This document shows, piece by piece, positions 1-64,000 of a stretch of 64,000 nt of DNA. Both the position numbers and the translations under genes were made by a program. The notes under the pieces are model-generated. The model searched no databases. It was not told the DNA's origin and was given only the letters and a program-made list of their open reading frames with translations. Origin of the DNA: Methanococcus maripaludis C5 (GTDB lineage Archaea > AGJL01 > Methanococci > Methanococcales > Methanococcaceae); contig NC_009135.1 of the NCBI RefSeq assembly GCF_000016125.1, positions 124,001-188,000 of the forward strand, in the 5' to 3' direction. Within the stretch, counting starts at the first letter, position 1. Every line of letters starts with the position of its first letter.

Positions 1-328
1 TGAAGGACCTTTCCCAACAGAAATGACTGTGGAAGAAGCTGAAAGTCTCGGAGTCGTTGAATACGGAACCGTTACTGGGAGGAGAAGAAGAGTTGGTTAC
101 TTCGATCATGATCTTGCTAAAAAAGTATGCAGATTAAACGGAGCAACCCAAATAGCAATAACATGTCTTGATAAGTATGATACTGACTGTTATGGCATAA
201 TAGAATACGATAAATTATCTGAAAAAGGTAAGGCATTCATAAAAGAAGTTGAAGAAAAAGTTGGCGTTAAGGTAACTCTTATTTCAACAGGTCCTGAACT
301 TGGACAGACTATCGATGTTAGAAAATAA
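1..328 (+). CDS. purA: Adenylosuccinate synthetase, C-terminal part (5' truncated by the window)
   Basis: The reading frame is open from the first bases of the window, so this is the 3' end of a gene that starts upstream. The first visible residues contain GPFPTE, a conserved block in the C-terminal half of adenylosuccinate synthetase, followed by the GTVTGRRRR-type segment that shapes the active site. The enzyme joins IMP and aspartate using GTP to make adenylosuccinate in the AMP branch of purine synthesis. About 108 residues are visible. The first ATG in frame (position 23) is internal and is not a start. A 78-base gap separates it from the next gene on the same strand. Confidence 0.93.
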
Positions 329-406
329 ATAATTATAAAAATTTTAACTTACTACTTTTTTATGGTTATAAATCATTATTCATTTTTATTTTAGATTGGT
401 AGGGAT

Positions 407-1351
407 ATGATGACGTTTGACGAGAACATTAGCAGAATTTTGGTAAAAGATAAAGAATATGAAATGCCCTTTTCAAAGGGTCTTTTAGCGAGATCCCTAA
501 CCGCTGCGGGAATGAAACCTAGTGAGTCCTATACTTTAGCACGTGAGATTGAGCGAGATTTAAACGAGCAAAATGTATTAAAGATTTCTAAAGATGAATT
601 AAGACGAAGAGTATATTACACACTTATTAATCGAGATTATGAAGGAATTGGAGAAAAATATCTCTTATGGCGAAGAGTTTTAAAGAAACATTCGATAATT
701 ATTCTCGTAGGCGGATCAAGTGGAGTTGGAACTTCCACAATTGCATTTGAGCTTGCATCAAGGCTCGGTATTCCAAGCGTTATTGGAACCGATTCGATAA
801 GGGAAGTAATGAGAAGAAGTATCTCAAAAGATTTAGTTCCGATGCTCTACGAATCGTCATATACTGCATGGACTGCACTTAGGCGTTCACAATGGGATGA
901 ACAGGACACAAAAGAAATGCATTTACTTGGATTTGAAAGGCACGTTGAACCTGTTCTTTTGGGTATTGAAAGTATTATAGATAGAAGCTTAACTGAAGGA
1001 ACGAGTGTTATAATTGAAGGAACACACATTGTTCCGGGATTAATGGGTGAAAAATACCAGTCAATGCCAAACGTGATATTTTTGAATTTAACATTAAGTT
1101 CAGAGGAAACCCATAAAAAACGATTTACTGCAAGAGCCAAGGTAAGTGACAGGCCTCTTGAGCGGTATTTAGAGAATTTCGAAATAATAAAAGAAATTAA
1201 TCAGTATATTGTTGAAAAATCAAAAGAAAATAAAGTTCCAGTCATTGAAAACGTTTCAATCAGTGAAACTGTTCAAAAATGTTTAGAAATTGTTACTGAA
1301 CGATTTAGCAATCTAAATGATGAGCCAATAATCGATTCAGATATGTACTAA
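407..1351 (+). CDS. 2-phosphoglycerate kinase
   Basis: The product is a 314-residue cytoplasmic kinase. Residues about 10-95 look like an ATP-cone domain (basic, with a REIERDL-type helix). A Walker A loop, [10 protein letters not shown], follows near residue 103, and a kinase core fills the rest. The ATP-cone plus P-loop kinase arrangement is that of archaeal 2-phosphoglycerate kinase, which makes 2,3-bisphosphoglycerate for cyclic 2,3-diphosphoglycerate, a methanogen phosphate and energy store. Two adjacent ATG codons (407 and 410) follow a GGTAGGGA-like site, so either could be the start. The cyclising synthetase is not in this window. The family assignment is firm; the physiological role is taken from the family. 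Confidence 0.85.
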
Positions 1352-1372
1352 TTCTTTTATTTTTGGGGTATT

Positions 1373-2815
1373 ATGAAAATTTTCAAAAAGAGCGACATTT
1401 CGGGGATATTACACGAATTGGGGATATTAATATCTACAATCGGCCTCATAATGATGTTGCCATCTTTTATCGGACTTTACTTTCACGAACCATTTTTTTA
1501 CTTTTTGTATCCATCACTTTTTTTCATGATTGTTGGATTGTTGATAAACAAACTCACTAAACCTGTTTCTGTAAAATTAAAGCATGCAATGGTTATTTCA
1601 GCATTAGCATGGCTCATGGCATCATTAATTGGGGCAATTCCATTTTATATTGGAATTGAATATTTCGGATACCTTGATGGTGTTTTTGAAAGCATGTCTG
1701 CATGGACTACAACTGGATTTAGTATTGTTCGGGATGTAGAATCCTTACCAAGAACACTTCAAATATGGAGAAGCCTTGAACAGTGGATTGGCGGGGTTGG
1801 TGTACTTGCAATGGTTATATCAATTCTATCAAAAGCAGGTGCATCAGCATACTACCGTGCAGAAGCAAGGGAAGAAAAAATCATGCCAAGCACTATTGGA
1901 ACGATTAAAAAGATTTGGCATATCTATCTGTTATACACAACGATTGGGATATGTTTACTTTATTTGAGCGGTTTAAATTTGTGGGTTGCATTAAATATTT
2001 GTATGTGTGGTATTTCAACAGGCGGTATGAGTATAAGTAATCAAAGTTTTCCATTTAACAACTTCGCAAAGATTATAATGACTTTAATTATGTATATTGG
2101 AGGTGTTGTTTCATTCTCAGTACACCACAATGTTTTAACCGGAAGGCGGGTTGATGATATACAGACAAAAACTTCCATTCCGATACTTTTCTTTGCAGCA
2201 TTTGTAATTACACTAACTTCGGGAATAGATCCACTCGATTCAATGTTTACAGTAGTTTCTGCAATGACGAGCACAGGATTTTCAAGTGTAAAGATATCTG
2301 CTTTAACAAACATTTCAATTGCAGTTTTGATATTTGTAATGGCAATTGGCGGGGCTACCGGAACCACTACTGGAGGTATTAAACTTATAAGACTCGTAAT
2401 AATGTCAAAAGGATTTTATTACCGATTAAAAGAAGTAGTGTCTCCAGGAAATGCGATATTAAATAAAAAAATAGGTAAAAATCCATTATCTGATTTTTTA
2501 ATTCTCGATGCATTTATAATTACATTTGGATACATCGTCCATTATCTATTTGGAACCTTTGTGCTAATAAGCCTTGGATACGATCCGTTTTTATCGGTAT
2601 TCGAAGCAGTATCTCTAGTCGCAAACATGGGACTTTCTGTTGATATTGTAAACCACTCGCTACACCCTGCAGCAAAACTTATGGGGATATTTTCAATGTG
2701 GGTTGGAAGGCTTGAAATTCTTCCGATATATGTCCTAATAATCCTCCCGCTTTACTTAAAACTAAAAGATGTGGGCAAAAACAAAATAGTTAAAAAAATC
2801 GAAAGTTATAAATAG
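1373..2815 (+). CDS. trkH: TrkH-type potassium uptake channel subunit
   Basis: This is a 480-residue polytopic membrane protein with roughly ten hydrophobic segments. It has the repeated pore-loop pattern of the Trk/Ktr/HKT family, including ATTTGFS near residue 110 and further loops such as GISTGGMS, MTSTGFSS and a glycine-rich GGATGTTTGG segment. Such proteins form the membrane pore of potassium uptake systems and normally need a cytoplasmic TrkA subunit, which is not encoded next to it here. The ATG follows a GGGGT site and lies 21 bases after the kinase gene, so co-transcription is possible. Length is typical of TrkH. Confidence 0.9.
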   Translation: MKIFKKSDISGILHELGILISTIGLIMMLPSFIGLYFHEPFFYFLYPSLFFMIVGLLINKLTKPVSVKLKHAMVISALAWLMASLIGAIPFYIGIEYFGYLDGVFESMSAWTTTGFSIVRDVESLPRTLQIWRSLEQWIGGVGVLAMVISILSKAGASAYYRAEAREEKIMPSTIGTIKKIWHIYLLYTTIGICLLYLSGLNLWVALNICMCGISTGGMSISNQSFPFNNFAKIIMTLIMYIGGVVSFSVHHNVLTGRRVDDIQTKTSIPILFFAAFVITLTSGIDPLDSMFTVVSAMTSTGFSSVKISALTNISIAVLIFVMAIGGATGTTTGGIKLIRLVIMSKGFYYRLKEVVSPGNAILNKKIGKNPLSDFLILDAFIITFGYIVHYLFGTFVLISLGYDPFLSVFEAVSLVANMGLSVDIVNHSLHPAAKLMGIFSMWVGRLEILPIYVLIILPLYLKLKDVGKNKIVKKIESYK

Positions 2816-2884
2816 TAATTTAACCTCTTTAAGTTGAATTATGAAGATATTTTCCTTTTATAACCGAATTATAAGGTGGGATTT

Positions 2885-3202
2885 ATGGTCGAATTTTGTC
2901 CTAAATGTAATAATATCATGCTCCCAAAAGGCGGAGTTTTAAAATGTGTAGTTTGCAAACACGAAGAAGAACTCGGTGACGCAAATCAAGAATACGCTTT
3001 AAAAGAAAAGATCGAATCTAAAAAACAGGATGTTACAGTTATTGAAAACGTAGACACCCTTCCAACAACAAGAATAGAATGTCCTGCATGTGGAAACATG
3101 GAAGCATTCTGGTGGTTACAGCAGACAAGATGTGCCGATGAGCCTGAAACCAGATTTTACAAATGTAAAAAATGCAGCCATACGTGGAGAGAATACGATT
3201 AA
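2885..3202 (+). CDS. tfs: Transcription factor S (TFIIS/RPB9-like RNA cleavage factor)
   Basis: The product has 105 residues and two zinc ribbons. The N-terminal one uses CPKC (residues 5-8) and CVVC (21-24). The C-terminal one uses CPAC and CKKC around the TFIIS signature QTRCADEPETR, whose acidic pair (Asp-Glu) reaches into the polymerase active site. Archaeal TFS stimulates cleavage of backtracked transcripts. I chose the ATG at 2885 because GGTGG lies directly upstream; an in-frame GTG at 2876 falls within that ribosome binding site. The gene ends in a T-rich zone shared with the convergent secG gene. Confidence 0.93.
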   Translation: MVEFCPKCNNIMLPKGGVLKCVVCKHEEELGDANQEYALKEKIESKKQDVTVIENVDTLPTTRIECPACGNMEAFWWLQQTRCADEPETRFYKCKKCSHTWREYD

Positions 3203-3226
3203 CTTAAGAATTAAAATCAAAAATTC

Positions 3227-3241
3227 AAAAAAAACTTTTTT
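3227..3241. terminator. Bidirectional A/T-run terminator between tfs and secG
   Basis: Eight A residues, one C and six T residues lie between two convergent genes. Read from either strand this gives an oligo-T run just after a stop codon, the usual archaeal termination signal. No strong hairpin accompanies it. Confidence 0.5.
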
Positions 3242-3253
3242 ATTTTATTTTAA

Positions 3254-3415
3254 TTAAATCAAAATTCCGTAGTTTAAAACAGCTTCAATGATTATAATTG
3301 ATACGGTTAATCCTAAAACTTTTTCTGGAGATATTTTTATTTTTGAAACATCTTCATCCATATATCTTACAAGTCCTGCACTTGTACTGAGTCCAGCATC
3401 CTGATTCTTAGCCAT
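3254..3415 (-). CDS. secG: Preprotein translocase subunit SecG (Sec61 beta)
   Basis: A 53-residue protein read on the minus strand: it begins [11 protein letters not shown], has a GLVRYMDED segment typical of archaeal Sec61 beta, and ends in one hydrophobic helix (about residues 34-50). It is a tail-anchored, non-essential partner of SecY and SecE in the protein-conducting channel. A GGTGA site precedes the ATG. SecY lies about 6 kb away in the ribosomal operon; SecE is not in the window. Confidence 0.9.
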
Positions 3416-3478
3416 TTTATCACCTTATTTAAAAACCATATGTTTTGAAAGTTTATAAAACTTTCCTTTATATTTTAT

Positions 3479-4858
<1,380 letters not shown>

Positions 4859-5479
4859 TTATTCCTCCTCATCGATTTCAAAGTCTTTTTTAATAAGTGA
4901 CGCCATTACGGATTTTTGTCCAGCGTATTTTGAGCATTCTCTGTCTGAATAGCCTGTATCTGCAGGTGAAAGTGTTTTACTAAATATTAACTGCCCTACT
5001 CTCTGGTTTTTATAAAGTATTACTGGTTTATCGTATGCCACGATTTCTAAAGTTATTTTTCCTTTAAATCCTGAATCAATCCATCCTGCGGTTTGGTGGG
5101 TTTGTAAAAACACCCTTCCAAAACTGCTTCTACCCTGATACTGTGCACAAACGTCATTTGGAAGTTCCACGTATTCATTGGTGGTTCCTAAAAGCCCTCC
5201 ACTCACAACGCAGTTGACATTGTATTTTTCTTTGTAATTTTTAATTATCGTTTCATCGAGGTGATGATTTAGTGGACAAATCATAATCGAATTTTCAATT
5301 TCAAATTTATTATGACTTAAACTTTTTTTAAGGTCGTAAACGTCGTCTTTGTATTTTATAAATTCGCTTCCAAGGGTGACATCGTAAGAACAGGGCCCAA
5401 CGAATTTTGAATTAAACGGTTCTATCAAAACTCTTTTTGAATTAACGTAATCAAAAATGTCTTTATCACTTAATATCAT
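4859..5479 (-). CDS. dcd: dCTP deaminase, dUMP-forming (bifunctional)
   Basis: This 206-residue protein carries the dCTP deaminase/dUTPase core with GRSSFGR (phosphate binding) and QTAGWIDSGFKGKITLEI. The AGWID-GFKG form is that of the bifunctional archaeal enzyme (M. jannaschii type), which deaminates dCTP and removes pyrophosphate to give dUMP directly, avoiding free dUTP. That feeds thymidylate synthase, encoded at 44525-45157. A GGTGA site precedes the ATG. It sits between trm56 (25 bases upstream) and the UPF0210 gene (3 bases downstream), probably in one transcript. The dUMP-forming assignment rests on motif similarity. Confidence 0.88.
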   Translation of the reverse strand: MILSDKDIFDYVNSKRVLIEPFNSKFVGPCSYDVTLGSEFIKYKDDVYDLKKSLSHNKFEIENSIMICPLNHHLDETIIKNYKEKYNVNCVVSGGLLGTTNEYVELPNDVCAQYQGRSSFGRVFLQTHQTAGWIDSGFKGKITLEIVAYDKPVILYKNQRVGQLIFSKTLSPADTGYSDRECSKYAGQKSVMASLIKKDFEIDEEE

Positions 5480-5503
5480 TCTATTTCACCAGAGGGATTT
5501 AGA

Positions 5504-6043
5504 TTAGTCCTTTTCTACGAAAACACACTTTTCAGATTTTGAAGGGGTTACTTTTATTTTTGCATTATCATATTCAGAATAAAGTGTTTTTCCTTCAGTG
5601 AGCCTGTCTAAAAATATTGCAAGTGCAGCAACTTCAGAATGGGGCTGGTTTCCAACTGATAGATTATAGTTTGCAAGGTCATAAGCTTCTCGAGGAACTT
5701 TTTCAGCACCAATTATCAAAAGCAAGTTTTTATTCGTTTTTGAAATATCTTCTCTAATCTCTGTCATAATTTTATTAATATTTTCCCCATACATTGTAAG
5801 GTGTACTACTATCCCGTTATCCTTAAATCTTTTTGCATACGTTCTCCAGGATTTAACCACTTCAAATTTAAAGTCTCCACCCCATGAGTCAACAATTCTT
5901 TCAACACTTTCTTTTACGTGTTTATCCTCTTCGGTAAATATTATTTTTTCAGCTCCAAGCGCCCTCGAAGTTAATGCAACGTGGGTAGATATTCTCTTGT
6001 CTCTCTCGCCTCGATGGCCCAACCTCAATATCTCAATAGCCAT
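5504..6043 (-). CDS. trm56: tRNA (cytidine(56)-2'-O)-methyltransferase
   Basis: The 179-residue protein begins with the signature RLGHRGERDKRISTHVALT and contains the C-terminal SPOUT knot segment LLLIIGAEKVP followed by NLSVGNQPHSEVAALA. This is the archaeal Trm56 family, which 2'-O-methylates C56 in the T-loop of tRNA using S-adenosylmethionine. Family length is about 175-180 residues, so it looks complete. A GGTGA site sits just before the ATG. It is the first gene of a short minus-strand group with dcd and the UPF0210 gene, separated from aglB by about 115 AT-rich bases. Confidence 0.92.
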   Translation of the reverse strand: MAIEILRLGHRGERDKRISTHVALTSRALGAEKIIFTEEDKHVKESVERIVDSWGGDFKFEVVKSWRTYAKRFKDNGIVVHLTMYGENINKIMTEIREDISKTNKNLLLIIGAEKVPREAYDLANYNLSVGNQPHSEVAALAIFLDRLTEGKTLYSEYDNAKIKVTPSKSEKCVFVEKD

Positions 6044-6158
6044 AAAATCACCAGATTAATCAAATAAAATTCGAGTTAAATTAAAAGTTTTCAAAAAATA
6101 TTAAAAAAGTTAATATTTAAAATTAATTGAAATAGTTAAAAAATTAAATCTCTCAAAA

Positions 6159-8720
6159 TTAATTGAGATATTCTGTTCCGTAATTTACGCTGTAAACTTT
6201 AAATCCTGGCTGTACGCCATAAGTGGTTGGATCTTGCGAAGCTTTTTCAAGGCTGATTTTTTCAAGTCCATATCCGTCAAGAAAATGCAATTTTGTATAT
6301 ACGCTATCTTCGAGATCTTTGGTCGATATCCAAGCGTATACTTGGTATGTATCTTCAGATACTTTTTCAAGTCTTACGATTTCGGAGTAATCTCCATTTT
6401 CATTAATGTCCTGTTCATAGACATTTTCCCCAAATTTTAAAATCAGTTTATGGAAATTTGGAGTTTGCATTTCAACTTGTCCTTCAGTATCAATTAATGC
6501 GTTAGCTGTTGCGATTCCAGACTGGCTTATTTCAATTATATTTATAATGTCGTATTCATCACCACTATACAAGGGTAATCTAATTACTGTGGTTTTATTA
6601 ATTACTTCTGCAGTACCAGTTAATTTTTGATAATATCCCTTATCTCTTACACTATTATCCGTATCTGACGGTAAGCTAAAGTTCCAGTTTCCAAACATAC
6701 TCCAAACTTGTGCAATATCTGTCATCCGGTTATATGTAATTAAATAATCAGGATTTGTATTTTCAGGGTGTGTTAAAGCGATTATTTCGTCTACTTCAGT
6801 ACTGTTTAGGCCATATTTTTCTAAAAGCAATGCCTTAGCATCTTTTTTAGATAATGGAAGTATTTCATTTAGTATATTTACAGTATCTTTTACCGAACCT
6901 GTTTTTTTAAGTAAAAGACTATCTTCATCAAATGCACTATCGCCACTCGACGCAAGCATTCTTAGAATTCCAACAGACAGGTTTTCATCAGAAGTTGAGA
7001 ATGCATGTCCGACCCAGTATGCCCGCGGAGTGTTTTGGGATCCACCATCAAATGTTACCATTTTTCTTGTGGCCCAAGTGTAGATGTGTCCGTTGTCCCA
7101 CCAGCAAGTAACAACGGAATTTTCAGGAGTTTCTGTTTTTATCCAGTTTAAACTATCCATCCAACCATCATTCATTGTGGGCGCAGTATAAAATGGTACT
7201 GCCGTAGCCATTGATGGAAGAACCAACATAATTGCAAGAAGTATTCCAAATACTTTTTTGAAAGCATTTTCTTTTTCAGAAATTATATCTGATATTTTGT
7301 AAATCAATAGGGAAAGTATTGAAATTATCGATATATAAACTACAATCGGAACATATGTCGTAGGAATTAATATATCTGATATTTCGGCACCATATTTAAA
7401 CAAAGTAACCGCCGAAATAATCCCAATTACGGGATATAAGATGTATTCCACTTTTTTTTCGTATCTTTTAAGTATATTTTCAACCTGACCTGCAAATATT
7501 CCAATGCCTATTGCAAGTGCAGGGGTCATCAATGCAATAAATCTTACACCTTTTGTGGCAGCATAAAACGTAGCTAAAAGCCACAATGTTAAATAAAGTG
7601 CGTATTTTATATCAAATTCTCTTTTCTCGTGCCTAAATGAAACAAATGAGAACATTATTCCTATTACTCCCACAATAAATAACAAAATGCTTCCAACAGA
7701 ATTTGTTATGATTTCGTTAAATGTGGGTATTGCAAGTTCCGAAACTGTTGTATAAACATTTGGCCATCCAGTTATCTTAGAACCTTCGGAAATTGCAGTG
7801 AACCCTATGGGTGAGAATACCCCCTGTATGAATTTGTTTATTCCGGATATTAATGAAATGATCAATCCTCCACCGATCAAAAATAACGTGGAGGTATAGA
7901 GTACATTTTTTAAATTTTTTGATTTTGTGATATATTCGTATGCTAAATATATTGCCATAAATCCTGCGGTAATGTCATATGCATACCACCAACCGAGCCA
8001 CATTTTTGGATAAATTCCCATTAATATTGTTGCAAGTCCCCCAAATATCACGGATTTTTTAGTATTGTCCTGTGCATGAATTGCTTCCATTATGAGCCAT
8101 ACAATAAATAACAAAGGCAATATTTCAAATATCGGAGTATCCGAAAATCCTGCAGAAGTTTTATATATCAAACTCTGACTCGAAATCAAAAGTAATGCCC
8201 CAACAAGTCCCCCCATATTTGATGAAGTGTTTCTCCGTATTATGAAAAATACTGGAATTCCAAGGAAAATACTCATTATTGCTGGAACCCAAAATGCCGC
8301 ATTTAATAGTGTTACAGTACTATCTAACGAGTTCCATAATGAATATACTATAATTGTGGCGATAGATAGTGCGGAAACTGATCCAACTGTATGCCCTGGT
8401 GGTGCATATTGTATAGTGTCATAAGGAACATTTTTATTGTCTATTTGAACAATGGTTTCCCCAACATGTGAATAACCACTGTTTTGATAATTTTCAGTTA
8501 ATCTAAGGTAATAATAAGGATCGAGTGCAGTTAAATACATCCTCCCATTATCGTCCGAGAATAACTCTTTTAAATACTGACTATCTTCTGCAAATGGCAT
8601 GTCTGCAGTCTGTGCACGTATTTGAAAGCTCATCATTCCTATAAACAATATTATTAGAATGAGTTTTATTTTTTCGTTCTTTTTGAAAAAATCTGAGATT
8701 TTATTTAGTAACTCACCCAT
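6159..8720 (-). CDS. aglB: Archaeal oligosaccharyltransferase AglB (STT3)
   Basis: An 853-residue membrane protein. The first 500 or so residues hold about 13 hydrophobic helices, and the C-terminal 340 form a soluble extracytoplasmic domain. The catalytic-domain motif is WWDNGH near residue 538 (the WWDYG block of STT3, here with Asn), and an acidic DPYYYLR segment lies in the first external loop. AglB transfers the lipid-linked glycan to Asn in N-X-S/T sequons of S-layer proteins and archaellins. A GGAGGAT site precedes the ATG. The divergent neighbour aglH would start the same pathway, which supports both calls. Confidence 0.94.
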   Translation of the reverse strand: MGELLNKISDFFKKNEKIKLILIILFIGMMSFQIRAQTADMPFAEDSQYLKELFSDDNGRMYLTALDPYYYLRLTENYQNSGYSHVGETIVQIDNKNVPYDTIQYAPPGHTVGSVSALSIATIIVYSLWNSLDSTVTLLNAAFWVPAIMSIFLGIPVFFIIRRNTSSNMGGLVGALLLISSQSLIYKTSAGFSDTPIFEILPLLFIVWLIMEAIHAQDNTKKSVIFGGLATILMGIYPKMWLGWWYAYDITAGFMAIYLAYEYITKSKNLKNVLYTSTLFLIGGGLIISLISGINKFIQGVFSPIGFTAISEGSKITGWPNVYTTVSELAIPTFNEIITNSVGSILLFIVGVIGIMFSFVSFRHEKREFDIKYALYLTLWLLATFYAATKGVRFIALMTPALAIGIGIFAGQVENILKRYEKKVEYILYPVIGIISAVTLFKYGAEISDILIPTTYVPIVVYISIISILSLLIYKISDIISEKENAFKKVFGILLAIMLVLPSMATAVPFYTAPTMNDGWMDSLNWIKTETPENSVVTCWWDNGHIYTWATRKMVTFDGGSQNTPRAYWVGHAFSTSDENLSVGILRMLASSGDSAFDEDSLLLKKTGSVKDTVNILNEILPLSKKDAKALLLEKYGLNSTEVDEIIALTHPENTNPDYLITYNRMTDIAQVWSMFGNWNFSLPSDTDNSVRDKGYYQKLTGTAEVINKTTVIRLPLYSGDEYDIINIIEISQSGIATANALIDTEGQVEMQTPNFHKLILKFGENVYEQDINENGDYSEIVRLEKVSEDTYQVYAWISTKDLEDSVYTKLHFLDGYGLEKISLEKASQDPTTYGVQPGFKVYSVNYGTEYLN

Positions 8721-8818
8721 AATCCTCCTCCAAAAGCTTTTATCAAAAATAATCGATAATGTATATATAAATAGTTTATTAATTGAATTATGTTTTAATT
8801 AGTATAAATGGTGATGTT
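8721..8818. promoter_or_regulatory. Divergent promoter region between aglB and aglH
   Basis: This 98-base AT-rich gap separates two divergent glycosylation genes. The run TATATATAAATAG starting at 8762 resembles an archaeal TATA box and could serve aglH. The minus-strand reading of the same stretch offers TATA-like sequence for aglB. Exact transcription starts cannot be set from sequence alone. Confidence 0.45.
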
Positions 8819-9718
8819 ATGGATTTATATTTTGTTTTATCTGCTTTATTTTCTTTTGTAATTTCCATTATATTTACAAAATTCATAATTGGAAAAATGG
8901 CAAACAACAAATATGGTTATGATCTGCATAAAGAAAATAAAATTAAAGTAGCTGAAATGGGCGGGATTTCTCCAGTAGTTATAAGTTCTATAACAATGCT
9001 TTTTTTTAATCCTGCACTTTCGCTTAGCATATTCCTGTCAGGATTTGTCGGAGTAATTGATGATATTTCGAGATTGAATTCGAGAGAAAAGGTAATTTTA
9101 ACATTTTTGATCGGGTTTCCTGTTGCATTTCTTTTAAAATTGAATATTTTATCGTCTGTTTTATTAATACTTGGTATTTTTATTTCTTCAAATTTAACAA
9201 ACATGCTTGCGGGCTTTAATGGTCTTGAAATTGGAATTGGAATAATTCTTTGTTTATTTATGGCAACAGTATGTCTGATAAATGGGGATATCTTTGGATT
9301 TAAAATTTTGATATTATTTTCAGCAGCATACCTTGGACTTTTATACTACAACAAATACCCTGCAAAAGTGTTTCCTGGAGACACGGGAACCCTTCCAATC
9401 GGCGCATTTTTGGCAACCGTTGCAGTATGGAGGGGTTTTATTCCCGAATTTTTCATAGTCATGATTCCATTCATGGTTGATGCACTTTTAAAGCAGGTTA
9501 CTGCGGGAGTTACAAAAAAAGACAGTATATTTACGCCTACCGAATTAAAAAATGGAAAATTACACGTTGAAGGCGGATATTTGTCGTTACCAAGAATGAT
9601 TTTAATGAAAAAACCAATGGAAGAATATAAAATAGTACTTGTTTTATGGGTTATTGAAGCCTTTTTTGGAATTTTGAGTATTATATATACAAAATACATG
9701 GGATTTAATATTTTTTAA
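8819..9718 (+). CDS. aglH: Polyprenyl/dolichyl-phosphate GlcNAc-1-phosphate transferase (glycosyltransferase family 4)
   Basis: A 299-residue integral membrane protein of the MraY/WecA/Alg7 family. Visible family features are DLHKENK followed by MGGI after the first helix, the DDISRLNSREK motif (metal/substrate aspartates), NGLEIG, FPGDTGTLPIG and a late HVEGGYLS block. It should transfer a GlcNAc-type sugar phosphate to the lipid carrier, the first step of N-glycan assembly completed by AglB. The ATG at 8819 has a GGTGAT site; an in-frame TTG at 8783 has none. The aglH name follows Methanococcus usage; exact sugar specificity is inferred. Confidence 0.85.
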   Translation: MDLYFVLSALFSFVISIIFTKFIIGKMANNKYGYDLHKENKIKVAEMGGISPVVISSITMLFFNPALSLSIFLSGFVGVIDDISRLNSREKVILTFLIGFPVAFLLKLNILSSVLLILGIFISSNLTNMLAGFNGLEIGIGIILCLFMATVCLINGDIFGFKILILFSAAYLGLLYYNKYPAKVFPGDTGTLPIGAFLATVAVWRGFIPEFFIVMIPFMVDALLKQVTAGVTKKDSIFTPTELKNGKLHVEGGYLSLPRMILMKKPMEEYKIVLVLWVIEAFFGILSIIYTKYMGFNIF

Positions 9719-9741
9719 AAAAGTAAAAAATTTTTATTTTT
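9717..9741. terminator. Bidirectional A/T-run terminator between aglH and secY
   Basis: Two runs of six A separated by GT are followed by two runs of five T. The stretch lies in the 28-base gap between two convergent genes, so each transcript ends in oligo-U. Confidence 0.5.
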
Positions 9742-9746
9742 AGTTA

Positions 9747-11075
9747 TTATTTTCTGATAAACTTCGCAATTGATGGGTGAAGTTCGGAGAGCTGTTCCTG
9801 AACAAGCTGTTCGTACAATCTGTATACGATGGATACTGTAAGCAAAACTCCAGTACCTCCACCAAGTGCTCCGGTAAAGTCCGCAGCGGCGGCTAAAAAT
9901 CCAACAAATGCTGAACCCATTACTGTAATTGGGGTGATGTATCTTTTTAATCTCTGTTCAATTGATTTTTGGCTTTTTCTAAATCCTTTAATTGCCATAT
10001 CAAGGTTTCCAAGCTTTTTGGCCATTGATTTTGCATCGAGTCCCGAAGTCTCAACCCAGAAAAGACCAAACAATATACAGAAGATTGTCATCATTATTGT
10101 GTAGAACACTGCATGGATTGGGTCTGCAATTAAGCTTGAAATTCCGTAAGGTGTTGAGAAATAGTATGCAAGCCCATCAACTGCCCTACCACTCGTGTAA
10201 TGTCCAAGAATTGGAAAACCCATCTTTTCTAAAAACATTCCCCATAGCTGGATGTTTGCAAACAATGCTGCAGCAAGGATAACTGGTAAGTTTGAAACGT
10301 AAATGAATTTTATTGGATATTTTCCAACTGCACCTTTTACTCTTCCGTGTGCTAGTGGAATTTCAACCCTAATACTTTCAACGTAAACTACAACTAAGAA
10401 TACAAGTATCGTACCCAAAATTGGTAAAATGTATTCCAGTGCAGTCCATAAACTTCCAACAGTCATTGCACTGAAAAATTTCCATAAGTATCCTTCTGCA
10501 CCAAAGGTTCCCACAAATATTGTCTGTGAAACCCCTGCAGCAATGAAAAGACCAATACCTGATCCGATACCGTATCTTGAAACAATTTCATCCAGATAGA
10601 TAATAAGTATAGCACCAAGTGCAAGCTGTAGTACCAAAACAACCATTAAAAGTGGGGTTAAGGTACCAAATGCACCTGCTCCAACGAACATTAAAGCTTC
10701 GAGGAAACACAACCCTATACCGAATAATTTTTGCAAACCTTGGAATAATGCTCTATTCATTGGTTTTGATAAATCCAGACTTATAATTTCAGATCCTACC
10801 AGAAGCTGCATGATAATCCCCGCAGTTACAATTGGTCCGATACCTAGTGTAATTAAGGTACCCATTTTTGAGGCAGTAACGGTCTGCCAAAAATCAAATA
10901 TTGCGGGCATTTCTGAACCGCCCGTGTAAATATCAATTGTACCTAAAATAAAGTACAAAATAAGTACAAGTCCGGTCCATTGGATTTTTTCCTTAAATGA
11001 AATTTCTTTTAAGGGTCTTTTTACTTCAGGAATTAATTCAAGTATAGGTTTTATTTTTAACAGAAAACTTTCCAA
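9747..11075 (-). CDS. secY: Preprotein translocase subunit SecY (Sec61 alpha)
   Basis: A 442-residue protein with ten predicted membrane helices and the archaeal SecY pattern: an N-terminal amphipathic segment with IPEV, the plug-region GGSEMPAIFDF block, the GIGPIVTAGIIMQLL helix 2 and a YGIGSGIGLFI helix. It forms the protein-conducting channel with SecE and SecG. The start is TTG: AAGGTGA lies four bases before it. It is the last gene of the ribosomal super-operon but is separated from rpl15 by an unusually long 227-base gap that may hold its own promoter. The order rpl15-secY is conserved in archaea. Confidence 0.95.
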   Translation of the reverse strand: MESFLLKIKPILELIPEVKRPLKEISFKEKIQWTGLVLILYFILGTIDIYTGGSEMPAIFDFWQTVTASKMGTLITLGIGPIVTAGIIMQLLVGSEIISLDLSKPMNRALFQGLQKLFGIGLCFLEALMFVGAGAFGTLTPLLMVVLVLQLALGAILIIYLDEIVSRYGIGSGIGLFIAAGVSQTIFVGTFGAEGYLWKFFSAMTVGSLWTALEYILPILGTILVFLVVVYVESIRVEIPLAHGRVKGAVGKYPIKFIYVSNLPVILAAALFANIQLWGMFLEKMGFPILGHYTSGRAVDGLAYYFSTPYGISSLIADPIHAVFYTIMMTIFCILFGLFWVETSGLDAKSMAKKLGNLDMAIKGFRKSQKSIEQRLKRYITPITVMGSAFVGFLAAAADFTGALGGGTGVLLTVSIVYRLYEQLVQEQLSELHPSIAKFIRK

Positions 11076-11302
11076 ATTCTCACCTTGGAATAAACATTAT
11101 AAATTTCAATAAACGATAAAAACACGAAATTTTTTATCAAATATAATCATTAAGATAATTTTTGGAAAAAGTATTGGATATAGTTTTCGCATATACAAAA
11201 TATTTTAAAAAATAATTATTTATTTGATTTGGATTTTCATAGTATCCACTATCAAAAATAAGAAAAAGCAGGATTAAATGAAGTAAGTAGTTCTTAATTG
11301 AA

Positions 11303-11734
11303 TTATAATTCAACAAATTCTCCACCGGCAGCCTCAATTTTTTCTTTAGCCCCTTCAGAGAATTCAACTGCTTTTACAACCATTGCGGTTGAGATTCTTC
11401 CTTTTCCGAGAACTTTTTCGTATCCGATTGTGGTAGCGTCAACTACAACTTTACCATCTTCTACTTGGAATGCATCTTTGTATTTTAAGATGTATTCTTC
11501 CAATTCTCCAATGTTAATAGTTTCTAATTGTTTTATGAGGCATGGGTTTCTGTTGAATCCGTATTTGCCGAAGTAATCAGGATTGAATTTGCAGACTGAC
11601 AACCATTTATGTTTTTGGTGACCAGCGTTACCCCTACCACCTCTGTGGCCAGCGCCTCTATGTTTTTTAGCTTCTCCATATCCGCAGGTTCTGGAGCCTC
11701 TCATTTTCGTGATTTTTTTGCTTTTTCTAATCAT
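11303..11734 (-). CDS. rpl15: Large-subunit ribosomal protein uL15
   Basis: The 143-residue basic protein begins IRKSKKITKMRGSRTCGYG and has the glycine-rich RGAGHRGGRGNAGH segment that extends into 23S rRNA, followed by a globular C-terminal domain. It starts 15 bases after rpl30 with a GGTGA site. It ends in a 16-base AT palindrome (11298-11313) that overlaps the stop codon. Confidence 0.96.
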   Translation of the reverse strand: MIRKSKKITKMRGSRTCGYGEAKKHRGAGHRGGRGNAGHQKHKWLSVCKFNPDYFGKYGFNRNPCLIKQLETINIGELEEYILKYKDAFQVEDGKVVVDATTIGYEKVLGKGRISTAMVVKAVEFSEGAKEKIEAAGGEFVEL

Positions 11735-11748
11735 TAAATCACCTTAAA

Positions 11749-12213
11749 TTACATCATTTTATTCAATAAATCGTTGATTTTACCAGATCTGTAACCTAAG
11801 GCACCGCCAATTGAGAATCCTTTTTTGACTCCTGCTCTATCGTATCCTTTTCTTGGAGGGTGTAATCTGAATACTGGTTTGATTGGCGTATCTTTTATTT
11901 TGATTTCGCCAGCAATTATTTTTTCAGCCAACTCTTCAACTGGAAGTTCTGTTAACTCTTTTACGAGTTCTTCAGTTAATCTTTTGTTTCCAGGAAGTCT
12001 TCCTCTTTTTAGAATTAAAGCTACGAGTGTATCTTTATCGATTTCACCGTAGGTTACATAGTCTTTAACTTTTTTTATCATTCCAGTGTAGTGTTCATTA
12101 TCTGGAATTACAACACAGTGGTTTACTCGGTGTAATCTCAACATCTTCATGGTATCTGCGATGTTTCCTCTAACACCTACGCTTCCTCTGACTCTTACAA
12201 CTGCGTAAGCCAT
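11749..12213 (-). CDS. rpl30: Large-subunit ribosomal protein uL30
   Basis: The 154-residue form is the long archaeal/eukaryotic L7-like version rather than the short bacterial L30. It opens with [14 protein letters not shown] and contains the [11 protein letters not shown] block diagnostic of the family. It lies between rps5 and rpl15, as in other archaeal operons. Confidence 0.96.
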
Positions 12214-12244
12214 GTTTTAATCACCTTTTTTAAAAAGTAATAAA

Positions 12245-12934
12245 TTAGAGTACTCTTCCTTCAGTAAGACCTAATTTTTCCTTTTGGTTAGGCAAGCATC
12301 TTACGAAGTTTAAGTTGTTTAATGCATCGAATGTAGCTTCAGCAAAGTTGAATGTGGTTCTTGTGTCACCAAAGGTTTTAGTCCATGCATCTTTCACACC
12401 TGCAAGACCTAAAACAGCTTTTGCAACGTTACCCGCAACTAAACCAACACCTCTTGGTGCAGGGAGTAATTCGACTTTAACGCTACCGCAAGCCCCTTTA
12501 GCTGCGAATGGAATTGAGTGAGGGGATCCGCAACCGCATTCCCATGAACCGCAGCCAACTCTAACTTTGATTAATGATAATTTTGCGTGAGCAATTGCTT
12601 TTCTGATAGCAGGGCCAACTTCTTTTGATTTACCCATGCCTACGCCAACGTAACCATTTTTGTTACCTACAGCAACAGTTGCTCTGTATCTTGCTCTTCT
12701 TCCAGATTTGTGCATTCTTTGAACTAATTTAACGTCCAAAACTTGCTCTTCTAAATCAGGTAAGAGTGCATCAACAATTTCAGGTTCTAATAATGGAAGA
12801 CCTTTATCCATAATGTAACTGATGTCTGAAATTGTTCCTTCCTTAACCATTCTACCGATTTGAGTTTTTGGTTCCCAAGCTTCGGTATTGAATTTTCTTT
12901 TTTCAGCTCTTTTGTCAGCCTTTTTTTCAGCCAT
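12245..12934 (-). CDS. rps5: Small-subunit ribosomal protein uS5
   Basis: The 229-residue archaeal S5 has a lysine-rich N-terminus, a double-stranded-RNA-binding-like domain ([20 protein letters not shown]), and a C-terminal domain with [15 protein letters not shown]5 contributes to decoding fidelity near the mRNA entry channel. It is ten bases downstream of rpl18. Confidence 0.96.
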
Positions 12935-12944
12935 TTATATCACC

Positions 12945-13526
12945 TTATAAGTTAAGGATTTTTTCTTTCAGTTCTGCAACGTGTTCTGGCAAGTCTTCTG
13001 GGTTTAATCCTTTTTCTAAGTATTTTGAGAACTGTTTTTTGTACGCATCAGCATCTTCTTTTAAAGATTCTGCGTAATTTTTAACGTGTGTTCCGTTTAA
13101 TCTTTCTTCTTCTGCGATGATTTCATCACCGTGAGGTATGTCCATACCTGCATCGAGTGCACCTTTTAAAACAGCGAAAATTGCAGCTCCTTTAGTAGCT
13201 CTGTGAAGACCTTTGTCTAAGATAGCTTCTTCTGCGCCTTCTTTAACAGCTTTTTTACCTAATAATAAACCTGTTAAGTATGCTGCAGGCAAGTTTCCAC
13301 AGTGACCTTTGTAACCCATTTTAACGAGTTCTTTTGTATGCGCTGAAACTAAGACAACGTCTCCTTTTTCATCGTATGACATAAGCTGAGCGGTTACATT
13401 GTTTAAGGATTTTCTCGCAACTAATCTTGGTTTACCAGACAATAATAATCCTAATCTTTGTCTGAAATCAGTTTTTCCTTCTCTTCTTCTTCTAAAAGGA
13501 ACTCTGAATTTGGCGTTCTTTGCCAT
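12945..13526 (-). CDS. rpl18: Large-subunit ribosomal protein uL18
   Basis: This 193-residue archaeal L18 binds 5S rRNA. Recognisable parts are [28 protein letters not shown] and the lysine- and glutamate-rich C-terminus. An upstream ATG at 13532 touches the GGAGG site, so the ATG at 13526 (seven bases after it) is preferred. The downstream gene is rps5. Confidence 0.95.
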
Positions 13527-13549
13527 AGTCATTCCTCCTTAAATTTGAG

Positions 13550-13999
13550 TTATTCAGCTAAAATTCCGTGTTCTTTCATGTATAATTTCATGTGGTTCCT
13601 ACTTCTGAATGCGCCACCTTTAGCCATTCTGTAGAGTTTTCTGTATGCTGATCTTTCGATTTTTTCATTTTCTCTTAAATCTTTCAGCATTTTTCTAAGT
13701 GGCCTGATTGTGTTCATCCATTTCTCTTTTTTAGGTGTTCTTGCACCTTTAGCCCCTTTCCTAGAACCTTGTCCTTTTCTCTTTCCTTTTCTCTTCTGTT
13801 CTTGGACTTGTTTTTTTCTAGCGCTACTGATTCCTTTTTCCTGTTTTTTAACAATGATTCCATCGTTAATCAAGAGTCTGATGTCATCTTTTGTGATGGC
13901 CATTTTGACTCTTTCCAGGTTTTCAGGATCAATCCATACCCTGTCGATACCGCAATCCAAAACAGCTGCAGCAATTCTTCTCTGGGTTGATACATCCAT
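13550..13999 (-). CDS. rpl19e: Large-subunit ribosomal protein eL19
   Basis: The 149-residue, strongly basic protein opens with DVSTQRRIAAAVL and has DRVWIDPE and a long KKQVQEQKRKGKRKGQG helix, all typical of eL19, an archaeal/eukaryotic protein absent from bacteria. It sits between rpl32e and rpl18. Confidence 0.96.
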   Translation of the reverse strand: MDVSTQRRIAAAVLDCGIDRVWIDPENLERVKMAITKDDIRLLINDGIIVKKQEKGISSARKKQVQEQKRKGKRKGQGSRKGAKGARTPKKEKWMNTIRPLRKMLKDLRENEKIERSAYRKLYRMAKGGAFRSRNHMKLYMKEHGILAE

Positions 14000-14025
14000 A
14001 ATATCACCTTATATCTTAAGCGAGA

Positions 14026-14433
14026 TTATAAACTTAAGAATTCGTCCTGTTTTTGTTTGGATACGTTAAAAACTCTAATTCCTAATTCATTAGCTTTTTT
14101 AACGATTTCTATTCTTTTTCTTTTACCAACGGTAGCTGCAATTCTTGCGCCTTGAATTTCAGGGTTTAATGCAACTAATTCTTTTACGTTGTTAACAAGA
14201 ATATCTTGTAAACCTGATGGGTGTAATCCTCTAACAAGAGCAGGTCCTCTGTAACCTACTGTAGCAACAGCAGCTCTGTGTGTCAATCCTATTCTCATAC
14301 CGCTGTGTTTACCGAAAGGTCTTCTCCAGCTAGTTCCAATTCTTGAACACTTGAACCAGTCCTGTCTTTTAAATTCAGGTCTTTTTTGTTTCATTTTGAG
14401 TTTTAATCTCATTAATCTTTTGAATTCACTCAT
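14026..14433 (-). CDS. rpl32e: Large-subunit ribosomal protein eL32
   Basis: The 135-residue protein has the eL32 signatures FKRQDWFKCSRIGTSWRRP and RIGLTHRAAVATVGYRGP. This family exists only in archaea and eukaryotes. It lies ten bases after rpl6. Confidence 0.96.
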   Translation of the reverse strand: MSEFKRLMRLKLKMKQKRPEFKRQDWFKCSRIGTSWRRPFGKHSGMRIGLTHRAAVATVGYRGPALVRGLHPSGLQDILVNNVKELVALNPEIQGARIAATVGKRKRIEIVKKANELGIRVFNVSKQKQDEFLSL

Positions 14434-14442
14434 GAGACCACC

Positions 14443-14991
14443 TTATAATACTTTCCCTGCTTTTTCTACAATGTAGATGCCATCTTGGAATATTCTTGTG
14501 TCTCTTCCTTTAACTTTAGTAGCTTGTTCAATGTTTGCAGCGGTTTGACCAACAAATTCTTTGTTAGCTCCACTTACAATCACTTCTTCACCACTAACTT
14601 TTACAGTGACTCCATCCATGATTTTAGCAGTTCTAGTGTATTTTTCTCCTAAGAAGTTGTCAATGGTTACAGTGTTTCCTTTAGCACTAACTTTCATTGG
14701 GAAGTGAGCGTATCTGATTACTAATTTGTATTCAAATCCGTCAGTAACGCCTGTGATCATGTTTTGAATGTGTGATCTGTAGGTTCCAACAATTGCGGTT
14801 TGTACTTTTCTTGGGAATGTACACTCAATAACAACTTTTCCGTCTTCTGTGCTTATTTCGATTCCCGGGTACATTAAATCTCTTCTGAGTTCTTTTGCAC
14901 CAGATTTAACAGCAACTGTGTTGCCATTAATTTCAACGTTGACGTTTTCAGGAATTTCGATTTCTTCCCTTATTAAAGCTGCAACTGGCAT
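14443..14991 (-). CDS. rpl6: Large-subunit ribosomal protein uL6
   Basis: The 182-residue protein contains two L6 repeats and the C-terminal [17 protein letters not shown] block that contacts the sarcin-ricin region of 23S rRNA. Gene order rps8-rpl6-rpl32e is conserved among archaea. Confidence 0.96.
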
Positions 14992-15012
14992 AAGAATACC
15001 TCCATAATGTCC

Positions 15013-15405
15013 TTAGTATATGTAGGAAATTAATCTTCCACCTACTCCAGCGTTTCTAGCTTCGTCGTGTGTCATTAATCCTTTTGGGGTACTTACGATT
15101 AACAATCCGAAACCTTTAGCTGGTAAGTATCTCTTTTCGAATTTTTCGAAGTCATGGTTTTTAACTGCGTATCTAGGCTTTACAGCTCCACACTTGTTGA
15201 TTTGTCCGATTAAATCAACTTTGTAGACACCTGCTTTTCCGTCTTCAATGTATTCGAAGTTTCCAATGTATCCTTGATCCTGCATAACATTTAGAACTCT
15301 TCCAATTAATTTTGAAGCAGGTTTCAAGTAAGCTACGTTTTTACCCACACTTTCGCAGTTGGATACGTGGTTTAATGCGTTTGCAAGAGGGTCCATTAAA
15401 CTCAT
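15013..15405 (-). CDS. rps8: Small-subunit ribosomal protein uS8
   Basis: The 130-residue protein begins [18 protein letters not shown] and ends with [18 protein letters not shown], the standard archaeal S8 pattern. It binds the central domain of 16S rRNA early in assembly. It follows rps14 with a GGAGG-type site. Confidence 0.96.
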
Positions 15406-15423
15406 ATTGTTACCTCCTTGTCC

Positions 15424-15585
15424 TTAATCGTACTTTTTAAATCCTAATTTTGGTGCTAATTCTCTGAAGCATTGTCTGCATAAATTTAATCCGTATTTTC
15501 TGATAATTCCTGGTCCTTTTCTTCCGCATCTTTTGCAAACTTTTGAACCTTGGCCGAATTTTGTCTTAAATGGTGCTTTTGTCAT
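15424..15585 (-). CDS. rps14: Small-subunit ribosomal protein uS14, zinc-binding
   Basis: The protein is only 53 residues and is read between rpl5 and rps8 on the minus strand. Four cysteines (C17, C20, C36, C39) form a zinc site in [10 protein letters not shown] and NLCRQCFRE, the archaeal and type-Z S14 pattern. A GGTGA site precedes the ATG. Confidence 0.95.
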
Positions 15586-15594
15586 TCTTTCACC

Positions 15595-16140
15595 TTATTC
15601 CCTAACTACTTCGGTATCGAATTTAGTTTGGATGTATTCGATAGCTTCGTCTTTGGTAACTAAGTGTTTCTTTGGAATGTGGCTTCTTTTTAATTTTCTG
15701 GATTTTACTCTGTATCCTGCTTTATCGAAGGTTACACAGACATCCATACCATAAATTCCAACTGATGGGTCGTATTTTTGACCTGGGAAGTCAATATGTT
15801 CAGGAACACCAAATGAGAAGTTTCCAACTTGGTCAAATGATGACGCGTAGAGTACTTTACCGCATGCTTTGAATGCAGTGAACGCATTTTTGAGGAATTC
15901 TTCCGCGTTTTTTCCTCTTAATGTTACTTTTAATCCAATTGGTAACTTTTTTCTGATACCATATGCAGGGTTTGTCTGTTTAGCTAAAGTCCTTACTGGC
16001 GATTGGCCGGTGAGTTCTTCAATAACTTTTGCACCTATTGTTAACCTATCTCCAGCTTCACCTACACCGAAGTTTACAGTGATTTTTTGGATTCTTGGTT
16101 TTTTCATAGGTTCTTTTTCCCAAACTTCTTGGAATGACAT
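15595..16140 (-). CDS. rpl5: Large-subunit ribosomal protein uL5
   Basis: The 181-residue protein has the L5 signatures VNFGVGEAGDRL, RTLAKQTNPAYGIRK and GLKVTLRG. It binds 5S rRNA and contacts P-site tRNA. It lies between rps4e and rps14. Confidence 0.96.
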   Translation of the reverse strand: MSFQEVWEKEPMKKPRIQKITVNFGVGEAGDRLTIGAKVIEELTGQSPVRTLAKQTNPAYGIRKKLPIGLKVTLRGKNAEEFLKNAFTAFKACGKVLYASSFDQVGNFSFGVPEHIDFPGQKYDPSVGIYGMDVCVTFDKAGYRVKSRKLKRSHIPKKHLVTKDEAIEYIQTKFDTEVVRE

Positions 16141-16168
16141 GTTTCGTCCTCCTCTAATTTTATGGGCA

Positions 16169-16903
16169 TTACATCGAAATTACTGGCTCGTCTTGACCTA
16201 CGATAAATACGTAAGGCTTAACGGTTTTAAATTTCTCGCCGTCTTTGTTTTCTAAAGTTACAATGTCTGAGTACAATGCTCTGTTTTCCACTTCAACGAT
16301 TTTAGCAAATTCTCCAACGTGTTTACCGCCAGTTACGTATGCTAATTTTCCTTCGCCGAATGCAACATGTCCAACAATTGACTGTTCTGGAATTGAAACT
16401 AAAACGCTGTCTCCGGTTTTGTAAACATCTTCTTCTGCTTTTGTAGCATCTGAAACTTTTACAATCTGGTTTCTACCATCGTGAAGGTTTAATTGAATGT
16501 GACCGCCTTTTATGACAGTTTTGTTCACGATTTTGCATAATTTTGCATCTGCTTTGTCAGTTTTTTTCAAGCTGATTCTTCCGCTTTCGTCAAATAATAC
16601 AAGGTAGTTTTCATCCATTTCAGGGATTGATAAAACATCCATTAATCCAGCAGGGTGTTTGTATTCCTTTCTTTTTAATCCATCGATTAAGATTTTTCCC
16701 GTTTGGATAATTTTTTTAGCTTCTCTTGCGTTATCAGCGTATTTTAATACATCTCTTACAACTAACAATAAAGGTAAGGATTTATCCATTGAGTGTGGTC
16801 CAGGTGATGGTCTTACAGTAAATGCTTTTACTTTTCTAGGAAGTTGCCAATTTGCTGGAGCAGCCAATCTTTTAAGATGTTTTCTAGGTCCTTTAATTGC
16901 CAT
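16169..16903 (-). CDS. rps4e: Small-subunit ribosomal protein eS4
   Basis: This 244-residue archaeal/eukaryotic protein starts MAIKGPRKHLKRLAAP, then has an S4-type RNA-binding domain (VLKYADNAREAKKII) and a KOW-like C-terminal part. The ATG at 16903 is preferred over a GTG at 16909 because AGGTG is spaced correctly for the ATG. It is between rpl24 and rpl5. Confidence 0.95.
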   Translation of the reverse strand: MAIKGPRKHLKRLAAPANWQLPRKVKAFTVRPSPGPHSMDKSLPLLLVVRDVLKYADNAREAKKIIQTGKILIDGLKRKEYKHPAGLMDVLSIPEMDENYLVLFDESGRISLKKTDKADAKLCKIVNKTVIKGGHIQLNLHDGRNQIVKVSDATKAEEDVYKTGDSVLVSIPEQSIVGHVAFGEGKLAYVTGGKHVGEFAKIVEVENRALYSDIVTLENKDGEKFKTVKPYVFIVGQDEPVISM

Positions 16904-16914
16904 GCTCACACCTC

Positions 16915-17274
16915 TTAGTTACTTGAATTTTTAAATCTCTTTTCGTCTGATTCGTCCAATTTGGTAATCATAACATTTGATGGATGAATTGGATATGCTG
17001 TTTCAGTTCCATCTTGTTTTTTGTTAACTACTCCTTCAACAATGATTTTGTATCCTGCGTAGTCAACTTTTGAAACTTCCCCTTCAATTCCTTTGAAATT
17101 TCCTCTGAGTACTTTTACAGTATCTCCTTTTTTCACAGGAAGGGAGTTTTTATTGAATTTTTCTTTCAATTCTTTTGATAACATTGCAGCCATAACGCTA
17201 TTTCTTAAATGTAAAGGTGCGTTATAGAGTGCTTTTCTTTGTTTTCTTGGCTGTTTTGAGTTTGTCAAAACCAT
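16915..17274 (-). CDS. rpl24: Large-subunit ribosomal protein uL24
   Basis: The 119-residue protein has a KOW motif ([19 protein letters not shown]) after a basic N-terminus beginning [17 protein letters not shown]. It starts assembly of the large subunit by binding the 5' region of 23S rRNA. Confidence 0.95.
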
Positions 17275-17293
17275 GATTTCACCACATGCCTAA

Positions 17294-17692
17294 TTAGTGA
17301 ATAATTTTAGCTAATCTTGAAACACCAGGCCATCTTTCAGCAGCTTCTTTTGAAACTGGACCTTTGATTTCTGAACCTTTTGGTGTTCCTTCTGGAGTAA
17401 CAATAACAGCTGCGTTATCTTCGAATTTTACTCTTGTACCGTCAGCTCTTTTGTATTCTTTTTTCTGTCTGATGATAATTGCAGGTAAAACCTGTTTTCT
17501 CATTTCAGGAGTACCTTTCTTTACTGAAACGAAAACCATGTGGCCTACACCACCTGCAGGTAATCTTCTTACAGTACCTACGTAGTTTTTAACTGCAATT
17601 ACTTCGAGCTCCTTTGCACCTGTGTTATCTGCACAGACAAGTCTTGCTCCGTTCGGTAATGATCTTACGATTGTTGAACCTAGTCCTTTCAT
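17294..17692 (-). CDS. rpl14: Large-subunit ribosomal protein uL14
   Basis: The 132-residue product begins [18 protein letters not shown] and includes [15 protein letters not shown], the L14 signature. The ATG at 17692 has GGTGA at the right distance; a GTG at 17701 overlaps that site. L14 forms an inter-subunit bridge. Confidence 0.95.
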
Positions 17693-17712
17693 AATATTCA
17701 CCTTTTAAAGGA

Positions 17713-18042
17713 TTATTCCAGGTTTTCAGTTTTTTCAATTACAACAAATGATTTTGTTTTACTGATAGGCCTGCATTCCATAACTTTCACAGTGTCGCCA
17801 ACTTTTGCTTTGATGCATGCAGGGTTGTGTGCAACCAATGAAGTTGTTCTTTTTTCATATCTTTCGTACTTGGATATGTATCCAGTAACTTCTCTTTTGA
17901 GCACGATTGTGTCGTGTCCTTTGTCACTTGTAACGGTTCCTTCGAATATTTGTCCTCTAACGGATAAAGTACCGTGGAACGGACAGTTAGGATCTTCACA
18001 AACGTGTTCAGGAGCTTTTACATCGATTCCAATGTTTGACAT
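17713..18042 (-). CDS. rps17: Small-subunit ribosomal protein uS17
   Basis: The 109-residue protein shows the S17 core, with [18 protein letters not shown] and [15 protein letters not shown], and an archaeal N-terminal extension containing [14 protein letters not shown] site precedes the ATG. The 164-base gap upstream, towards the RNase P gene, contains a TATA-like TTATATA on the minus strand around 18110-18117, so an internal promoter is possible. Confidence 0.95.
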
Positions 18043-18206
18043 AAATTGTACCTCCTATATTTAGAGTGTTTAATGTCGATTTTAAAGTTCCAGATTTAAT
18101 ACGGGCTACAGGTATATAATATTTTCATAAATACCACTAACGCCTGTTTAGAACTTAAATTTTAATTCTTATTTTCAATTTGGGACATTTAAAATAGCTG
18201 AGAAGC

Positions 18207-18506
18207 TTAGTACGAGTAGAGTTGTTTTATTTTTCTTTTCAACCTGTCTTCAGGTCGTCCAACAAGTAGTCTTCCGTCAATGTCTACTTTTACAACGTCT
18301 CCAGAATTTTTGAAATCAATTCTGAATGTTGAAATTTCTTTCACAACGGTAATTTCCTTGCCGTTTTCTTTTTCAAGAACTAGTGTGTTTCTAGTTTCGT
18401 TGATTACTCTACCTTTTGTTGAAATTAAACCCGAATCAGTAGATTTTACAACTTCAAGGTCTAATCCAATTAATTCATGTCTCAATATATTTTGTGACAA
18501 TTTCAT
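18207..18506 (-). CDS. rnp1: RNase P protein component 1 (Rpp29/Pop4)
   Basis: The 99-residue protein has the Rpp29 Sm-like barrel: HELIGLDLEVVKSTD, then GLISTKGRVINETRNTLVL and a final LLVGRPEDRLKRKIKQL. It is one of the protein subunits of archaeal RNase P, which trims the 5' leader of tRNA precursors. It is embedded between eif1 and rps17, the conserved methanococcal order. Confidence 0.93.
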   Translation of the reverse strand: MKLSQNILRHELIGLDLEVVKSTDSGLISTKGRVINETRNTLVLEKENGKEITVVKEISTFRIDFKNSGDVVKVDIDGRLLVGRPEDRLKRKIKQLYSY

Positions 18507-18573
18507 GGGTGTCCCTACCCTCTGAGCATGGGGTGTACATTTTCAGTATCCACATACTCATGTGAATAGATAA

Positions 18574-18882
18574 TTATCTGACATCAATCATGTCTTTTGA
18601 GAATCCCATTTTGATAAGGGTTTCTTCAGCTTTTCTCCTGTGGTCTCCCTGTAACTCGATAGAATCTTTCTTTACAGTTCCGCCACAAGCGCATATATCT
18701 TTTAACTTTTTAGCCAAATCTTTTACATCAATCAAGTCCGCATCAAAGCCGTCGACGACTGTCATCAGCTTACCAAACCTTCTTTTAGTTACGTAAACTT
18801 TAATTTTCTGTTCTTCCTTTGCAATCTCTTCACAGACACACAAATCTTTTGGTAAACCACATATAGGACAAATCTCTGGCAT
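18574..18882 (-). CDS. Translation initiation factor aIF1 (SUI1 family)
   Basis: The 102-residue protein has an N-terminal cysteine cluster ([13 protein letters not shown]) and the SUI1 domain with [21 protein letters not shown] and IELQGDHR. aIF1 helps the small subunit select the start codon. The ATG at 18882 has GGTG seven bases upstream; a longer frame from further upstream lacks a site. It follows rpl29 in the super-operon. Confidence 0.94.
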
Positions 18883-18965
18883 CAATGCACCTCTCATCTT
18901 GATAGACTAATTTTGTTATAAGTATACTGGATATACTTACTGATTGATGGTATTTAAAATTATGC

Positions 18966-19181
18966 TTAAGCATTTTTTGCTTGAGCTTCTTTTTCGTTCA
19001 TGATGGTTAAGATTCTTGCGATTGTTCTTTTGATTTCGCTGATCTTACCGGGGTTTGAAGGTGCACCGCCTGTTGACTTGTTTACGCCTTCTTTCATTAA
19101 TTCTCTTTTTAATTCTGCGATTTTTCCTTTCATTTCTTCAGCTGAAAGTTCCCTAATCTCGCTAGCTTTTAAGATCGCCAT
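18966..19181 (-). CDS. rpl29: Large-subunit ribosomal protein uL29
   Basis: The 71-residue two-helix protein carries [21 protein letters not shown] and ends in [14 protein letters not shown], the L29 pattern. It lies at the polypeptide exit tunnel. It starts ten bases after rps3. Confidence 0.94.
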
Positions 19182-19191
19182 TCAAATCACC

Positions 19192-19827
19192 TTATTCTTG
19201 GGATGCTTCACTATATTCAGTAACTTCTTTGATTTCGCCGGATAAAATTGTGATTTCATCAGGTAATGTTACATCAGGTTTCATAATTTTTACTGTAACG
19301 CCTACAACACCGAGTTTTAATTTTGCTAACTGGTGTGATTTGTTTACGAGTGCTTCAGCAGGTTCACCACAGTGTTTCATGTATCCATCCATGAACTTTT
19401 CAGTTCTTGATCTTTCTCCGGATAATTTTCCAGAAACGATAATGGATACCCCTTTTGCACCTGAGCCCATAACTCTTCTTATTGCAGAGTGTGCTGTTCT
19501 TCTAAAGTGCATTCCTCTTTCTAATGAAGATGCGATTTTGTGACCTACGATTGCAGGATCTAAATCTGGGTTTTCAACCTGTTTAACTTCAATTTGCGGG
19601 TTTTTAACAGCGTATTCTTTTGCAAGTGTTTCTGTTAATTCTTTAACCATTTTTCCTTTTCTTCCGATAACGAAGCCTGGTTTTTCAGCGAATACAGTTA
19701 TTCTTGTTCCAATCGGTGTTTTTTTAAGGTCGATGTGGCTGTATCCTGCTCTAACTAATTTAGTTTTAAAGTATTCGTCGATTAATGTTTCGGAAACATT
19801 TTCTCCAACAAATGTTCTTTCAATCAT
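19192..19827 (-). CDS. rps3: Small-subunit ribosomal protein uS3
   Basis: The 211-residue archaeal S3 has a KH domain ([15 protein letters not shown]) followed by the S3 C-terminal domain ([20 protein letters not shown]). It lines the mRNA entry tunnel. The ATG at 19827, with GGTGAAACA upstream, is preferred over an earlier start that would overlap rpl22. Confidence 0.95.
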
Positions 19828-19837
19828 TGTTTCACCA

Positions 19838-20299
19838 TTAGTAGAATTCTTCAAGGATTACTTGGATATGTATTGTTTCTTGGTTTTTAGGGCTTGCTCT
19901 ACCAAATGCTCTTGGCATGTATCTTTTAATTGTGAAGCCTCTGTTTGAAGATATGTGTTTAATTCTTAATTTTTCTGTGTTTAATCCTTTTTGCTCAGCG
20001 TTTTTCTTAGCGTTATCTAAAACTTGTAAGATTTCTAGCGAAGCTTTCTGTGGGAATCTACCTGAGTGCGTTCCAATTTTTCCTTTTCTGTGTGGTAAGT
20101 CTTTGTTGTGAACTTTGAATGGTACTGGTGTTTCTAATGCGATTACTCTGTTTAAGTATGCAACAGCAGCATCTAATTTCATTCCAGATAATTCTCTGCA
20201 AAGTTCAATAGCATGTTTTCTTGATATTCTTAAAGTTCTGCCCATAGCTCTTGCAGTGTTTTTTGGGTCAGCTTCAACTTTGTATTTTAGTTTAGCCAT
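19838..20299 (-). CDS. rpl22: Large-subunit ribosomal protein uL22
   Basis: The 153-residue protein contains [20 protein letters not shown] and the tunnel-loop region [19 protein letters not shown]. It is the first gene of this ribosomal super-operon here; rps19 and rpl2, which precede rpl22 in many archaea, are missing upstream. The ATG at 20299 follows GGTGA; a GTG at 20308 lies within that site. Confidence 0.95.
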
Positions 20300-20318
20300 C
20301 GTCTTCACCTCAATCGGG

Positions 20319-20528
20319 TTAGTCTCTCATCTTTAACAGGAGTTTAGCTGTATTGATGTAGTGTACTTTCACGTTTCCAATCATGTTTTTTATTATTAGA
20401 TTGGTTTTTTTATTTCCAATCTCTATAACGGGATTATTTTCATGTGTTACATTGATAGAGTATCCCCTATCATCCATATAGTCAATAGCCTTTTTTATTT
20501 GCTTAAACTTATTTATATAGTTTATCAT
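20319..20528 (-). CDS. Small protein of unknown function upstream of rpl22
   Basis: A possible 69-residue protein that I do not recognise. It is charged, lysine-rich and without membrane segments or cysteines: an N-terminal basic helix (KFKQIKKAIDYMDDRGY), then alternating hydrophobic strands, ending INTAKLLLKMRD. The ATG at 20528 has a weak GGGATT upstream; a TTG ten codons earlier has none. It lies 19 bases before rpl22 on the same strand, so it would be made with the ribosomal operon if real. Codon composition resembles its neighbours. Confidence 0.5.
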   Translation of the reverse strand: MINYINKFKQIKKAIDYMDDRGYSINVTHENNPVIEIGNKKTNLIIKNMIGNVKVHYINTAKLLLKMRD

Positions 20529-20619
20529 AACAATCCCATATCTCGAATTAAAGCTCAAAATGAGTGTTGTTTTAAGTTAGGGCTATTTTTCGTTAGTTAA
20601 AAAATTAGTATTGGTGAAA

Positions 20620-20889
20620 TTAAACGAGTGAAAGTTCAACTACTTCAGCGCTTTCTACATTTTCTAAAGCGTTCATAGCTTCTTCGATAGGGTCCATTCC
20701 GCCTTCTTTCTCTTCCATTTCAACCATTACAAATACCGTGTAAAGTCCAAATGCAAGTGGTTCGTCGGAAACTCCTCTACATTTTGCGTCGTTGTTTTCA
20801 ACGAGTTCTTTTAATGTTTCTTTTAAAGCTTCTTTTTCTACTTCTGGGCTTGTAGGCATTACTTTTACTTTTGCGATAACTGTTGCCAT
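20620..20889 (-). CDS. Elongation factor 1-beta (aEF1B)
   Basis: The 89-residue protein has an alpha-beta fold with VIAKVKVMPTSPE at the start and DEPLAFGLYTVFVMVEM in the middle, the archaeal EF-1beta pattern. It exchanges GDP for GTP on EF-1alpha (encoded at 51844-53130). The ATG has GGTGA seven bases upstream. It is followed by the small unknown gene and then rpl22, and preceded by a zinc-finger gene, an order shared with other Methanococcales. Confidence 0.92.
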   Translation of the reverse strand: MATVIAKVKVMPTSPEVEKEALKETLKELVENNDAKCRGVSDEPLAFGLYTVFVMVEMEEKEGGMDPIEEAMNALENVESAEVVELSLV

Positions 20890-20921
20890 AATTTTCACCT
20901 AATTTTCGTTTTTAGACTAAT

Positions 20922-21086
20922 TTAAGGACCTTCGTATCCACATACTGGGCAGTTGTACGTGTTGCTTAATTTTCTGCATTTTTCGCATCTTACCAGTTCT
21001 GCTTTTCCACAGTTAGGGCACAAGAATTTTGTAGCATTTTCTCTAGGTGCAATTTCTGCATTGCAGGAAGTACATTTTTGTTTCAT
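20922..21086 (-). CDS. HVO_2753-type small zinc-finger protein
   Basis: The 54-residue protein has four CxxC knuckles: CTSC (5-8), CPNC (23-26), CEKC (34-37) and CPVC (46-49), enough for two zinc ribbons. This spacing and the position directly before EF-1beta match the archaeal HVO_2753-like (DUF1610) family, often found beside this gene. Its function is not settled. GGTGAGAAC precedes the ATG. Confidence 0.85.
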
Positions 21087-21103
21087 GTTCTCACCATAGT
21101 GTT

Positions 21104-21733
21104 TTATTTCAAGGTTATTTTCGTATACGTATCAAATACGCCTTTAAAAATGTTGTTTATTCTCTCAGGATGATTTCCGTTAACAACGAAGCACTCAATG
21201 CCGTATTCGGATATAAGTTTTGGTAGGTGTTTATCCACAGACGTAAAACCTTTAATCGTTTTTGTATTTATTGTATTTAATAGTTTTCCCTCAGGATATT
21301 TATCATAAATTCCGTCGACGTCGGTGGCTATAATTAGTGTTTTAGATTTTAATAATTTTGTGATATATCCTGCAAAAGAATCCGAAGTAACTTCCCAAGA
21401 ACAGGGCAATTCATCAGTACTTAGTATAATCTTTGACGGAAGTATTATAACTATACTTTCATTTTGAAGGATTTTTTTCGCATCAAAAAGATTATCTGCT
21501 GTTTTTATCCCGGAAATTTCGGAAAAATAGGTTCCAGTAATGTCAGTACACAATGTTGCAAGTTTGTGTGCAGAAATATCGGTAATTTTCCCATTTTCAT
21601 GAAGGGTTCGAACATTATTTGCGAAATTTCCGCCACCCGGAATAATTACAATTTTTTCTCCAGATTTTTCAAGACTTTGAAGAAGTTTTTCTGCATTATT
21701 AGTTAAACTTCCGCCAATTTTTAAAACGTACAC
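21104..21733 (-). CDS. mfnE: Amino-acid-kinase-fold kinase, probable MfnE (methanofuran pathway)
   Basis: The roughly 209-residue protein has the amino acid kinase fold, with KIGGSL at the N-terminus, IPGGGNFAN, a conserved Asp in TDITGTYF and [12 protein letters not shown]. The M. jannaschii homologue at the same position (near EF-1beta and an M20 peptidase) is MfnE, which phosphorylates the aminomethylfuran methyl phosphate to the diphosphate during methanofuran synthesis; it was once described as an adenylate kinase. Start is a GTG at 21733 or 21742; I favour 21733 because GGTAA lies before it and it begins close to the glycine loop. It is nearly adjacent to the upstream peptidase gene. 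Confidence 0.75.
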
Positions 21734-21742
21734 AATTACCAC

Positions 21743-22990
21743 TTATTTTAAGATATCGAGATAAATTTCAGCCATTTGTATCAAATGTTCTATTTTGATA
21801 TGTTCGTTTGGTTGGTGTGCAGTCTCATACCCTATCCCCCAAACTGCAACATTGTATTTTTTTTCCCTCAAAAATGCAGCAACGGTTCCACCGCCCATCC
21901 CACATAAAACAGGTTCTTTATTTAACACATTTTTAATTGCAGATCCTAATTTTTCCACAACTTCTGAATCAGTTTTTGTTTTTTCCGTTTTTTCAAGTTT
22001 TAAAATTTCATATTCTATTGAAATATTTTCTTTTTCAGAAATATCAAAGTGAACAACATGTTTTTCAATTTCGTTTTTAAAATCTTCAATGTAGTTTTCA
22101 ATATCCACCAATACTTCTTTTGGATCGTATTTTGGAATTATTCTGCAATCAAAGTTCAATTCAACGTATCCTGGAATCGTATTTGTGTTTTCAACATTAT
22201 TTCTTAAAATTGTAGGTTCAAACGTTGAAAATGGTGGATTGAATATCGAATCAAGTTCACTGTATTTATTATATAATGTATCATAGAGCCCTTTTCCAAA
22301 TGAAAACGCCATAACATCTGCGTTAAATCCATTTTCAGGGGTACTTCCATGACACTGTTTCCCCTTAATTTTAAAATTTAGCCAGAGTATATTTTTTTCG
22401 GCAATTTCTATAAATTCTCCTTCGGGCATTCCAAAATCTGGAACGATTATCAAGTCTTTCGAATCAAAAAGTTCATTTTTAAAGTTATTTACAAGATATG
22501 AAAGCCCGTATTCACTACCATCCTCTTCATCTGACACAAAAATTAGATTTAAATTGTATTTTGGATAGATTTTTTCTTCAAAAATCATTTTTAAAAGTAA
22601 AAAAGATGAAACGATTCCTTTATGATTGTCTTCACTGCCTCTGCCATAAATTATCCCGTCTTTTATTTCAGCTTTGAACGGATCGGAATTCCAAAGACCA
22701 AAATCACCCTCAGGGACGATATCCATGTGGGAAATTATTGTTAATGATGTATCTTTTCCAAAGTCGTATTTTGAAACGATATTTGGCCTTTCTATTCCGT
22801 TAGAATCGATTGTATTGTATTCACTTATTTTACAGTTTTTTATCGAATACTTTTCATGATATTCTTTTAATTTATTTTTTATGTAAATTGACTTTTCTTT
22901 TTCTCCAACTCCACCAAAAGTTGGATTTACCGAGTTTATTGCTATTAAATCAGACGATATTTCAATAGTTTCATCCAAAATACTTTTCAT
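21743..22990 (-). CDS. M20-family metallopeptidase/deacylase
   Basis: The 415-residue protein has the M20 metal-site motifs: SHMDIVPEG, GRGSEDNHKG, DEEDGSEYG and a late HQPNEHIK, with a dimerisation insert between. The family includes ArgE/DapE-type amidases, carboxypeptidases and aminoacylases. Homologues in this setting are often named succinyl-diaminopimelate desuccinylase, but methanococci are thought to make diaminopimelate by the aminotransferase (DapL) route, so I do not use that name. GGTGA precedes the ATG. It sits between smc and mfnE. Confidence 0.82.
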   Translation of the reverse strand: MKSILDETIEISSDLIAINSVNPTFGGVGEKEKSIYIKNKLKEYHEKYSIKNCKISEYNTIDSNGIERPNIVSKYDFGKDTSLTIISHMDIVPEGDFGLWNSDPFKAEIKDGIIYGRGSEDNHKGIVSSFLLLKMIFEEKIYPKYNLNLIFVSDEEDGSEYGLSYLVNNFKNELFDSKDLIIVPDFGMPEGEFIEIAEKNILWLNFKIKGKQCHGSTPENGFNADVMAFSFGKGLYDTLYNKYSELDSIFNPPFSTFEPTILRNNVENTNTIPGYVELNFDCRIIPKYDPKEVLVDIENYIEDFKNEIEKHVVHFDISEKENISIEYEILKLEKTEKTKTDSEVVEKLGSAIKNVLNKEPVLCGMGGGTVAAFLREKKYNVAVWGIGYETAHQPNEHIKIEHLIQMAEIYLDILK

Positions 22991-23019
22991 GATATTCACC
23001 GAATTTTATTTTAAATCAC

Positions 23020-26000
23020 TTATATTTTTAATCCAACTAATTTACTAAGCCCATTTTCCATACAAACCCCATACATCACGTCAGATTTACTTATCATCTG
23101 TTCACGGTGAGATATTACAATGAACTGTGAATTTTTTGACGCATTCTTAATCATTTCACCGATTAATCCTGCATTTTTCGTATCAAGTGCAGCATCAACC
23201 TCGTCAAGCACATAGAACGGAGCAGGATTCAAATGCTGAATTGCAAACAAGAATGCAAGCGCAGTAAGCGACTTCTCACCACCACTCATTACATCAAGAC
23301 TCTGTAATTTTTTATTCATTGGTGAAGCATCAATTAATAAACCACCTGAAAATGGATCGTCCGAATTTTCAAGACTTAATTTTCCACTTCCACCAATTTC
23401 AGTATATATCTTTTCATAATTTTCAGCAACTTTTACATAAGTATCCATGAATACTTCTTTTTTCCTTTTGCTAACTTCTTCTATTAACTGGAGGTATTTT
23501 TTCTCTTCATTTTCATAATCTGTTCTTTTTTCGAATAGTTCATCGTATCTATCAACTATGAATTGATAGTCTTCAATAGCACGCATGTTTATTGGTTCTA
23601 ATTTTTTTATATGTCCTTCAAGGTCGATCTGATGGCTTTCAAGAGCATCTACGTCGAATTCTTTTATTTTTGAAGTAATATCTTCAGATATATGTTCGAT
23701 ATTTTCACAAACGTACAATTTCCTATTTTCTTCTTCAAGTCTCGTTTCGTATTTTGCCATGTCGATTGAAAGGCTGTTTATCTGGCTTTCGTTCTGGTTA
23801 ATTCTTCCATAAACTCTTCTTTTTTCGCCATTTAACATTTCCAGTTCTTTTTCAAAGGCTTCTTTCTTTTCGGTAAGTTCTCTTAAGTCCTTTGTAAGGT
23901 CTTCGTAGCGTTCTTTTTTGTTTTTTAGAATTTCGAAGTTCTTTTCAACATTAGCTTTGTAGAATTGAATATTTTGTTCGAGAATTACTCTTTTTTCACT
24001 TAATTCTTTAATGTTATTATTTAATTCGCTTATTTTAGGGATTAAAATTTCTTTGATGAGTACTGCATCCCTTTTTATTTCGTTTTCAAATTCATTCTTT
24101 TTCTTTTCAAAATTAAGGATAGTTTCATCAATTACTTTGATTCTTTTGGAATGTTCTGAATTTTCAAAAGATGTTATTTCTTCGGAAATTCTACTTCGCT
24201 GTGCTGTAAATTCATTAATTTTTTTAGTGTATTCTTCAATTTTTCTCTCAAGTTCTTCTTTTGAACCATCTAAATAATCGAGTTCTTCTTCTAACTTTTT
24301 AGATTCCAATTCAAGTTCTTTAATTTTTATTCCGTTATTTGTTAGTATTCCTTCTTTTCTATGTTCCGTATCGCGAATAATTTTTAATCTGCTTTCAAGT
24401 TCCATTTTTCTTGTCGAGTATGTCGCATTTTTATTCTGCAATCTTTCAATTTCATCTTTAGTTTCAGTTAATGTGCTATCAAGTTCTGAAATCTGTTCTG
24501 CAAGTTTTTCAATCCTTGAAGTATCAATATCTACTTTAATAACTGATTTTTTTCGTGAACGTCCACCAATCATTGCACCGGATGGTTCGATAACTTCGCC
24601 TTCAAGGGTTACAAATCTTGCTCTGTGGTCTTTTGAGAGAATTTTCGCATAATCTAAGTTTTCAACGATTATAGTATTCCCAAAAACGTATCTAAAGAGG
24701 TCTTCGTATTCCGGTTTATATTCAACAAGATCGATTGCTCTTCCAACTACACCTTCATCATCCAGATAAAGTGCTTCAGGCCCATTGATTCTATCGAGTG
24801 GTAAGAATGTAGTTCTACCAAGATTATTCTTTTTTAAATAATGAATTGCTCTTGCACCATCATCCATTCTTTTTACAACGATGTAATTAAGCCTGTTTCC
24901 ACCGGCATTTTCAATTGCAGTTTTGTATTCCGCATCGGTTTTCCCGAGATTTCCTGCAATATCTACTACTCCCGGCAATTTTGCTTCAAGAACACTTTTT
25001 ACAGCCCTATCTATACTGAAATCTTCCATATCTTTCATTGCTTTGATTTTAGCATTTTCTTTAATGTAATCAGCGTGAGAGTTATCCAATTTTTCTTGAT
25101 ATTCTTTTTTATCTTCCAAAAGCGTGATAACTTTCTTTTTAGAGTATTCAAGCTCAACAGCAACGTCTTCAAGTTCTTTATAGAGTGCCTTTGTATCTTC
25201 ACCCTCTGACTTTATATCATCGAGTTCTTTCTGTAAAGTTTCAATGGTTTCTTTATTCTTAGTTAAATTAAATGATTTTTTATTGATTTCATTTTCAAGA
25301 GCATTGAATTCATTTTTTAAATTGTAATGTTCGTTCTGACTTTCATTTAGTTTTTCAGATAGTTTTCGTTCTTGCTGTTTTAAAATTTCAGTTTGAGTTT
25401 CGCTTTCTTCGACTTTTGACTTCAATTTCTTCTTTTCAGTTTCTAGATTTTCCATTTCAGTCTTTAAAGTTTTAATTTCTGCTTCTTTTTCTAGGGTTTC
25501 AGTCCTTATAGTTTCTATTTTTTGTCTAGTTTCCACTAAATCCTGTCCTTTTTTTTCTGACTGTGAATTTACATTTTTCAAGTCATCTAAAGCCCCATTT
25601 AATGATTTTTTGTCGTTATCAACGGTAACTTCCATTTCTTTAATAGACTTGTGAAGTTCCATTATCTCTTCATTTCCTTTTTCATTTAGCTCATTTATTA
25701 AATTTTGAAGCCGATTTCTAATATCATTTGATTTTACATCGTATTCAGAAATTTCTTTTAAGAAACAGACTTTCATTTCTTTAAGAGCTTCGATTTCTTC
25801 TTTAGTTTTTTCTAAAACTCCATTTAAGAAATCAATTTTTTTCGAAGTTAGAATATATTTTGTAGCTTTCAATTCTTCTGATAGTTTTACGTATATTTCT
25901 GCATCTTCCTTTTCTTTTCTAAGTTTTTCAAGGTTATTTTTTACTTCATTAATCCTTATATCGATTTTTTCGATAAATTCCCTTGCTTTACCAAGTTCTT

Positions 26001-26589
26001 TTTCCGCTTTTTCCCCTTTTTCATCAAATTCTGCAACCCCGCTTATCTCATCGATAATTTTTCTTCTTTCATTTGGGGTAGTATCTATAATTTTTATAAG
26101 GTCTCCTTGAAGTATGATGTTAAATCCGTCAGCACTAAGTGATATTTTTCCAATAACGTCTAAAATTTCAGATTTTTTTACTTTTTTCCGTTTTTCTTCC
26201 ATTACTTTTTTTATTTCCCCATTTTCTTTAACTTCTTTTTCTTCATCCCATATGATGTAGTAGTTGTTGTCGCCGTTTAGTTTAACTTTTCTTGATATCC
26301 CAACTTTATCTGACTCTACAGGCATTTTTCTATCTTTATTATCAAAAAAAAGCGTAACTTCTGCGAAATTTTCCCTTTTTCCATTGTGGTAAGTTATCAA
26401 CTGGTTGAATTTACCTGCACGAAGCGATTTTGCTGAAGTTTTTCCAAGGACAAAACAAATACCATCGATAGTGTTCGATTTTCCTGATCCATTTGGTCCC
26501 AGTATCGCGGTGAAGCCATCAGGAATTTTTAATTTTGAATTTTTAAATGATTTGAAGTTTTTCATATGGATTTCTGATAATGACGCCAT
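23020..26589 (-). CDS. smc: SMC chromosome segregation ATPase
   Basis: The 1189-residue protein is a full-length SMC: Walker A GPNGSGKSN near residue 32, a long coiled coil, a hinge domain around residues 510-650 (with GGNRLNYIVV and GGRSRKKS flanking), a second coiled coil, then the signature VMSGGEKSLTALA and Walker B VLDEVDAALD. It acts with ScpA and ScpB in chromosome condensation and segregation; those partners are not adjacent. The ATG at 26589 has GGTGA; a GTG at 26601 falls in that site. The TATA-like TTTATAAAAT just upstream (about 26615 on the minus strand) could be its promoter. Confidence 0.95.
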   Translation of the reverse strand: MASLSEIHMKNFKSFKNSKLKIPDGFTAILGPNGSGKSNTIDGICFVLGKTSAKSLRAGKFNQLITYHNGKRENFAEVTLFFDNKDRKMPVESDKVGISRKVKLNGDNNYYIIWDEEKEVKENGEIKKVMEEKRKKVKKSEILDVIGKISLSADGFNIILQGDLIKIIDTTPNERRKIIDEISGVAEFDEKGEKAEKELGKAREFIEKIDIRINEVKNNLEKLRKEKEDAEIYVKLSEELKATKYILTSKKIDFLNGVLEKTKEEIEALKEMKVCFLKEISEYDVKSNDIRNRLQNLINELNEKGNEEIMELHKSIKEMEVTVDNDKKSLNGALDDLKNVNSQSEKKGQDLVETRQKIETIRTETLEKEAEIKTLKTEMENLETEKKKLKSKVEESETQTEILKQQERKLSEKLNESQNEHYNLKNEFNALENEINKKSFNLTKNKETIETLQKELDDIKSEGEDTKALYKELEDVAVELEYSKKKVITLLEDKKEYQEKLDNSHADYIKENAKIKAMKDMEDFSIDRAVKSVLEAKLPGVVDIAGNLGKTDAEYKTAIENAGGNRLNYIVVKRMDDGARAIHYLKKNNLGRTTFLPLDRINGPEALYLDDEGVVGRAIDLVEYKPEYEDLFRYVFGNTIIVENLDYAKILSKDHRARFVTLEGEVIEPSGAMIGGRSRKKSVIKVDIDTSRIEKLAEQISELDSTLTETKDEIERLQNKNATYSTRKMELESRLKIIRDTEHRKEGILTNNGIKIKELELESKKLEEELDYLDGSKEELERKIEEYTKKINEFTAQRSRISEEITSFENSEHSKRIKVIDETILNFEKKKNEFENEIKRDAVLIKEILIPKISELNNNIKELSEKRVILEQNIQFYKANVEKNFEILKNKKERYEDLTKDLRELTEKKEAFEKELEMLNGEKRRVYGRINQNESQINSLSIDMAKYETRLEEENRKLYVCENIEHISEDITSKIKEFDVDALESHQIDLEGHIKKLEPINMRAIEDYQFIVDRYDELFEKRTDYENEEKKYLQLIEEVSKRKKEVFMDTYVKVAENYEKIYTEIGGSGKLSLENSDDPFSGGLLIDASPMNKKLQSLDVMSGGEKSLTALAFLFAIQHLNPAPFYVLDEVDAALDTKNAGLIGEMIKNASKNSQFIVISHREQMISKSDVMYGVCMENGLSKLVGLKI

Positions 26590-26975
26590 TATATTCACCA
26601 AGAACCTGCGGAAAAATTTATAAAATACTATTTGGATAATAATTGCTTATATTTCTTAATTAACTGATATATTATGTTGTTGATTTTACTTTGGTTTTTA
26701 TTTTTGAACGTTTAGTTTTAAAATCAGGGTATTATATTTTCTATATGCTATTTCCATATTCTCTGTTTACCTTTATTTATATAGTTTATAAATAATATGG
26801 CTCTATTAAAAAATTAGTTGATAGTTATCTTTATATATTAAAAAATAAAAAGGGAACAGTTAGACGTTATCGAAAAAAGGTAACAGCTATAATAGAACCC
26901 TATTAAAAAGCTTTCAACTATAAAATTTGAAATTTAAAATAAACTAAAACTTAAAACATGATGGAGGTGGAAGCA
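26590..26975. other. Divergent intergenic region between smc and an aminotransferase gene
   Basis: This 386-base stretch has no convincing gene. It is strongly AT-rich, with several TATA-like stretches: a symmetrical pair around 26775-26793 (ATTATA-type arms separated by TAGTT) and TTTATATA near 26830. Between 26851 and 26901 a possible leader structure can be drawn: an outer AGGG/CCCT pairing around a hairpin of GTTATC and GGTAAC with a GAAAAAA loop (26866-26884). Whether the structure matters cannot be told from sequence. It would lie in the 5' leader of the plus-strand gene. Confidence 0.5.
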
Positions 26976-28280
26976 ATGAGAACCGATATTGTCAATTCAG
27001 GAGTGGGGGAATTATCCTACGAGATCAGAGAAATTGTTAAGGTGGCTAACGAAGCCAAAAAATCGGGATTAGATATTGTATGGGAAAATATTGGTGATCC
27101 TATTGCCAAAGGAGAAAAACTTCCCCTCTGGATAAAAGAAATAGTTTCAGAAACCACGATGGATGATAGTTCATATGGTTACTGTCCTACAAGGGGTCTT
27201 TTGGAAACTAGGGAATTTTTATGCGATTTAAACAATAACCGAAACGGAGCACAGATTACGCCTGATGAGATCGTGTTTTTTAACGGCTTAGGGGATGCTA
27301 TCACAAATATTTATGGATTGATGAGAAAAGAGTGTAGGGTAATTGGCCCAACACCAGCTTACTCAACACATTCTTCTGCAGAAGGACTTTACTCAAACTG
27401 TAGTCCTGTAATGTATGAATTGGATAGGGATGATGGGTGGAATCCCGATATCGATGATTTGAGAAATAAGGTAAAATACAATCCTTCAATTGCATCGATA
27501 TTGTTAATAAATCCTGGAAACCCAACAGGCGCAGTTTATTCTAAGAAAGTATTAAGTGACGTTGTAGATATTGCAAATGAATACGATCTTTTCATATTGG
27601 CTGACGAGATATATTCAAACCTCGTGTACAATGGAAAAAAACACAACTACTTATCTGAAGTTTTAGATGATGTTCCAGGAATTTCTTTAAAGGGAATTTC
27701 TAAGGATTTACCATGGCCCGGTTCAAGGTGCGGTTGGACAGAGTTTTACAATACACAAAGTGATGAATTATTCAAGAAATACACTGAAAACATCTGCAAG
27801 TTCAAGATGATTGAAGTATGTTCAACGACACTGCCTCAAAAGGTAATCCCAAAGATAATGTCCGATAAACGATACAAATCATACCTCGAAGAAAGGAAAA
27901 GCTACTACGAGAAAGCTTCAAATTATGCGCACAATAAAATGAAAAATATCGAAGGATTAAATGTAAATAGAACAGATGGTGCATTTTATAACACTATAGT
28001 TTTGGAAAAAGAATATCTAAACGAAAACCAATCCTTGAAAATTCAGGATAGTAGACTTAAAACTTACGTTGACTCGATTTCAAAAGGAATTCCTGAAGAT
28101 AAAAGGTTTGTATACTACTTGCTTGCATCTACTGGAATTTGCGGTGTTCCTTTAACTTCATTCTGTTCAGAGCACAACGGAATGAGATTCACGCTTCTTG
28201 AAAGAGACGAAGAAAAGAGAAACTGGGTTTTCGAAACAATTGCTGAAAAAGTTGAAGAATACATTAACAGCAGCAACTAA
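26976..28280 (+). CDS. Class I/II pyridoxal-phosphate aminotransferase
   Basis: The 434-residue enzyme has the fold-type-I pattern: NPGNPTGAVYS, DEIYSNLVYNG and the cofactor lysine in KGISKDLPWPGSRCGW (Lys243), with a late MRFTLLE block holding the carboxylate-binding arginine. Substrate cannot be read from sequence; relatives include alanine, aspartate and other aminotransferases. ATG at 26976 is preceded by GGAGGTGG at ideal spacing, whereas an ATG at 26958 has nothing. It is divergent from smc and stands alone. Confidence 0.85.
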   Translation: MRTDIVNSGVGELSYEIREIVKVANEAKKSGLDIVWENIGDPIAKGEKLPLWIKEIVSETTMDDSSYGYCPTRGLLETREFLCDLNNNRNGAQITPDEIVFFNGLGDAITNIYGLMRKECRVIGPTPAYSTHSSAEGLYSNCSPVMYELDRDDGWNPDIDDLRNKVKYNPSIASILLINPGNPTGAVYSKKVLSDVVDIANEYDLFILADEIYSNLVYNGKKHNYLSEVLDDVPGISLKGISKDLPWPGSRCGWTEFYNTQSDELFKKYTENICKFKMIEVCSTTLPQKVIPKIMSDKRYKSYLEERKSYYEKASNYAHNKMKNIEGLNVNRTDGAFYNTIVLEKEYLNENQSLKIQDSRLKTYVDSISKGIPEDKRFVYYLLASTGICGVPLTSFCSEHNGMRFTLLERDEEKRNWVFETIAEKVEEYINSSN

Positions 28281-28374
28281 TTTAAACACTTTTTTCATAT
28301 TATTTTTAAAATTAGATTTAGTTTCAATTAATTTTTCGATTTTCAAGTAATTAGTTATATATTTTACAAAATGT

Positions 28375-28390
28375 AAGTTTAAATAAACTT
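28375..28390. promoter_or_regulatory. Palindromic site in the hef upstream region
   Basis: AAGTTTA and TAAACTT form a perfect inverted repeat with a two-base spacer. It lies about 10-25 bases downstream of a TATA-like GTTATATATTTTA (about 28354), near where transcription would start, so it could be an operator. AT-rich palindromes also arise by chance. Confidence 0.3.
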
Positions 28391-28442
28391 TAGAATTTTC
28401 TATTTAAATTTTTAAATCACTGAATTACGTAATGGTGCCAAA

Positions 28443-30692
28443 ATGCATGTAAATCATCCTTTGATAAAACCAGAATCTATTGAAGCTAGAATTTACCAGC
28501 AACTCGTTGTGGCAAGTGCACTAAAGCAAAATACGCTTTGTGTTCTTGGAACTGGACTTGGTAAAACTGCAATTGCAGCTCTTACAATAGCAGGGATTTT
28601 ATCAAAACAGGACGGAAAAGTTTTGATTATCGCACCATCAAGGCCATTGGTTGACCAGCACTTTAAGAGCATGAATCAATTTTTAAATATCGATTCAGAA
28701 AAAATTGTTATTTTAAACGGCAAAATCTCGCCGAAAAAACGAGAAACAATGTGGGAATCCGGTAAAATCTTTATAGCAACTCCCCAAGTTGCAGAAAACG
28801 ATATCATTTCTAAAATTTTAAAACCATCTCAATTTTCACTTTTAATTGCGGATGAGGCACACCATACAACCGGAAATCACTCTTACACGTTTGTTGCAAA
28901 TAAATTTAAGAAAAAATCACACGTTTTAGGATTAACTGCATCTCCCGGTTCAAATATTGAAAGAATAATTGAAATTTGCGGGAATTTAGGAATTGAACAC
29001 GTTGAAATAAAAACTGAGGAAGATCCGGATGTTTCACCATATGTTGCAAAGGTAAAAATGCGACCAAGGCGTGTCGAACTTCCAGAAGAGTTTGGAGTAA
29101 ATTTAACTCTTTTAAAAAATGCATTAAAGGATCGTTTAAGAGATTTAAAAGAAAATCGAGTAATTCATACTATAAATGTAAATAAATCCGAGTTACTTGG
29201 TTTAAATAAAAGAATAATGTCAATGGATGACAATATAAAGTATGAAATGCTTCGAATTTCATCTGAAGCTGTAAAATTAGAGCACGCAATTGAAATGCTC
29301 GAAACGCAAGGCAGGAGCACTTTTTTAAATTACTATCAAAAGCTTTTAACCCAAAATACAAAATCTGCAAAAGAAATTACAAACGATCCAAGATTTATTC
29401 AGGTAGTTAAAAATTTAAATGAACTAGACATCGAGCACCCAAAATACGAAAAAATGCTCGAAATTGTAAGTGAAATTTTAAAAGAAAACGAAAAAATAAT
29501 TATCTTTGCACAATATCGGGATACTGTTCAAAAAATTGTGGATTTACTGTCTGAAAACGAAATTGAAGCAATAATGTTTGTTGGGCAATCCAATAAAGAT
29601 GGAAAAGGAATGAGCCAGAAAGAACAGGCAAAAGCAATTGAAAAGTTTAAAAATGAGGCAAACGTGCTTGTTTCAACGAGTGTTTCAGAAGAGGGAATCG
29701 ATATTTCAAGTGTAAATTACGTTTTATTTTACGAACCCGTTCCTTCAGAAATTAGAATGATTCAAAGAAGGGGGCGTGCTGCAAGGGGCGAAGGTGGGCA
29801 GGTAATCGTTTTGATTGCGGAAAAAACACGAGATGAAGGGTACTATCGAGCAGGACTCGCAAAAGAAAAGAACATGAAAAATATCTTAAAAAACATGCAG
29901 ACATCGTTAAATAAAAAATTAAAAGAATTACATGAAGAAAAAGTCGAAAAAACTGAAAATAAAGATCATTATTTGGATTTGAGATCAGTTGTAAATTCTA
30001 AAACTTCTGCTAAATCAGAAGAAAAAAAACCGACAAAACTCGATAAAAAAAGCAGAAATGGACTACCAAACAAAGCAACTATTATTGTAGATTCAAGAGA
30101 ACGCCATATTGGCAGGTACCTTTCAGAAAGAGCAGAAGTTGAATTCAAAACCCTTGAAATTGGAGATTATATTTTAAGTGACAGGGTTGTAGTTGAGAGA
30201 AAAACTGCAGAGGACTTTGAAAATTCAATCATTGATAAAAGGCTATTTAATCAGATAATGGACTTAAAAAAATATGAAAGACCTTTAATGATTATCGAAG
30301 GAAATGAATTTGTGAGAATTCATGAAAACGCGATACGAGGTATGATGTTTTCAATAATGATCGATTACCAGATTCCAATAATGTTTTCAAGGGATATCGA
30401 AGATACTGCAGATATACTGGTAAAACTTGCAGAAAGAGAGCAGATAAAAGAAAAACGAGAAATATCGATAAGATATGGAAAAAGGCCGATGTCATTAAAA
30501 GAGCGCCAGAAATTTTTGGTAGAAGGACTTCCTGATGTTGGGCCGGTGATGGCTGAAAATCTGTTAGATAATTTTAATTCGGTTGAAAATATATTTACTG
30601 CAACAGAAGAAGAATTAAAGGCTGTTGAGGGAATGGGCCCTGTAACTGCTAAAAAGATTAAAGAAGTTGTAACTAAAAATTATAGAGAATAG
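28443..30692 (+). CDS. hef: Hef helicase-nuclease for branched DNA
   Basis: The 749-residue protein combines a superfamily-2 helicase (GTGLGKT near residue 37, DEAH box near 137, TASPGSN, and [12 protein letters not shown] as motif VI), an XPF-type nuclease domain (VERKTAEDF near residue 584, with IVDSRERH before it) and two C-terminal helix-hairpin-helix motifs ([21 protein letters not shown]). This is the Hef architecture of Euryarchaeota, which processes stalled replication forks. The ATG at 28443 follows GGTGCC. aroD starts nine bases after the stop, so the two genes are probably co-transcribed. Confidence 0.95.
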
Positions 30693-30700
30693 GTGTAATT

Positions 30701-31357
30701 ATGATTTGTATTCCCGTAATTGATGAAGATATGTCCGATGCAATAAATTCCGCAAAAGAAGCTTTAAAATACGGAGATATCGTTGAATTTAGGGTAGATT
30801 TATTAAACAACGTAACTTTTGAGGATATTACAGAGTTTTCAAAAATCCCATCTATAATTACAATAAGGGCAGAATGGGAAGGCGGAGCTTGGAAAAAATC
30901 CAATGAAGAAAGAATCGAACTTTTAAAACACGCGATAAAAAACAATGCGAAATTTGTAGATATCGAACTAAAAGAAGAAAAAAATTTAGAATTAGTTAAA
31001 TATAGAAATGAAATTAGATCAAATACAAAAATTATCGTTTCATACCACGATTTTGAAAAAACTCCCGAAATAGATGAATTAATTGATGTAGTTGAAAAAG
31101 AGTTAAAAATCGGAGATATTGCAAAGTTTGCAACGTTTGCCAATTCAAAAGAAGACACATTAAAAATATTGAATTTGATGAACAAATATTATGGAAAAAT
31201 AATTGCAATCGGTATGGGCGAATCTGGAAAACTTACAAGGATTTTGGGTTTAGATTTTGGATCAATACTCACATTTGCATCGATGGAAGGAAAAGCATCA
31301 GCTCCAGGTCAGGTTGATGTTAAAAAATTAAAAGAAATTTTAGAATTAATAGAATAA
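30701..31357 (+). CDS. aroD: 3-dehydroquinate dehydratase, type I
   Basis: The 218-residue TIM-barrel enzyme has the type I pattern: FRVDLL near the start, [16 protein letters not shown], the Schiff-base lysine in IAKFATFA (about Lys142) and [10 protein letters not shown], and a late SAPGQ. It dehydrates 3-dehydroquinate to 3-dehydroshikimate in aromatic amino acid synthesis. GGTGTAATT precedes the ATG. It is immediately downstream of hef and converges with the DUF371 gene only three bases away. Confidence 0.94.
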
Positions 31358-31359
31358 AT

Positions 31360-31776
31360 TTATTCAACAATTATTTTAAATTTCAAATCTGCTCCTTTTT
31401 TTAATTTTTCAACAATTTCACGATTTATATCTTTTGAGGCTTTATCTGAATTTACCATTAACGTTCTACCGCATGAAAAGTCACTCGTTCTAATTACGAT
31501 ATCTGTTTCATGGGTAAAAGTTAATTTTGAGTTACCTTTTCCAGTAATTATTTCTTTTAACCCTTCAACTTCGATTTCAACAGTGATTTTATCCGAATTT
31601 CTTAAATTTTCTTTGAAACTTTCCGAAAAATCGAGTATAGATTTATCCGCAGAAATTCCAACAATGCAGTCACCTGTACACGTCACGTGGTTTTCTTTTG
31701 TAATTTCAAGAGTACTTTTGTGATTTGCGCGGATATTTTCGTGCCCCTTTGCGTAAATTGTAAATTCAAAAGCCAT
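31360..31776 (-). CDS. DUF371 family protein
   Basis: The 138-residue protein carries the DUF371 pattern: KGHENIRANHKSTLEITKE, GDCIVGISADK and TSDFSCGRTLMVNSDKA. The family is archaeal and has no established function. Two cysteines (in CTGDC) and one in SCGR are conserved-looking. GGGTGA precedes the ATG at 31776. It is a single minus-strand gene converging on aroD. Confidence 0.88.
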   Translation of the reverse strand: MAFEFTIYAKGHENIRANHKSTLEITKENHVTCTGDCIVGISADKSILDFSESFKENLRNSDKITVEIEVEGLKEIITGKGNSKLTFTHETDIVIRTSDFSCGRTLMVNSDKASKDINREIVEKLKKGADLKFKIIVE

Positions 31777-31914
31777 TATTTTCACCCAAATACCAAAAAC
31801 GGTAAAGATTAATACTTTGGAGTAATAAAGTTTTTAACTAAATAGAATTATTCTTTTATTTAAATATAAAATACGAATTATCGATTTTAAAATCATTTCT
31901 TTATCGGTGAAATC

Positions 31915-33357
31915 ATGAAATCTACGGTCACTAAAATAGCTGAAAAAACGTACCAGCTTCCAGTAAGTTACAAAGACTGCATGAGAGTTCCTGGAAACGT
32001 TTACCTAGACGAAGTATTGTTTGAACATCTTGAACCAGATGTATTTGAGCAGATTGCAAACGTTGCATGTCTTCCAGGCATTCAAAAGTACTCTCTTGCA
32101 ATGCCTGACTGCCACTACGGATACGGTTTTTGTATCGGGGGAGTTGCCGCATTTGATGAGGTTACTGGAGTAATTAGCCCTGGCGGAGTTGGTTTTGACA
32201 TCAACTGTGGTGTGAGACTCGTAAAAACAAACTTAACAAGAAACGACGTCACTCCAAAATTAAAGGAACTTTTATCCGAAATTTTTAAAAACGTTCCTTC
32301 AGGACTTGGGAGCAAAGGAAAAATAAGAGTTACTAAAGATGAAATTGACAATGTACTCGAAGAAGGAGTTTCATGGGCTGTCGAAGAAGGATATGGTTGG
32401 GAAAATGATATAAAACATATCGAAGAACACGGAAAAATGAAAGAAGCAGATCCAACACTCGTTTCAGACAACGCTAAAAAAAGAGGACTTCCACAACTTG
32501 GATCATTAGGTAGTGGAAACCACTTTTTAGAAGTTCAGTATGTTGACGAAATATTTGACGAAGAAGCTGCAAAAACATTTGGGGTGTCACCTGATCAGGT
32601 AGTTTTAATGATACACACGGGTTCAAGAGGTCTTGGACACCAGATATGTGCAGATTACTTAAGATACATGGAAAACGCTGCAAAAAAATATAACATTAAA
32701 TTACCCGACAGACAGCTTGCATGTGCACCGATAAATTCAGAAGAAGGTCAGAAATACTTTAAAGCAATGTCTTGTGGTGCAAACTATGCCTGGGCAAACA
32801 GGCAGTTAATTACGCACTGGATAAGGGAAAGTTTTGAAACTGTATTCAAAACGAGTGCGGAAGATTTAGAAATGGATATAATATATGACGTAGCACATAA
32901 TATTGCTAAAAAAGAGCAGCATTTGGTAGATGGAGTATTGAAAAATGTCATTGTTCACAGGAAAGGTGCTACAAGGGCATTTGGACCAGGCCATGCTGAG
33001 ATTCCAGCTGATTATGCCAATATTGGGCAGCCAGTAATAATTCCAGGTGATATGGGCACTGCGTCTTATTTAATGCACGGAACTGAAAAAGCAATGGAAG
33101 AAACGTTTGGATCAACTGCACATGGTGCTGGAAGGGCTCTAAGTAGGGTAAAAGCACTTAAACTTTACAGGGGAAACGAAGTTCAGGAAGCACTCCAAAA
33201 AAGAGGAATTTTGGTAATGGCAGATTCAAAAGGAGTCATTGCAGAAGAATGCCCCGAAGCTTACAAGGATATCGAAAATGTTGCAGAAATATGCCACGAT
33301 TCAGGAATATCTTTGAAAGTTGCAAAAATGAAGCCGATGGGAGTTGTAAAAGGATAA
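31915..33357 (+). CDS. rtcB: tRNA-splicing RNA ligase RtcB
   Basis: The 480-residue enzyme has the RtcB metal-site and catalytic motifs: FDINCGVRL near residue 97, [23 protein letters not shown] near 235, and [10 protein letters not shown] with the guanylated His403. It joins 2',3'-cyclic phosphate and 5'-OH RNA ends in a GTP-dependent way, completing tRNA splicing. No intein interrupts it, unlike some relatives such as M. jannaschii. GGTGAAATC precedes the ATG. It stands before asd with a 77-base gap. Confidence 0.97.
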
Positions 33358-33434
33358 ATTCCTTTTAAATTATATTTATTAAAAAAACAGCGTTCTAATC
33401 ATATTTTAATAATTTTTATCCAAAAGGTGAAAGA

Positions 33435-34481
33435 ATGAAGATAAAAGTAGGTATTTTGGGAGCTACTGGAAACGTTGGACAGAGATTTATCCAGATGCTT
33501 GAAAATCACCCAGTTTTTGAACTTGAAGCGCTTGGTGCATCACAAAGGAGCGCAGGAAAAACTTACGAAGATGCATGCTACTGGTACCAGACTGAAGCAA
33601 TTCCTGAAGAAGTTGCAAGTGCAACCGTTGTTTCAACAGATCCAAACGATAAGGCTTATGATGATATTGATATTGTTTTTTCAGCACTACCTGCGGACCT
33701 TGCTAAAACACTGGAGCCAGAATTTGCTAAACGGGGAAAATACGTATTTTCAAACGCTTCAGCAATGAGAATGGAAGCAGATGTTCCATTAATTATTCCA
33801 GAAGTAAACCACGAGCACTTTGGAATGCTCGAAGTTCAAAAAAGCAACAGATGTTCAGATGGTGCAATAATTACAAATCCAAACTGTTCAACAATTGGGG
33901 CAGTAATCTCATTAAAACCGATAATGGATAAATTTGGAATTGATTTAGTAAATATCACCACAATGCAGGCAATAAGTGGTGCAGGATACAGCGGAGTTCC
34001 TTCAATGGCAATCTTGGACAATTTGGTGCCGTACATTGGTGGCGAAGAAGAAAAAATGCAGACCGAAGCATTAAAAATTCTTGGAAGTATCGAAGGAAAC
34101 GATTTTAAAAACGGAAACTTTAAAATTGGAGTATCCTGTAACCGAGTTCCAGTAATTGATGGCCACACTGAAAGTATATTTGTAAAAACAACTGAAGAAG
34201 CAACCCCTGAAGAAATTGCAAAAGTAATGGATGATTTTGATCCTTTAAAAGGTTTGAATTTATCAAGCTACGCAAAACCAATCGTTTTAAGGGAAGAAAA
34301 TGACAGGCCTCAGCCAAGACTTGATAGAAATACTGGAAATGGGATGTCAATTGTTGTTGGACGAGTTAGAAAAGACCCTATCTTCAATGTAAAATACACT
34401 GCACTTGAGCACAACACAATAAGGGGCGCTGCCGGAGCAAGTGTCTTAAATGCGGAATTATTCGTTCAAAAATACCTTTAA
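33435..34481 (+). CDS. asd: Aspartate-semialdehyde dehydrogenase
   Basis: The 348-residue enzyme begins with a nucleotide-binding [13 protein letters not shown] and has the active-site cysteine in TNPNCSTIG (Cys151) and [15 protein letters not shown]. It reduces aspartyl phosphate to aspartate semialdehyde on the path to lysine, threonine and methionine. This is the archaeal/fungal-type Asd by length and motif spacing. GGTGAAAGA precedes the ATG. Confidence 0.96.
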
Positions 34482-34581
34482 TTACTTTCTTTTTTATTTT
34501 TTAAATATATTAAGATTAATCGATATATTGATAGTTATAAATATATCCTGTTTTGAATTATACTAATATCAAGGTGGTATA

Positions 34582-34752
34582 ATGCTTCAGTGGAATTTAC
34601 AGTGCCCAAAATGTAACAAAAGACTGACTTATCGAGTAGATGTTTGTATTTGCAAAGCCGCAGAAGTTGAAATTCCAAACTGTGAATTTTGCGGTACAAA
34701 AATGGAAATAGATGTTTCAGGACTCAAAGGAAGAAGAAGGGTAAAGAAATAA
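34582..34752 (+). CDS. Small zinc-ribbon protein of unknown function
   Basis: A 56-residue protein, not a family I can name. Cysteines are paired as CPKC (8-11), CIC (22-24) and CEFC (34-37), giving a likely zinc-binding fold. The C-terminus is basic (LKGRRRVKK), which fits nucleic-acid binding. AAGGTGGTAT precedes the ATG, a good site. It lies in a plus-strand group with asd and a broken transporter gene, without a clear functional link. Confidence 0.8.
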   Translation: MLQWNLQCPKCNKRLTYRVDVCICKAAEVEIPNCEFCGTKMEIDVSGLKGRRRVKK

Positions 34753-34853
34753 ATTTACAGAAATGCCGAAAACCCGAAGTCCAATCTGTATAAATATTAA
34801 AACCTGAAAATAAATGATTAAATCTGACTTAATTTTAAACAATCGGTGTATTG

Positions 34854-36001
34854 ATGATAGAAATCAAAAAAAATCCAATGTATAATTACCTCTTTTTTCT
34901 GATAGTTGCAGCCGCAATTTCTCATCAGGTCTGGGGAACACTTTTTAACAATTTTGCGGTGGACGTTGTTGGCATAAACGGTTTTCAAATGGGTTTAATC
35001 CAGTCCATTCGAGAAATACCTGGTTTTTTAACGTTTCTTGTAATTATGTTTTGTTGGTAATAAAAGAACACAGGCTTTCAGCGCTTTCAACTATTTTAAT
35101 GGGTTTTGGTGTCGCAATAACGGGGTTATTTCCAACAGTTCAAGGTTTAATTATCACGACGTTTTTAATGTCTTTGGGATTTCACTATTTCGAAACAACC
35201 AATAAATCACTTACACTCCAGCATTTTAATAAAAAAGAAGCTCCAGTAGTTTTTGGAAGATTTAGTAGCTACGGTGCAATCGCAAGTATAATTGCAGGAT
35301 TTTTCATATGGATGAGTGTTAAGTTATTGCCCATATGGACAAATTATCTAATTTATGGAATAATTATAATGGCAATAGGGGTTTATTCACTTTTTAAAAA
35401 TCCAATCTTTAAAGAAACAGTTCCACAAAGGAAAGGAATGGTTGTAAAGAAAAAATACTGGTTATACTACATTTTAAACTTTTTAAGTGGTGCAAGAAGA
35501 CAAATATTCATAGCATTTGCAGTATTTTTACTAGTTCAACATTATGGATTTAGTGTTTCTGAAGTTGCAGTGTTATTTGTTTTGAACAATTTGCTGATTT
35601 ATTTTACTGCTCCAAAGGTTGCAGAAGGAATAAATACATTGGGGGAGCGAAAAATGCTCACTATAGAATATGTAATGTTGACTTTCGTATTTTTGGGATA
35701 TGCATTTATTGAAAACAGAAATATCGCAGTTTTACTCTACATAATCGATCACATCGTATTCAGCTTTGCAATCGGGATAAATACTTACTTTCAAAAAACT
35801 GCAGATTCAGAAGATATCGCACCTTCAATGGGTGTTGGATTTGCAATAAACCATATTTCAGCAGTTATAATCCCTGTGGTTGGCGGGATTTTGTGGATGA
35901 CAAACTGGAAGACTCCATTTGTTATGGGTGCAGTATTTAGCGTAATTTCATTATTATTCGTTCAAAAAATTCCAAAACATATAAAAATTTTACAAAATTA
36001 A
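34854..36001 (+). pseudogene. MFS-type transporter, broken by a one-base deletion
   Basis: Two overlapping frames together encode one 12-helix major facilitator protein of about 383 residues. Frame one starts at ATG 34854 (GGTGTATTG upstream) and stops at 35060 after about 68 residues (PGFLTFLVI then FCW-stop). The rest continues in the -1 frame from about 35045 (YVLLVIKEHRLSAL). Adding one T to the TT at 35044-35045 restores a smooth reading, ATTTATGTTTTG. No slippery heptamer is present at the junction, so programmed frameshifting is unlikely; it is either a real mutation or a sequencing error. The remaining frame is intact, as if the break is recent. Substrate is unknown. Confidence 0.8.
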
Positions 36002-36054
36002 TTTTAATTGAAATTAAATCTGATGTATTAATCAATACTATTCAAGGTGGTTTT

Positions 36055-36300
36055 ATGAAAATAAGAGTATTTGGTATGGGATGTTCAAAATGCAATGAAA
36101 CGTACGAAAACGTTAAAAAAGCAGTTGAAGAATCGAAAATTGATGCAGAAATTGTGAAAATAACGGATATAAAAAAAATTTCTGAATGGGTATTGATGGC
36201 TCCAGCAGTTGCATTCGACGAAGATATTATATTTGAAGGAACTATGCCTTCTGTAAACGATTTAAAAAAGGAACTTGAAGATTATTTAAAATCTAACTAA
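36055..36300 (+). CDS. Thioredoxin-like small redox protein
   Basis: The 81-residue protein begins MKIRVFGMGCSKCNETYENV, with a CSKC redox motif and the short thioredoxin fold of the archaeal redox-active disulfide protein 2 family. The MAPAVAFDEDIIFEGTMPS stretch holds the cis-proline. It could reduce disulfides in an unidentified target. GGTGG precedes the ATG. It lies 53 bases after the broken transporter. Confidence 0.85.
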   Translation: MKIRVFGMGCSKCNETYENVKKAVEESKIDAEIVKITDIKKISEWVLMAPAVAFDEDIIFEGTMPSVNDLKKELEDYLKSN

Positions 36301-36334
36301 TTTTATTAAGTTATTATTACTATTTTTTTAAAAT

Positions 36335-37189
36335 TTATTTTACCAGTATTGAAGCATATCCAACAACTTCGGAATAATCTTTCGTAACATCACCAGAAGT
36401 TGAATAATAAAGTAAATTTGAGTTTTTCGCACCCAGATCTTTCATTGCTTTGATCATTGCAATAACTGGTCCGTATCCGCACATGCTTATATTGTGAGTT
36501 ACAACATCGGTAAATATTTCTTCATCTTTTAATTCCAAAATGTCTTTTATAACGAGTGCATCTTTTTTTGAAGCAGATTCCTGTGATTCATAATGTGAAA
36601 AGTCCGTAGAAGCAATTATTATAATTTTTCTATTCATTTCCTTAGCAACTTTTGCAATAAAGTATCCTACATCCATGGAAGTCTCATAATCCTGCATCAT
36701 CATACATATTGGAACAAATTTGAATTTTGCAATGTTTAAATCTTCCAGATGCTTTAAAAAAGGAAGTTGAACTTCGATTGAGTGTTCTCTCAAATGTGAA
36801 TTTTCATCCAAATCCAAAACATCGCATTCCTTCCACAACCTGTCTGCAAATTCATTATCGATTTCCATATCTCCAAAAGGCGTTTTCCATATTCCTTTCA
36901 TCGTGGAAATTCCAGATCCAAGTCCGGTATGATTTGGGCCAAGAATTATTGCAGTAACTTCCCCATTTATATTTTCAGATATCTTCTTGTAACCATGTGC
37001 CGCAACAGGCCCAGAATAAATATATCCTGCATGAGGTGATACTATTCCAAGCGGTTTTGTGTAATTTCCCCGTTTTGAAGGAAGTTCTTTAGGGCCTCTC
37101 GGACTTAAATAGCAGTATTCAATCATTTCAAGCAATTCATGGTATTCAGCAGGATAAAACATCCCTGCAACCACGGGATTTCTTTTCAT
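36335..37189 (-). CDS. MEMO1 family protein (AmmeMemoRadiSam system protein B)
   Basis: The 284-residue protein matches the MEMO1 family: [15 protein letters not shown] at the start, [31 protein letters not shown] and STDFSHYES, with conserved histidines that form a dioxygenase-like metal site. Enzyme activity is unproven. In many prokaryotes it sits with a radical-SAM and an AMMECR1 gene; neither is adjacent here. The ATG follows a run of seven G residues, an unusual ribosome-binding context. Confidence 0.88.
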
Positions 37190-37239
37190 AATGCCCCCCC
37201 AAATTTATTTACATTAATCTATTTTATTTTTCTAAGGAT

Positions 37240-38247
37240 TTATATTATTTTGAAATATCCATTTCCAAAAATTAAGATAATGCCGGCAAGAATTACGAGA
37301 TTTAAAAACCAAAATATAATACTAAAAATTGCTAATTTTCTTGCTTTTTCAATTTCCCACCATTTGTAAGGGGTTATTCCGTAGAGGTAGAATAAAAATG
37401 CGGATGCAAAATTAACTGATATTATATTTACGATAAATAATATCAAAATTGGAATTGATTCTACATAATATCCCGAACCAAGCATCAATCCAAATGCAAC
37501 TAGTGGTGGCATCAGTGCAACTGCAATCATAACACCAACAACAGTTGACGAGATTTCCGGAATTAACATTGAAAGAGTTCCAACGAATCCTGCTGAAAGT
37601 GCAATTGCGATATTTTGTAGACCTAAATTCATTCTGGATGCGATTTGCGGACTTTCGGGACTTACTTGTAAGAACGTTCCTATGACAAATGAAAATATGA
37701 GTACTGTTAAAATTCCTAAAAGAAGGTTTTTTAATGATTTTTTTGCAAAAGCTAAATCCATAACTGCAACTGAAAACGTAAATGAGATCATTGGGCTTAA
37801 AAAAGGTGCAATTATCATTGAACCAATTATCAATGCAACGTCATCCAACCATATTCCAATGGAGGCAACTACTGCTGCTAAAAATAATAGTGAATAGTAT
37901 TCTTTTGAAAGATTAGATACGTCCCCTATTTTTCCAATTATTTCATGCCTTGAAACTCTTTTCGGAGCTTTATCTTCAACTTCCTCTTTTTCTTCTTTTT
38001 TAATTTCTGGAACTGTTGCAGTTGGTTCGGTTACTAAAATTCTGAAATTTGATCCGCCATATTTTGAGGAAAGGACATCGATTACTTTTTCAACGTGTTC
38101 TGTTTCGGTTAGCAACCTGATTACAGTATAGTTTGATTCTTCGCAAACACTATGCCAGATGATATTTTCAATATTATCTTCAAGCGATTCTTCGTATCCT
38201 GCATATATTTTCTTTGGAACATAGCATTCGATGAGTCTCACGTTCAC
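37240..38247 (-). CDS. DUF389/TIGR00341 membrane protein
   Basis: The 335-residue protein has an N-terminal soluble domain of about 110 residues (RLIECYVPKK start), a charged linker, and then six or so hydrophobic segments containing DDVALIIGSMIIAPFLSP, the DUF389 signature. No function is established for the family. The start is GTG, with GAGGGA five bases before it; a second in-frame GTG lies two codons later. It is between the MEMO1 gene and the fru operon, with no obvious relation. Confidence 0.85.
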   Translation of the reverse strand: MNVRLIECYVPKKIYAGYEESLEDNIENIIWHSVCEESNYTVIRLLTETEHVEKVIDVLSSKYGGSNFRILVTEPTATVPEIKKEEKEEVEDKAPKRVSRHEIIGKIGDVSNLSKEYYSLLFLAAVVASIGIWLDDVALIIGSMIIAPFLSPMISFTFSVAVMDLAFAKKSLKNLLLGILTVLIFSFVIGTFLQVSPESPQIASRMNLGLQNIAIALSAGFVGTLSMLIPEISSTVVGVMIAVALMPPLVAFGLMLGSGYYVESIPILILFIVNIISVNFASAFLFYLYGITPYKWWEIEKARKLAIFSIIFWFLNLVILAGIILIFGNGYFKII

Positions 38248-38350
38248 GTAAATCCCTCAAAATAAGTTAAATAATAAAATATCTATAAAAAAACTATCTA
38301 ATATAATTGTCGAAAATTTATCTAAAAATAGTAAAAAAGTTTAAAAGAAG

Positions 38351-39199
38351 TTAGTATGGAACTGGTAAACCAATTTCTTTCCTGTGTTCTACTTCTTTTG
38401 CATTTTTCTCTTTTTTGGAGATAGCGAGTTTTTCAACCAATCCTAAACCTGGTTTTACAGCGTCAATCTCTTTTGTTTCAAGAGCGCCAGCTTCAACCAT
38501 TTTGTTTAAGTACTCTTCCCCTTTTGCAGTTCTAACAAAGATTGTACTCCATCCGTCCGGACTTCCTACTGATCCTGTTGAGATATCTGCAAGTTCTGCT
38601 GTGTAATCCATACATACGTGGCATGAACCTTGTTCGTATGGGTGGGTGTCTTTTAATGGAACTGTTTTTACATCGCCCCATTTTGAGTAAACCCAGAATT
38701 TACCTTTTCCGATGTCGGTTTTTACAACATCGTCCATTTTGATACCGCAGTGTTCTTCAACAATTGCTTTCATACCGTTGTACGGGAAGTTTTCCATACA
38801 GAAGATACCCATAATTAATGCAATCTTGTCTGGAACGTGCCTGTATCCAACAGGGTATTTTATTGCTTTTCTAATTGATCGGACTTGGCAAGGGGTTCCA
38901 ACGAATCCAAGTTTGTCGCATCCATATTCTCTTACAGCGCTTTTTACTACTGAAAGGTTAGAACATACTGTGTATTTTGTTCCTGCAGCGCTTAAGATTT
39001 CTTCTCTTGTTGTAGCAACTTTTGGAACTGCTGCGAATCCATCTTCTTTGTCTGCAATAATTACACCATCGAGAAGTCCGCTTTCTAAACCGTAAATGTA
39101 TGCGGCAGAAACGATACCTCCGTCTTGTGCTTTCTTAAGGATTTCTTTGTCTGCAGCTCTTGCGGAAACTGCTTTTATATATGTTCCAAAGGGATCCAT
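38351..39199 (-). CDS. fruB: Coenzyme F420-reducing hydrogenase, beta subunit
   Basis: The 282-residue protein is FrhB-like, beginning [17 protein letters not shown], with DGGIVSAA and [13 protein letters not shown] blocks and a conserved cysteine set (CMENFP, CHVC) for an iron-sulfur cluster. It binds FAD and is the site where F420 is reduced. It is the last gene of the fruADGB group, 33 bases after fruG with a GGTGA site. Confidence 0.94.
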
Positions 39200-39232
39200 C
39201 TAATCACCTTTTTTTATTTTCCATCATTGCAA

Positions 39233-39919
39233 TTATTCTATTTTTTCAATTAAGTCAGGGAATCTAATTCTAGGGCACTGAACTGAGCATGAGCCACATT
39301 TTATACAGATTTCCTTGTCAACCAATGGTCTTCCTGCATCCATAGATACTGCTCTTGTAGGGCATGCTGCTGCACATGAACCGCATCCCATACAGAGTGA
39401 TTTGTTAATTACTTTTGTAATCAAATCGCATCCACAAGCTTCTGATCCATATTTTGCAAGTTCTGCATAGGGTTCTAAGTATTCCATATCGCCATTTAAT
39501 GCCGCTAAAACAACTGCAACTATAGATTCTGGTGATGGTGGACATCCTGGAATTGCCAAGTCACATTTTACAACTTCTGTTAATGGTGCAAATGCATCAT
39601 GAACTGGTTTTGATGGTTGATTTCCTTTTGAAAATCTTGTAACATTACCGGTAGCAGCACAAGCCCCTAAAGCAACTAATATTTTTGCTTTCTTTCTGGA
39701 ATCAAGTGCAACTTCCATTGCGTGGTGGTCGCTTAAACAAACGCTACCTTCGAGTAAGATTATGTCTACATCGTCAGGAACTTCTCTTACATCAGCAAGA
39801 GTCTGGGAGTAAACTAAATCTATAGCTCCTAAAACATCTAAAAGCTTTTCATAGGTGTCTGCAAGGGAAACTAGACACCCACAGCAGCTACTTAATTGCA
39901 CGTGGGCAACTTTTACCAT
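39233..39919 (-). CDS. fruG: Coenzyme F420-reducing hydrogenase, gamma subunit
   Basis: The 228-residue small-subunit-like protein begins [16 protein letters not shown] and later has [10 protein letters not shown] and PGCPPSPE (proximal cluster ligands), then two C-terminal ferredoxin motifs, [12 protein letters not shown] and [12 protein letters not shown]. It passes electrons from FruA to FruB. GGGAGGAG precedes the ATG. The gene is 14 bases after fruD. Confidence 0.95.
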
Positions 39920-39933
39920 GATATTCTCCTCCC

Positions 39934-40458
39934 TTAGTTGATTGGTTTTCCCCTTAATTCGGAAAGTACTATGTCTACGGCTACATCTACTGCATTTTGG
40001 ACTTCTTCTGACAGTTCAATTACTACATCAGGTTCTGAAACGTACTTTTTCTGACAACCAACAACTTTAAAGTCTATTTCATGAGGTGCATCTCTAAATA
40101 CCCTGTACATGGTAGTTGAGAGTGGCCAGTCATGACTGTCAACTTTTGTATGTTCTGGTTTTGGAAGGTCATCCATAGTAAGTATCTTAATTTCTCCCGG
40201 TTCTAGTCCGTAATCGATAATATCTACGACTATGATTTTCTTAGTCTTAGCTTCACTGTCGATTAAAGTGAGCACCTGTTGAGGAGCACCTGCTCCGGCA
40301 TCTACCAGTGCAATATTTTCTTTTTCTTCTTCAGTCAATAATTCCTGTAATTTTTCGATTACATGGACACTGAATCCATCGTCTGCAAATAGGATATTTC
40401 CGCATGCAAGAACCATATTTTCCTTTAACAGGTAAGAAGGGGTTAGTTTATATTCCAT
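39934..40458 (-). CDS. fruD: F420-reducing hydrogenase maturation protease
   Basis: The 174-residue protein has the hydrogenase-maturation peptidase pattern: [19 protein letters not shown] at the start and [14 protein letters not shown]. Conserved acidic residues in this fold bind nickel. It should cleave the FruA C-terminus after the conserved His. It lies between fruA (98 bases away, including the SECIS hairpin) and fruG, so it matures the product of the gene beside it. Confidence 0.93.
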
Positions 40459-40504
40459 ATCAATACCGTTGAAATGATTTTTTGATTACCGTAAGTTAAA
40501 TTTT

Positions 40505-40540
40505 GTCTCTTGAGGTCCATTAAGGTTCCCTTTTTGAGAC
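40505..40540 (-). promoter_or_regulatory. Archaeal SECIS element in the fruA 3' UTR
   Basis: On the minus strand, starting 17 bases after the fruA stop, GTCTC and GAGAC pair as the lower stem. Inside it GG-GAA-CC and GG-A-CC form two G-C helices with an asymmetric GAA/A internal loop and a TTAAT cap. This is the archaeal SECIS pattern known from methanogen selenoprotein mRNAs, in the expected place. It would direct selenocysteine insertion at the in-frame TGA of fruA. Confidence 0.85.
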
Positions 40541-40556
40541 TTTCCTTTTCAGGAAT

Positions 40557-41801
40557 TTAAAATTCTCTTATTTCAACAACGTTTTTAGTCTGTTCATCTT
40601 TTACGATGACGTGCGTAGCACATGAAGCTCATATGTCGTAAGCTCTCATAATTACTTCCGCATATTGATGGTGGTAACCTTCAATAGCTTTTTCAACAGC
40701 TGGGAAGTTCCACGTTGAAGCAGCAATGATATTGTATTTTTCGATTTTACCATCTTTACCCATTTTAGCCATGTGGGTGTTGATGGCCCTTGGTGCTTCG
40801 TGAACACCTATACCGTATTCTTCTTTTGCATTACTGAAGTTAGGTATTTCTCTTGTAGTTCCGTTAATGTTTAATTCATCAATAAGTTCCAATGATCGTT
40901 TAACAGCTTCAAAGTTTTCCATCGCTCTCGCAAGGTTAATGTCCATTGCTCCACCGGCAGATTTGAAGTTTCCGTATTTAATCATTCTTGCTCTAGGTCC
41001 ACCTTCTGCAGGGTTTCCCCTGTAGAATGGGATCTGGTTTGTTGCGGTTTGTGCAATATCTGGGAAGTCTGCATAGTATCTTTGTGCAGTAACTTCTGTT
41101 ATATCTTTAAAGTTGATAGCATCTCTGTTACCAAAGGTTGTGTCTGAAGCAATATATGGGAGATCATGTTTACCTAAATCAGGAATTCCAATTTCTTCCA
41201 AGTATCTTTCCATTAACATTTCTAATACTTCTAACATCGCATTACAGTCTTTTTCATATTCTCTGCAAGCATAGTAGAGTTTAGCTTTTGCCCTTTCGGT
41301 GATGTTTGTTCTCATTCCACCAACCATTAAGTTTGGAGGGTGAATTCCTTCTCCACCGGCAACATCTACAAGCATCTGTCCAGCTTTTCTCATTCTCTGG
41401 ATTAATTTAATTCCTTCTACTCTTAAAGTTCCTGCTTCTTCAGGTTTTAAAAGGTCATCTACAATTAATAAGTGGTGTAATGGGTGCGAATGCATCCTAT
41501 TTCCTAAACCTACTAATTCTCTTAATATCATACCGTCTTTTGGTATTTCCATGTCAATAGCGTGTTCGATTGCCTCACATGAAGCAATACCGTGGGTTGC
41601 CTGACATATACCACAAATTCTCATAACTGCAATAGGGCCGAATGCTGCAGGTTTTCCTTGCAACATTGTTTCGAAACCTCTTACAGGGGTCGTATTTGGA
41701 TAAAATGCCTTAGTTACAATCCCTTCATCATCTACGTTCAAAACTAGCTTAGCATGCCCTTCATGTCTAGTTGTAGGGCTGATAGTTACAGGTTCTGCCA
41801 C
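40557..41801 (-). CDS. fruA: Coenzyme F420-reducing hydrogenase, alpha subunit (selenoprotein)
   Basis: The 414-residue NiFe-hydrogenase large subunit is read through an in-frame TGA (40629-40631) as selenocysteine. N-terminal nickel ligands lie in RICGICQATH. The C-terminal motif is DI-Sec-ASCATH, with Sec391, Cys394 and His397 in place of the usual Cys-xx-Cys-xx-His. The 17 residues after the His would be removed by FruD. A naive ORF call stops at the TGA and loses 24 residues. The GTG start at 41801 has GGAGGTGA five bases upstream. An archaeal SECIS hairpin follows the stop. It oxidises H2 to reduce F420 and is the first gene of fruADGB. Confidence 0.94.
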
Positions 41802-41850
41802 TTTAGTCACCTCCAAGGGTAATATGCATACATTAAACTTTCTTTCTCGG

Positions 41851-41862
41851 GGATAATATAAA
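41851..41862 (-). promoter_or_regulatory. Probable TATA box of the fru operon
   Basis: On the minus strand a TTTATATTAT stretch lies about 50-60 bases before the fruA start. A transcript starting roughly 25 bases downstream would have a leader of about 30 bases. Another gene (the beta-CASP nuclease) begins on the same strand upstream, but its end is about 200 bases away. Confidence 0.4.
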
Positions 41863-42004
41863 GGAATACCTCTTTAAAAATGCAAATAAGGGCAACTACG
41901 TTATTAAATACTTAAAAACCCATTTAGATTATTTATTTTTGAAATAGGTATCAAAAAAATAGATATAATATTTACTATCAAATTTTAAAATATAAAAAAA
42001 GAAA

Positions 42005-43273
42005 TTAATCAAATAAAGGTAAAACACTACCGATAGATGGTGCAAGTGCAGGAATTTTTAGGGTTTTCCAGATTGTCATTGCAAGAGAGAGTGCTTGGTA
42101 TCTTTCCCCGTGCATTACAATCGCTTTACTTGGTTGAGGTATCTTTTTCATAAACCGAAGTAACGAATTGTAATCTGCGTGAGCAGAAAACTCGATTTTT
42201 ACAACTTTTCCATTTACAGGAATTGCTCTTTTAAATGGTTTTACTTCTGTAGCACCTTCTTCAAGGCTTCTTCCAATTGTTCCTTCAGCTTGATATCCTG
42301 TCAAAATAATCTTGTTTCTTGGATTTTTTAACAGTGAAAGGTATTGAAGTACTGGGCCTCCTTGAACCATTCCAGATGTTGAAATAATAATACATGGTTC
42401 TCTACTGAAAACTTCATCTCCACCTTTTATGAGGTTTCCAAATGGATTGATCCTGTTTTCAATTGCATTTTTTATTTTTGGATTTAACCAGTCTGAATAT
42501 CCCATGTACATTCCAGTAGTGTGTGTTAAAGATCCATTAATGTAGATTGGAACTTCTTTTAAAGCACCGCTTTTCATGTAGTTGTTAATTACAACAATGA
42601 TTTCTTGAGATCTTCCAACTGCAAAAACTGGAATAATTACTTTTCCACCGTTGTCGATAGTTTCAGAGATTTCATCGATAAGCTGTTTTTCTAAAACTTT
42701 TCTCGCAGGTTTTATATCAAGTGGGGATCCGTAAGTAGATTCAATAATTATTGTATCAATATTATCAAAGTCAGTATCTGCTGCACGAAGAGTTCTTGTT
42801 TCAATTTCGTTGATATCTCCAGTATAGAGTAATTTTTTTCCATCGATATCCAAATAAAGAGAAGAACTTCCTAAAATGTGTCCTGCATCGTACATTTTCA
42901 TTTTAATGTCTGAAGTAACTTGTTTTTCTTCTCTGTAGTTTACAGTTTTGATTACGTCCATTGATTTTTTAATATCTTCTTCCCTGTACGTTTTTGAAAG
43001 GCTTACTGTATCTTTCCATACATTGTACATTAAATCCGCAGTTGGGGGGTTACAGTATATTTTTTTAAAGTTAAAATAAGGTATTGCACCGCAGTGGTCT
43101 AAGTGAGCGTGTGAAACCAAAACTGCGTCAACGTCTGAGTCGTTAATGTCTGGAAGCCCGTTGTCTGAAGGGTCCATTCCACAATCAATTAATACTTTTG
43201 ATTTTTTAGTGTTTATTTCTACGCAAGATTTTCCGATTTGGTGGCAGCCACCGTGAAATTTAGCAATTGTCAT
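42005..43273 (-). CDS. Beta-CASP ribonuclease of the aCPSF2 type
   Basis: The 422-residue protein has the metallo-beta-lactamase motif SHAHLDHCGAIPYF, GHILGSSSL, GDINE, and the beta-CASP motifs FSAHADY and VMHGE near the end. It lacks the N-terminal KH domains of aCPSF1, so it fits the shorter aCPSF2 group related to eukaryotic cleavage and polyadenylation factors; a relation to archaeal RNase J cannot be excluded. It probably cuts or trims RNA, with a possible link to termination. A GGTAT-type site precedes the ATG. Confidence 0.85.
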   Translation of the reverse strand: MTIAKFHGGCHQIGKSCVEINTKKSKVLIDCGMDPSDNGLPDINDSDVDAVLVSHAHLDHCGAIPYFNFKKIYCNPPTADLMYNVWKDTVSLSKTYREEDIKKSMDVIKTVNYREEKQVTSDIKMKMYDAGHILGSSSLYLDIDGKKLLYTGDINEIETRTLRAADTDFDNIDTIIIESTYGSPLDIKPARKVLEKQLIDEISETIDNGGKVIIPVFAVGRSQEIIVVINNYMKSGALKEVPIYINGSLTHTTGMYMGYSDWLNPKIKNAIENRINPFGNLIKGGDEVFSREPCIIISTSGMVQGGPVLQYLSLLKNPRNKIILTGYQAEGTIGRSLEEGATEVKPFKRAIPVNGKVVKIEFSAHADYNSLLRFMKKIPQPSKAIVMHGERYQALSLAMTIWKTLKIPALAPSIGSVLPLFD

Positions 43274-43333
43274 AATACCACATAACTTTAATATATTTCA
43301 GTTTTTTAAGTCAAATATAAATTAGATATTAAA

Positions 43334-44452
43334 TTAACAAACTAAAAACTTTGAATCAACGTCTCCATTTTCCAATCGAGTTACAACTGATGCAACAATG
43401 TTTTTAGAAGTTTTTAAAATGTTTCCATTTTTTATAAATGTAAATATTGGATTATATCCTTCTTTTATCAATCCAGTATTTTGAAGTCCAATTATTTCAG
43501 CACCGTTTATAGTCGCCATTTTAAGAATTTCTTTTGGATCTACGTGGTAAGTTTTGTAGATAAAGTCCATTTCCTTAAATATTGACGGAGAATTTGCCAT
43601 AAAGTTATCTGTTCCAATTCCAAGTTTTAAATCGTATTCCAACATTTTGGAAATAGCTGGAATTCCAACATTAAACGCGGCATTTGCTCTTGGGCATACT
43701 ACAACGGGTATTTTATTTTCACTTAACAGGGATAGATCGTCAGAACTTGAATGTGTTGCATGGATAATGAAATCTGGTTTTATGTTTAGATTTATCAATC
43801 TTTCAATTTCGGAAATTCCATATTTTTCTTTTGAATACTGGACTGAGCCCTTATGCTCATTTGCATGAATCGAAAGTATTTTTTTGTTTACTAATTTGCA
43901 AATAAACTTAAGTTCTTGGTCCGAATACTCATTTGAACCGCTTAATCCTAAACCATCACAATTATCCAAGATAATGGCTATTTCATGTTTTAAAAGGTTT
44001 TCATCCCTTTCAGTGGGCCTTCCAAGAATTATGGGTTTAATAGATACATCTGAATCTTCAAATGCTGATTTAAGTAAATTTATTCCATTAATTCCATTTT
44101 CACGAAAGTCACAAAAAGCCTTAATGCCATTATTTTCCAGATCATAAAGCCCTTCTGACATCCCATGCACCAACTCTTTCTCGCTACAACTATTTAAAAA
44201 CTTGTGTTTAATACCGTTTGGCGGTTTTACAAGTTCATCTAGTGACTTTCCAATACCGATATCTTTAATACTATTGTCCCCAATATGGGTATGGGAATTA
44301 ATTAGGGGAGGAATGACTAACCCCTTGTAATTTAAAACATTTGAATGGTGTTCGCTCGTAAAACCTTTTATTATTCCATCTTCGATAACCAGAATTCCTT
44401 TTTTTGGTTCGAAATCGTCACCATATAAAAAATTAGAATTTAAATAAACCAT
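43334..44452 (-). CDS. Amidohydrolase family protein
   Basis: The 372-residue metal-dependent hydrolase has the TIM-barrel metal ligands INSHTHIGD, SIHANEHK, IIHATHSS and GIGTDNFMA. The family includes cytosine, guanine and other deaminases; the substrate is not apparent from sequence. The ATG at 44452 follows GGTGCGAAT; a GTG at 44461 lies in that site. It is divergent from the thymidylate synthase gene, sharing a 70-base gap. Confidence 0.83.
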   Translation of the reverse strand: MVYLNSNFLYGDDFEPKKGILVIEDGIIKGFTSEHHSNVLNYKGLVIPPLINSHTHIGDNSIKDIGIGKSLDELVKPPNGIKHKFLNSCSEKELVHGMSEGLYDLENNGIKAFCDFRENGINGINLLKSAFEDSDVSIKPIILGRPTERDENLLKHEIAIILDNCDGLGLSGSNEYSDQELKFICKLVNKKILSIHANEHKGSVQYSKEKYGISEIERLINLNIKPDFIIHATHSSSDDLSLLSENKIPVVVCPRANAAFNVGIPAISKMLEYDLKLGIGTDNFMANSPSIFKEMDFIYKTYHVDPKEILKMATINGAEIIGLQNTGLIKEGYNPIFTFIKNGNILKTSKNIVASVVTRLENGDVDSKFLVC

Positions 44453-44524
44453 AATTCGCACCTTTATTCTAACTACTTAAATATGGAAGTTTAACCATTA
44501 AATATTAATCTGTTGGTGAAAATC

Positions 44525-45157
44525 ATGCTCGCACTAAAGAAAAAATCTGTTAAAGCTGCATTTGAAGCACTTATCCCAAAAATCATGGAAGAAGGAACTG
44601 AAATGGTTAGCGAAGATGGGCAGAAGTGTAAGGAACTAATGAATACAATAATTGAAATTACCGATCCATCCGATAAATCAATCTCTGAAAAATATCCACT
44701 TGGTGAAAGAGCTGTTGAATCTTACACTGAACAGTTATTGCATGGATCGGCAGCAACGTTTGTTTACGATTACCATGAAAGGATATTTGAATATCCAAGC
44801 GATAAAAAGGAATTAAAAAATGACCAGATTGATTATATCGTAAATAAATTAAAAGAACAGATTAATTCAAGGCGAGCAATTGCAATTACCTGGAATCCCT
44901 ACATTGATCAAACTGTAAAAGATGTTCCATGTTTGCAGATTGTACAGTTTTTGATAAGGGATAATAAATTGTATCAAACAGTACTTTTTAGATCAAACGA
45001 CGCATTTTTGGCATTTCACGCAAATGCAATAGGGTTAATTGCTCTTGGTGAAATGGTTGCCGAAAAATTGGAAATTGAACTTGCAAAATACACGCACCAT
45101 TCAGTATCTATGCACGTTTATTCTGAACGGGATATTGATGCTTTAAAAAAGTTTTAA
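44525..45157 (+). CDS. thyA: Thymidylate synthase, methanogen type
   Basis: The 210-residue protein is the short methanogen form of ThyA. It has PCLQIVQF with the likely nucleophilic cysteine, then QTVLFRSNDAFLAFHANAIGL, which matches the RSxD region and dUMP-binding block. Family enzymes in methanogens probably use a tetrahydromethanopterin cofactor rather than folate. GGTGAAAATC precedes the ATG at 44525. The dUMP-forming dcd gene is in the same window. It converges on the small gene at 45180. Confidence 0.88.
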   Translation: MLALKKKSVKAAFEALIPKIMEEGTEMVSEDGQKCKELMNTIIEITDPSDKSISEKYPLGERAVESYTEQLLHGSAATFVYDYHERIFEYPSDKKELKNDQIDYIVNKLKEQINSRRAIAITWNPYIDQTVKDVPCLQIVQFLIRDNKLYQTVLFRSNDAFLAFHANAIGLIALGEMVAEKLEIELAKYTHHSVSMHVYSERDIDALKKF

Positions 45158-45179
45158 AATAATCAAAAATAATATTATT

Positions 45180-45356
45180 TTATTTATTTCCACTTAACTG
45201 TTTTAACTTTTTACCGAGTTCTAAAAAGTCCATACAGTCTTCGATGCATTTGTATGAACCTCTAGCTTTAAAACAGTCAATTATTTGTTGAAGTTCCACA
45301 CTTGGTTTTCCTCGTATCTCACGCCATACATTTTTTAATGAATTTCCAACGCCCAT
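45180..45356 (-). CDS. Small cysteine-containing protein of unknown function
   Basis: A 58-residue protein that I do not recognise. It is predicted helical, with KPSVELQQIIDCFKARGSYK in the middle, and has three cysteines (C28, C37, C41). No membrane segment is seen. The ATG at 45356 follows AAGGT; an earlier in-frame start would have no site. It is on the minus strand, converging with thyA and downstream of an inverted-repeat element. Confidence 0.55.
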   Translation of the reverse strand: MGVGNSLKNVWREIRGKPSVELQQIIDCFKARGSYKCIEDCMDFLELGKKLKQLSGNK

Positions 45357-45485
45357 TGTATCTACCTTCAATAAACTTTGTTATTTGTGCCTACAAAGCC
45401 CTTTTTAAAATTAAAAACATTGTAATACAACAAAGATAAGTATTTTTTAATTATTATATTATTGTTACTATTGCAGAAAAATCGA

Positions 45486-45560
45486 AACACTTTTATTATG
45501 CCCCATATGATAATGCCCATAACTAAAAGATATTATTATATAATGCCGAAAAAAAGTGTT
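45486..45560. repeat. Inverted-repeat element with three ATAATGCC-like octamers
   Basis: A 75-base block has perfect 9-base ends, AACACTTTT (45486-45494) and AAAAGTGTT (45552-45560). It contains ATTATGCC at 45495 and ATAATGCC at 45510 and 45540, spaced 15 and 30 bases. It lies downstream of the transglutaminase gene. It could be a transcript-end structure, a protein-binding array or a remnant miniature element. I see no target-site duplication. Confidence 0.45.
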
Positions 45561-45574
45561 AAAGTTTTAAATAA

Positions 45575-46642
45575 TTATTTTTTAGCCAGATTTATAATTA
45601 ATATAAGTTTTTCACCGTCGTATGAACTTCGGATCCAGATGGAATTGTAGTCTGAAATATTATAATCACTTTTAACCATGTCATTTTTGATGTAATCAAA
45701 TGCCCATTTTGCATACTGTTTTTCAAAAATTGGAGTATATCCCCCAAATTCAAAGAAATACTGAATTGTTACTCCTTTTTCGTAAGATCTCGGAAGGTAT
45801 TCCATTGAATCTAGATATTTGATATTGTAATCACTTTTTATTTCATAGTTGTTTTCAAAATACGTCATCAAGTACCTTGAAAGGCCAGTAATGTCGTTGT
45901 ATTTATTTGAATCTGAATCATAAGTTTCAACAGATTCAAAATCTTTTTCAAAATAAATCGAATTATTTATCAATTCAATTTTGTAAAATGTGATATTATC
46001 TATTTTATAGTCTTCAACGTCTTTTTTGTAATCTAAATAGTTATATAACTCTATTATTGGCGGTTGCTGGTCGATAATGTAATAATTACCATTTATATTA
46101 ACTGCAGAGGTAGCGTGACCTGCATTTCCTTCTGATTCAAATGTTAAAATATATATTGGGGAATAATCCATTTTTAAAAGCAATGAAGAAGTTAACAGTG
46201 CATAATCTCCACAAATTCCAGATCCTAATTCAAGTGTTTCAGCAGGACTCTGTATCGTATTATTATATGGATCAGAAACTTCTTTTTTTCCAGTTACCCA
46301 GTATGTAACTTCAGGGTTAGGAAATTCTGCTTTTACATGGTTATATTCAATATTATCTTCTTCCCAAAGTATGATATTCCAGATGGAATCTTCAATTGTA
46401 TTGCCATTTAGGGATTTGGCTAAATAAGATACTTTTTCAAGTTCATTTGGGGATAGATACATTTCAATCGAATCTTCAAAGATATATTTTGGAAGTTTTT
46501 CAGAAGTTTCACCAAATCCCCTATTTTCAAAAATGTCCGATAAATTAAATGTTTCAGAGTTATTTTGAACAAAAAATAGTGCGGAAACCGCTAAAATTCC
46601 AACAATTGTAATATAAAGTATGTTTTTCAGTTTTAAATTCAT
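45575..46642 (-). CDS. Membrane-anchored transglutaminase-like protein
   Basis: The 355-residue protein has an N-terminal hydrophobic anchor (residues about 8-25), then an extracytoplasmic domain. A transglutaminase/protease-like triad is visible: Cys144 in GSGICGDYALL, His176 in NAGHATSAV and Asp191 in YYIIDQQPP. The family includes peptidases and other cysteine-dependent enzymes acting outside the membrane; the substrate is unknown. GGTGTTTTT precedes the ATG. It lies 32 bases after the PspC gene, so the two may be co-transcribed. Confidence 0.8.
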   Translation of the reverse strand: MNLKLKNILYITIVGILAVSALFFVQNNSETFNLSDIFENRGFGETSEKLPKYIFEDSIEMYLSPNELEKVSYLAKSLNGNTIEDSIWNIILWEEDNIEYNHVKAEFPNPEVTYWVTGKKEVSDPYNNTIQSPAETLELGSGICGDYALLTSSLLLKMDYSPIYILTFESEGNAGHATSAVNINGNYYIIDQQPPIIELYNYLDYKKDVEDYKIDNITFYKIELINNSIYFEKDFESVETYDSDSNKYNDITGLSRYLMTYFENNYEIKSDYNIKYLDSMEYLPRSYEKGVTIQYFFEFGGYTPIFEKQYAKWAFDYIKNDMVKSDYNISDYNSIWIRSSYDGEKLILIINLAKK

Positions 46643-46674
46643 AAAAACACCAAAATAAAAAAATTTAAGTTATT

Positions 46675-46935
46675 TTATTCTTCCGGTTTTGATTCAATTT
46701 CAGATTCATGTTCTAGCTTTTCAGGTTCTTCATAAAAGTCGTAAAAAACTCCTTCAGGCGCAATAGGAATAATTATTGCTCCAATGATATATACAACAAT
46801 CATTAGTGGGTTCATAAAAAATAATAGCACCCATAAAAGCCTTATAAGGGTTGGATCTACATTGAAATAGATTGCAAGTCCCCCGCATACTCCTGAGAGC
46901 ATTCTTTCTTTATCTGATCGATATAATCTTTTCAT
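46675..46935 (-). CDS. PspC domain membrane protein
   Basis: The 86-residue protein begins MKRLYRSDKERMLSGVCGGLA, the PspC signature, with two hydrophobic helices and an acidic C-terminal tail. In bacteria PspC is part of the envelope-stress response; in archaea its role is unknown. GAGGGA precedes the ATG. It is followed by the membrane-anchored transglutaminase-like gene. Confidence 0.88.
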   Translation of the reverse strand: MKRLYRSDKERMLSGVCGGLAIYFNVDPTLIRLLWVLLFFMNPLMIVVYIIGAIIIPIAPEGVFYDFYEEPEKLEHESEIESKPEE

Positions 46936-47025
46936 AATTTATCCCTCAAAAATAGCCTAATTTTTTAGTTCAGTATAATTTTTGTGAAAAATAGTATTTA
47001 AAAAATGGTCAAGTAAAAATTTGAA

Positions 47026-47898
47026 TTATTCTTCAGATTCTTGTTTCTCTTTTTTAATTTTTGGAACGTATTCTACCACTTCTTCAGGGCAGACTCTTGC
47101 AGTTGTAATGTATCCTGTATGTCCGATCATTCTGGTTGAAGGTCTTACACCCTTTTCTGAAATTTCAATGTCTCTTACAATACATTCAACAGTTCTGATA
47201 TCTAAAAATCCGTGTTCTTTTAAAGCTTCAACACCTTTTTTAGCCTGTTCTACGTAAGGCACATATATTGCAATTCTTCCCTTTGCCTTATTGAGTGATT
47301 TTTTAGCATGTTCTACAACATTCCAAGGATCAGGCATGTCTAAAACTAAAACATCGATATTTTCATCTTCAATTTTTTCAGTAATATCGCCGATTTTTTG
47401 GGTAACGTTATAAAGTCCATTTTCTACAATTTCCATTTCTTCTTCGTCTTCGTCGTCAATTCCAATGATCTTTTGGTTTTTTCTAACGGCTCCAACTATT
47501 TCAAGATTTTTTCTCGCAATTTTTGCAAATTCAGGTCTTTTTTCATAAGTTATTATTTTTCCTTCTTTTCCAACAGCATTTGCTAAATAGATAGTAAGTG
47601 CTGCAGAACCCGTACCTGCTTCAACAACGGTTTCGCCATTTTCAATACCGCATTCAGCAATAATTAACCCGATATCTTTAGGAAGGAGCGTTGTAACACT
47701 TCTTTTCATCTTTTTAATAATATCATGAATGGTTGGAGTTACTAAATAAAAGTCTCCGCCTTTATTCGTAATTAAAATTGATCCTTCTTCTTTTCCAACC
47801 AAATCAACAACACCAAGATCGTTTCCGAAGTTATCAAGGTCTTTATTTAAAAGGTACTTTTTCCCACGATTATCTATAATCAGTTTTTTGTTAACCAT
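47026..47898 (-). CDS. trmI: tRNA (adenine-N1)-methyltransferase, TrmI type
   Basis: The 290-residue protein has an N-terminal domain followed by a Rossmann methyltransferase fold: EAGTGSAALTIYLA for S-adenosylmethionine binding and VLDMPDPWNVVEHA at the active site. It matches archaeal TrmI, which makes m1A at positions 57/58 of tRNA. The start ATG (47898) shares one base with the rnhB stop, so translation is coupled. GGTGAAATA lies at the end of rnhB. Confidence 0.9.
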   Translation of the reverse strand: MVNKKLIIDNRGKKYLLNKDLDNFGNDLGVVDLVGKEEGSILITNKGGDFYLVTPTIHDIIKKMKRSVTTLLPKDIGLIIAECGIENGETVVEAGTGSAALTIYLANAVGKEGKIITYEKRPEFAKIARKNLEIVGAVRKNQKIIGIDDEDEEEMEIVENGLYNVTQKIGDITEKIEDENIDVLVLDMPDPWNVVEHAKKSLNKAKGRIAIYVPYVEQAKKGVEALKEHGFLDIRTVECIVRDIEISEKGVRPSTRMIGHTGYITTARVCPEEVVEYVPKIKKEKQESEE

Positions 47899-48617
47899 TA
47901 TTTCACCCATTGAAATATTTTAGATTCTTCTATTTCCTTTAAAAGATTTTTTGAAGTTGCCCAGCTTTTTCTTGCAATTTTTGGCAGGCCCTTGTTTTCG
48001 TGTACGTAATTTTTCAAAAATTTCTTCGTTTTTGGATCACTTGGATATCCGCTTCCAATTTCACCAAAAGTCTTTTTATATTCTTCAATGACATTATCAC
48101 GAGTTACTTTGGCAATAATTGATGCAGCAGATACTATTTTGTAATTTTCATCAGCTTTGTGTTCAGCAATGATTTCAACGTTTTTGTTAATAAGCTTTGC
48201 TTTAAATTGGTTTGAAAATGACTGTTCGTTGCTACTGCAAGCATCGATATAAATGGATATATTTTCGTTTTCCTTAATAAAATGATTTGCAAGTTTTGAA
48301 AAAGCGCCCAATTCAATCTTGTTTAAGTTAATAATTTCCATCTGCTCGTCAATTTTTTCAGGATTGATGACAACTTTTTTAACATCGCATATCTCGCTTA
48401 TTTTTGTATAAAGCTCTTCACGCTTTTTTTTCGAAAGTTGTTTACTGTCCCTTAATCCAAGATCATCTAACCTGGGAAGATCTTTTTCATTAATTTTTAC
48501 CGAAGCAATTACCATTGGCCCAATTACCGGTCCGCGACCTGCTTCATCAAGCCCAACAATTATTTTGCCGTTAGATTCGTCTGAATTATTTAAATTATTT
48601 TTAATATCCTCATTCAT
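47898..48617 (-). CDS. rnhB: Ribonuclease HII
   Basis: The 239-residue protein has the RNase HII motifs GLDEAGRGPVIGPMV (metal-binding Asp and Glu), LRDSKQLSKKKRE and DENYKIVSAASIIAK. It removes ribonucleotides from RNA-DNA hybrids. I start it at ATG 48617, because GTGATAC precedes it; a longer frame from 48665 would add a hydrophobic stretch unlike the family. Its stop overlaps the trmI start. Confidence 0.94.
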   Translation of the reverse strand: MNEDIKNNLNNSDESNGKIIVGLDEAGRGPVIGPMVIASVKINEKDLPRLDDLGLRDSKQLSKKKREELYTKISEICDVKKVVINPEKIDEQMEIINLNKIELGAFSKLANHFIKENENISIYIDACSSNEQSFSNQFKAKLINKNVEIIAEHKADENYKIVSAASIIAKVTRDNVIEEYKKTFGEIGSGYPSDPKTKKFLKNYVHENKGLPKIARKSWATSKNLLKEIEESKIFQWVK

Positions 48618-48734
48618 TGTATCACGTAAATTACTAAACAGGAAACATATAAAAAACAGTAACACGGATATAATAATGCTTTATTTTCGGTCAAAAAACT
48701 CATTTTAAATACCCTATAAAACCATGGTGGTAAG

Positions 48735-49820
48735 ATGATTCCAAAAGAAGAAATAATGGGGATTTTTGAAAAGTACAACAAGGACGAAGTGACTATCGTT
48801 ACGGTGGGAAGTCACACGTCATTACACATCTTAAAAGGTGCGAAATTAGAGGGCTTTTCAACTGCAGTTATAACAACAAAAGATAGGGCTATTCCGTACA
48901 AAAGATTTGGGGTTGCGGATAAATTTATCTATGTTGACCAATTTTCAGATATTTCAAAAGAAGAAATTCAACAGCAATTAAGGGATATGAATGCAATTAT
49001 TGTTCCACACGGTTCATTCATTGCTTATTGTGGTTTAGATAATGTGGAAGATTCATTCAAAGTTCCAATGTTTGGAAACAGAGCTATTTTAAGATGGGAA
49101 GCTGAAAGAGATCTCGAAGGACAGCTTTTGGGCGAAAGCGGTCTTAGAATCCCTAAAAAATACGGTGGACCTGACGATATAGATGGACCTGTAATGGTTA
49201 AATTCCCTGGAGCAAGGGGGGGCAGAGGATACTTCCCATGTTCAACAGTGGAAGAATTCTGGAGAAAAATAGCTGAATTCAAAGCTAAAGGTATTCTTAC
49301 AGAAGACGACGTTAAAAAAGCACACATCGAAGAATACGTTGTTGGTGCAAACTACTGTATCCACTACTTCTACTCGCCTTTAAAAGATCAGGTAGAATTA
49401 ATGGGAATCGATAGAAGATATGAGAGCAGTATTGACGGACTTGTCAGAGTTCCTGCAAAAGACCAGCTTGAGTTAAACGTCGATCCATCATACGTTATCA
49501 CTGGAAACTTCCCTGTTGTAATTAGGGAAAGTCTCTTACCTCAGGTATTTGATATTGGTGACAAATTATCAGCAAAATCAAAAGAACTCGTAAAACCAGG
49601 AATGCTTGGACCATTCTGTTTACAGTCATTGTGCAATGACAACCTGGAACTCGTTGTATTTGAAATGAGTGCAAGGGTTGACGGTGGAACAAACACGTTT
49701 ATGAATGGAAGTCCTTACTCCTGCCTTTACACTGGCGAACCATTAAGCATGGGTCAGAGAATTGCAAAAGAAATAAAATTAGCACTTGAATTAGGTATGA
49801 TTGACAAAGTCTTATCCTAA
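48735..49820 (+). CDS. purP: Formate-dependent FAICAR synthetase
   Basis: The 361-residue ATP-grasp enzyme begins MIPKEEIMGIFEKY and has VTVGSHTSLHILKGA, KFPGARGGRGYF, and a late EMSARVDGGTNTF metal-binding block, matching archaeal PurP. It formylates AICAR using ATP and formate, replacing the folate-dependent step in purine synthesis. GGTGG precedes the ATG. It is divergent from rnhB. Confidence 0.95.
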   Translation: MIPKEEIMGIFEKYNKDEVTIVTVGSHTSLHILKGAKLEGFSTAVITTKDRAIPYKRFGVADKFIYVDQFSDISKEEIQQQLRDMNAIIVPHGSFIAYCGLDNVEDSFKVPMFGNRAILRWEAERDLEGQLLGESGLRIPKKYGGPDDIDGPVMVKFPGARGGRGYFPCSTVEEFWRKIAEFKAKGILTEDDVKKAHIEEYVVGANYCIHYFYSPLKDQVELMGIDRRYESSIDGLVRVPAKDQLELNVDPSYVITGNFPVVIRESLLPQVFDIGDKLSAKSKELVKPGMLGPFCLQSLCNDNLELVVFEMSARVDGGTNTFMNGSPYSCLYTGEPLSMGQRIAKEIKLALELGMIDKVLS

Positions 49821-49831
49821 ATTGCATTTAA

Positions 49832-49847
49832 TTTTTTAATTTTTTTT
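49832..49847 (+). terminator. T-run terminator after purP
   Basis: Two runs of T (six and eight) separated by AA lie about 12-27 bases after the purP stop, in the convergent gap before the phosphohexomutase gene. Confidence 0.5.
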
Positions 49848-49887
49848 AAAAAAGTATTTTTAGGGAACTTTTCAATTTATTTAAAAT

Positions 49888-51201
49888 TTAAGAATTTATT
49901 ATTTCTTTTATCTCTTTTAATTTATCATTCATTGTTTTTTCATCGTCTGCTTCTAAATTTAACCTTAAAAGTGGTTCAGTATTTGATGATCTTACATTAA
50001 ACCAGAATTTATCACAATACAATGAAATTCCATCTAATTTTTCAATTTTACAAATGTTTCCATATCTTTCTTCGATAGATTTGATAGATTTGTTTTGATC
50101 AGTTACTTTAAAGTTTATTTCGCCACTGTGGAAATATTTGTTGTAGTTTTTCGAAATTTCTGAAAGGGGTTTTCCTTCTCTTTCAAGTGCTTTCAGGATA
50201 TAATTCAATGCTAATAACGGGCTTTCAAAGTACCCTACTGATTTGAAGTAAAAGTGATTGCTAAACTCCCCTGCAAATTCAGCATCTATCTCATGCATTA
50301 ATTTTTTTATAAAGTAATGGCCAACTCTTGTTTTTACCGGAGTTCCACCATTTTTCGAAATTATTTCAGGAACGATTTTGCTGCATCTTAAATCGTATAC
50401 AATTTTTCCTTTAACTTCATTTAGGATTTCATTTGAAATTATCGCAGTTATTATATCCCCTGCCAAAATTTTTCCTTTTTCATCGACCATTCCAATCCTG
50501 TCACCATCCCCATCAAAAATAAGGCCAAATTCGCAGGAGTTGTTTTTTACACTAGTTATTATATCAATCAAACATTCTTTTTTGAGGGTATCTGGTTCGT
50601 GCGCTGGGAACTTTCCGTCCGGAAAATCGTTAATAAATATTTTATTTTCCAAAATTTTTTCTAAAACCTGCTTTTCAGCATGGGTGGTTGCACCGTTTGC
50701 AAAGTCCACTGCAATTTTTCTATTAGTTTTTTCAATTTTTTCACTTAAAAATTTCAGGTATTCGCTTGAAATATCAACTTTTAAACCTTCTAAATCCAAA
50801 TTTTTAATTTCTTTTTTCTGGGTTTCTGAAAGTTCAAACATTTCAAAATCTGGTTTTATTTCATCTACTGGAGACAAGGGAATTGCATCGATGTCACACA
50901 TTTTAAATCCGGTGTATTCTTTTGGATTGTGTGACGCAGTTAAAATTACCCCAAGATCGAACTTTTTAAGAGTTCCAAAATACATTAACGGAGTTGAAAT
51001 TTCTCCAGCATAGTAAACTTTAGAAGTTTCAAGTATCCCGTAAATAAATGGTTTTAAAAGTTTTTTTGAACCAATCCTGATATCATTTCCAACCATTATT
51101 CGTCCATATTTTTTTCCAACAAGTTTTCCTAACGAATACGCAAAATTATCATCTAACTCTTTTTCATAAATTCCCCTGATATCATATGCCTTAAATACCA
51201 A
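49888..51201 (-). CDS. Phosphomannomutase/phosphoglucomutase family protein
   Basis: The 437-residue alpha-D-phosphohexomutase begins VFKAYDIRGIYEKEL and has the active-site serine in TASHNPKEYTGFK, the metal loop DGDGDRIGM, and the phosphate-binding SNTEPLLRLN. Substrate (mannose-, glucose- or glucosamine-phosphate) cannot be told. The start is TTG at 51201, six bases after GGTGG; a longer frame from 51276 would add a hydrophobic leader not seen in the family. Confidence 0.88.
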   Translation of the reverse strand: MVFKAYDIRGIYEKELDDNFAYSLGKLVGKKYGRIMVGNDIRIGSKKLLKPFIYGILETSKVYYAGEISTPLMYFGTLKKFDLGVILTASHNPKEYTGFKMCDIDAIPLSPVDEIKPDFEMFELSETQKKEIKNLDLEGLKVDISSEYLKFLSEKIEKTNRKIAVDFANGATTHAEKQVLEKILENKIFINDFPDGKFPAHEPDTLKKECLIDIITSVKNNSCEFGLIFDGDGDRIGMVDEKGKILAGDIITAIISNEILNEVKGKIVYDLRCSKIVPEIISKNGGTPVKTRVGHYFIKKLMHEIDAEFAGEFSNHFYFKSVGYFESPLLALNYILKALEREGKPLSEISKNYNKYFHSGEINFKVTDQNKSIKSIEERYGNICKIEKLDGISLYCDKFWFNVRSSNTEPLLRLNLEADDEKTMNDKLKEIKEIINS

Positions 51202-51408
51202 CTTAAACCACCGTTCAATGTTCAAATAAAAAAATCTATACGTTATTATGTAAATTGGGGTTAAATAACTTTTCAAAAAAATAAAAAATAGTATACCATA
51301 ATTACTCTGAACAATGGTCGAAAATAAAATTACTCCCCATACACTTTGGAATGAGGTGTTATTTTTTATATCAATGTTTTTATAAAAATGTTTTGATTTA
51401 ATAATGCG

Positions 51409-51452
51409 AAAAAAAGAAGTTTTATTGCAATCCTCAACTCTCAGATTGCAAT
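51409..51452 (-). terminator. Hairpin plus T-run terminator after rps10
   Basis: On the minus strand, 34 bases past the rps10 stop, a perfect 9-bp stem (ATTGCAATC with GATTGCAAT) has an 11-base loop. A T-rich run ending in seven Ts (complement of 51409-51415) follows. It closes the large transcription/translation operon. Confidence 0.55.
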
Positions 51453-51485
51453 ACGTCTGGCTTTTGCGATTTAAACGAATTAAAA

Positions 51486-51794
51486 TTAGTTTCTCAATTC
51501 AATTTCGATTTGAACTGTGTCTGGAATTCTAACTTTCATGATGTGTTTCATGGTTCTTTCGTCAGCTTCAATGTCGATAACTCTTTTGTGAACTCTCATT
51601 GTCCATCTGTCGAATGATGAGGAACCTTCACCATCTGTTGATTTCCTTGTTGTAACTTTTAACGCTTTTGTTGGTAATGGAATTGGACCTGCCATGTCTA
51701 CACCAGTTTTTTCAGCAATAGCTTTAATCTGGTTGCATACACCGTCTAATTCTGTGTGTTGTGTGCTTGATAATTTAATTCTTGCTTTTTGCAT
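51486..51794 (-). CDS. rps10: Small-subunit ribosomal protein uS10
   Basis: The 102-residue protein shows the S10 pattern: [34 protein letters not shown] and [15 protein letters not shown]. It lies 50 bases after tuf and is the last gene of the operon, the usual archaeal order fusA-tuf-rps10. Confidence 0.96.
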
Positions 51795-51843
51795 AATATT
51801 CCTCTTTTTCCGTGTTTTAATAAGAAAAAAAAGTTAAGCTAAA

Positions 51844-53130
51844 TTATTTGTTTTTAGCTGTAACTTGGATTGCCATACCTGCAGCAACTGTCATACCCAT
51901 ATCTCTGATTGCGAATCTACCGAGTTGTGGGATTTCTTTAACGCTTTCCATAACTAATGGTTTTGTAGGCATTAATTTAACGATTGCAGCGTCACCAGCT
52001 TTTAAGAAGTCTGGGTTTTCTTCTAAAACTTCACCAGTTGCAGGGTTTAATTTTTTCTGTAATTCCATGAATGTACATGCAATTTGTGCTGTGTGTGCGT
52101 GGAATACAGGTGTGTAACCTACTGTCATAACTGATGGGTGTTGTAAAACAACAATTTGTGCTGTGAAATCTGCAGCAACTGTTGGAGGGTTTGTTGTGTG
52201 TCCTAAAACGTCTCCTCTTTTGATGTCTTTTTTACCAACACCTCTTACGTTGAAACCGATGTTGTCTCCTGGTTCAGCGCTTGGTAATTGTTCGTGGTGC
52301 ATTTCCACAGTTTTAATTTCCCCTACTGCTCCTGCAGGTTCGAAGATAACTTTGTCTCCTGGTTTGATGATACCTGTTTCAACTCTTCCTACTGGAACTG
52401 TACCTACACCAGTGATTGAGTAAACATCTTGGATAGGTAATCTTAATGGTAAGGTTGTTGGTTTTTCAGGTGGTTGGAACGCATCGATAACTTCTGCAAG
52501 TGTAGGTCCGTTGTACCATGGTGTTTTGTCGGATTTTTTGAATACGTTGTCACCGTGGAGTGAAGCAACTGGTACGAATGTGATGTTGTCTGGGTTGAAT
52601 CCAACCATTTTTAACAATTGGTCGCCTAACATCTTTTTCATTTCGTTGTAGTCAGCTTCTGAGAAGTTTACTGTGTCCATTTTGTTGATTGCAACAGCTA
52701 ATTGTGAGATACCGAGTGTTCTTGATAAGAATACGTGTTCTCTTGTTTGTGGTTGAATACCTGATTTAGCATCGTCAACGTTTACAACTAAGATGGCTGC
52801 ATCAGCTTGTGAAGCACCAGTGATCATGTTTTTAATGAAGTCTCTGTGGCCTGGGCAGTCTACGATTGTAACTTCGTATTTTGCGGTAGGGAATTTTTTG
52901 TGAGCTACGTCAATTGTAACCCCTCTTTCTCTTTCTTCCTTTAAACCGTCCATAACGTAAGCAAATTCGAATCCTGCTTTACCTTTTTCTTCAGCTTCTT
53001 TTTTTAATCTTACGATTAACTGTGGGTCGATAGCTCCACCGTCTAATAATAATCTTCCTACTGTTGTTGATTTACCAGCATCTACGTGTCCGATAAATGC
53101 AACGTTAAGAATTGGTTTTTCTTTTGCCAT
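51844..53130 (-). CDS. tuf: Elongation factor 1-alpha
   Basis: The 428-residue GTPase has GHVDAGKST (G1), DCPGH (G3) and NKMD (G4) motifs and two beta-barrel domains. It carries aminoacyl-tRNA to the ribosome, and its exchange factor is the EF-1beta at 20620. The ATG at 53130 has GGAGG eight bases upstream; an upstream ATG at 53136 overlaps that site. A TATA box in the 84-base gap after fusA suggests its own promoter. Confidence 0.97.
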
Positions 53131-53191
53131 AATCATTCCTCCATAAGAGCATGTGTTTAGTCGATTTTTGTAATATCATAGTGAAAAAGGG

Positions 53192-53203
53192 TATATATAT
53201 TTT
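53192..53203 (-). promoter_or_regulatory. Probable TATA box of tuf
   Basis: On the minus strand AAAATATATATAC lies just after the fusA stop and about 65 bases before the tuf start. A start site about 25 bases downstream would give a leader of about 35 bases. High demand for EF-1alpha makes an extra promoter plausible. Confidence 0.5.
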
Positions 53204-53214
53204 ATGGTAATTGA

Positions 53215-55398
53215 TTATTCAGATTTTAAACCTTTTCTGTCTCTAATCTGTTTAACAATTTTAGGTTGAAGCTCTCCTGGAACTTTTTCAAAGCCTGAGA
53301 ACTCAACGCTCCATAAACATCTACCTTGGGTAGCCCCTCTAATTGCACCAGCAAATCCGAACATTTCAGCAACAGGTACTGAGGATTTGATGATTGACAT
53401 GTCTCCTTCTTGTTCCATGTCGAGGATCTGTCCTCTTCTGTTGTTGATTTCTTTCATACCGTCTCCCATGTAGTCTTGCGGGGTGTTGATGTAAACACTT
53501 TGCATAGGTTCGAGGAGAACTGGTTTTGCTTGGCTAACTGCATCTCTTACCCCGAATCTTACAGCAGGGATAATTTGAGCAGGACCTCTGTGGATTGCAT
53601 CTTCGTGGAATGTTGCATCCATTAATTTGATTTTTACGCCCTGAACTTTTTCAGCTGCGAGTGGACCGTTTCTTACACCTTCTTTGAAACCTTCGATAAT
53701 TAACTCTCTAGCTTCATCGAGTTGTACGATACCTCTTGTCATGTTTACAATCATGTTTCCGTTGTAAATTGACATTACTTTTTTAGCTTGATCTTTTTCA
53801 AGACCTGCTTCAACTAACCTTGCTTCACCATCAGCGGTAGTTTTCTTTTTGTAGTCTTCATCGTGAAGTTTACCTTCTACGTATGCAGCGTATACGGATT
53901 CTTCCATAGGCTCTGCAATCATGTAGAGCTTGTTGTGTTTGTTTGGTGATTTTCCTTCGATTTCTGGGGATGTGCCCATAATCGTTTCTCTGTAAACAAC
54001 GATTGGTTCACCGACATCTACTTCAATTCCACCATCTCTTCCGATTTTGGTGTTTGTGATAACTTCGATGTGGAGCTCACCCATACCGCTGATTAAGTGT
54101 TCACCGGTTTCTTCGTTGATTTCTACTCTTACTGTGTTGTCTTCTCTTGCAATCTGTCTTAAGATTTCAATTAATTTTGGCAAATCTTTAGTGTTTTTAG
54201 CTTCGATTGCAACAGTGATAACTGGTTCAGAGGTGTGGCTTAATGATTCAAATCCAGGTTCTAAGATTTCTGAAGGGCTGCATACTGTTTCACCAGCAGT
54301 AGCTTCTCTTAATCCTGTTAAAGCACAGATGTTACCTGCTGAAATGCTTGGCACCTGAACTCTTTCAGCACCCATGAAAATTGAAACTTGTTGGGCTCTT
54401 GCTTTCTGTTTTGAACCAACGAGGTAGAGATCGTCTCCTTGTTTGATTCTTCCTGAAAACAATCTGCATGCGGAAATTGCACCAGCGTGTTTATCAACGA
54501 TAATTTTTGTAACAACACCTGCGAGAGGTCCGTTAGGGTTACACTCAACCATTGATTTACCGATAGCTGATTCAGCATCTCCTTTCCAGATATTTGGAAT
54601 TCTGTACTTCTGAGCTTGGAGTGGGTTTGGTAAGTGTTTGATTGACATGTCAAGAACAACTTCGTGGAGCGGAGCTTTGTCGGCTAATTCTCCTTGTTTT
54701 TCTTGTTCACAGTAGTCAATAATATCTTTGAATGAAATTCCTGATCTTTGCATGTATGGAACTGAAATAGCCCAGTTGTTGTATGCTGAACCGAAAGCAA
54801 CTTTTCCGTTTGCAACGTCACATAACCATTCGGTTTTGAATTCTTCAGGGGCCATTTTTTCGATTAACTTGTTAACTTCTGCAATGATTTTCATGAATCT
54901 TCCCTGTAATTCTTCAGGGGTTAATTTCAACTCATTGATCAATCTGTCAACTTTGTTAATGAATAAAACAGGTTTAACTTTTTCTTTTAATGCCTGTCTT
55001 AAAACAGTTTCAGTTTGCGGCATAACACCTTCAACTGCACAACATACAACAACAGCACCATCAATTGCTCTCATTGCTCTTGTAACGTCACCACCGAAGT
55101 CAACGTGACCAGGGGTGTCAATTAAGTTGATTAAGTATTCTTTTCCGCCGTATTCGTGTACCATTGAAACGTTTGCAGCGTAGATTGTGATACCTCTTGC
55201 AGCTTCTTCTTCATCGAAGTCGAGTGCAAGCTGGTCTCCAGCTAATTCTTTTGAGATCATACCTGCTCCTGCAAGCAAGTTGTCTGATAATGTTGTTTTA
55301 CCGTGGTCGATGTGAGCACAGATACCCATATTTCTAATTTGGTCGTGCGTTTCCATTAAGGTTTTAACCTTTTCAACCATTTTTGCTCTTCTTCCCAT
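53215..55398 (-). CDS. fusA: Elongation factor 2
   Basis: The 727-residue translocation GTPase has [16 protein letters not shown] and NKVDR motifs, and a domain IV with the diphthamide loop [11 protein letters not shown]. It begins [15 protein letters not shown]. The ATG follows GTGAGATT. A TTTATAATT in the 103-base gap after rps7 could be an extra promoter. Confidence 0.97.
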
Positions 55399-55501
55399 AA
55401 TCTCACTCTTTTATTTTTTGAGCAGTTCATAATATGTAACCAGTAGTTACCAAATTATGATACTTGGTTAATTATAAAGAAATAATAAAAAATATTTAAA
55501 T

Positions 55502-56068
55502 TTATCTTGCAGATTGTGCAACTCTTTCTTTTTCTTCTTTTTTCCTAACAGCAAAGCTTTTTTGCATGTCAGCTTTTGAAGCAAAGATGATTTCGTCTGC
55601 TAAGCATTGAGCAACGGTTTTTTTGTTTTTATGTGCACTGTCTGAAGCACCGAGAGCGATGTTTCTGAAAGCAGTGTCTAATCTTCTTGATGGTGAAACA
55701 TCAACGGACTGTAAGAATGCGATTCCCCCGTAAGAGATTCTTGTTGTTTCTTCTCTAGGTCCTGAATTTTCTAAAGCATCAACTAAAACTTGAACAGGGT
55801 TTTCTTTTGTCCTGTTTTCAATAATTGCTAAAGCTTCTTCAACAATTGCTAAAGTTTCGTGTTTTTTACCGGTGTTGTTTTGGTTAGCCATTAATTTGTT
55901 AGCTAATCTTTCTACAATGTTCATTTTAGCTTTATCAAAGCTTTTCTTTGTATTTCTTCCTGCAGTATGTGGAACTAAAACTGGAGCTACACTAATGTAG
56001 GATTTTAAACTTGGGTCTTTAACTGTGACAGTTTCACTGTCCCATTTACCAAATAATTTGATTTCCAA
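55502..56068 (-). CDS. rps7: Small-subunit ribosomal protein uS7
   Basis: The 188-residue archaeal S7 has [31 protein letters not shown] and [20 protein letters not shown]. It nucleates assembly of the 30S head. It follows rps12 by 33 bases. Confidence 0.96.
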
Positions 56069-56101
56069 TTTTTCACCCTTTTTTCTTTTTTAGATCTTAA
56101 T

Positions 56102-56545
56102 TTATCTTTTAACTTTTTCCTGTCTTCCTCTGACAAGCTCTCTGATTGAGTTTTTACCAACCATTACAACTTTGTACCTAACTCCAGGGATATCCCCTTT
56201 AGCCTGTCCTGATGGACCACCGATACCTTCGATAACAACTTCGTCGTGTTCATCAATGAAGTTGATAGCGTGGTTTCCAGGTGCAAATGCTGTAACTTGT
56301 CTACCGTTTTTGATTAACTGAACTCTAACACATTTTCTGATAGCAGAGTTTGGCTGTTTTGCTTCGAGACCTACTTTCTCAACAACAATTCCTCTTCCCA
56401 TTGGAGCACCTTCTAATGGGTCAGCTTTTAATTTTAAGCTCAATGCTTTGTTCACGTATTTGTAGTGGTGCCATCTGCTTGCTTTTCTTTTCAAAAGTAA
56501 TTTTCTTCCTGCGAATTCTCCTTTTGGAGATTTACTTCCTGCCAT
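56102..56545 (-). CDS. rps12: Small-subunit ribosomal protein uS12
   Basis: The 147-residue protein has the S12 decoding-centre blocks [17 protein letters not shown] and [26 protein letters not shown] precedes the ATG. It starts nine bases after nusA. Confidence 0.97.
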
Positions 56546-56554
56546 AAAATCACC

Positions 56555-57076
56555 TTATTGGTTTTCTTCAGCTTCAACATTTGTAGATGATTCTGCTGCT
56601 TTTTCAGGTATTTCTTCCTGTTTTGGTTTTTTATCGTTATCTTTTTTTAAACCAGCAACGACTTTGATATTTTTAACACCTGCAAGTCTTCCTGCAATGT
56701 CAACTGCCCTATCAATGTTTTTTCCTTTGTCTCCGATAACAGCTCTCCTTAATCTTGGATGAACTCTAACGTAAACTACTAAATCGTCACTAAATTTTTT
56801 AGTCCAGACATCTTCCAACTCGATTGGTGCAAAAATGTTTTTAATGAACTGTTTTGCATCTTCGGAGTATTCGATTAAGTCTATTTTTTTACCGAATTTT
56901 TCGGTTGCATTTCTCACATTTTCGCCGCCTTTTCCTATTGCAGCTCCAATGTCGCCTTCCTTAACAACGAAAACAATCTTTTCGTCATCAGAAGTACTAT
57001 CAATCACGTTAGCGCCAGTCATCTTTTCGAAGAGGCTGATTCTCATGATATCTTCTGTATTAAGTTTAATTCTCAT
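56555..57076 (-). CDS. nusA: NusA-like transcription factor
   Basis: The 173-residue protein is made of two KH domains: GAAIGKGGENVRNA and RAVIGDKGKNIDRA. It lacks the N-terminal polymerase-binding and S1 domains of bacterial NusA, as is normal for archaea. A charged tail (KKDNDKKPKQEEIPEK) ends it. The ATG at 57076 is preferred over a TTG one codon earlier. It sits between rpl30e and rps12. Confidence 0.93.
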   Translation of the reverse strand: MRIKLNTEDIMRISLFEKMTGANVIDSTSDDEKIVFVVKEGDIGAAIGKGGENVRNATEKFGKKIDLIEYSEDAKQFIKNIFAPIELEDVWTKKFSDDLVVYVRVHPRLRRAVIGDKGKNIDRAVDIAGRLAGVKNIKVVAGLKKDNDKKPKQEEIPEKAAESSTNVEAEENQ

Positions 57077-57092
57077 CAACCATCACCCACGG

Positions 57093-57395
57093 TTATTCTT
57101 CATTGTTAACGTTTAAAATAGCCGAGTTACCAGGTTCTAAAACCAACAATGCGGAAACAGGGAATGGTTTTCCACAGATAGCTCCAAGTTCGATTGAAGT
57201 TGCCTGGTGTGTGTAAACCGGGGTTTCTGAAAGTTTTGTGTAGTAAAAAATGTCTTCTTTAACGTCTTTTGCACAGTTGTCTGCAACGATTACTAACTGG
57301 CCTTCGCCGTGTTTTATGTTTTTAATAGCCTGTTTTGTACCTAAGACTACGTTTCCAGTGTCCACTGCTACTCTTATAGCTCTGTTTATGTCCAT
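57093..57395 (-). CDS. rpl30e: Large-subunit ribosomal protein eL30
   Basis: The 100-residue protein has [21 protein letters not shown] and [14 protein letters not shown], the eL30 pattern. The ATG at 57395 has GGAGGT at good spacing; an earlier frame from 57413 is not supported. A 214-base gap separates it from rpoA2 and contains promoter-like sequences. Confidence 0.95.
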
Positions 57396-57495
57396 ACTAG
57401 ACCTCCTTCTCATTATATTCTCCAGAGGGTTTTCCTATGCAATTTGGAAATTAATGTCCCTATGAATATACGAACTAGTTAATAGTTACATGTTA

Positions 57496-57503
57496 CTTTT
57501 ATA
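57496..57503 (-). promoter_or_regulatory. Probable TATA box of the rpl30e-nusA-rps12 segment
   Basis: In the 214-base gap after rpoA2, the minus strand reads GCAAAGGTATAAAAG, with a purine-rich BRE-like stretch before TATAAAAG, 100 bases before rpl30e. A second TTTATAAT lies further upstream. It probably lets the ribosomal part be transcribed apart from the polymerase genes. Confidence 0.5.
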
Positions 57504-57609
57504 CCTTTGCATCAAACAAGAACTCTCTAATTATAATTAAAGGATCTAAGTGGGTATTATAAACGGTATAAAAAACAATTGTCTTAAAAATAATTAAAAA
57601 AGTATTAAA

Positions 57610-58779
<1,170 letters not shown>

Positions 58780-58814
58780 CTAGAAATAGTTTTAATTTAA
58801 GAAATTGAAAATAA

Positions 58815-61484
58815 TTAATTTTCATATTTTGAAGTAACTTTTGTGAATACTTTATCTAAATCTACACCTTTTCCGTGGTCTGCTTTTGCAGGGTCTACCA
58901 AGTCTTCCCCGTATTCAAACTGAACAACGAGTCCTCTTGAATCTCTTACAGTACCATCGTATTCTGCTCTAATATCCTGTAAAGCATTTACGAGTCTTCT
59001 CTGCATGTAACCAGACTGTGCAGTCCTGACCGCCTGATCCACAAGACCTTCTCTACCACCCATTGCGTGGAAGAAGTATTCTGTTGGTGCTAATCCTTTT
59101 TTGTAGCAACTTCTAACGAATCCGTGTGATTTTGCATCTAAACTTCCTTTTCCAAAGTGCGGAAGGGTTCTGTCTCTGTAACCTCTAAAGACCCTACCCC
59201 CCCTAACTGATTGCTGACCAACGCTTGCAGCCATCATCGTAATGTTAAGGAGCGAACCTCTTGCACCAGTTCTTGCCATCAGAGCCGCGTGGTTTTCTTT
59301 ACTTAAATATTTTTCAGCAACGTTACCAGCTTGGTCTCTTGCTTTACCCAAAATCTGCATGATGTATGCTTCTCTGGATTCTTCAACACCTCTTCCGGGG
59401 AGGGATTCTAAAGTTCCGTTTTCATATTTTTCAACGATATCTTCGACATCCTGTTCAGCTTTATTTAATAAATCCTGAATTTCCTGAATTGCTTCAGCAG
59501 GAATATCTTCATCGTCAATACCTGTCGTAAATCCTTTCAAAACCATTGCTTTTATTGACATTTTGGTTGCAGCATCAAGGAATAATCTTGCATCTTCTGA
59601 ACCAAAGTCTTTTACAAGGGTGTTTAATACAATTCCAGCTTCTGAACCAAATCCGTTTTTATCGATTACTCCACGTAATAGTTTTCCATTTCTTATTACC
59701 ACGTAAGCATCGTGTTCACATTCTTCTTTGGTACAGTTATCACATTTTTTACAGATTTTTGCTCTATACTGTAAGCTCAATCCTTCTGGAAGTGTTTTAC
59801 TGAATAATGTTTTTCCGCTGTAGTATTCCACTTTATTTTCAACGAGATCGGGTTCGCCAAGATCTAAATTGAGTCCAGAGCTATTTAATAATGTTAAAGC
59901 TTCGTCTTTTGTAAATAACGAACTTGTAAGGATGTATGCTCCTGAAATAAAGTCGTGAATTCCACCGATGATTGGACCACCAAATCTTGGGGAAACAATG
60001 TGTTTTTCAACGAGCATTAAGTTTTCAGCTTCAGCTCTCGCTTCTTCAGACTGTGGGACGTGAACGTTCATCTCGTCACCATCGAAATCCGCGTTGTAAG
60101 GTGGACATACACACAAGTTGTGTCTGAAAGTTCTGTATGGAAGAACTTTTACTTTGTGTGCCATGATTGACATTCTGTGAAGTGATGGCTGCCTATTGTA
60201 CAACACAATGTCTCCGTTTGAAAGGTGCCTTTCAACAACCATTCCATCGGTTATATTTTCTACCCACATGTCTTTGTTGGCATCAGTAATTTTTATTTTG
60301 TATTCTTCTTCTTTTCCATCTTTAGTTCTTACTTTCTTAACCACGTAGTTTACCCCGGGGTGGGTGTCAGCTCCGTTTCTTAGAAGTGTTCTTACTTTTT
60401 CAATGTTGTAAGGTGTAACTTTTTCAGGAACAGTTAATTCTTTTGCGATTAATTTCGGAATACCAACTTCGTTGATACTGAGTCTTGGGTCAGGTGAGAT
60501 AACAGTCCTTGCAGAGAAGTTTACCCGTTTACCTGCTAAGTTGTGTCTGAACCTACCTTCTTTACCCTTTAACCTTTGAGCAAGTGTTCTAAGAGGTCTT
60601 CCACTTCTGTGTCTTGCTGGGGGAATTCCTGGTGCTTCATTATCAAAGTAAGTGTTTATGTGGTACTGTAATAAGTCCCATAAATCTTCAATAATCAAGT
60701 TTGGAGCTCCACCGTTGATATTTTCTTCTAACCTCTGGTTAATTCTGATAATATCAACTAATTTATGTGTTAAGTCATCTTCACTTCTTTCTCCACTTTC
60801 AAGTGTGATTGAAGGCCTAACCGTTACTGGAGGAACTGGTAAAACTGTCAAAACCATAAATTCAGGTCTTGCAACTTTTGCATTAATTCCTAATAATCTA
60901 CAGTCTTCAGCAGGAATTTTTTCTAAAATTTCTCTAACTTCTGATGATGTTAACTGTTTTTGAGCTTTTCCATCTAATTGGTGGTATGCAGTAGGTTTAT
61001 CGTATTTTACATCTGCTTTAACTTCACCACATGAAGGGCAGACGCTACCTTTTGCAGCTTCTTTTAATAAATCATCACAGAGTGTCCAAGGGTCTCCGCC
61101 ATCTTCTTCGAGTTTGGCCATTTTTTCTAAGTATTCATCCCTTTTTAGCTCTGTAATCGCAACTTTTCCACAGTGTGGGCACACTGCTTTTAAGATTTTA
61201 TAAATATCTTTTGCAAATCCTATATGGATTACTGGTTTTGAAAGTTCAATATGTCCGAAATGTCCAGGACAAGTTCCTACTCTTCCACTGCAGCTTTTAC
61301 ATACTAATCCAGGGTCAATAACACCGAGTCTAGTATCCATCAATCCACCGTCAATTGGGTATCCGTCATCATCGTAGGTGTCTGCGGTAACGATTTTCGC
61401 AACTGACATGGTTCTTATCTGTTCAGGGGAGAGCAATCCAAATGTAATATCTCCGATTTCCTTTGGAACATCAAATCTATCCAT
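58815..61484 (-). CDS. rpoA1: DNA-directed RNA polymerase subunit A'
   Basis: The 889-residue subunit has the N-terminal zinc-binding CKSCSGRVGTCPGHFGH near residue 62, a second cysteine cluster, and the catalytic NADFDGDEMNVH near residue 462, whose aspartates hold the active-site magnesium. The ATG at 61484 follows GGTGAAACAT. No intein is present. Neighbours are rpoB1 and rpoA2. Confidence 0.98.
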   Translation of the reverse strand: MDRFDVPKEIGDITFGLLSPEQIRTMSVAKIVTADTYDDDGYPIDGGLMDTRLGVIDPGLVCKSCSGRVGTCPGHFGHIELSKPVIHIGFAKDIYKILKAVCPHCGKVAITELKRDEYLEKMAKLEEDGGDPWTLCDDLLKEAAKGSVCPSCGEVKADVKYDKPTAYHQLDGKAQKQLTSSEVREILEKIPAEDCRLLGINAKVARPEFMVLTVLPVPPVTVRPSITLESGERSEDDLTHKLVDIIRINQRLEENINGGAPNLIIEDLWDLLQYHINTYFDNEAPGIPPARHRSGRPLRTLAQRLKGKEGRFRHNLAGKRVNFSARTVISPDPRLSINEVGIPKLIAKELTVPEKVTPYNIEKVRTLLRNGADTHPGVNYVVKKVRTKDGKEEEYKIKITDANKDMWVENITDGMVVERHLSNGDIVLYNRQPSLHRMSIMAHKVKVLPYRTFRHNLCVCPPYNADFDGDEMNVHVPQSEEARAEAENLMLVEKHIVSPRFGGPIIGGIHDFISGAYILTSSLFTKDEALTLLNSSGLNLDLGEPDLVENKVEYYSGKTLFSKTLPEGLSLQYRAKICKKCDNCTKEECEHDAYVVIRNGKLLRGVIDKNGFGSEAGIVLNTLVKDFGSEDARLFLDAATKMSIKAMVLKGFTTGIDDEDIPAEAIQEIQDLLNKAEQDVEDIVEKYENGTLESLPGRGVEESREAYIMQILGKARDQAGNVAEKYLSKENHAALMARTGARGSLLNITMMAASVGQQSVRGGRVFRGYRDRTLPHFGKGSLDAKSHGFVRSCYKKGLAPTEYFFHAMGGREGLVDQAVRTAQSGYMQRRLVNALQDIRAEYDGTVRDSRGLVVQFEYGEDLVDPAKADHGKGVDLDKVFTKVTSKYEN

Positions 61485-61534
61485 ATGTTTCACCGTGGTT
61501 TTAGACCTTTTTAATAAAAATAAAATAATTTAAG

Positions 61535-63370
61535 TTATGCTCTATCTTTTAATTCTAATTTTGGATCGATTCCCATACTCTTAAGTTCATCCAACAATAA
61601 TTTGAATGCATAAGCAATTTTTACAGGCGGGATCTTTCTGTTATCCTGAATGTCTTCTGATTCACCACAAACTGGACAGAATTTCATGCCCCTCTTGTAA
61701 TCGAAGATTGCAATTTCACCACATTTTGCACAAACGTAGTCTTCGTGAGGGTCTGATTCATCGAGAAGTCTTTCTTTAAGGAGCATTGCAGCACCGTGGG
61801 CAACTAATACATCTCTTTCCATTTCCCCAAATCTAAGGCCTCCTTCTCTTGCCCTACCTTCGGTAGGTTGTCTTGTAAGAACTTGGATTGGCCCCCTGCT
61901 TCTTGCGTGGATTTTTCCAGCAACCAAGTGGTGTAGTTTCTGGTAGTATGCAACTCCAACGAAAATATCGCACTCTAATTTTCTACCTGATTTTCCATCG
62001 TACATTGCTTCTTTTGCATGGTGTTCGAAGCCGTATTTTTCAAGGCCTTCTCTTAATTTCCATTCGCTTTCGCCGCTGAAAATTGTTCCGTCGATTCTTC
62101 TGCATTCTAAAGAACCAACTTTACCGCCAATCATTTCAAGAACCTGTCCGATAGTCATTCTCGAAGGAATTGCGTGTGGGTTGATAATTAAATCTGGAAT
62201 TACTCCATCTTCGGTGTATGGAAGGTCTTCTTGTGGAACAATAAGTCCGATAACGCCTTTCTGACCGTGTCTGGATGCAAATTTGTCACCAAACTCAGGA
62301 ATTCTTAAATCTCTAACTCTAACTTTTCCAAGTCTGTTTCCTTCTTTCGTTTCACTTAAAATTACAAGGTCAACGATTCCTTCTTCACCGTGTCTGATCG
62401 TAACGGAAGTGTCTCTTCTTTGTGATTTTGTTTGAAGGGTGATTTCCTGTTCTTCTAAAAATCTCGGAGGTGACGTTTTTCCTAAAATTACATCTCCAGA
62501 TCTTACATTGGATTCAAGGTCGATTAAACCATCGTCCCCTAAGTTTCGGTAAGCATCCTCAGCTCTGTAACCTCTAACTCCTTTTTCAGGAACTTCGAAT
62601 TTATCGAGTTGTCCCCCCGGGTATCTTTTTTCAAAGCTTTCGTAGCTTCTAAAGAATGTACTTCTACCAAGACCTCTTTCAAGGGATGCTTTGTTGATAA
62701 TGAACGCATCCTCCATGTTGTAGCCTTCGTAACTCATAACTGCTACAACGAAATTCTGTCCAGCAGGTCTTTTGTCAAATCCTAAGATTTCCTGGTGTTT
62801 TGTTCTTACAAGAGGAACTTGTGGGTAGTGGAGTAAGTGTCCTCTTGTATCCATTCTCCATTTTATGTTTGCCATAGGAATTCCAAGTGACTGTTTACTC
62901 ATCGCAGCAGCCATCGTAATCCTTGGAGCTGAATTGTGTTCTGGGTATGGAGCAACACCTGCACCGATACCTAAAATAACAAGAGGGTCGATTTCAATGT
63001 GAGTGTTTTCCTCAGTTATTTCATCTTCGTACATCGCAATTCTTGCGTTTTCTTCTTCTTCAGCATCTAAGTATTCAATAACACCTGAATCAACTAGTTC
63101 ATGAAAAGTTAATTCTTGAGCATCTACTTTTTCGAGTAATTCTTGTGTTAATTTTGAAGCACCGTTTTCAACTACAACTAATGGTCTTACAGCCCTTCCA
63201 CCATCGGTCGAAATGTGTACATCGTTGCTCTCTTCATTGAATGAAATTGACGTACTTGGTGATAATTTTCCACTTCTCCTGTTTTCCCTTAAGTTTTTAA
63301 CAAGTGTTTCAGGGTCTTCTGTGGTATCGATCAATTTCCCGTTAACATATACATTTGTCTGTTTTTCCAA
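61535..63370 (-). CDS. rpoB1: DNA-directed RNA polymerase subunit B'
   Basis: The 611-residue subunit is the C-terminal half of the split second-largest subunit. It has [33 protein letters not shown] and a C-terminal zinc ribbon (CAKCGE, CPVCGE). The start is TTG at 63370, five bases after AAGGTGG; a GTG at 63379 lies in the site. B is divided into B' and B'' in methanogens. Confidence 0.97.
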
Positions 63371-63413
63371 GGTATCCACCTTCTTAATTGACTAAATTCG
63401 TTCAATATTAAAT

Positions 63414-64000
63414 TTAGTTTTCCTTTGTGAGACCGAGTTCTCTTAATAATTCGATTACGCTATCGTCGCCTTCATCAGTAGTTACTTTGCACATTACAGC
63501 AAGGTTTTTTACCAGACCACAGTTTGGACCTTCTGGTGTTTCGGATGGACATATTTTACCCCATTGGGTTGCGTGCAAGTCCCTAGCTTCGAAGTGAGGT
63601 TGTGATCTTGAAAGTGGAGATACAACTCTTCTTAATTGGGATACTGTTGCAAGATAACTGGTTCTATCGAGAAGTTGAGATACCCCTGTTCTTCCACCCA
63701 CCCAGTTTCCTGTAGCCATCGCATGTCTCATTCTTTCAGTTAAAACATCGCTTCTAACTGCAGCTTGAATTGAAGGTTCTTTGTTTCTAATTGCTTGTCT
63801 TTCGAGTTGGTATTTAATATCTTTAATTAACTGGTTGAATGAATGTCTGAACAAATCTTCCATCAAGTCTCCAGCTAATTTTAATCTTTTATTTGAATAA
63901 TGGTCCTTATCATCTTCAACCCTTAATCCTAAGTAGAGTTCGATTGAGTTTTTAGCCATTCTTCCAAGATATTTACATTTAGCACCTAATTTCTCAGATT
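63414..64000 (-). CDS. rpoB2: DNA-directed RNA polymerase subunit B'' (3' part; 5' end beyond the window)
   Basis: Only the C-terminal 195 residues are visible. The frame stays open to the last base of the window, so the ATG at 63959 is internal. The segment has RRVVSPLSRSQPHFEARDLH and WGKICPSETPEGPNCGLV, the fork and rifampicin-pocket region of the beta subunit. The protein ends GLTKEN, where in other organisms it would continue into B'. Confidence 0.96.
   Translation of the reverse strand, partial: SEKLGAKCKYLGRMAKNSIELYLGLRVEDDKDHYSNKRLKLAGDLMEDLFRHSFNQLIKDIKYQLERQAIRNKEPSIQAAVRSDVLTERMRHAMATGNWVGGRTGVSQLLDRTSYLATVSQLRRVVSPLSRSQPHFEARDLHATQWGKICPSETPEGPNCGLVKNLAVMCKVTTDEGDDSVIELLRELGLTKEN

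Follow-up and report, generated by a model that had tools for sequence, protein, structure and literature searches.

Codon 391 of fruA in Methanococcus maripaludis C5, an in-frame UGA, is almost certainly read as selenocysteine (Sec) by means of a SECIS hairpin in the 3′ untranslated region (UTR). Three lines of evidence point to recoding by an archaeal SECIS downstream of the gene: the protein family, the order-wide conservation of both TGA and hairpin, and the complete set of Sec machinery genes; experiments in the sister strain JJ add to them. The sequence-only reading from which this analysis started had described FruA as a selenoprotein with an in-frame TGA and a matching SECIS; frame, motif, family, conservation, and machinery all agree with that description, and nothing contradicts it. 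The Sec codon and SECIS of fruA are already known in the same species, down to their spacing, and nothing is novel for fruA itself: a textbook case is repeated, with the recoding read correctly from raw sequence.

The features concerned, located in the window (the whole stretch of 64,000 nucleotides that was analysed), are the following:

40557..41801, minus strand: fruA, Sec-containing large subunit (translation with TGA as Sec; TIGR03295 frhA, 593 bits versus a cut-off of 392.5)
40629..40631, minus strand: TGA codon for Sec391 within the C-terminal metal motif IUASCATH (translation; TGA in 35 Methanococcales homologues)
41604..41621, minus strand: N-terminal metal motif RICGIC with Cys63 and Cys66 (translation)
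40542..40555, minus strand: small 5′ stem-loop TTCCTGAAAAGGAA before the SECIS (folding)
40505..40540, minus strand: hairpin of the fruA 3′ UTR, an archaeal SECIS with a kink-turn-like GAA/A motif (folding, motif searches, comparative pairing)
39934..40458, minus strand: fruD, encoding the maturation endopeptidase of the hydrogenase, with its expected cut in FruA behind His397 (TIGR00130 frhD, 191 bits versus 135)
39233..39919, minus strand: fruG, hydrogenase gamma (small) subunit (TIGR03294, 361 bits versus 245.5)
38351..39199, minus strand: fruB, F420-reducing hydrogenase beta subunit (TIGR03289, 464 bits versus 331.5)

The operon order is fruADGB, with fruA first. When TGA is read as Sec, fruA extends from a GTG at 41801 to a TAA at 40559-40557, and translation from this GTG yields 414 residues, including Sec391, Cys394, and His397, with 23 residues after Sec. 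The product passes the cut-off of the curated FrhA/FruA family, and its UGA takes the place of the first Cys in the C-terminal CxxC (U391-A-S-C394), a replacement conserved across Methanococcales. Simple ORF calls truncate genes such as fruA: as had been anticipated, the table-11 ORF ends at the TGA (40631-40629), and reading this codon as Sec gains the 23 further residues and a proper stop. We prefer the GTG at 41801 to the TTG at 41816 chosen by the ORF caller because GGAGGTGA precedes the GTG. The interval originally given without a strand, 41801-40505, lies on the minus strand, opening exactly at this start and closing with the hairpin's final base.

The Ni-Fe ligands of [NiFe] hydrogenases are two CxxC pairs, and the maturation protease cleaves directly behind the His of CxxCxxH. 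In FruA, we take the ligands to be Cys63 and Cys66 of RICGIC together with Sec391 and Cys394, and His397 is the expected maturation cleavage site and no Ni-Fe ligand. In the solved FrhA structure 4ci0, the last residue of the chain aligns with His397 (residue 402 of the ORF call, which starts five residues earlier). The proposal that reading through the TGA completes a ligand set of Sec391, Cys394, and His397 consequently stands for Sec391 and Cys394 only; hydrogenase knowledge and the end of 4ci0 make His397 the expected cleavage site instead. The mature enzyme most likely lacks the 17 residues after His397, cut off by FruD, since the 4ci0 chain ends at the aligned residue, the fruD gene adjoins, and this His is the expected protease site. 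Judging from strain JJ and the homologues, the kink-turn-like SECIS in the 3′ UTR would direct the archaeal Sec machinery (SelB and Sec-tRNA) to the fruA UGA, and the ribosome would read codon 391 as selenocysteine; Sec391, Cys394, and the two N-terminal cysteines would hold the Ni-Fe centre, and FruD would then take off the 17-residue tail.

The hairpin has the layout GUCUC-AAAA-AGG-GAA-CC-UUAAU-GG-A-CCU-CAA-GAGAC and starts at the 17th base past the TAA (40540-40505), just where a hairpin with the archaeal GAA/A internal loop had been reported, seventeen bases on. The 16 bases in between are unpaired or form a small stem, and 88 nt separate the UGA from the first base of the SECIS stem. The canonical archaeal features are all present, namely a GAA opposite an A, G-C clamps on both sides, and a loop within 4–6 bases (AGG GAA CC UUAAU GG A CCU). 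Folding of the 3′ UTR and comparison with methanogen SECIS elements, as the sequence-only reading had recommended, showed a fit to the archaeal layout, with two apical C-G pairs and a five-base loop as in strain JJ.

Folding energy alone (-14.9 kcal/mol, z = -1.75, for the hairpin region) is unremarkable and not decisive; the strong evidence is the core motif. The pattern GGGAACC N3-8 GGACC has one match in the window versus 0.01 expected in shuffles, and the fruA hairpin is the sole match of a search on both strands for GAA/A with G-C clamps. An Rfam search, run both at the gathering threshold and with E values allowed up to 10, returned no SECIS family and chance matches only. A small covariance model built from relatives' hairpins placed the fruA hairpin at the top of its genome-wide ranking but only weakly, with 21.1 bits (E 0.024); this model has only 5 pairs, several lower stems are misaligned in the underlying MAFFT alignment, and its other hits were given no weight. 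Its second-best match, located within a long open frame, looks fortuitous. The small stem-loop before the SECIS is found at the same place in two other loci (L002 and L003), belonging to the closest relatives only, and its JJ counterpart is reported to be dispensable (PMC9622424).

Homologues were searched in 41 genomes, and the best FruA match was taken from each of 35 Methanococcales genomes, including that of strain C5. All 35 matches contain a single internal TGA, accompanied in one of them by a TAA. In the 32 distinct loci that were read directly, the TGA sits in the metal motif, with a TAA and a hairpin behind it; two further loci read directly bring codon and hairpin together to 34 of 35 homologues, L063 being the one left out. 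A search of genome contigs for homologues yielded distant bacterial ones only. A single base would turn TGA into a Cys codon, TGT or TGC, but that it arose by sequencing error is barely conceivable and, on the comparative data, untenable: the same gene carries TGA in 34 other genomes, and the Cys paralogue described below is without the hairpin.

The pairing of the hairpin is conserved, too. In the 32 scored hairpins, every core pair cell (160/160) is standard-paired across five distinct cores that include double changes (AGG/CCU, GGG/CCC, AAG/CUU; CC/GG, CU/AG), and compensatory changes from G-C to A-U preserve the pairing. The outer helix has at least 4 bp in 31/32 hairpins, with 14 different sequence pairs; when arms were swapped among species, such a helix remained in 14 rows on average and in no more than 20, a test that is indicative only, the species being related. 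The peptide after the TGA is likewise conserved while its codons vary synonymously. One relative (L008, genome G008) has AAA/A in place of GAA/A in the kink-turn-like motif of its fruA SECIS, a variant described for fwuB (PMC11881835).

The genome of strain C5 also encodes a full-length Cys-type paralogue, frcA (C1:622456-623658), whose product is 53% identical to FruA and which has TGT at the Sec position (motif DPCVSCATH versus IUASCATH); direct reading of this locus showed no SECIS-like hairpin. Another hydrogenase large subunit is encoded nearby (C1:625390). FrcA and the FrhA proteins (for example PDB 9r51, 3zfs, 4ci0) are F420-reducing hydrogenases of the same family and operon type as FruA, with Cys instead of Sec. 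Such a paralogue might suggest that the fruA TGA is a real stop in a truncated, dying copy replaced by frcA, to which we assign a very small probability: the frame after the TGA and the hairpin are conserved order-wide, rendering it untenable, and in strain JJ both operons coexist, frcADGB rising and fruADGB falling when selenium is withheld (PMC11097638). A second complete gene with the Cys motif had been named at the outset as a sign that fruA is not expressed; frcA is that gene, yet it refutes nothing, and the sign was ill-chosen, because frcA is the known low-selenium isoform.

Selenocysteine at codon 391 also agrees with what is established for related FruA proteins. M. maripaludis JJ has nine selenoproteins, FruA among them, and studies of archaeal recoding use the SECIS of its fruA as their reference element. 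The JJ gene (MMJJ_14570) resembles that of C5 in fruADGB order and Sec-containing large subunit (PMC9622424, PMC11881835, PMC11097638), and its SECIS resembles that of C5 in the GAA/A motif, the two apical C-G pairs, the five-base loop, and the distance from the UGA, given as 88 nt (PMC9622424); any differences are expected to be at strain level only. The JJ element was shown experimentally to direct UGA recoding in vivo (PMC9622424, PMC11881835): its 3′ UTR served as the SECIS of a reporter, in which one change in GAA/A abolished function (PMC9622424), and parts of it, including the two apical C-G pairs and the five-base loop, were mutated (PMC11881835). PMC2933860 lists Methanococcus voltae FruA among the selenoproteins, citing a reference from 1992. 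Like that of C5, the FruA proteins of M. voltae and Methanocaldococcus jannaschii belong to Sec-containing F420-reducing hydrogenases, the latter having a 3′ SECIS that has been tested (Halboth and Klein 1992; Rother et al. 2001; as cited in PMC2933860 and PMC9622424), although their hairpin stems have diverged from that of C5 around the same kink-turn-like motif.

Absence of the Sec machinery had been put forward as grounds for abandoning the selenoprotein; a genome search found the set complete, with tRNA-Sec (anticodon TCA), SelB, SepSecS, PSTK (396 bits), and SelD, which is itself a selenoprotein with its own TGA. VhuU, too, has a TGA and its own SECIS-like GAA/A hairpin (AACC GAA CCCTAATTGGG A GGCT). 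The second contig of this genome, a plasmid of 8,285 bp, shows 100% identity to NC_001811 of M. maripaludis C5.

At its 3′ end (C1 about 685900-686020, minus strand; L070:1-120), the selD frame of C5 reads ...KILEL-UGA-CGA-UAA, unlike those of six genus relatives, which end in UAA. The UGA lies directly before the selD SECIS (GATAATCC GAA CCTAAATTTAGG A GGATTATTATC), and the UAA is inside the SECIS stem. This UGA either terminates translation in an mRNA that bears a SECIS or is decoded to give Sec-Arg; we consider it improbable that some of the product carries such a Sec-Arg extension. If true, selD would be a natural test of how near a SECIS UGA recoding can occur.
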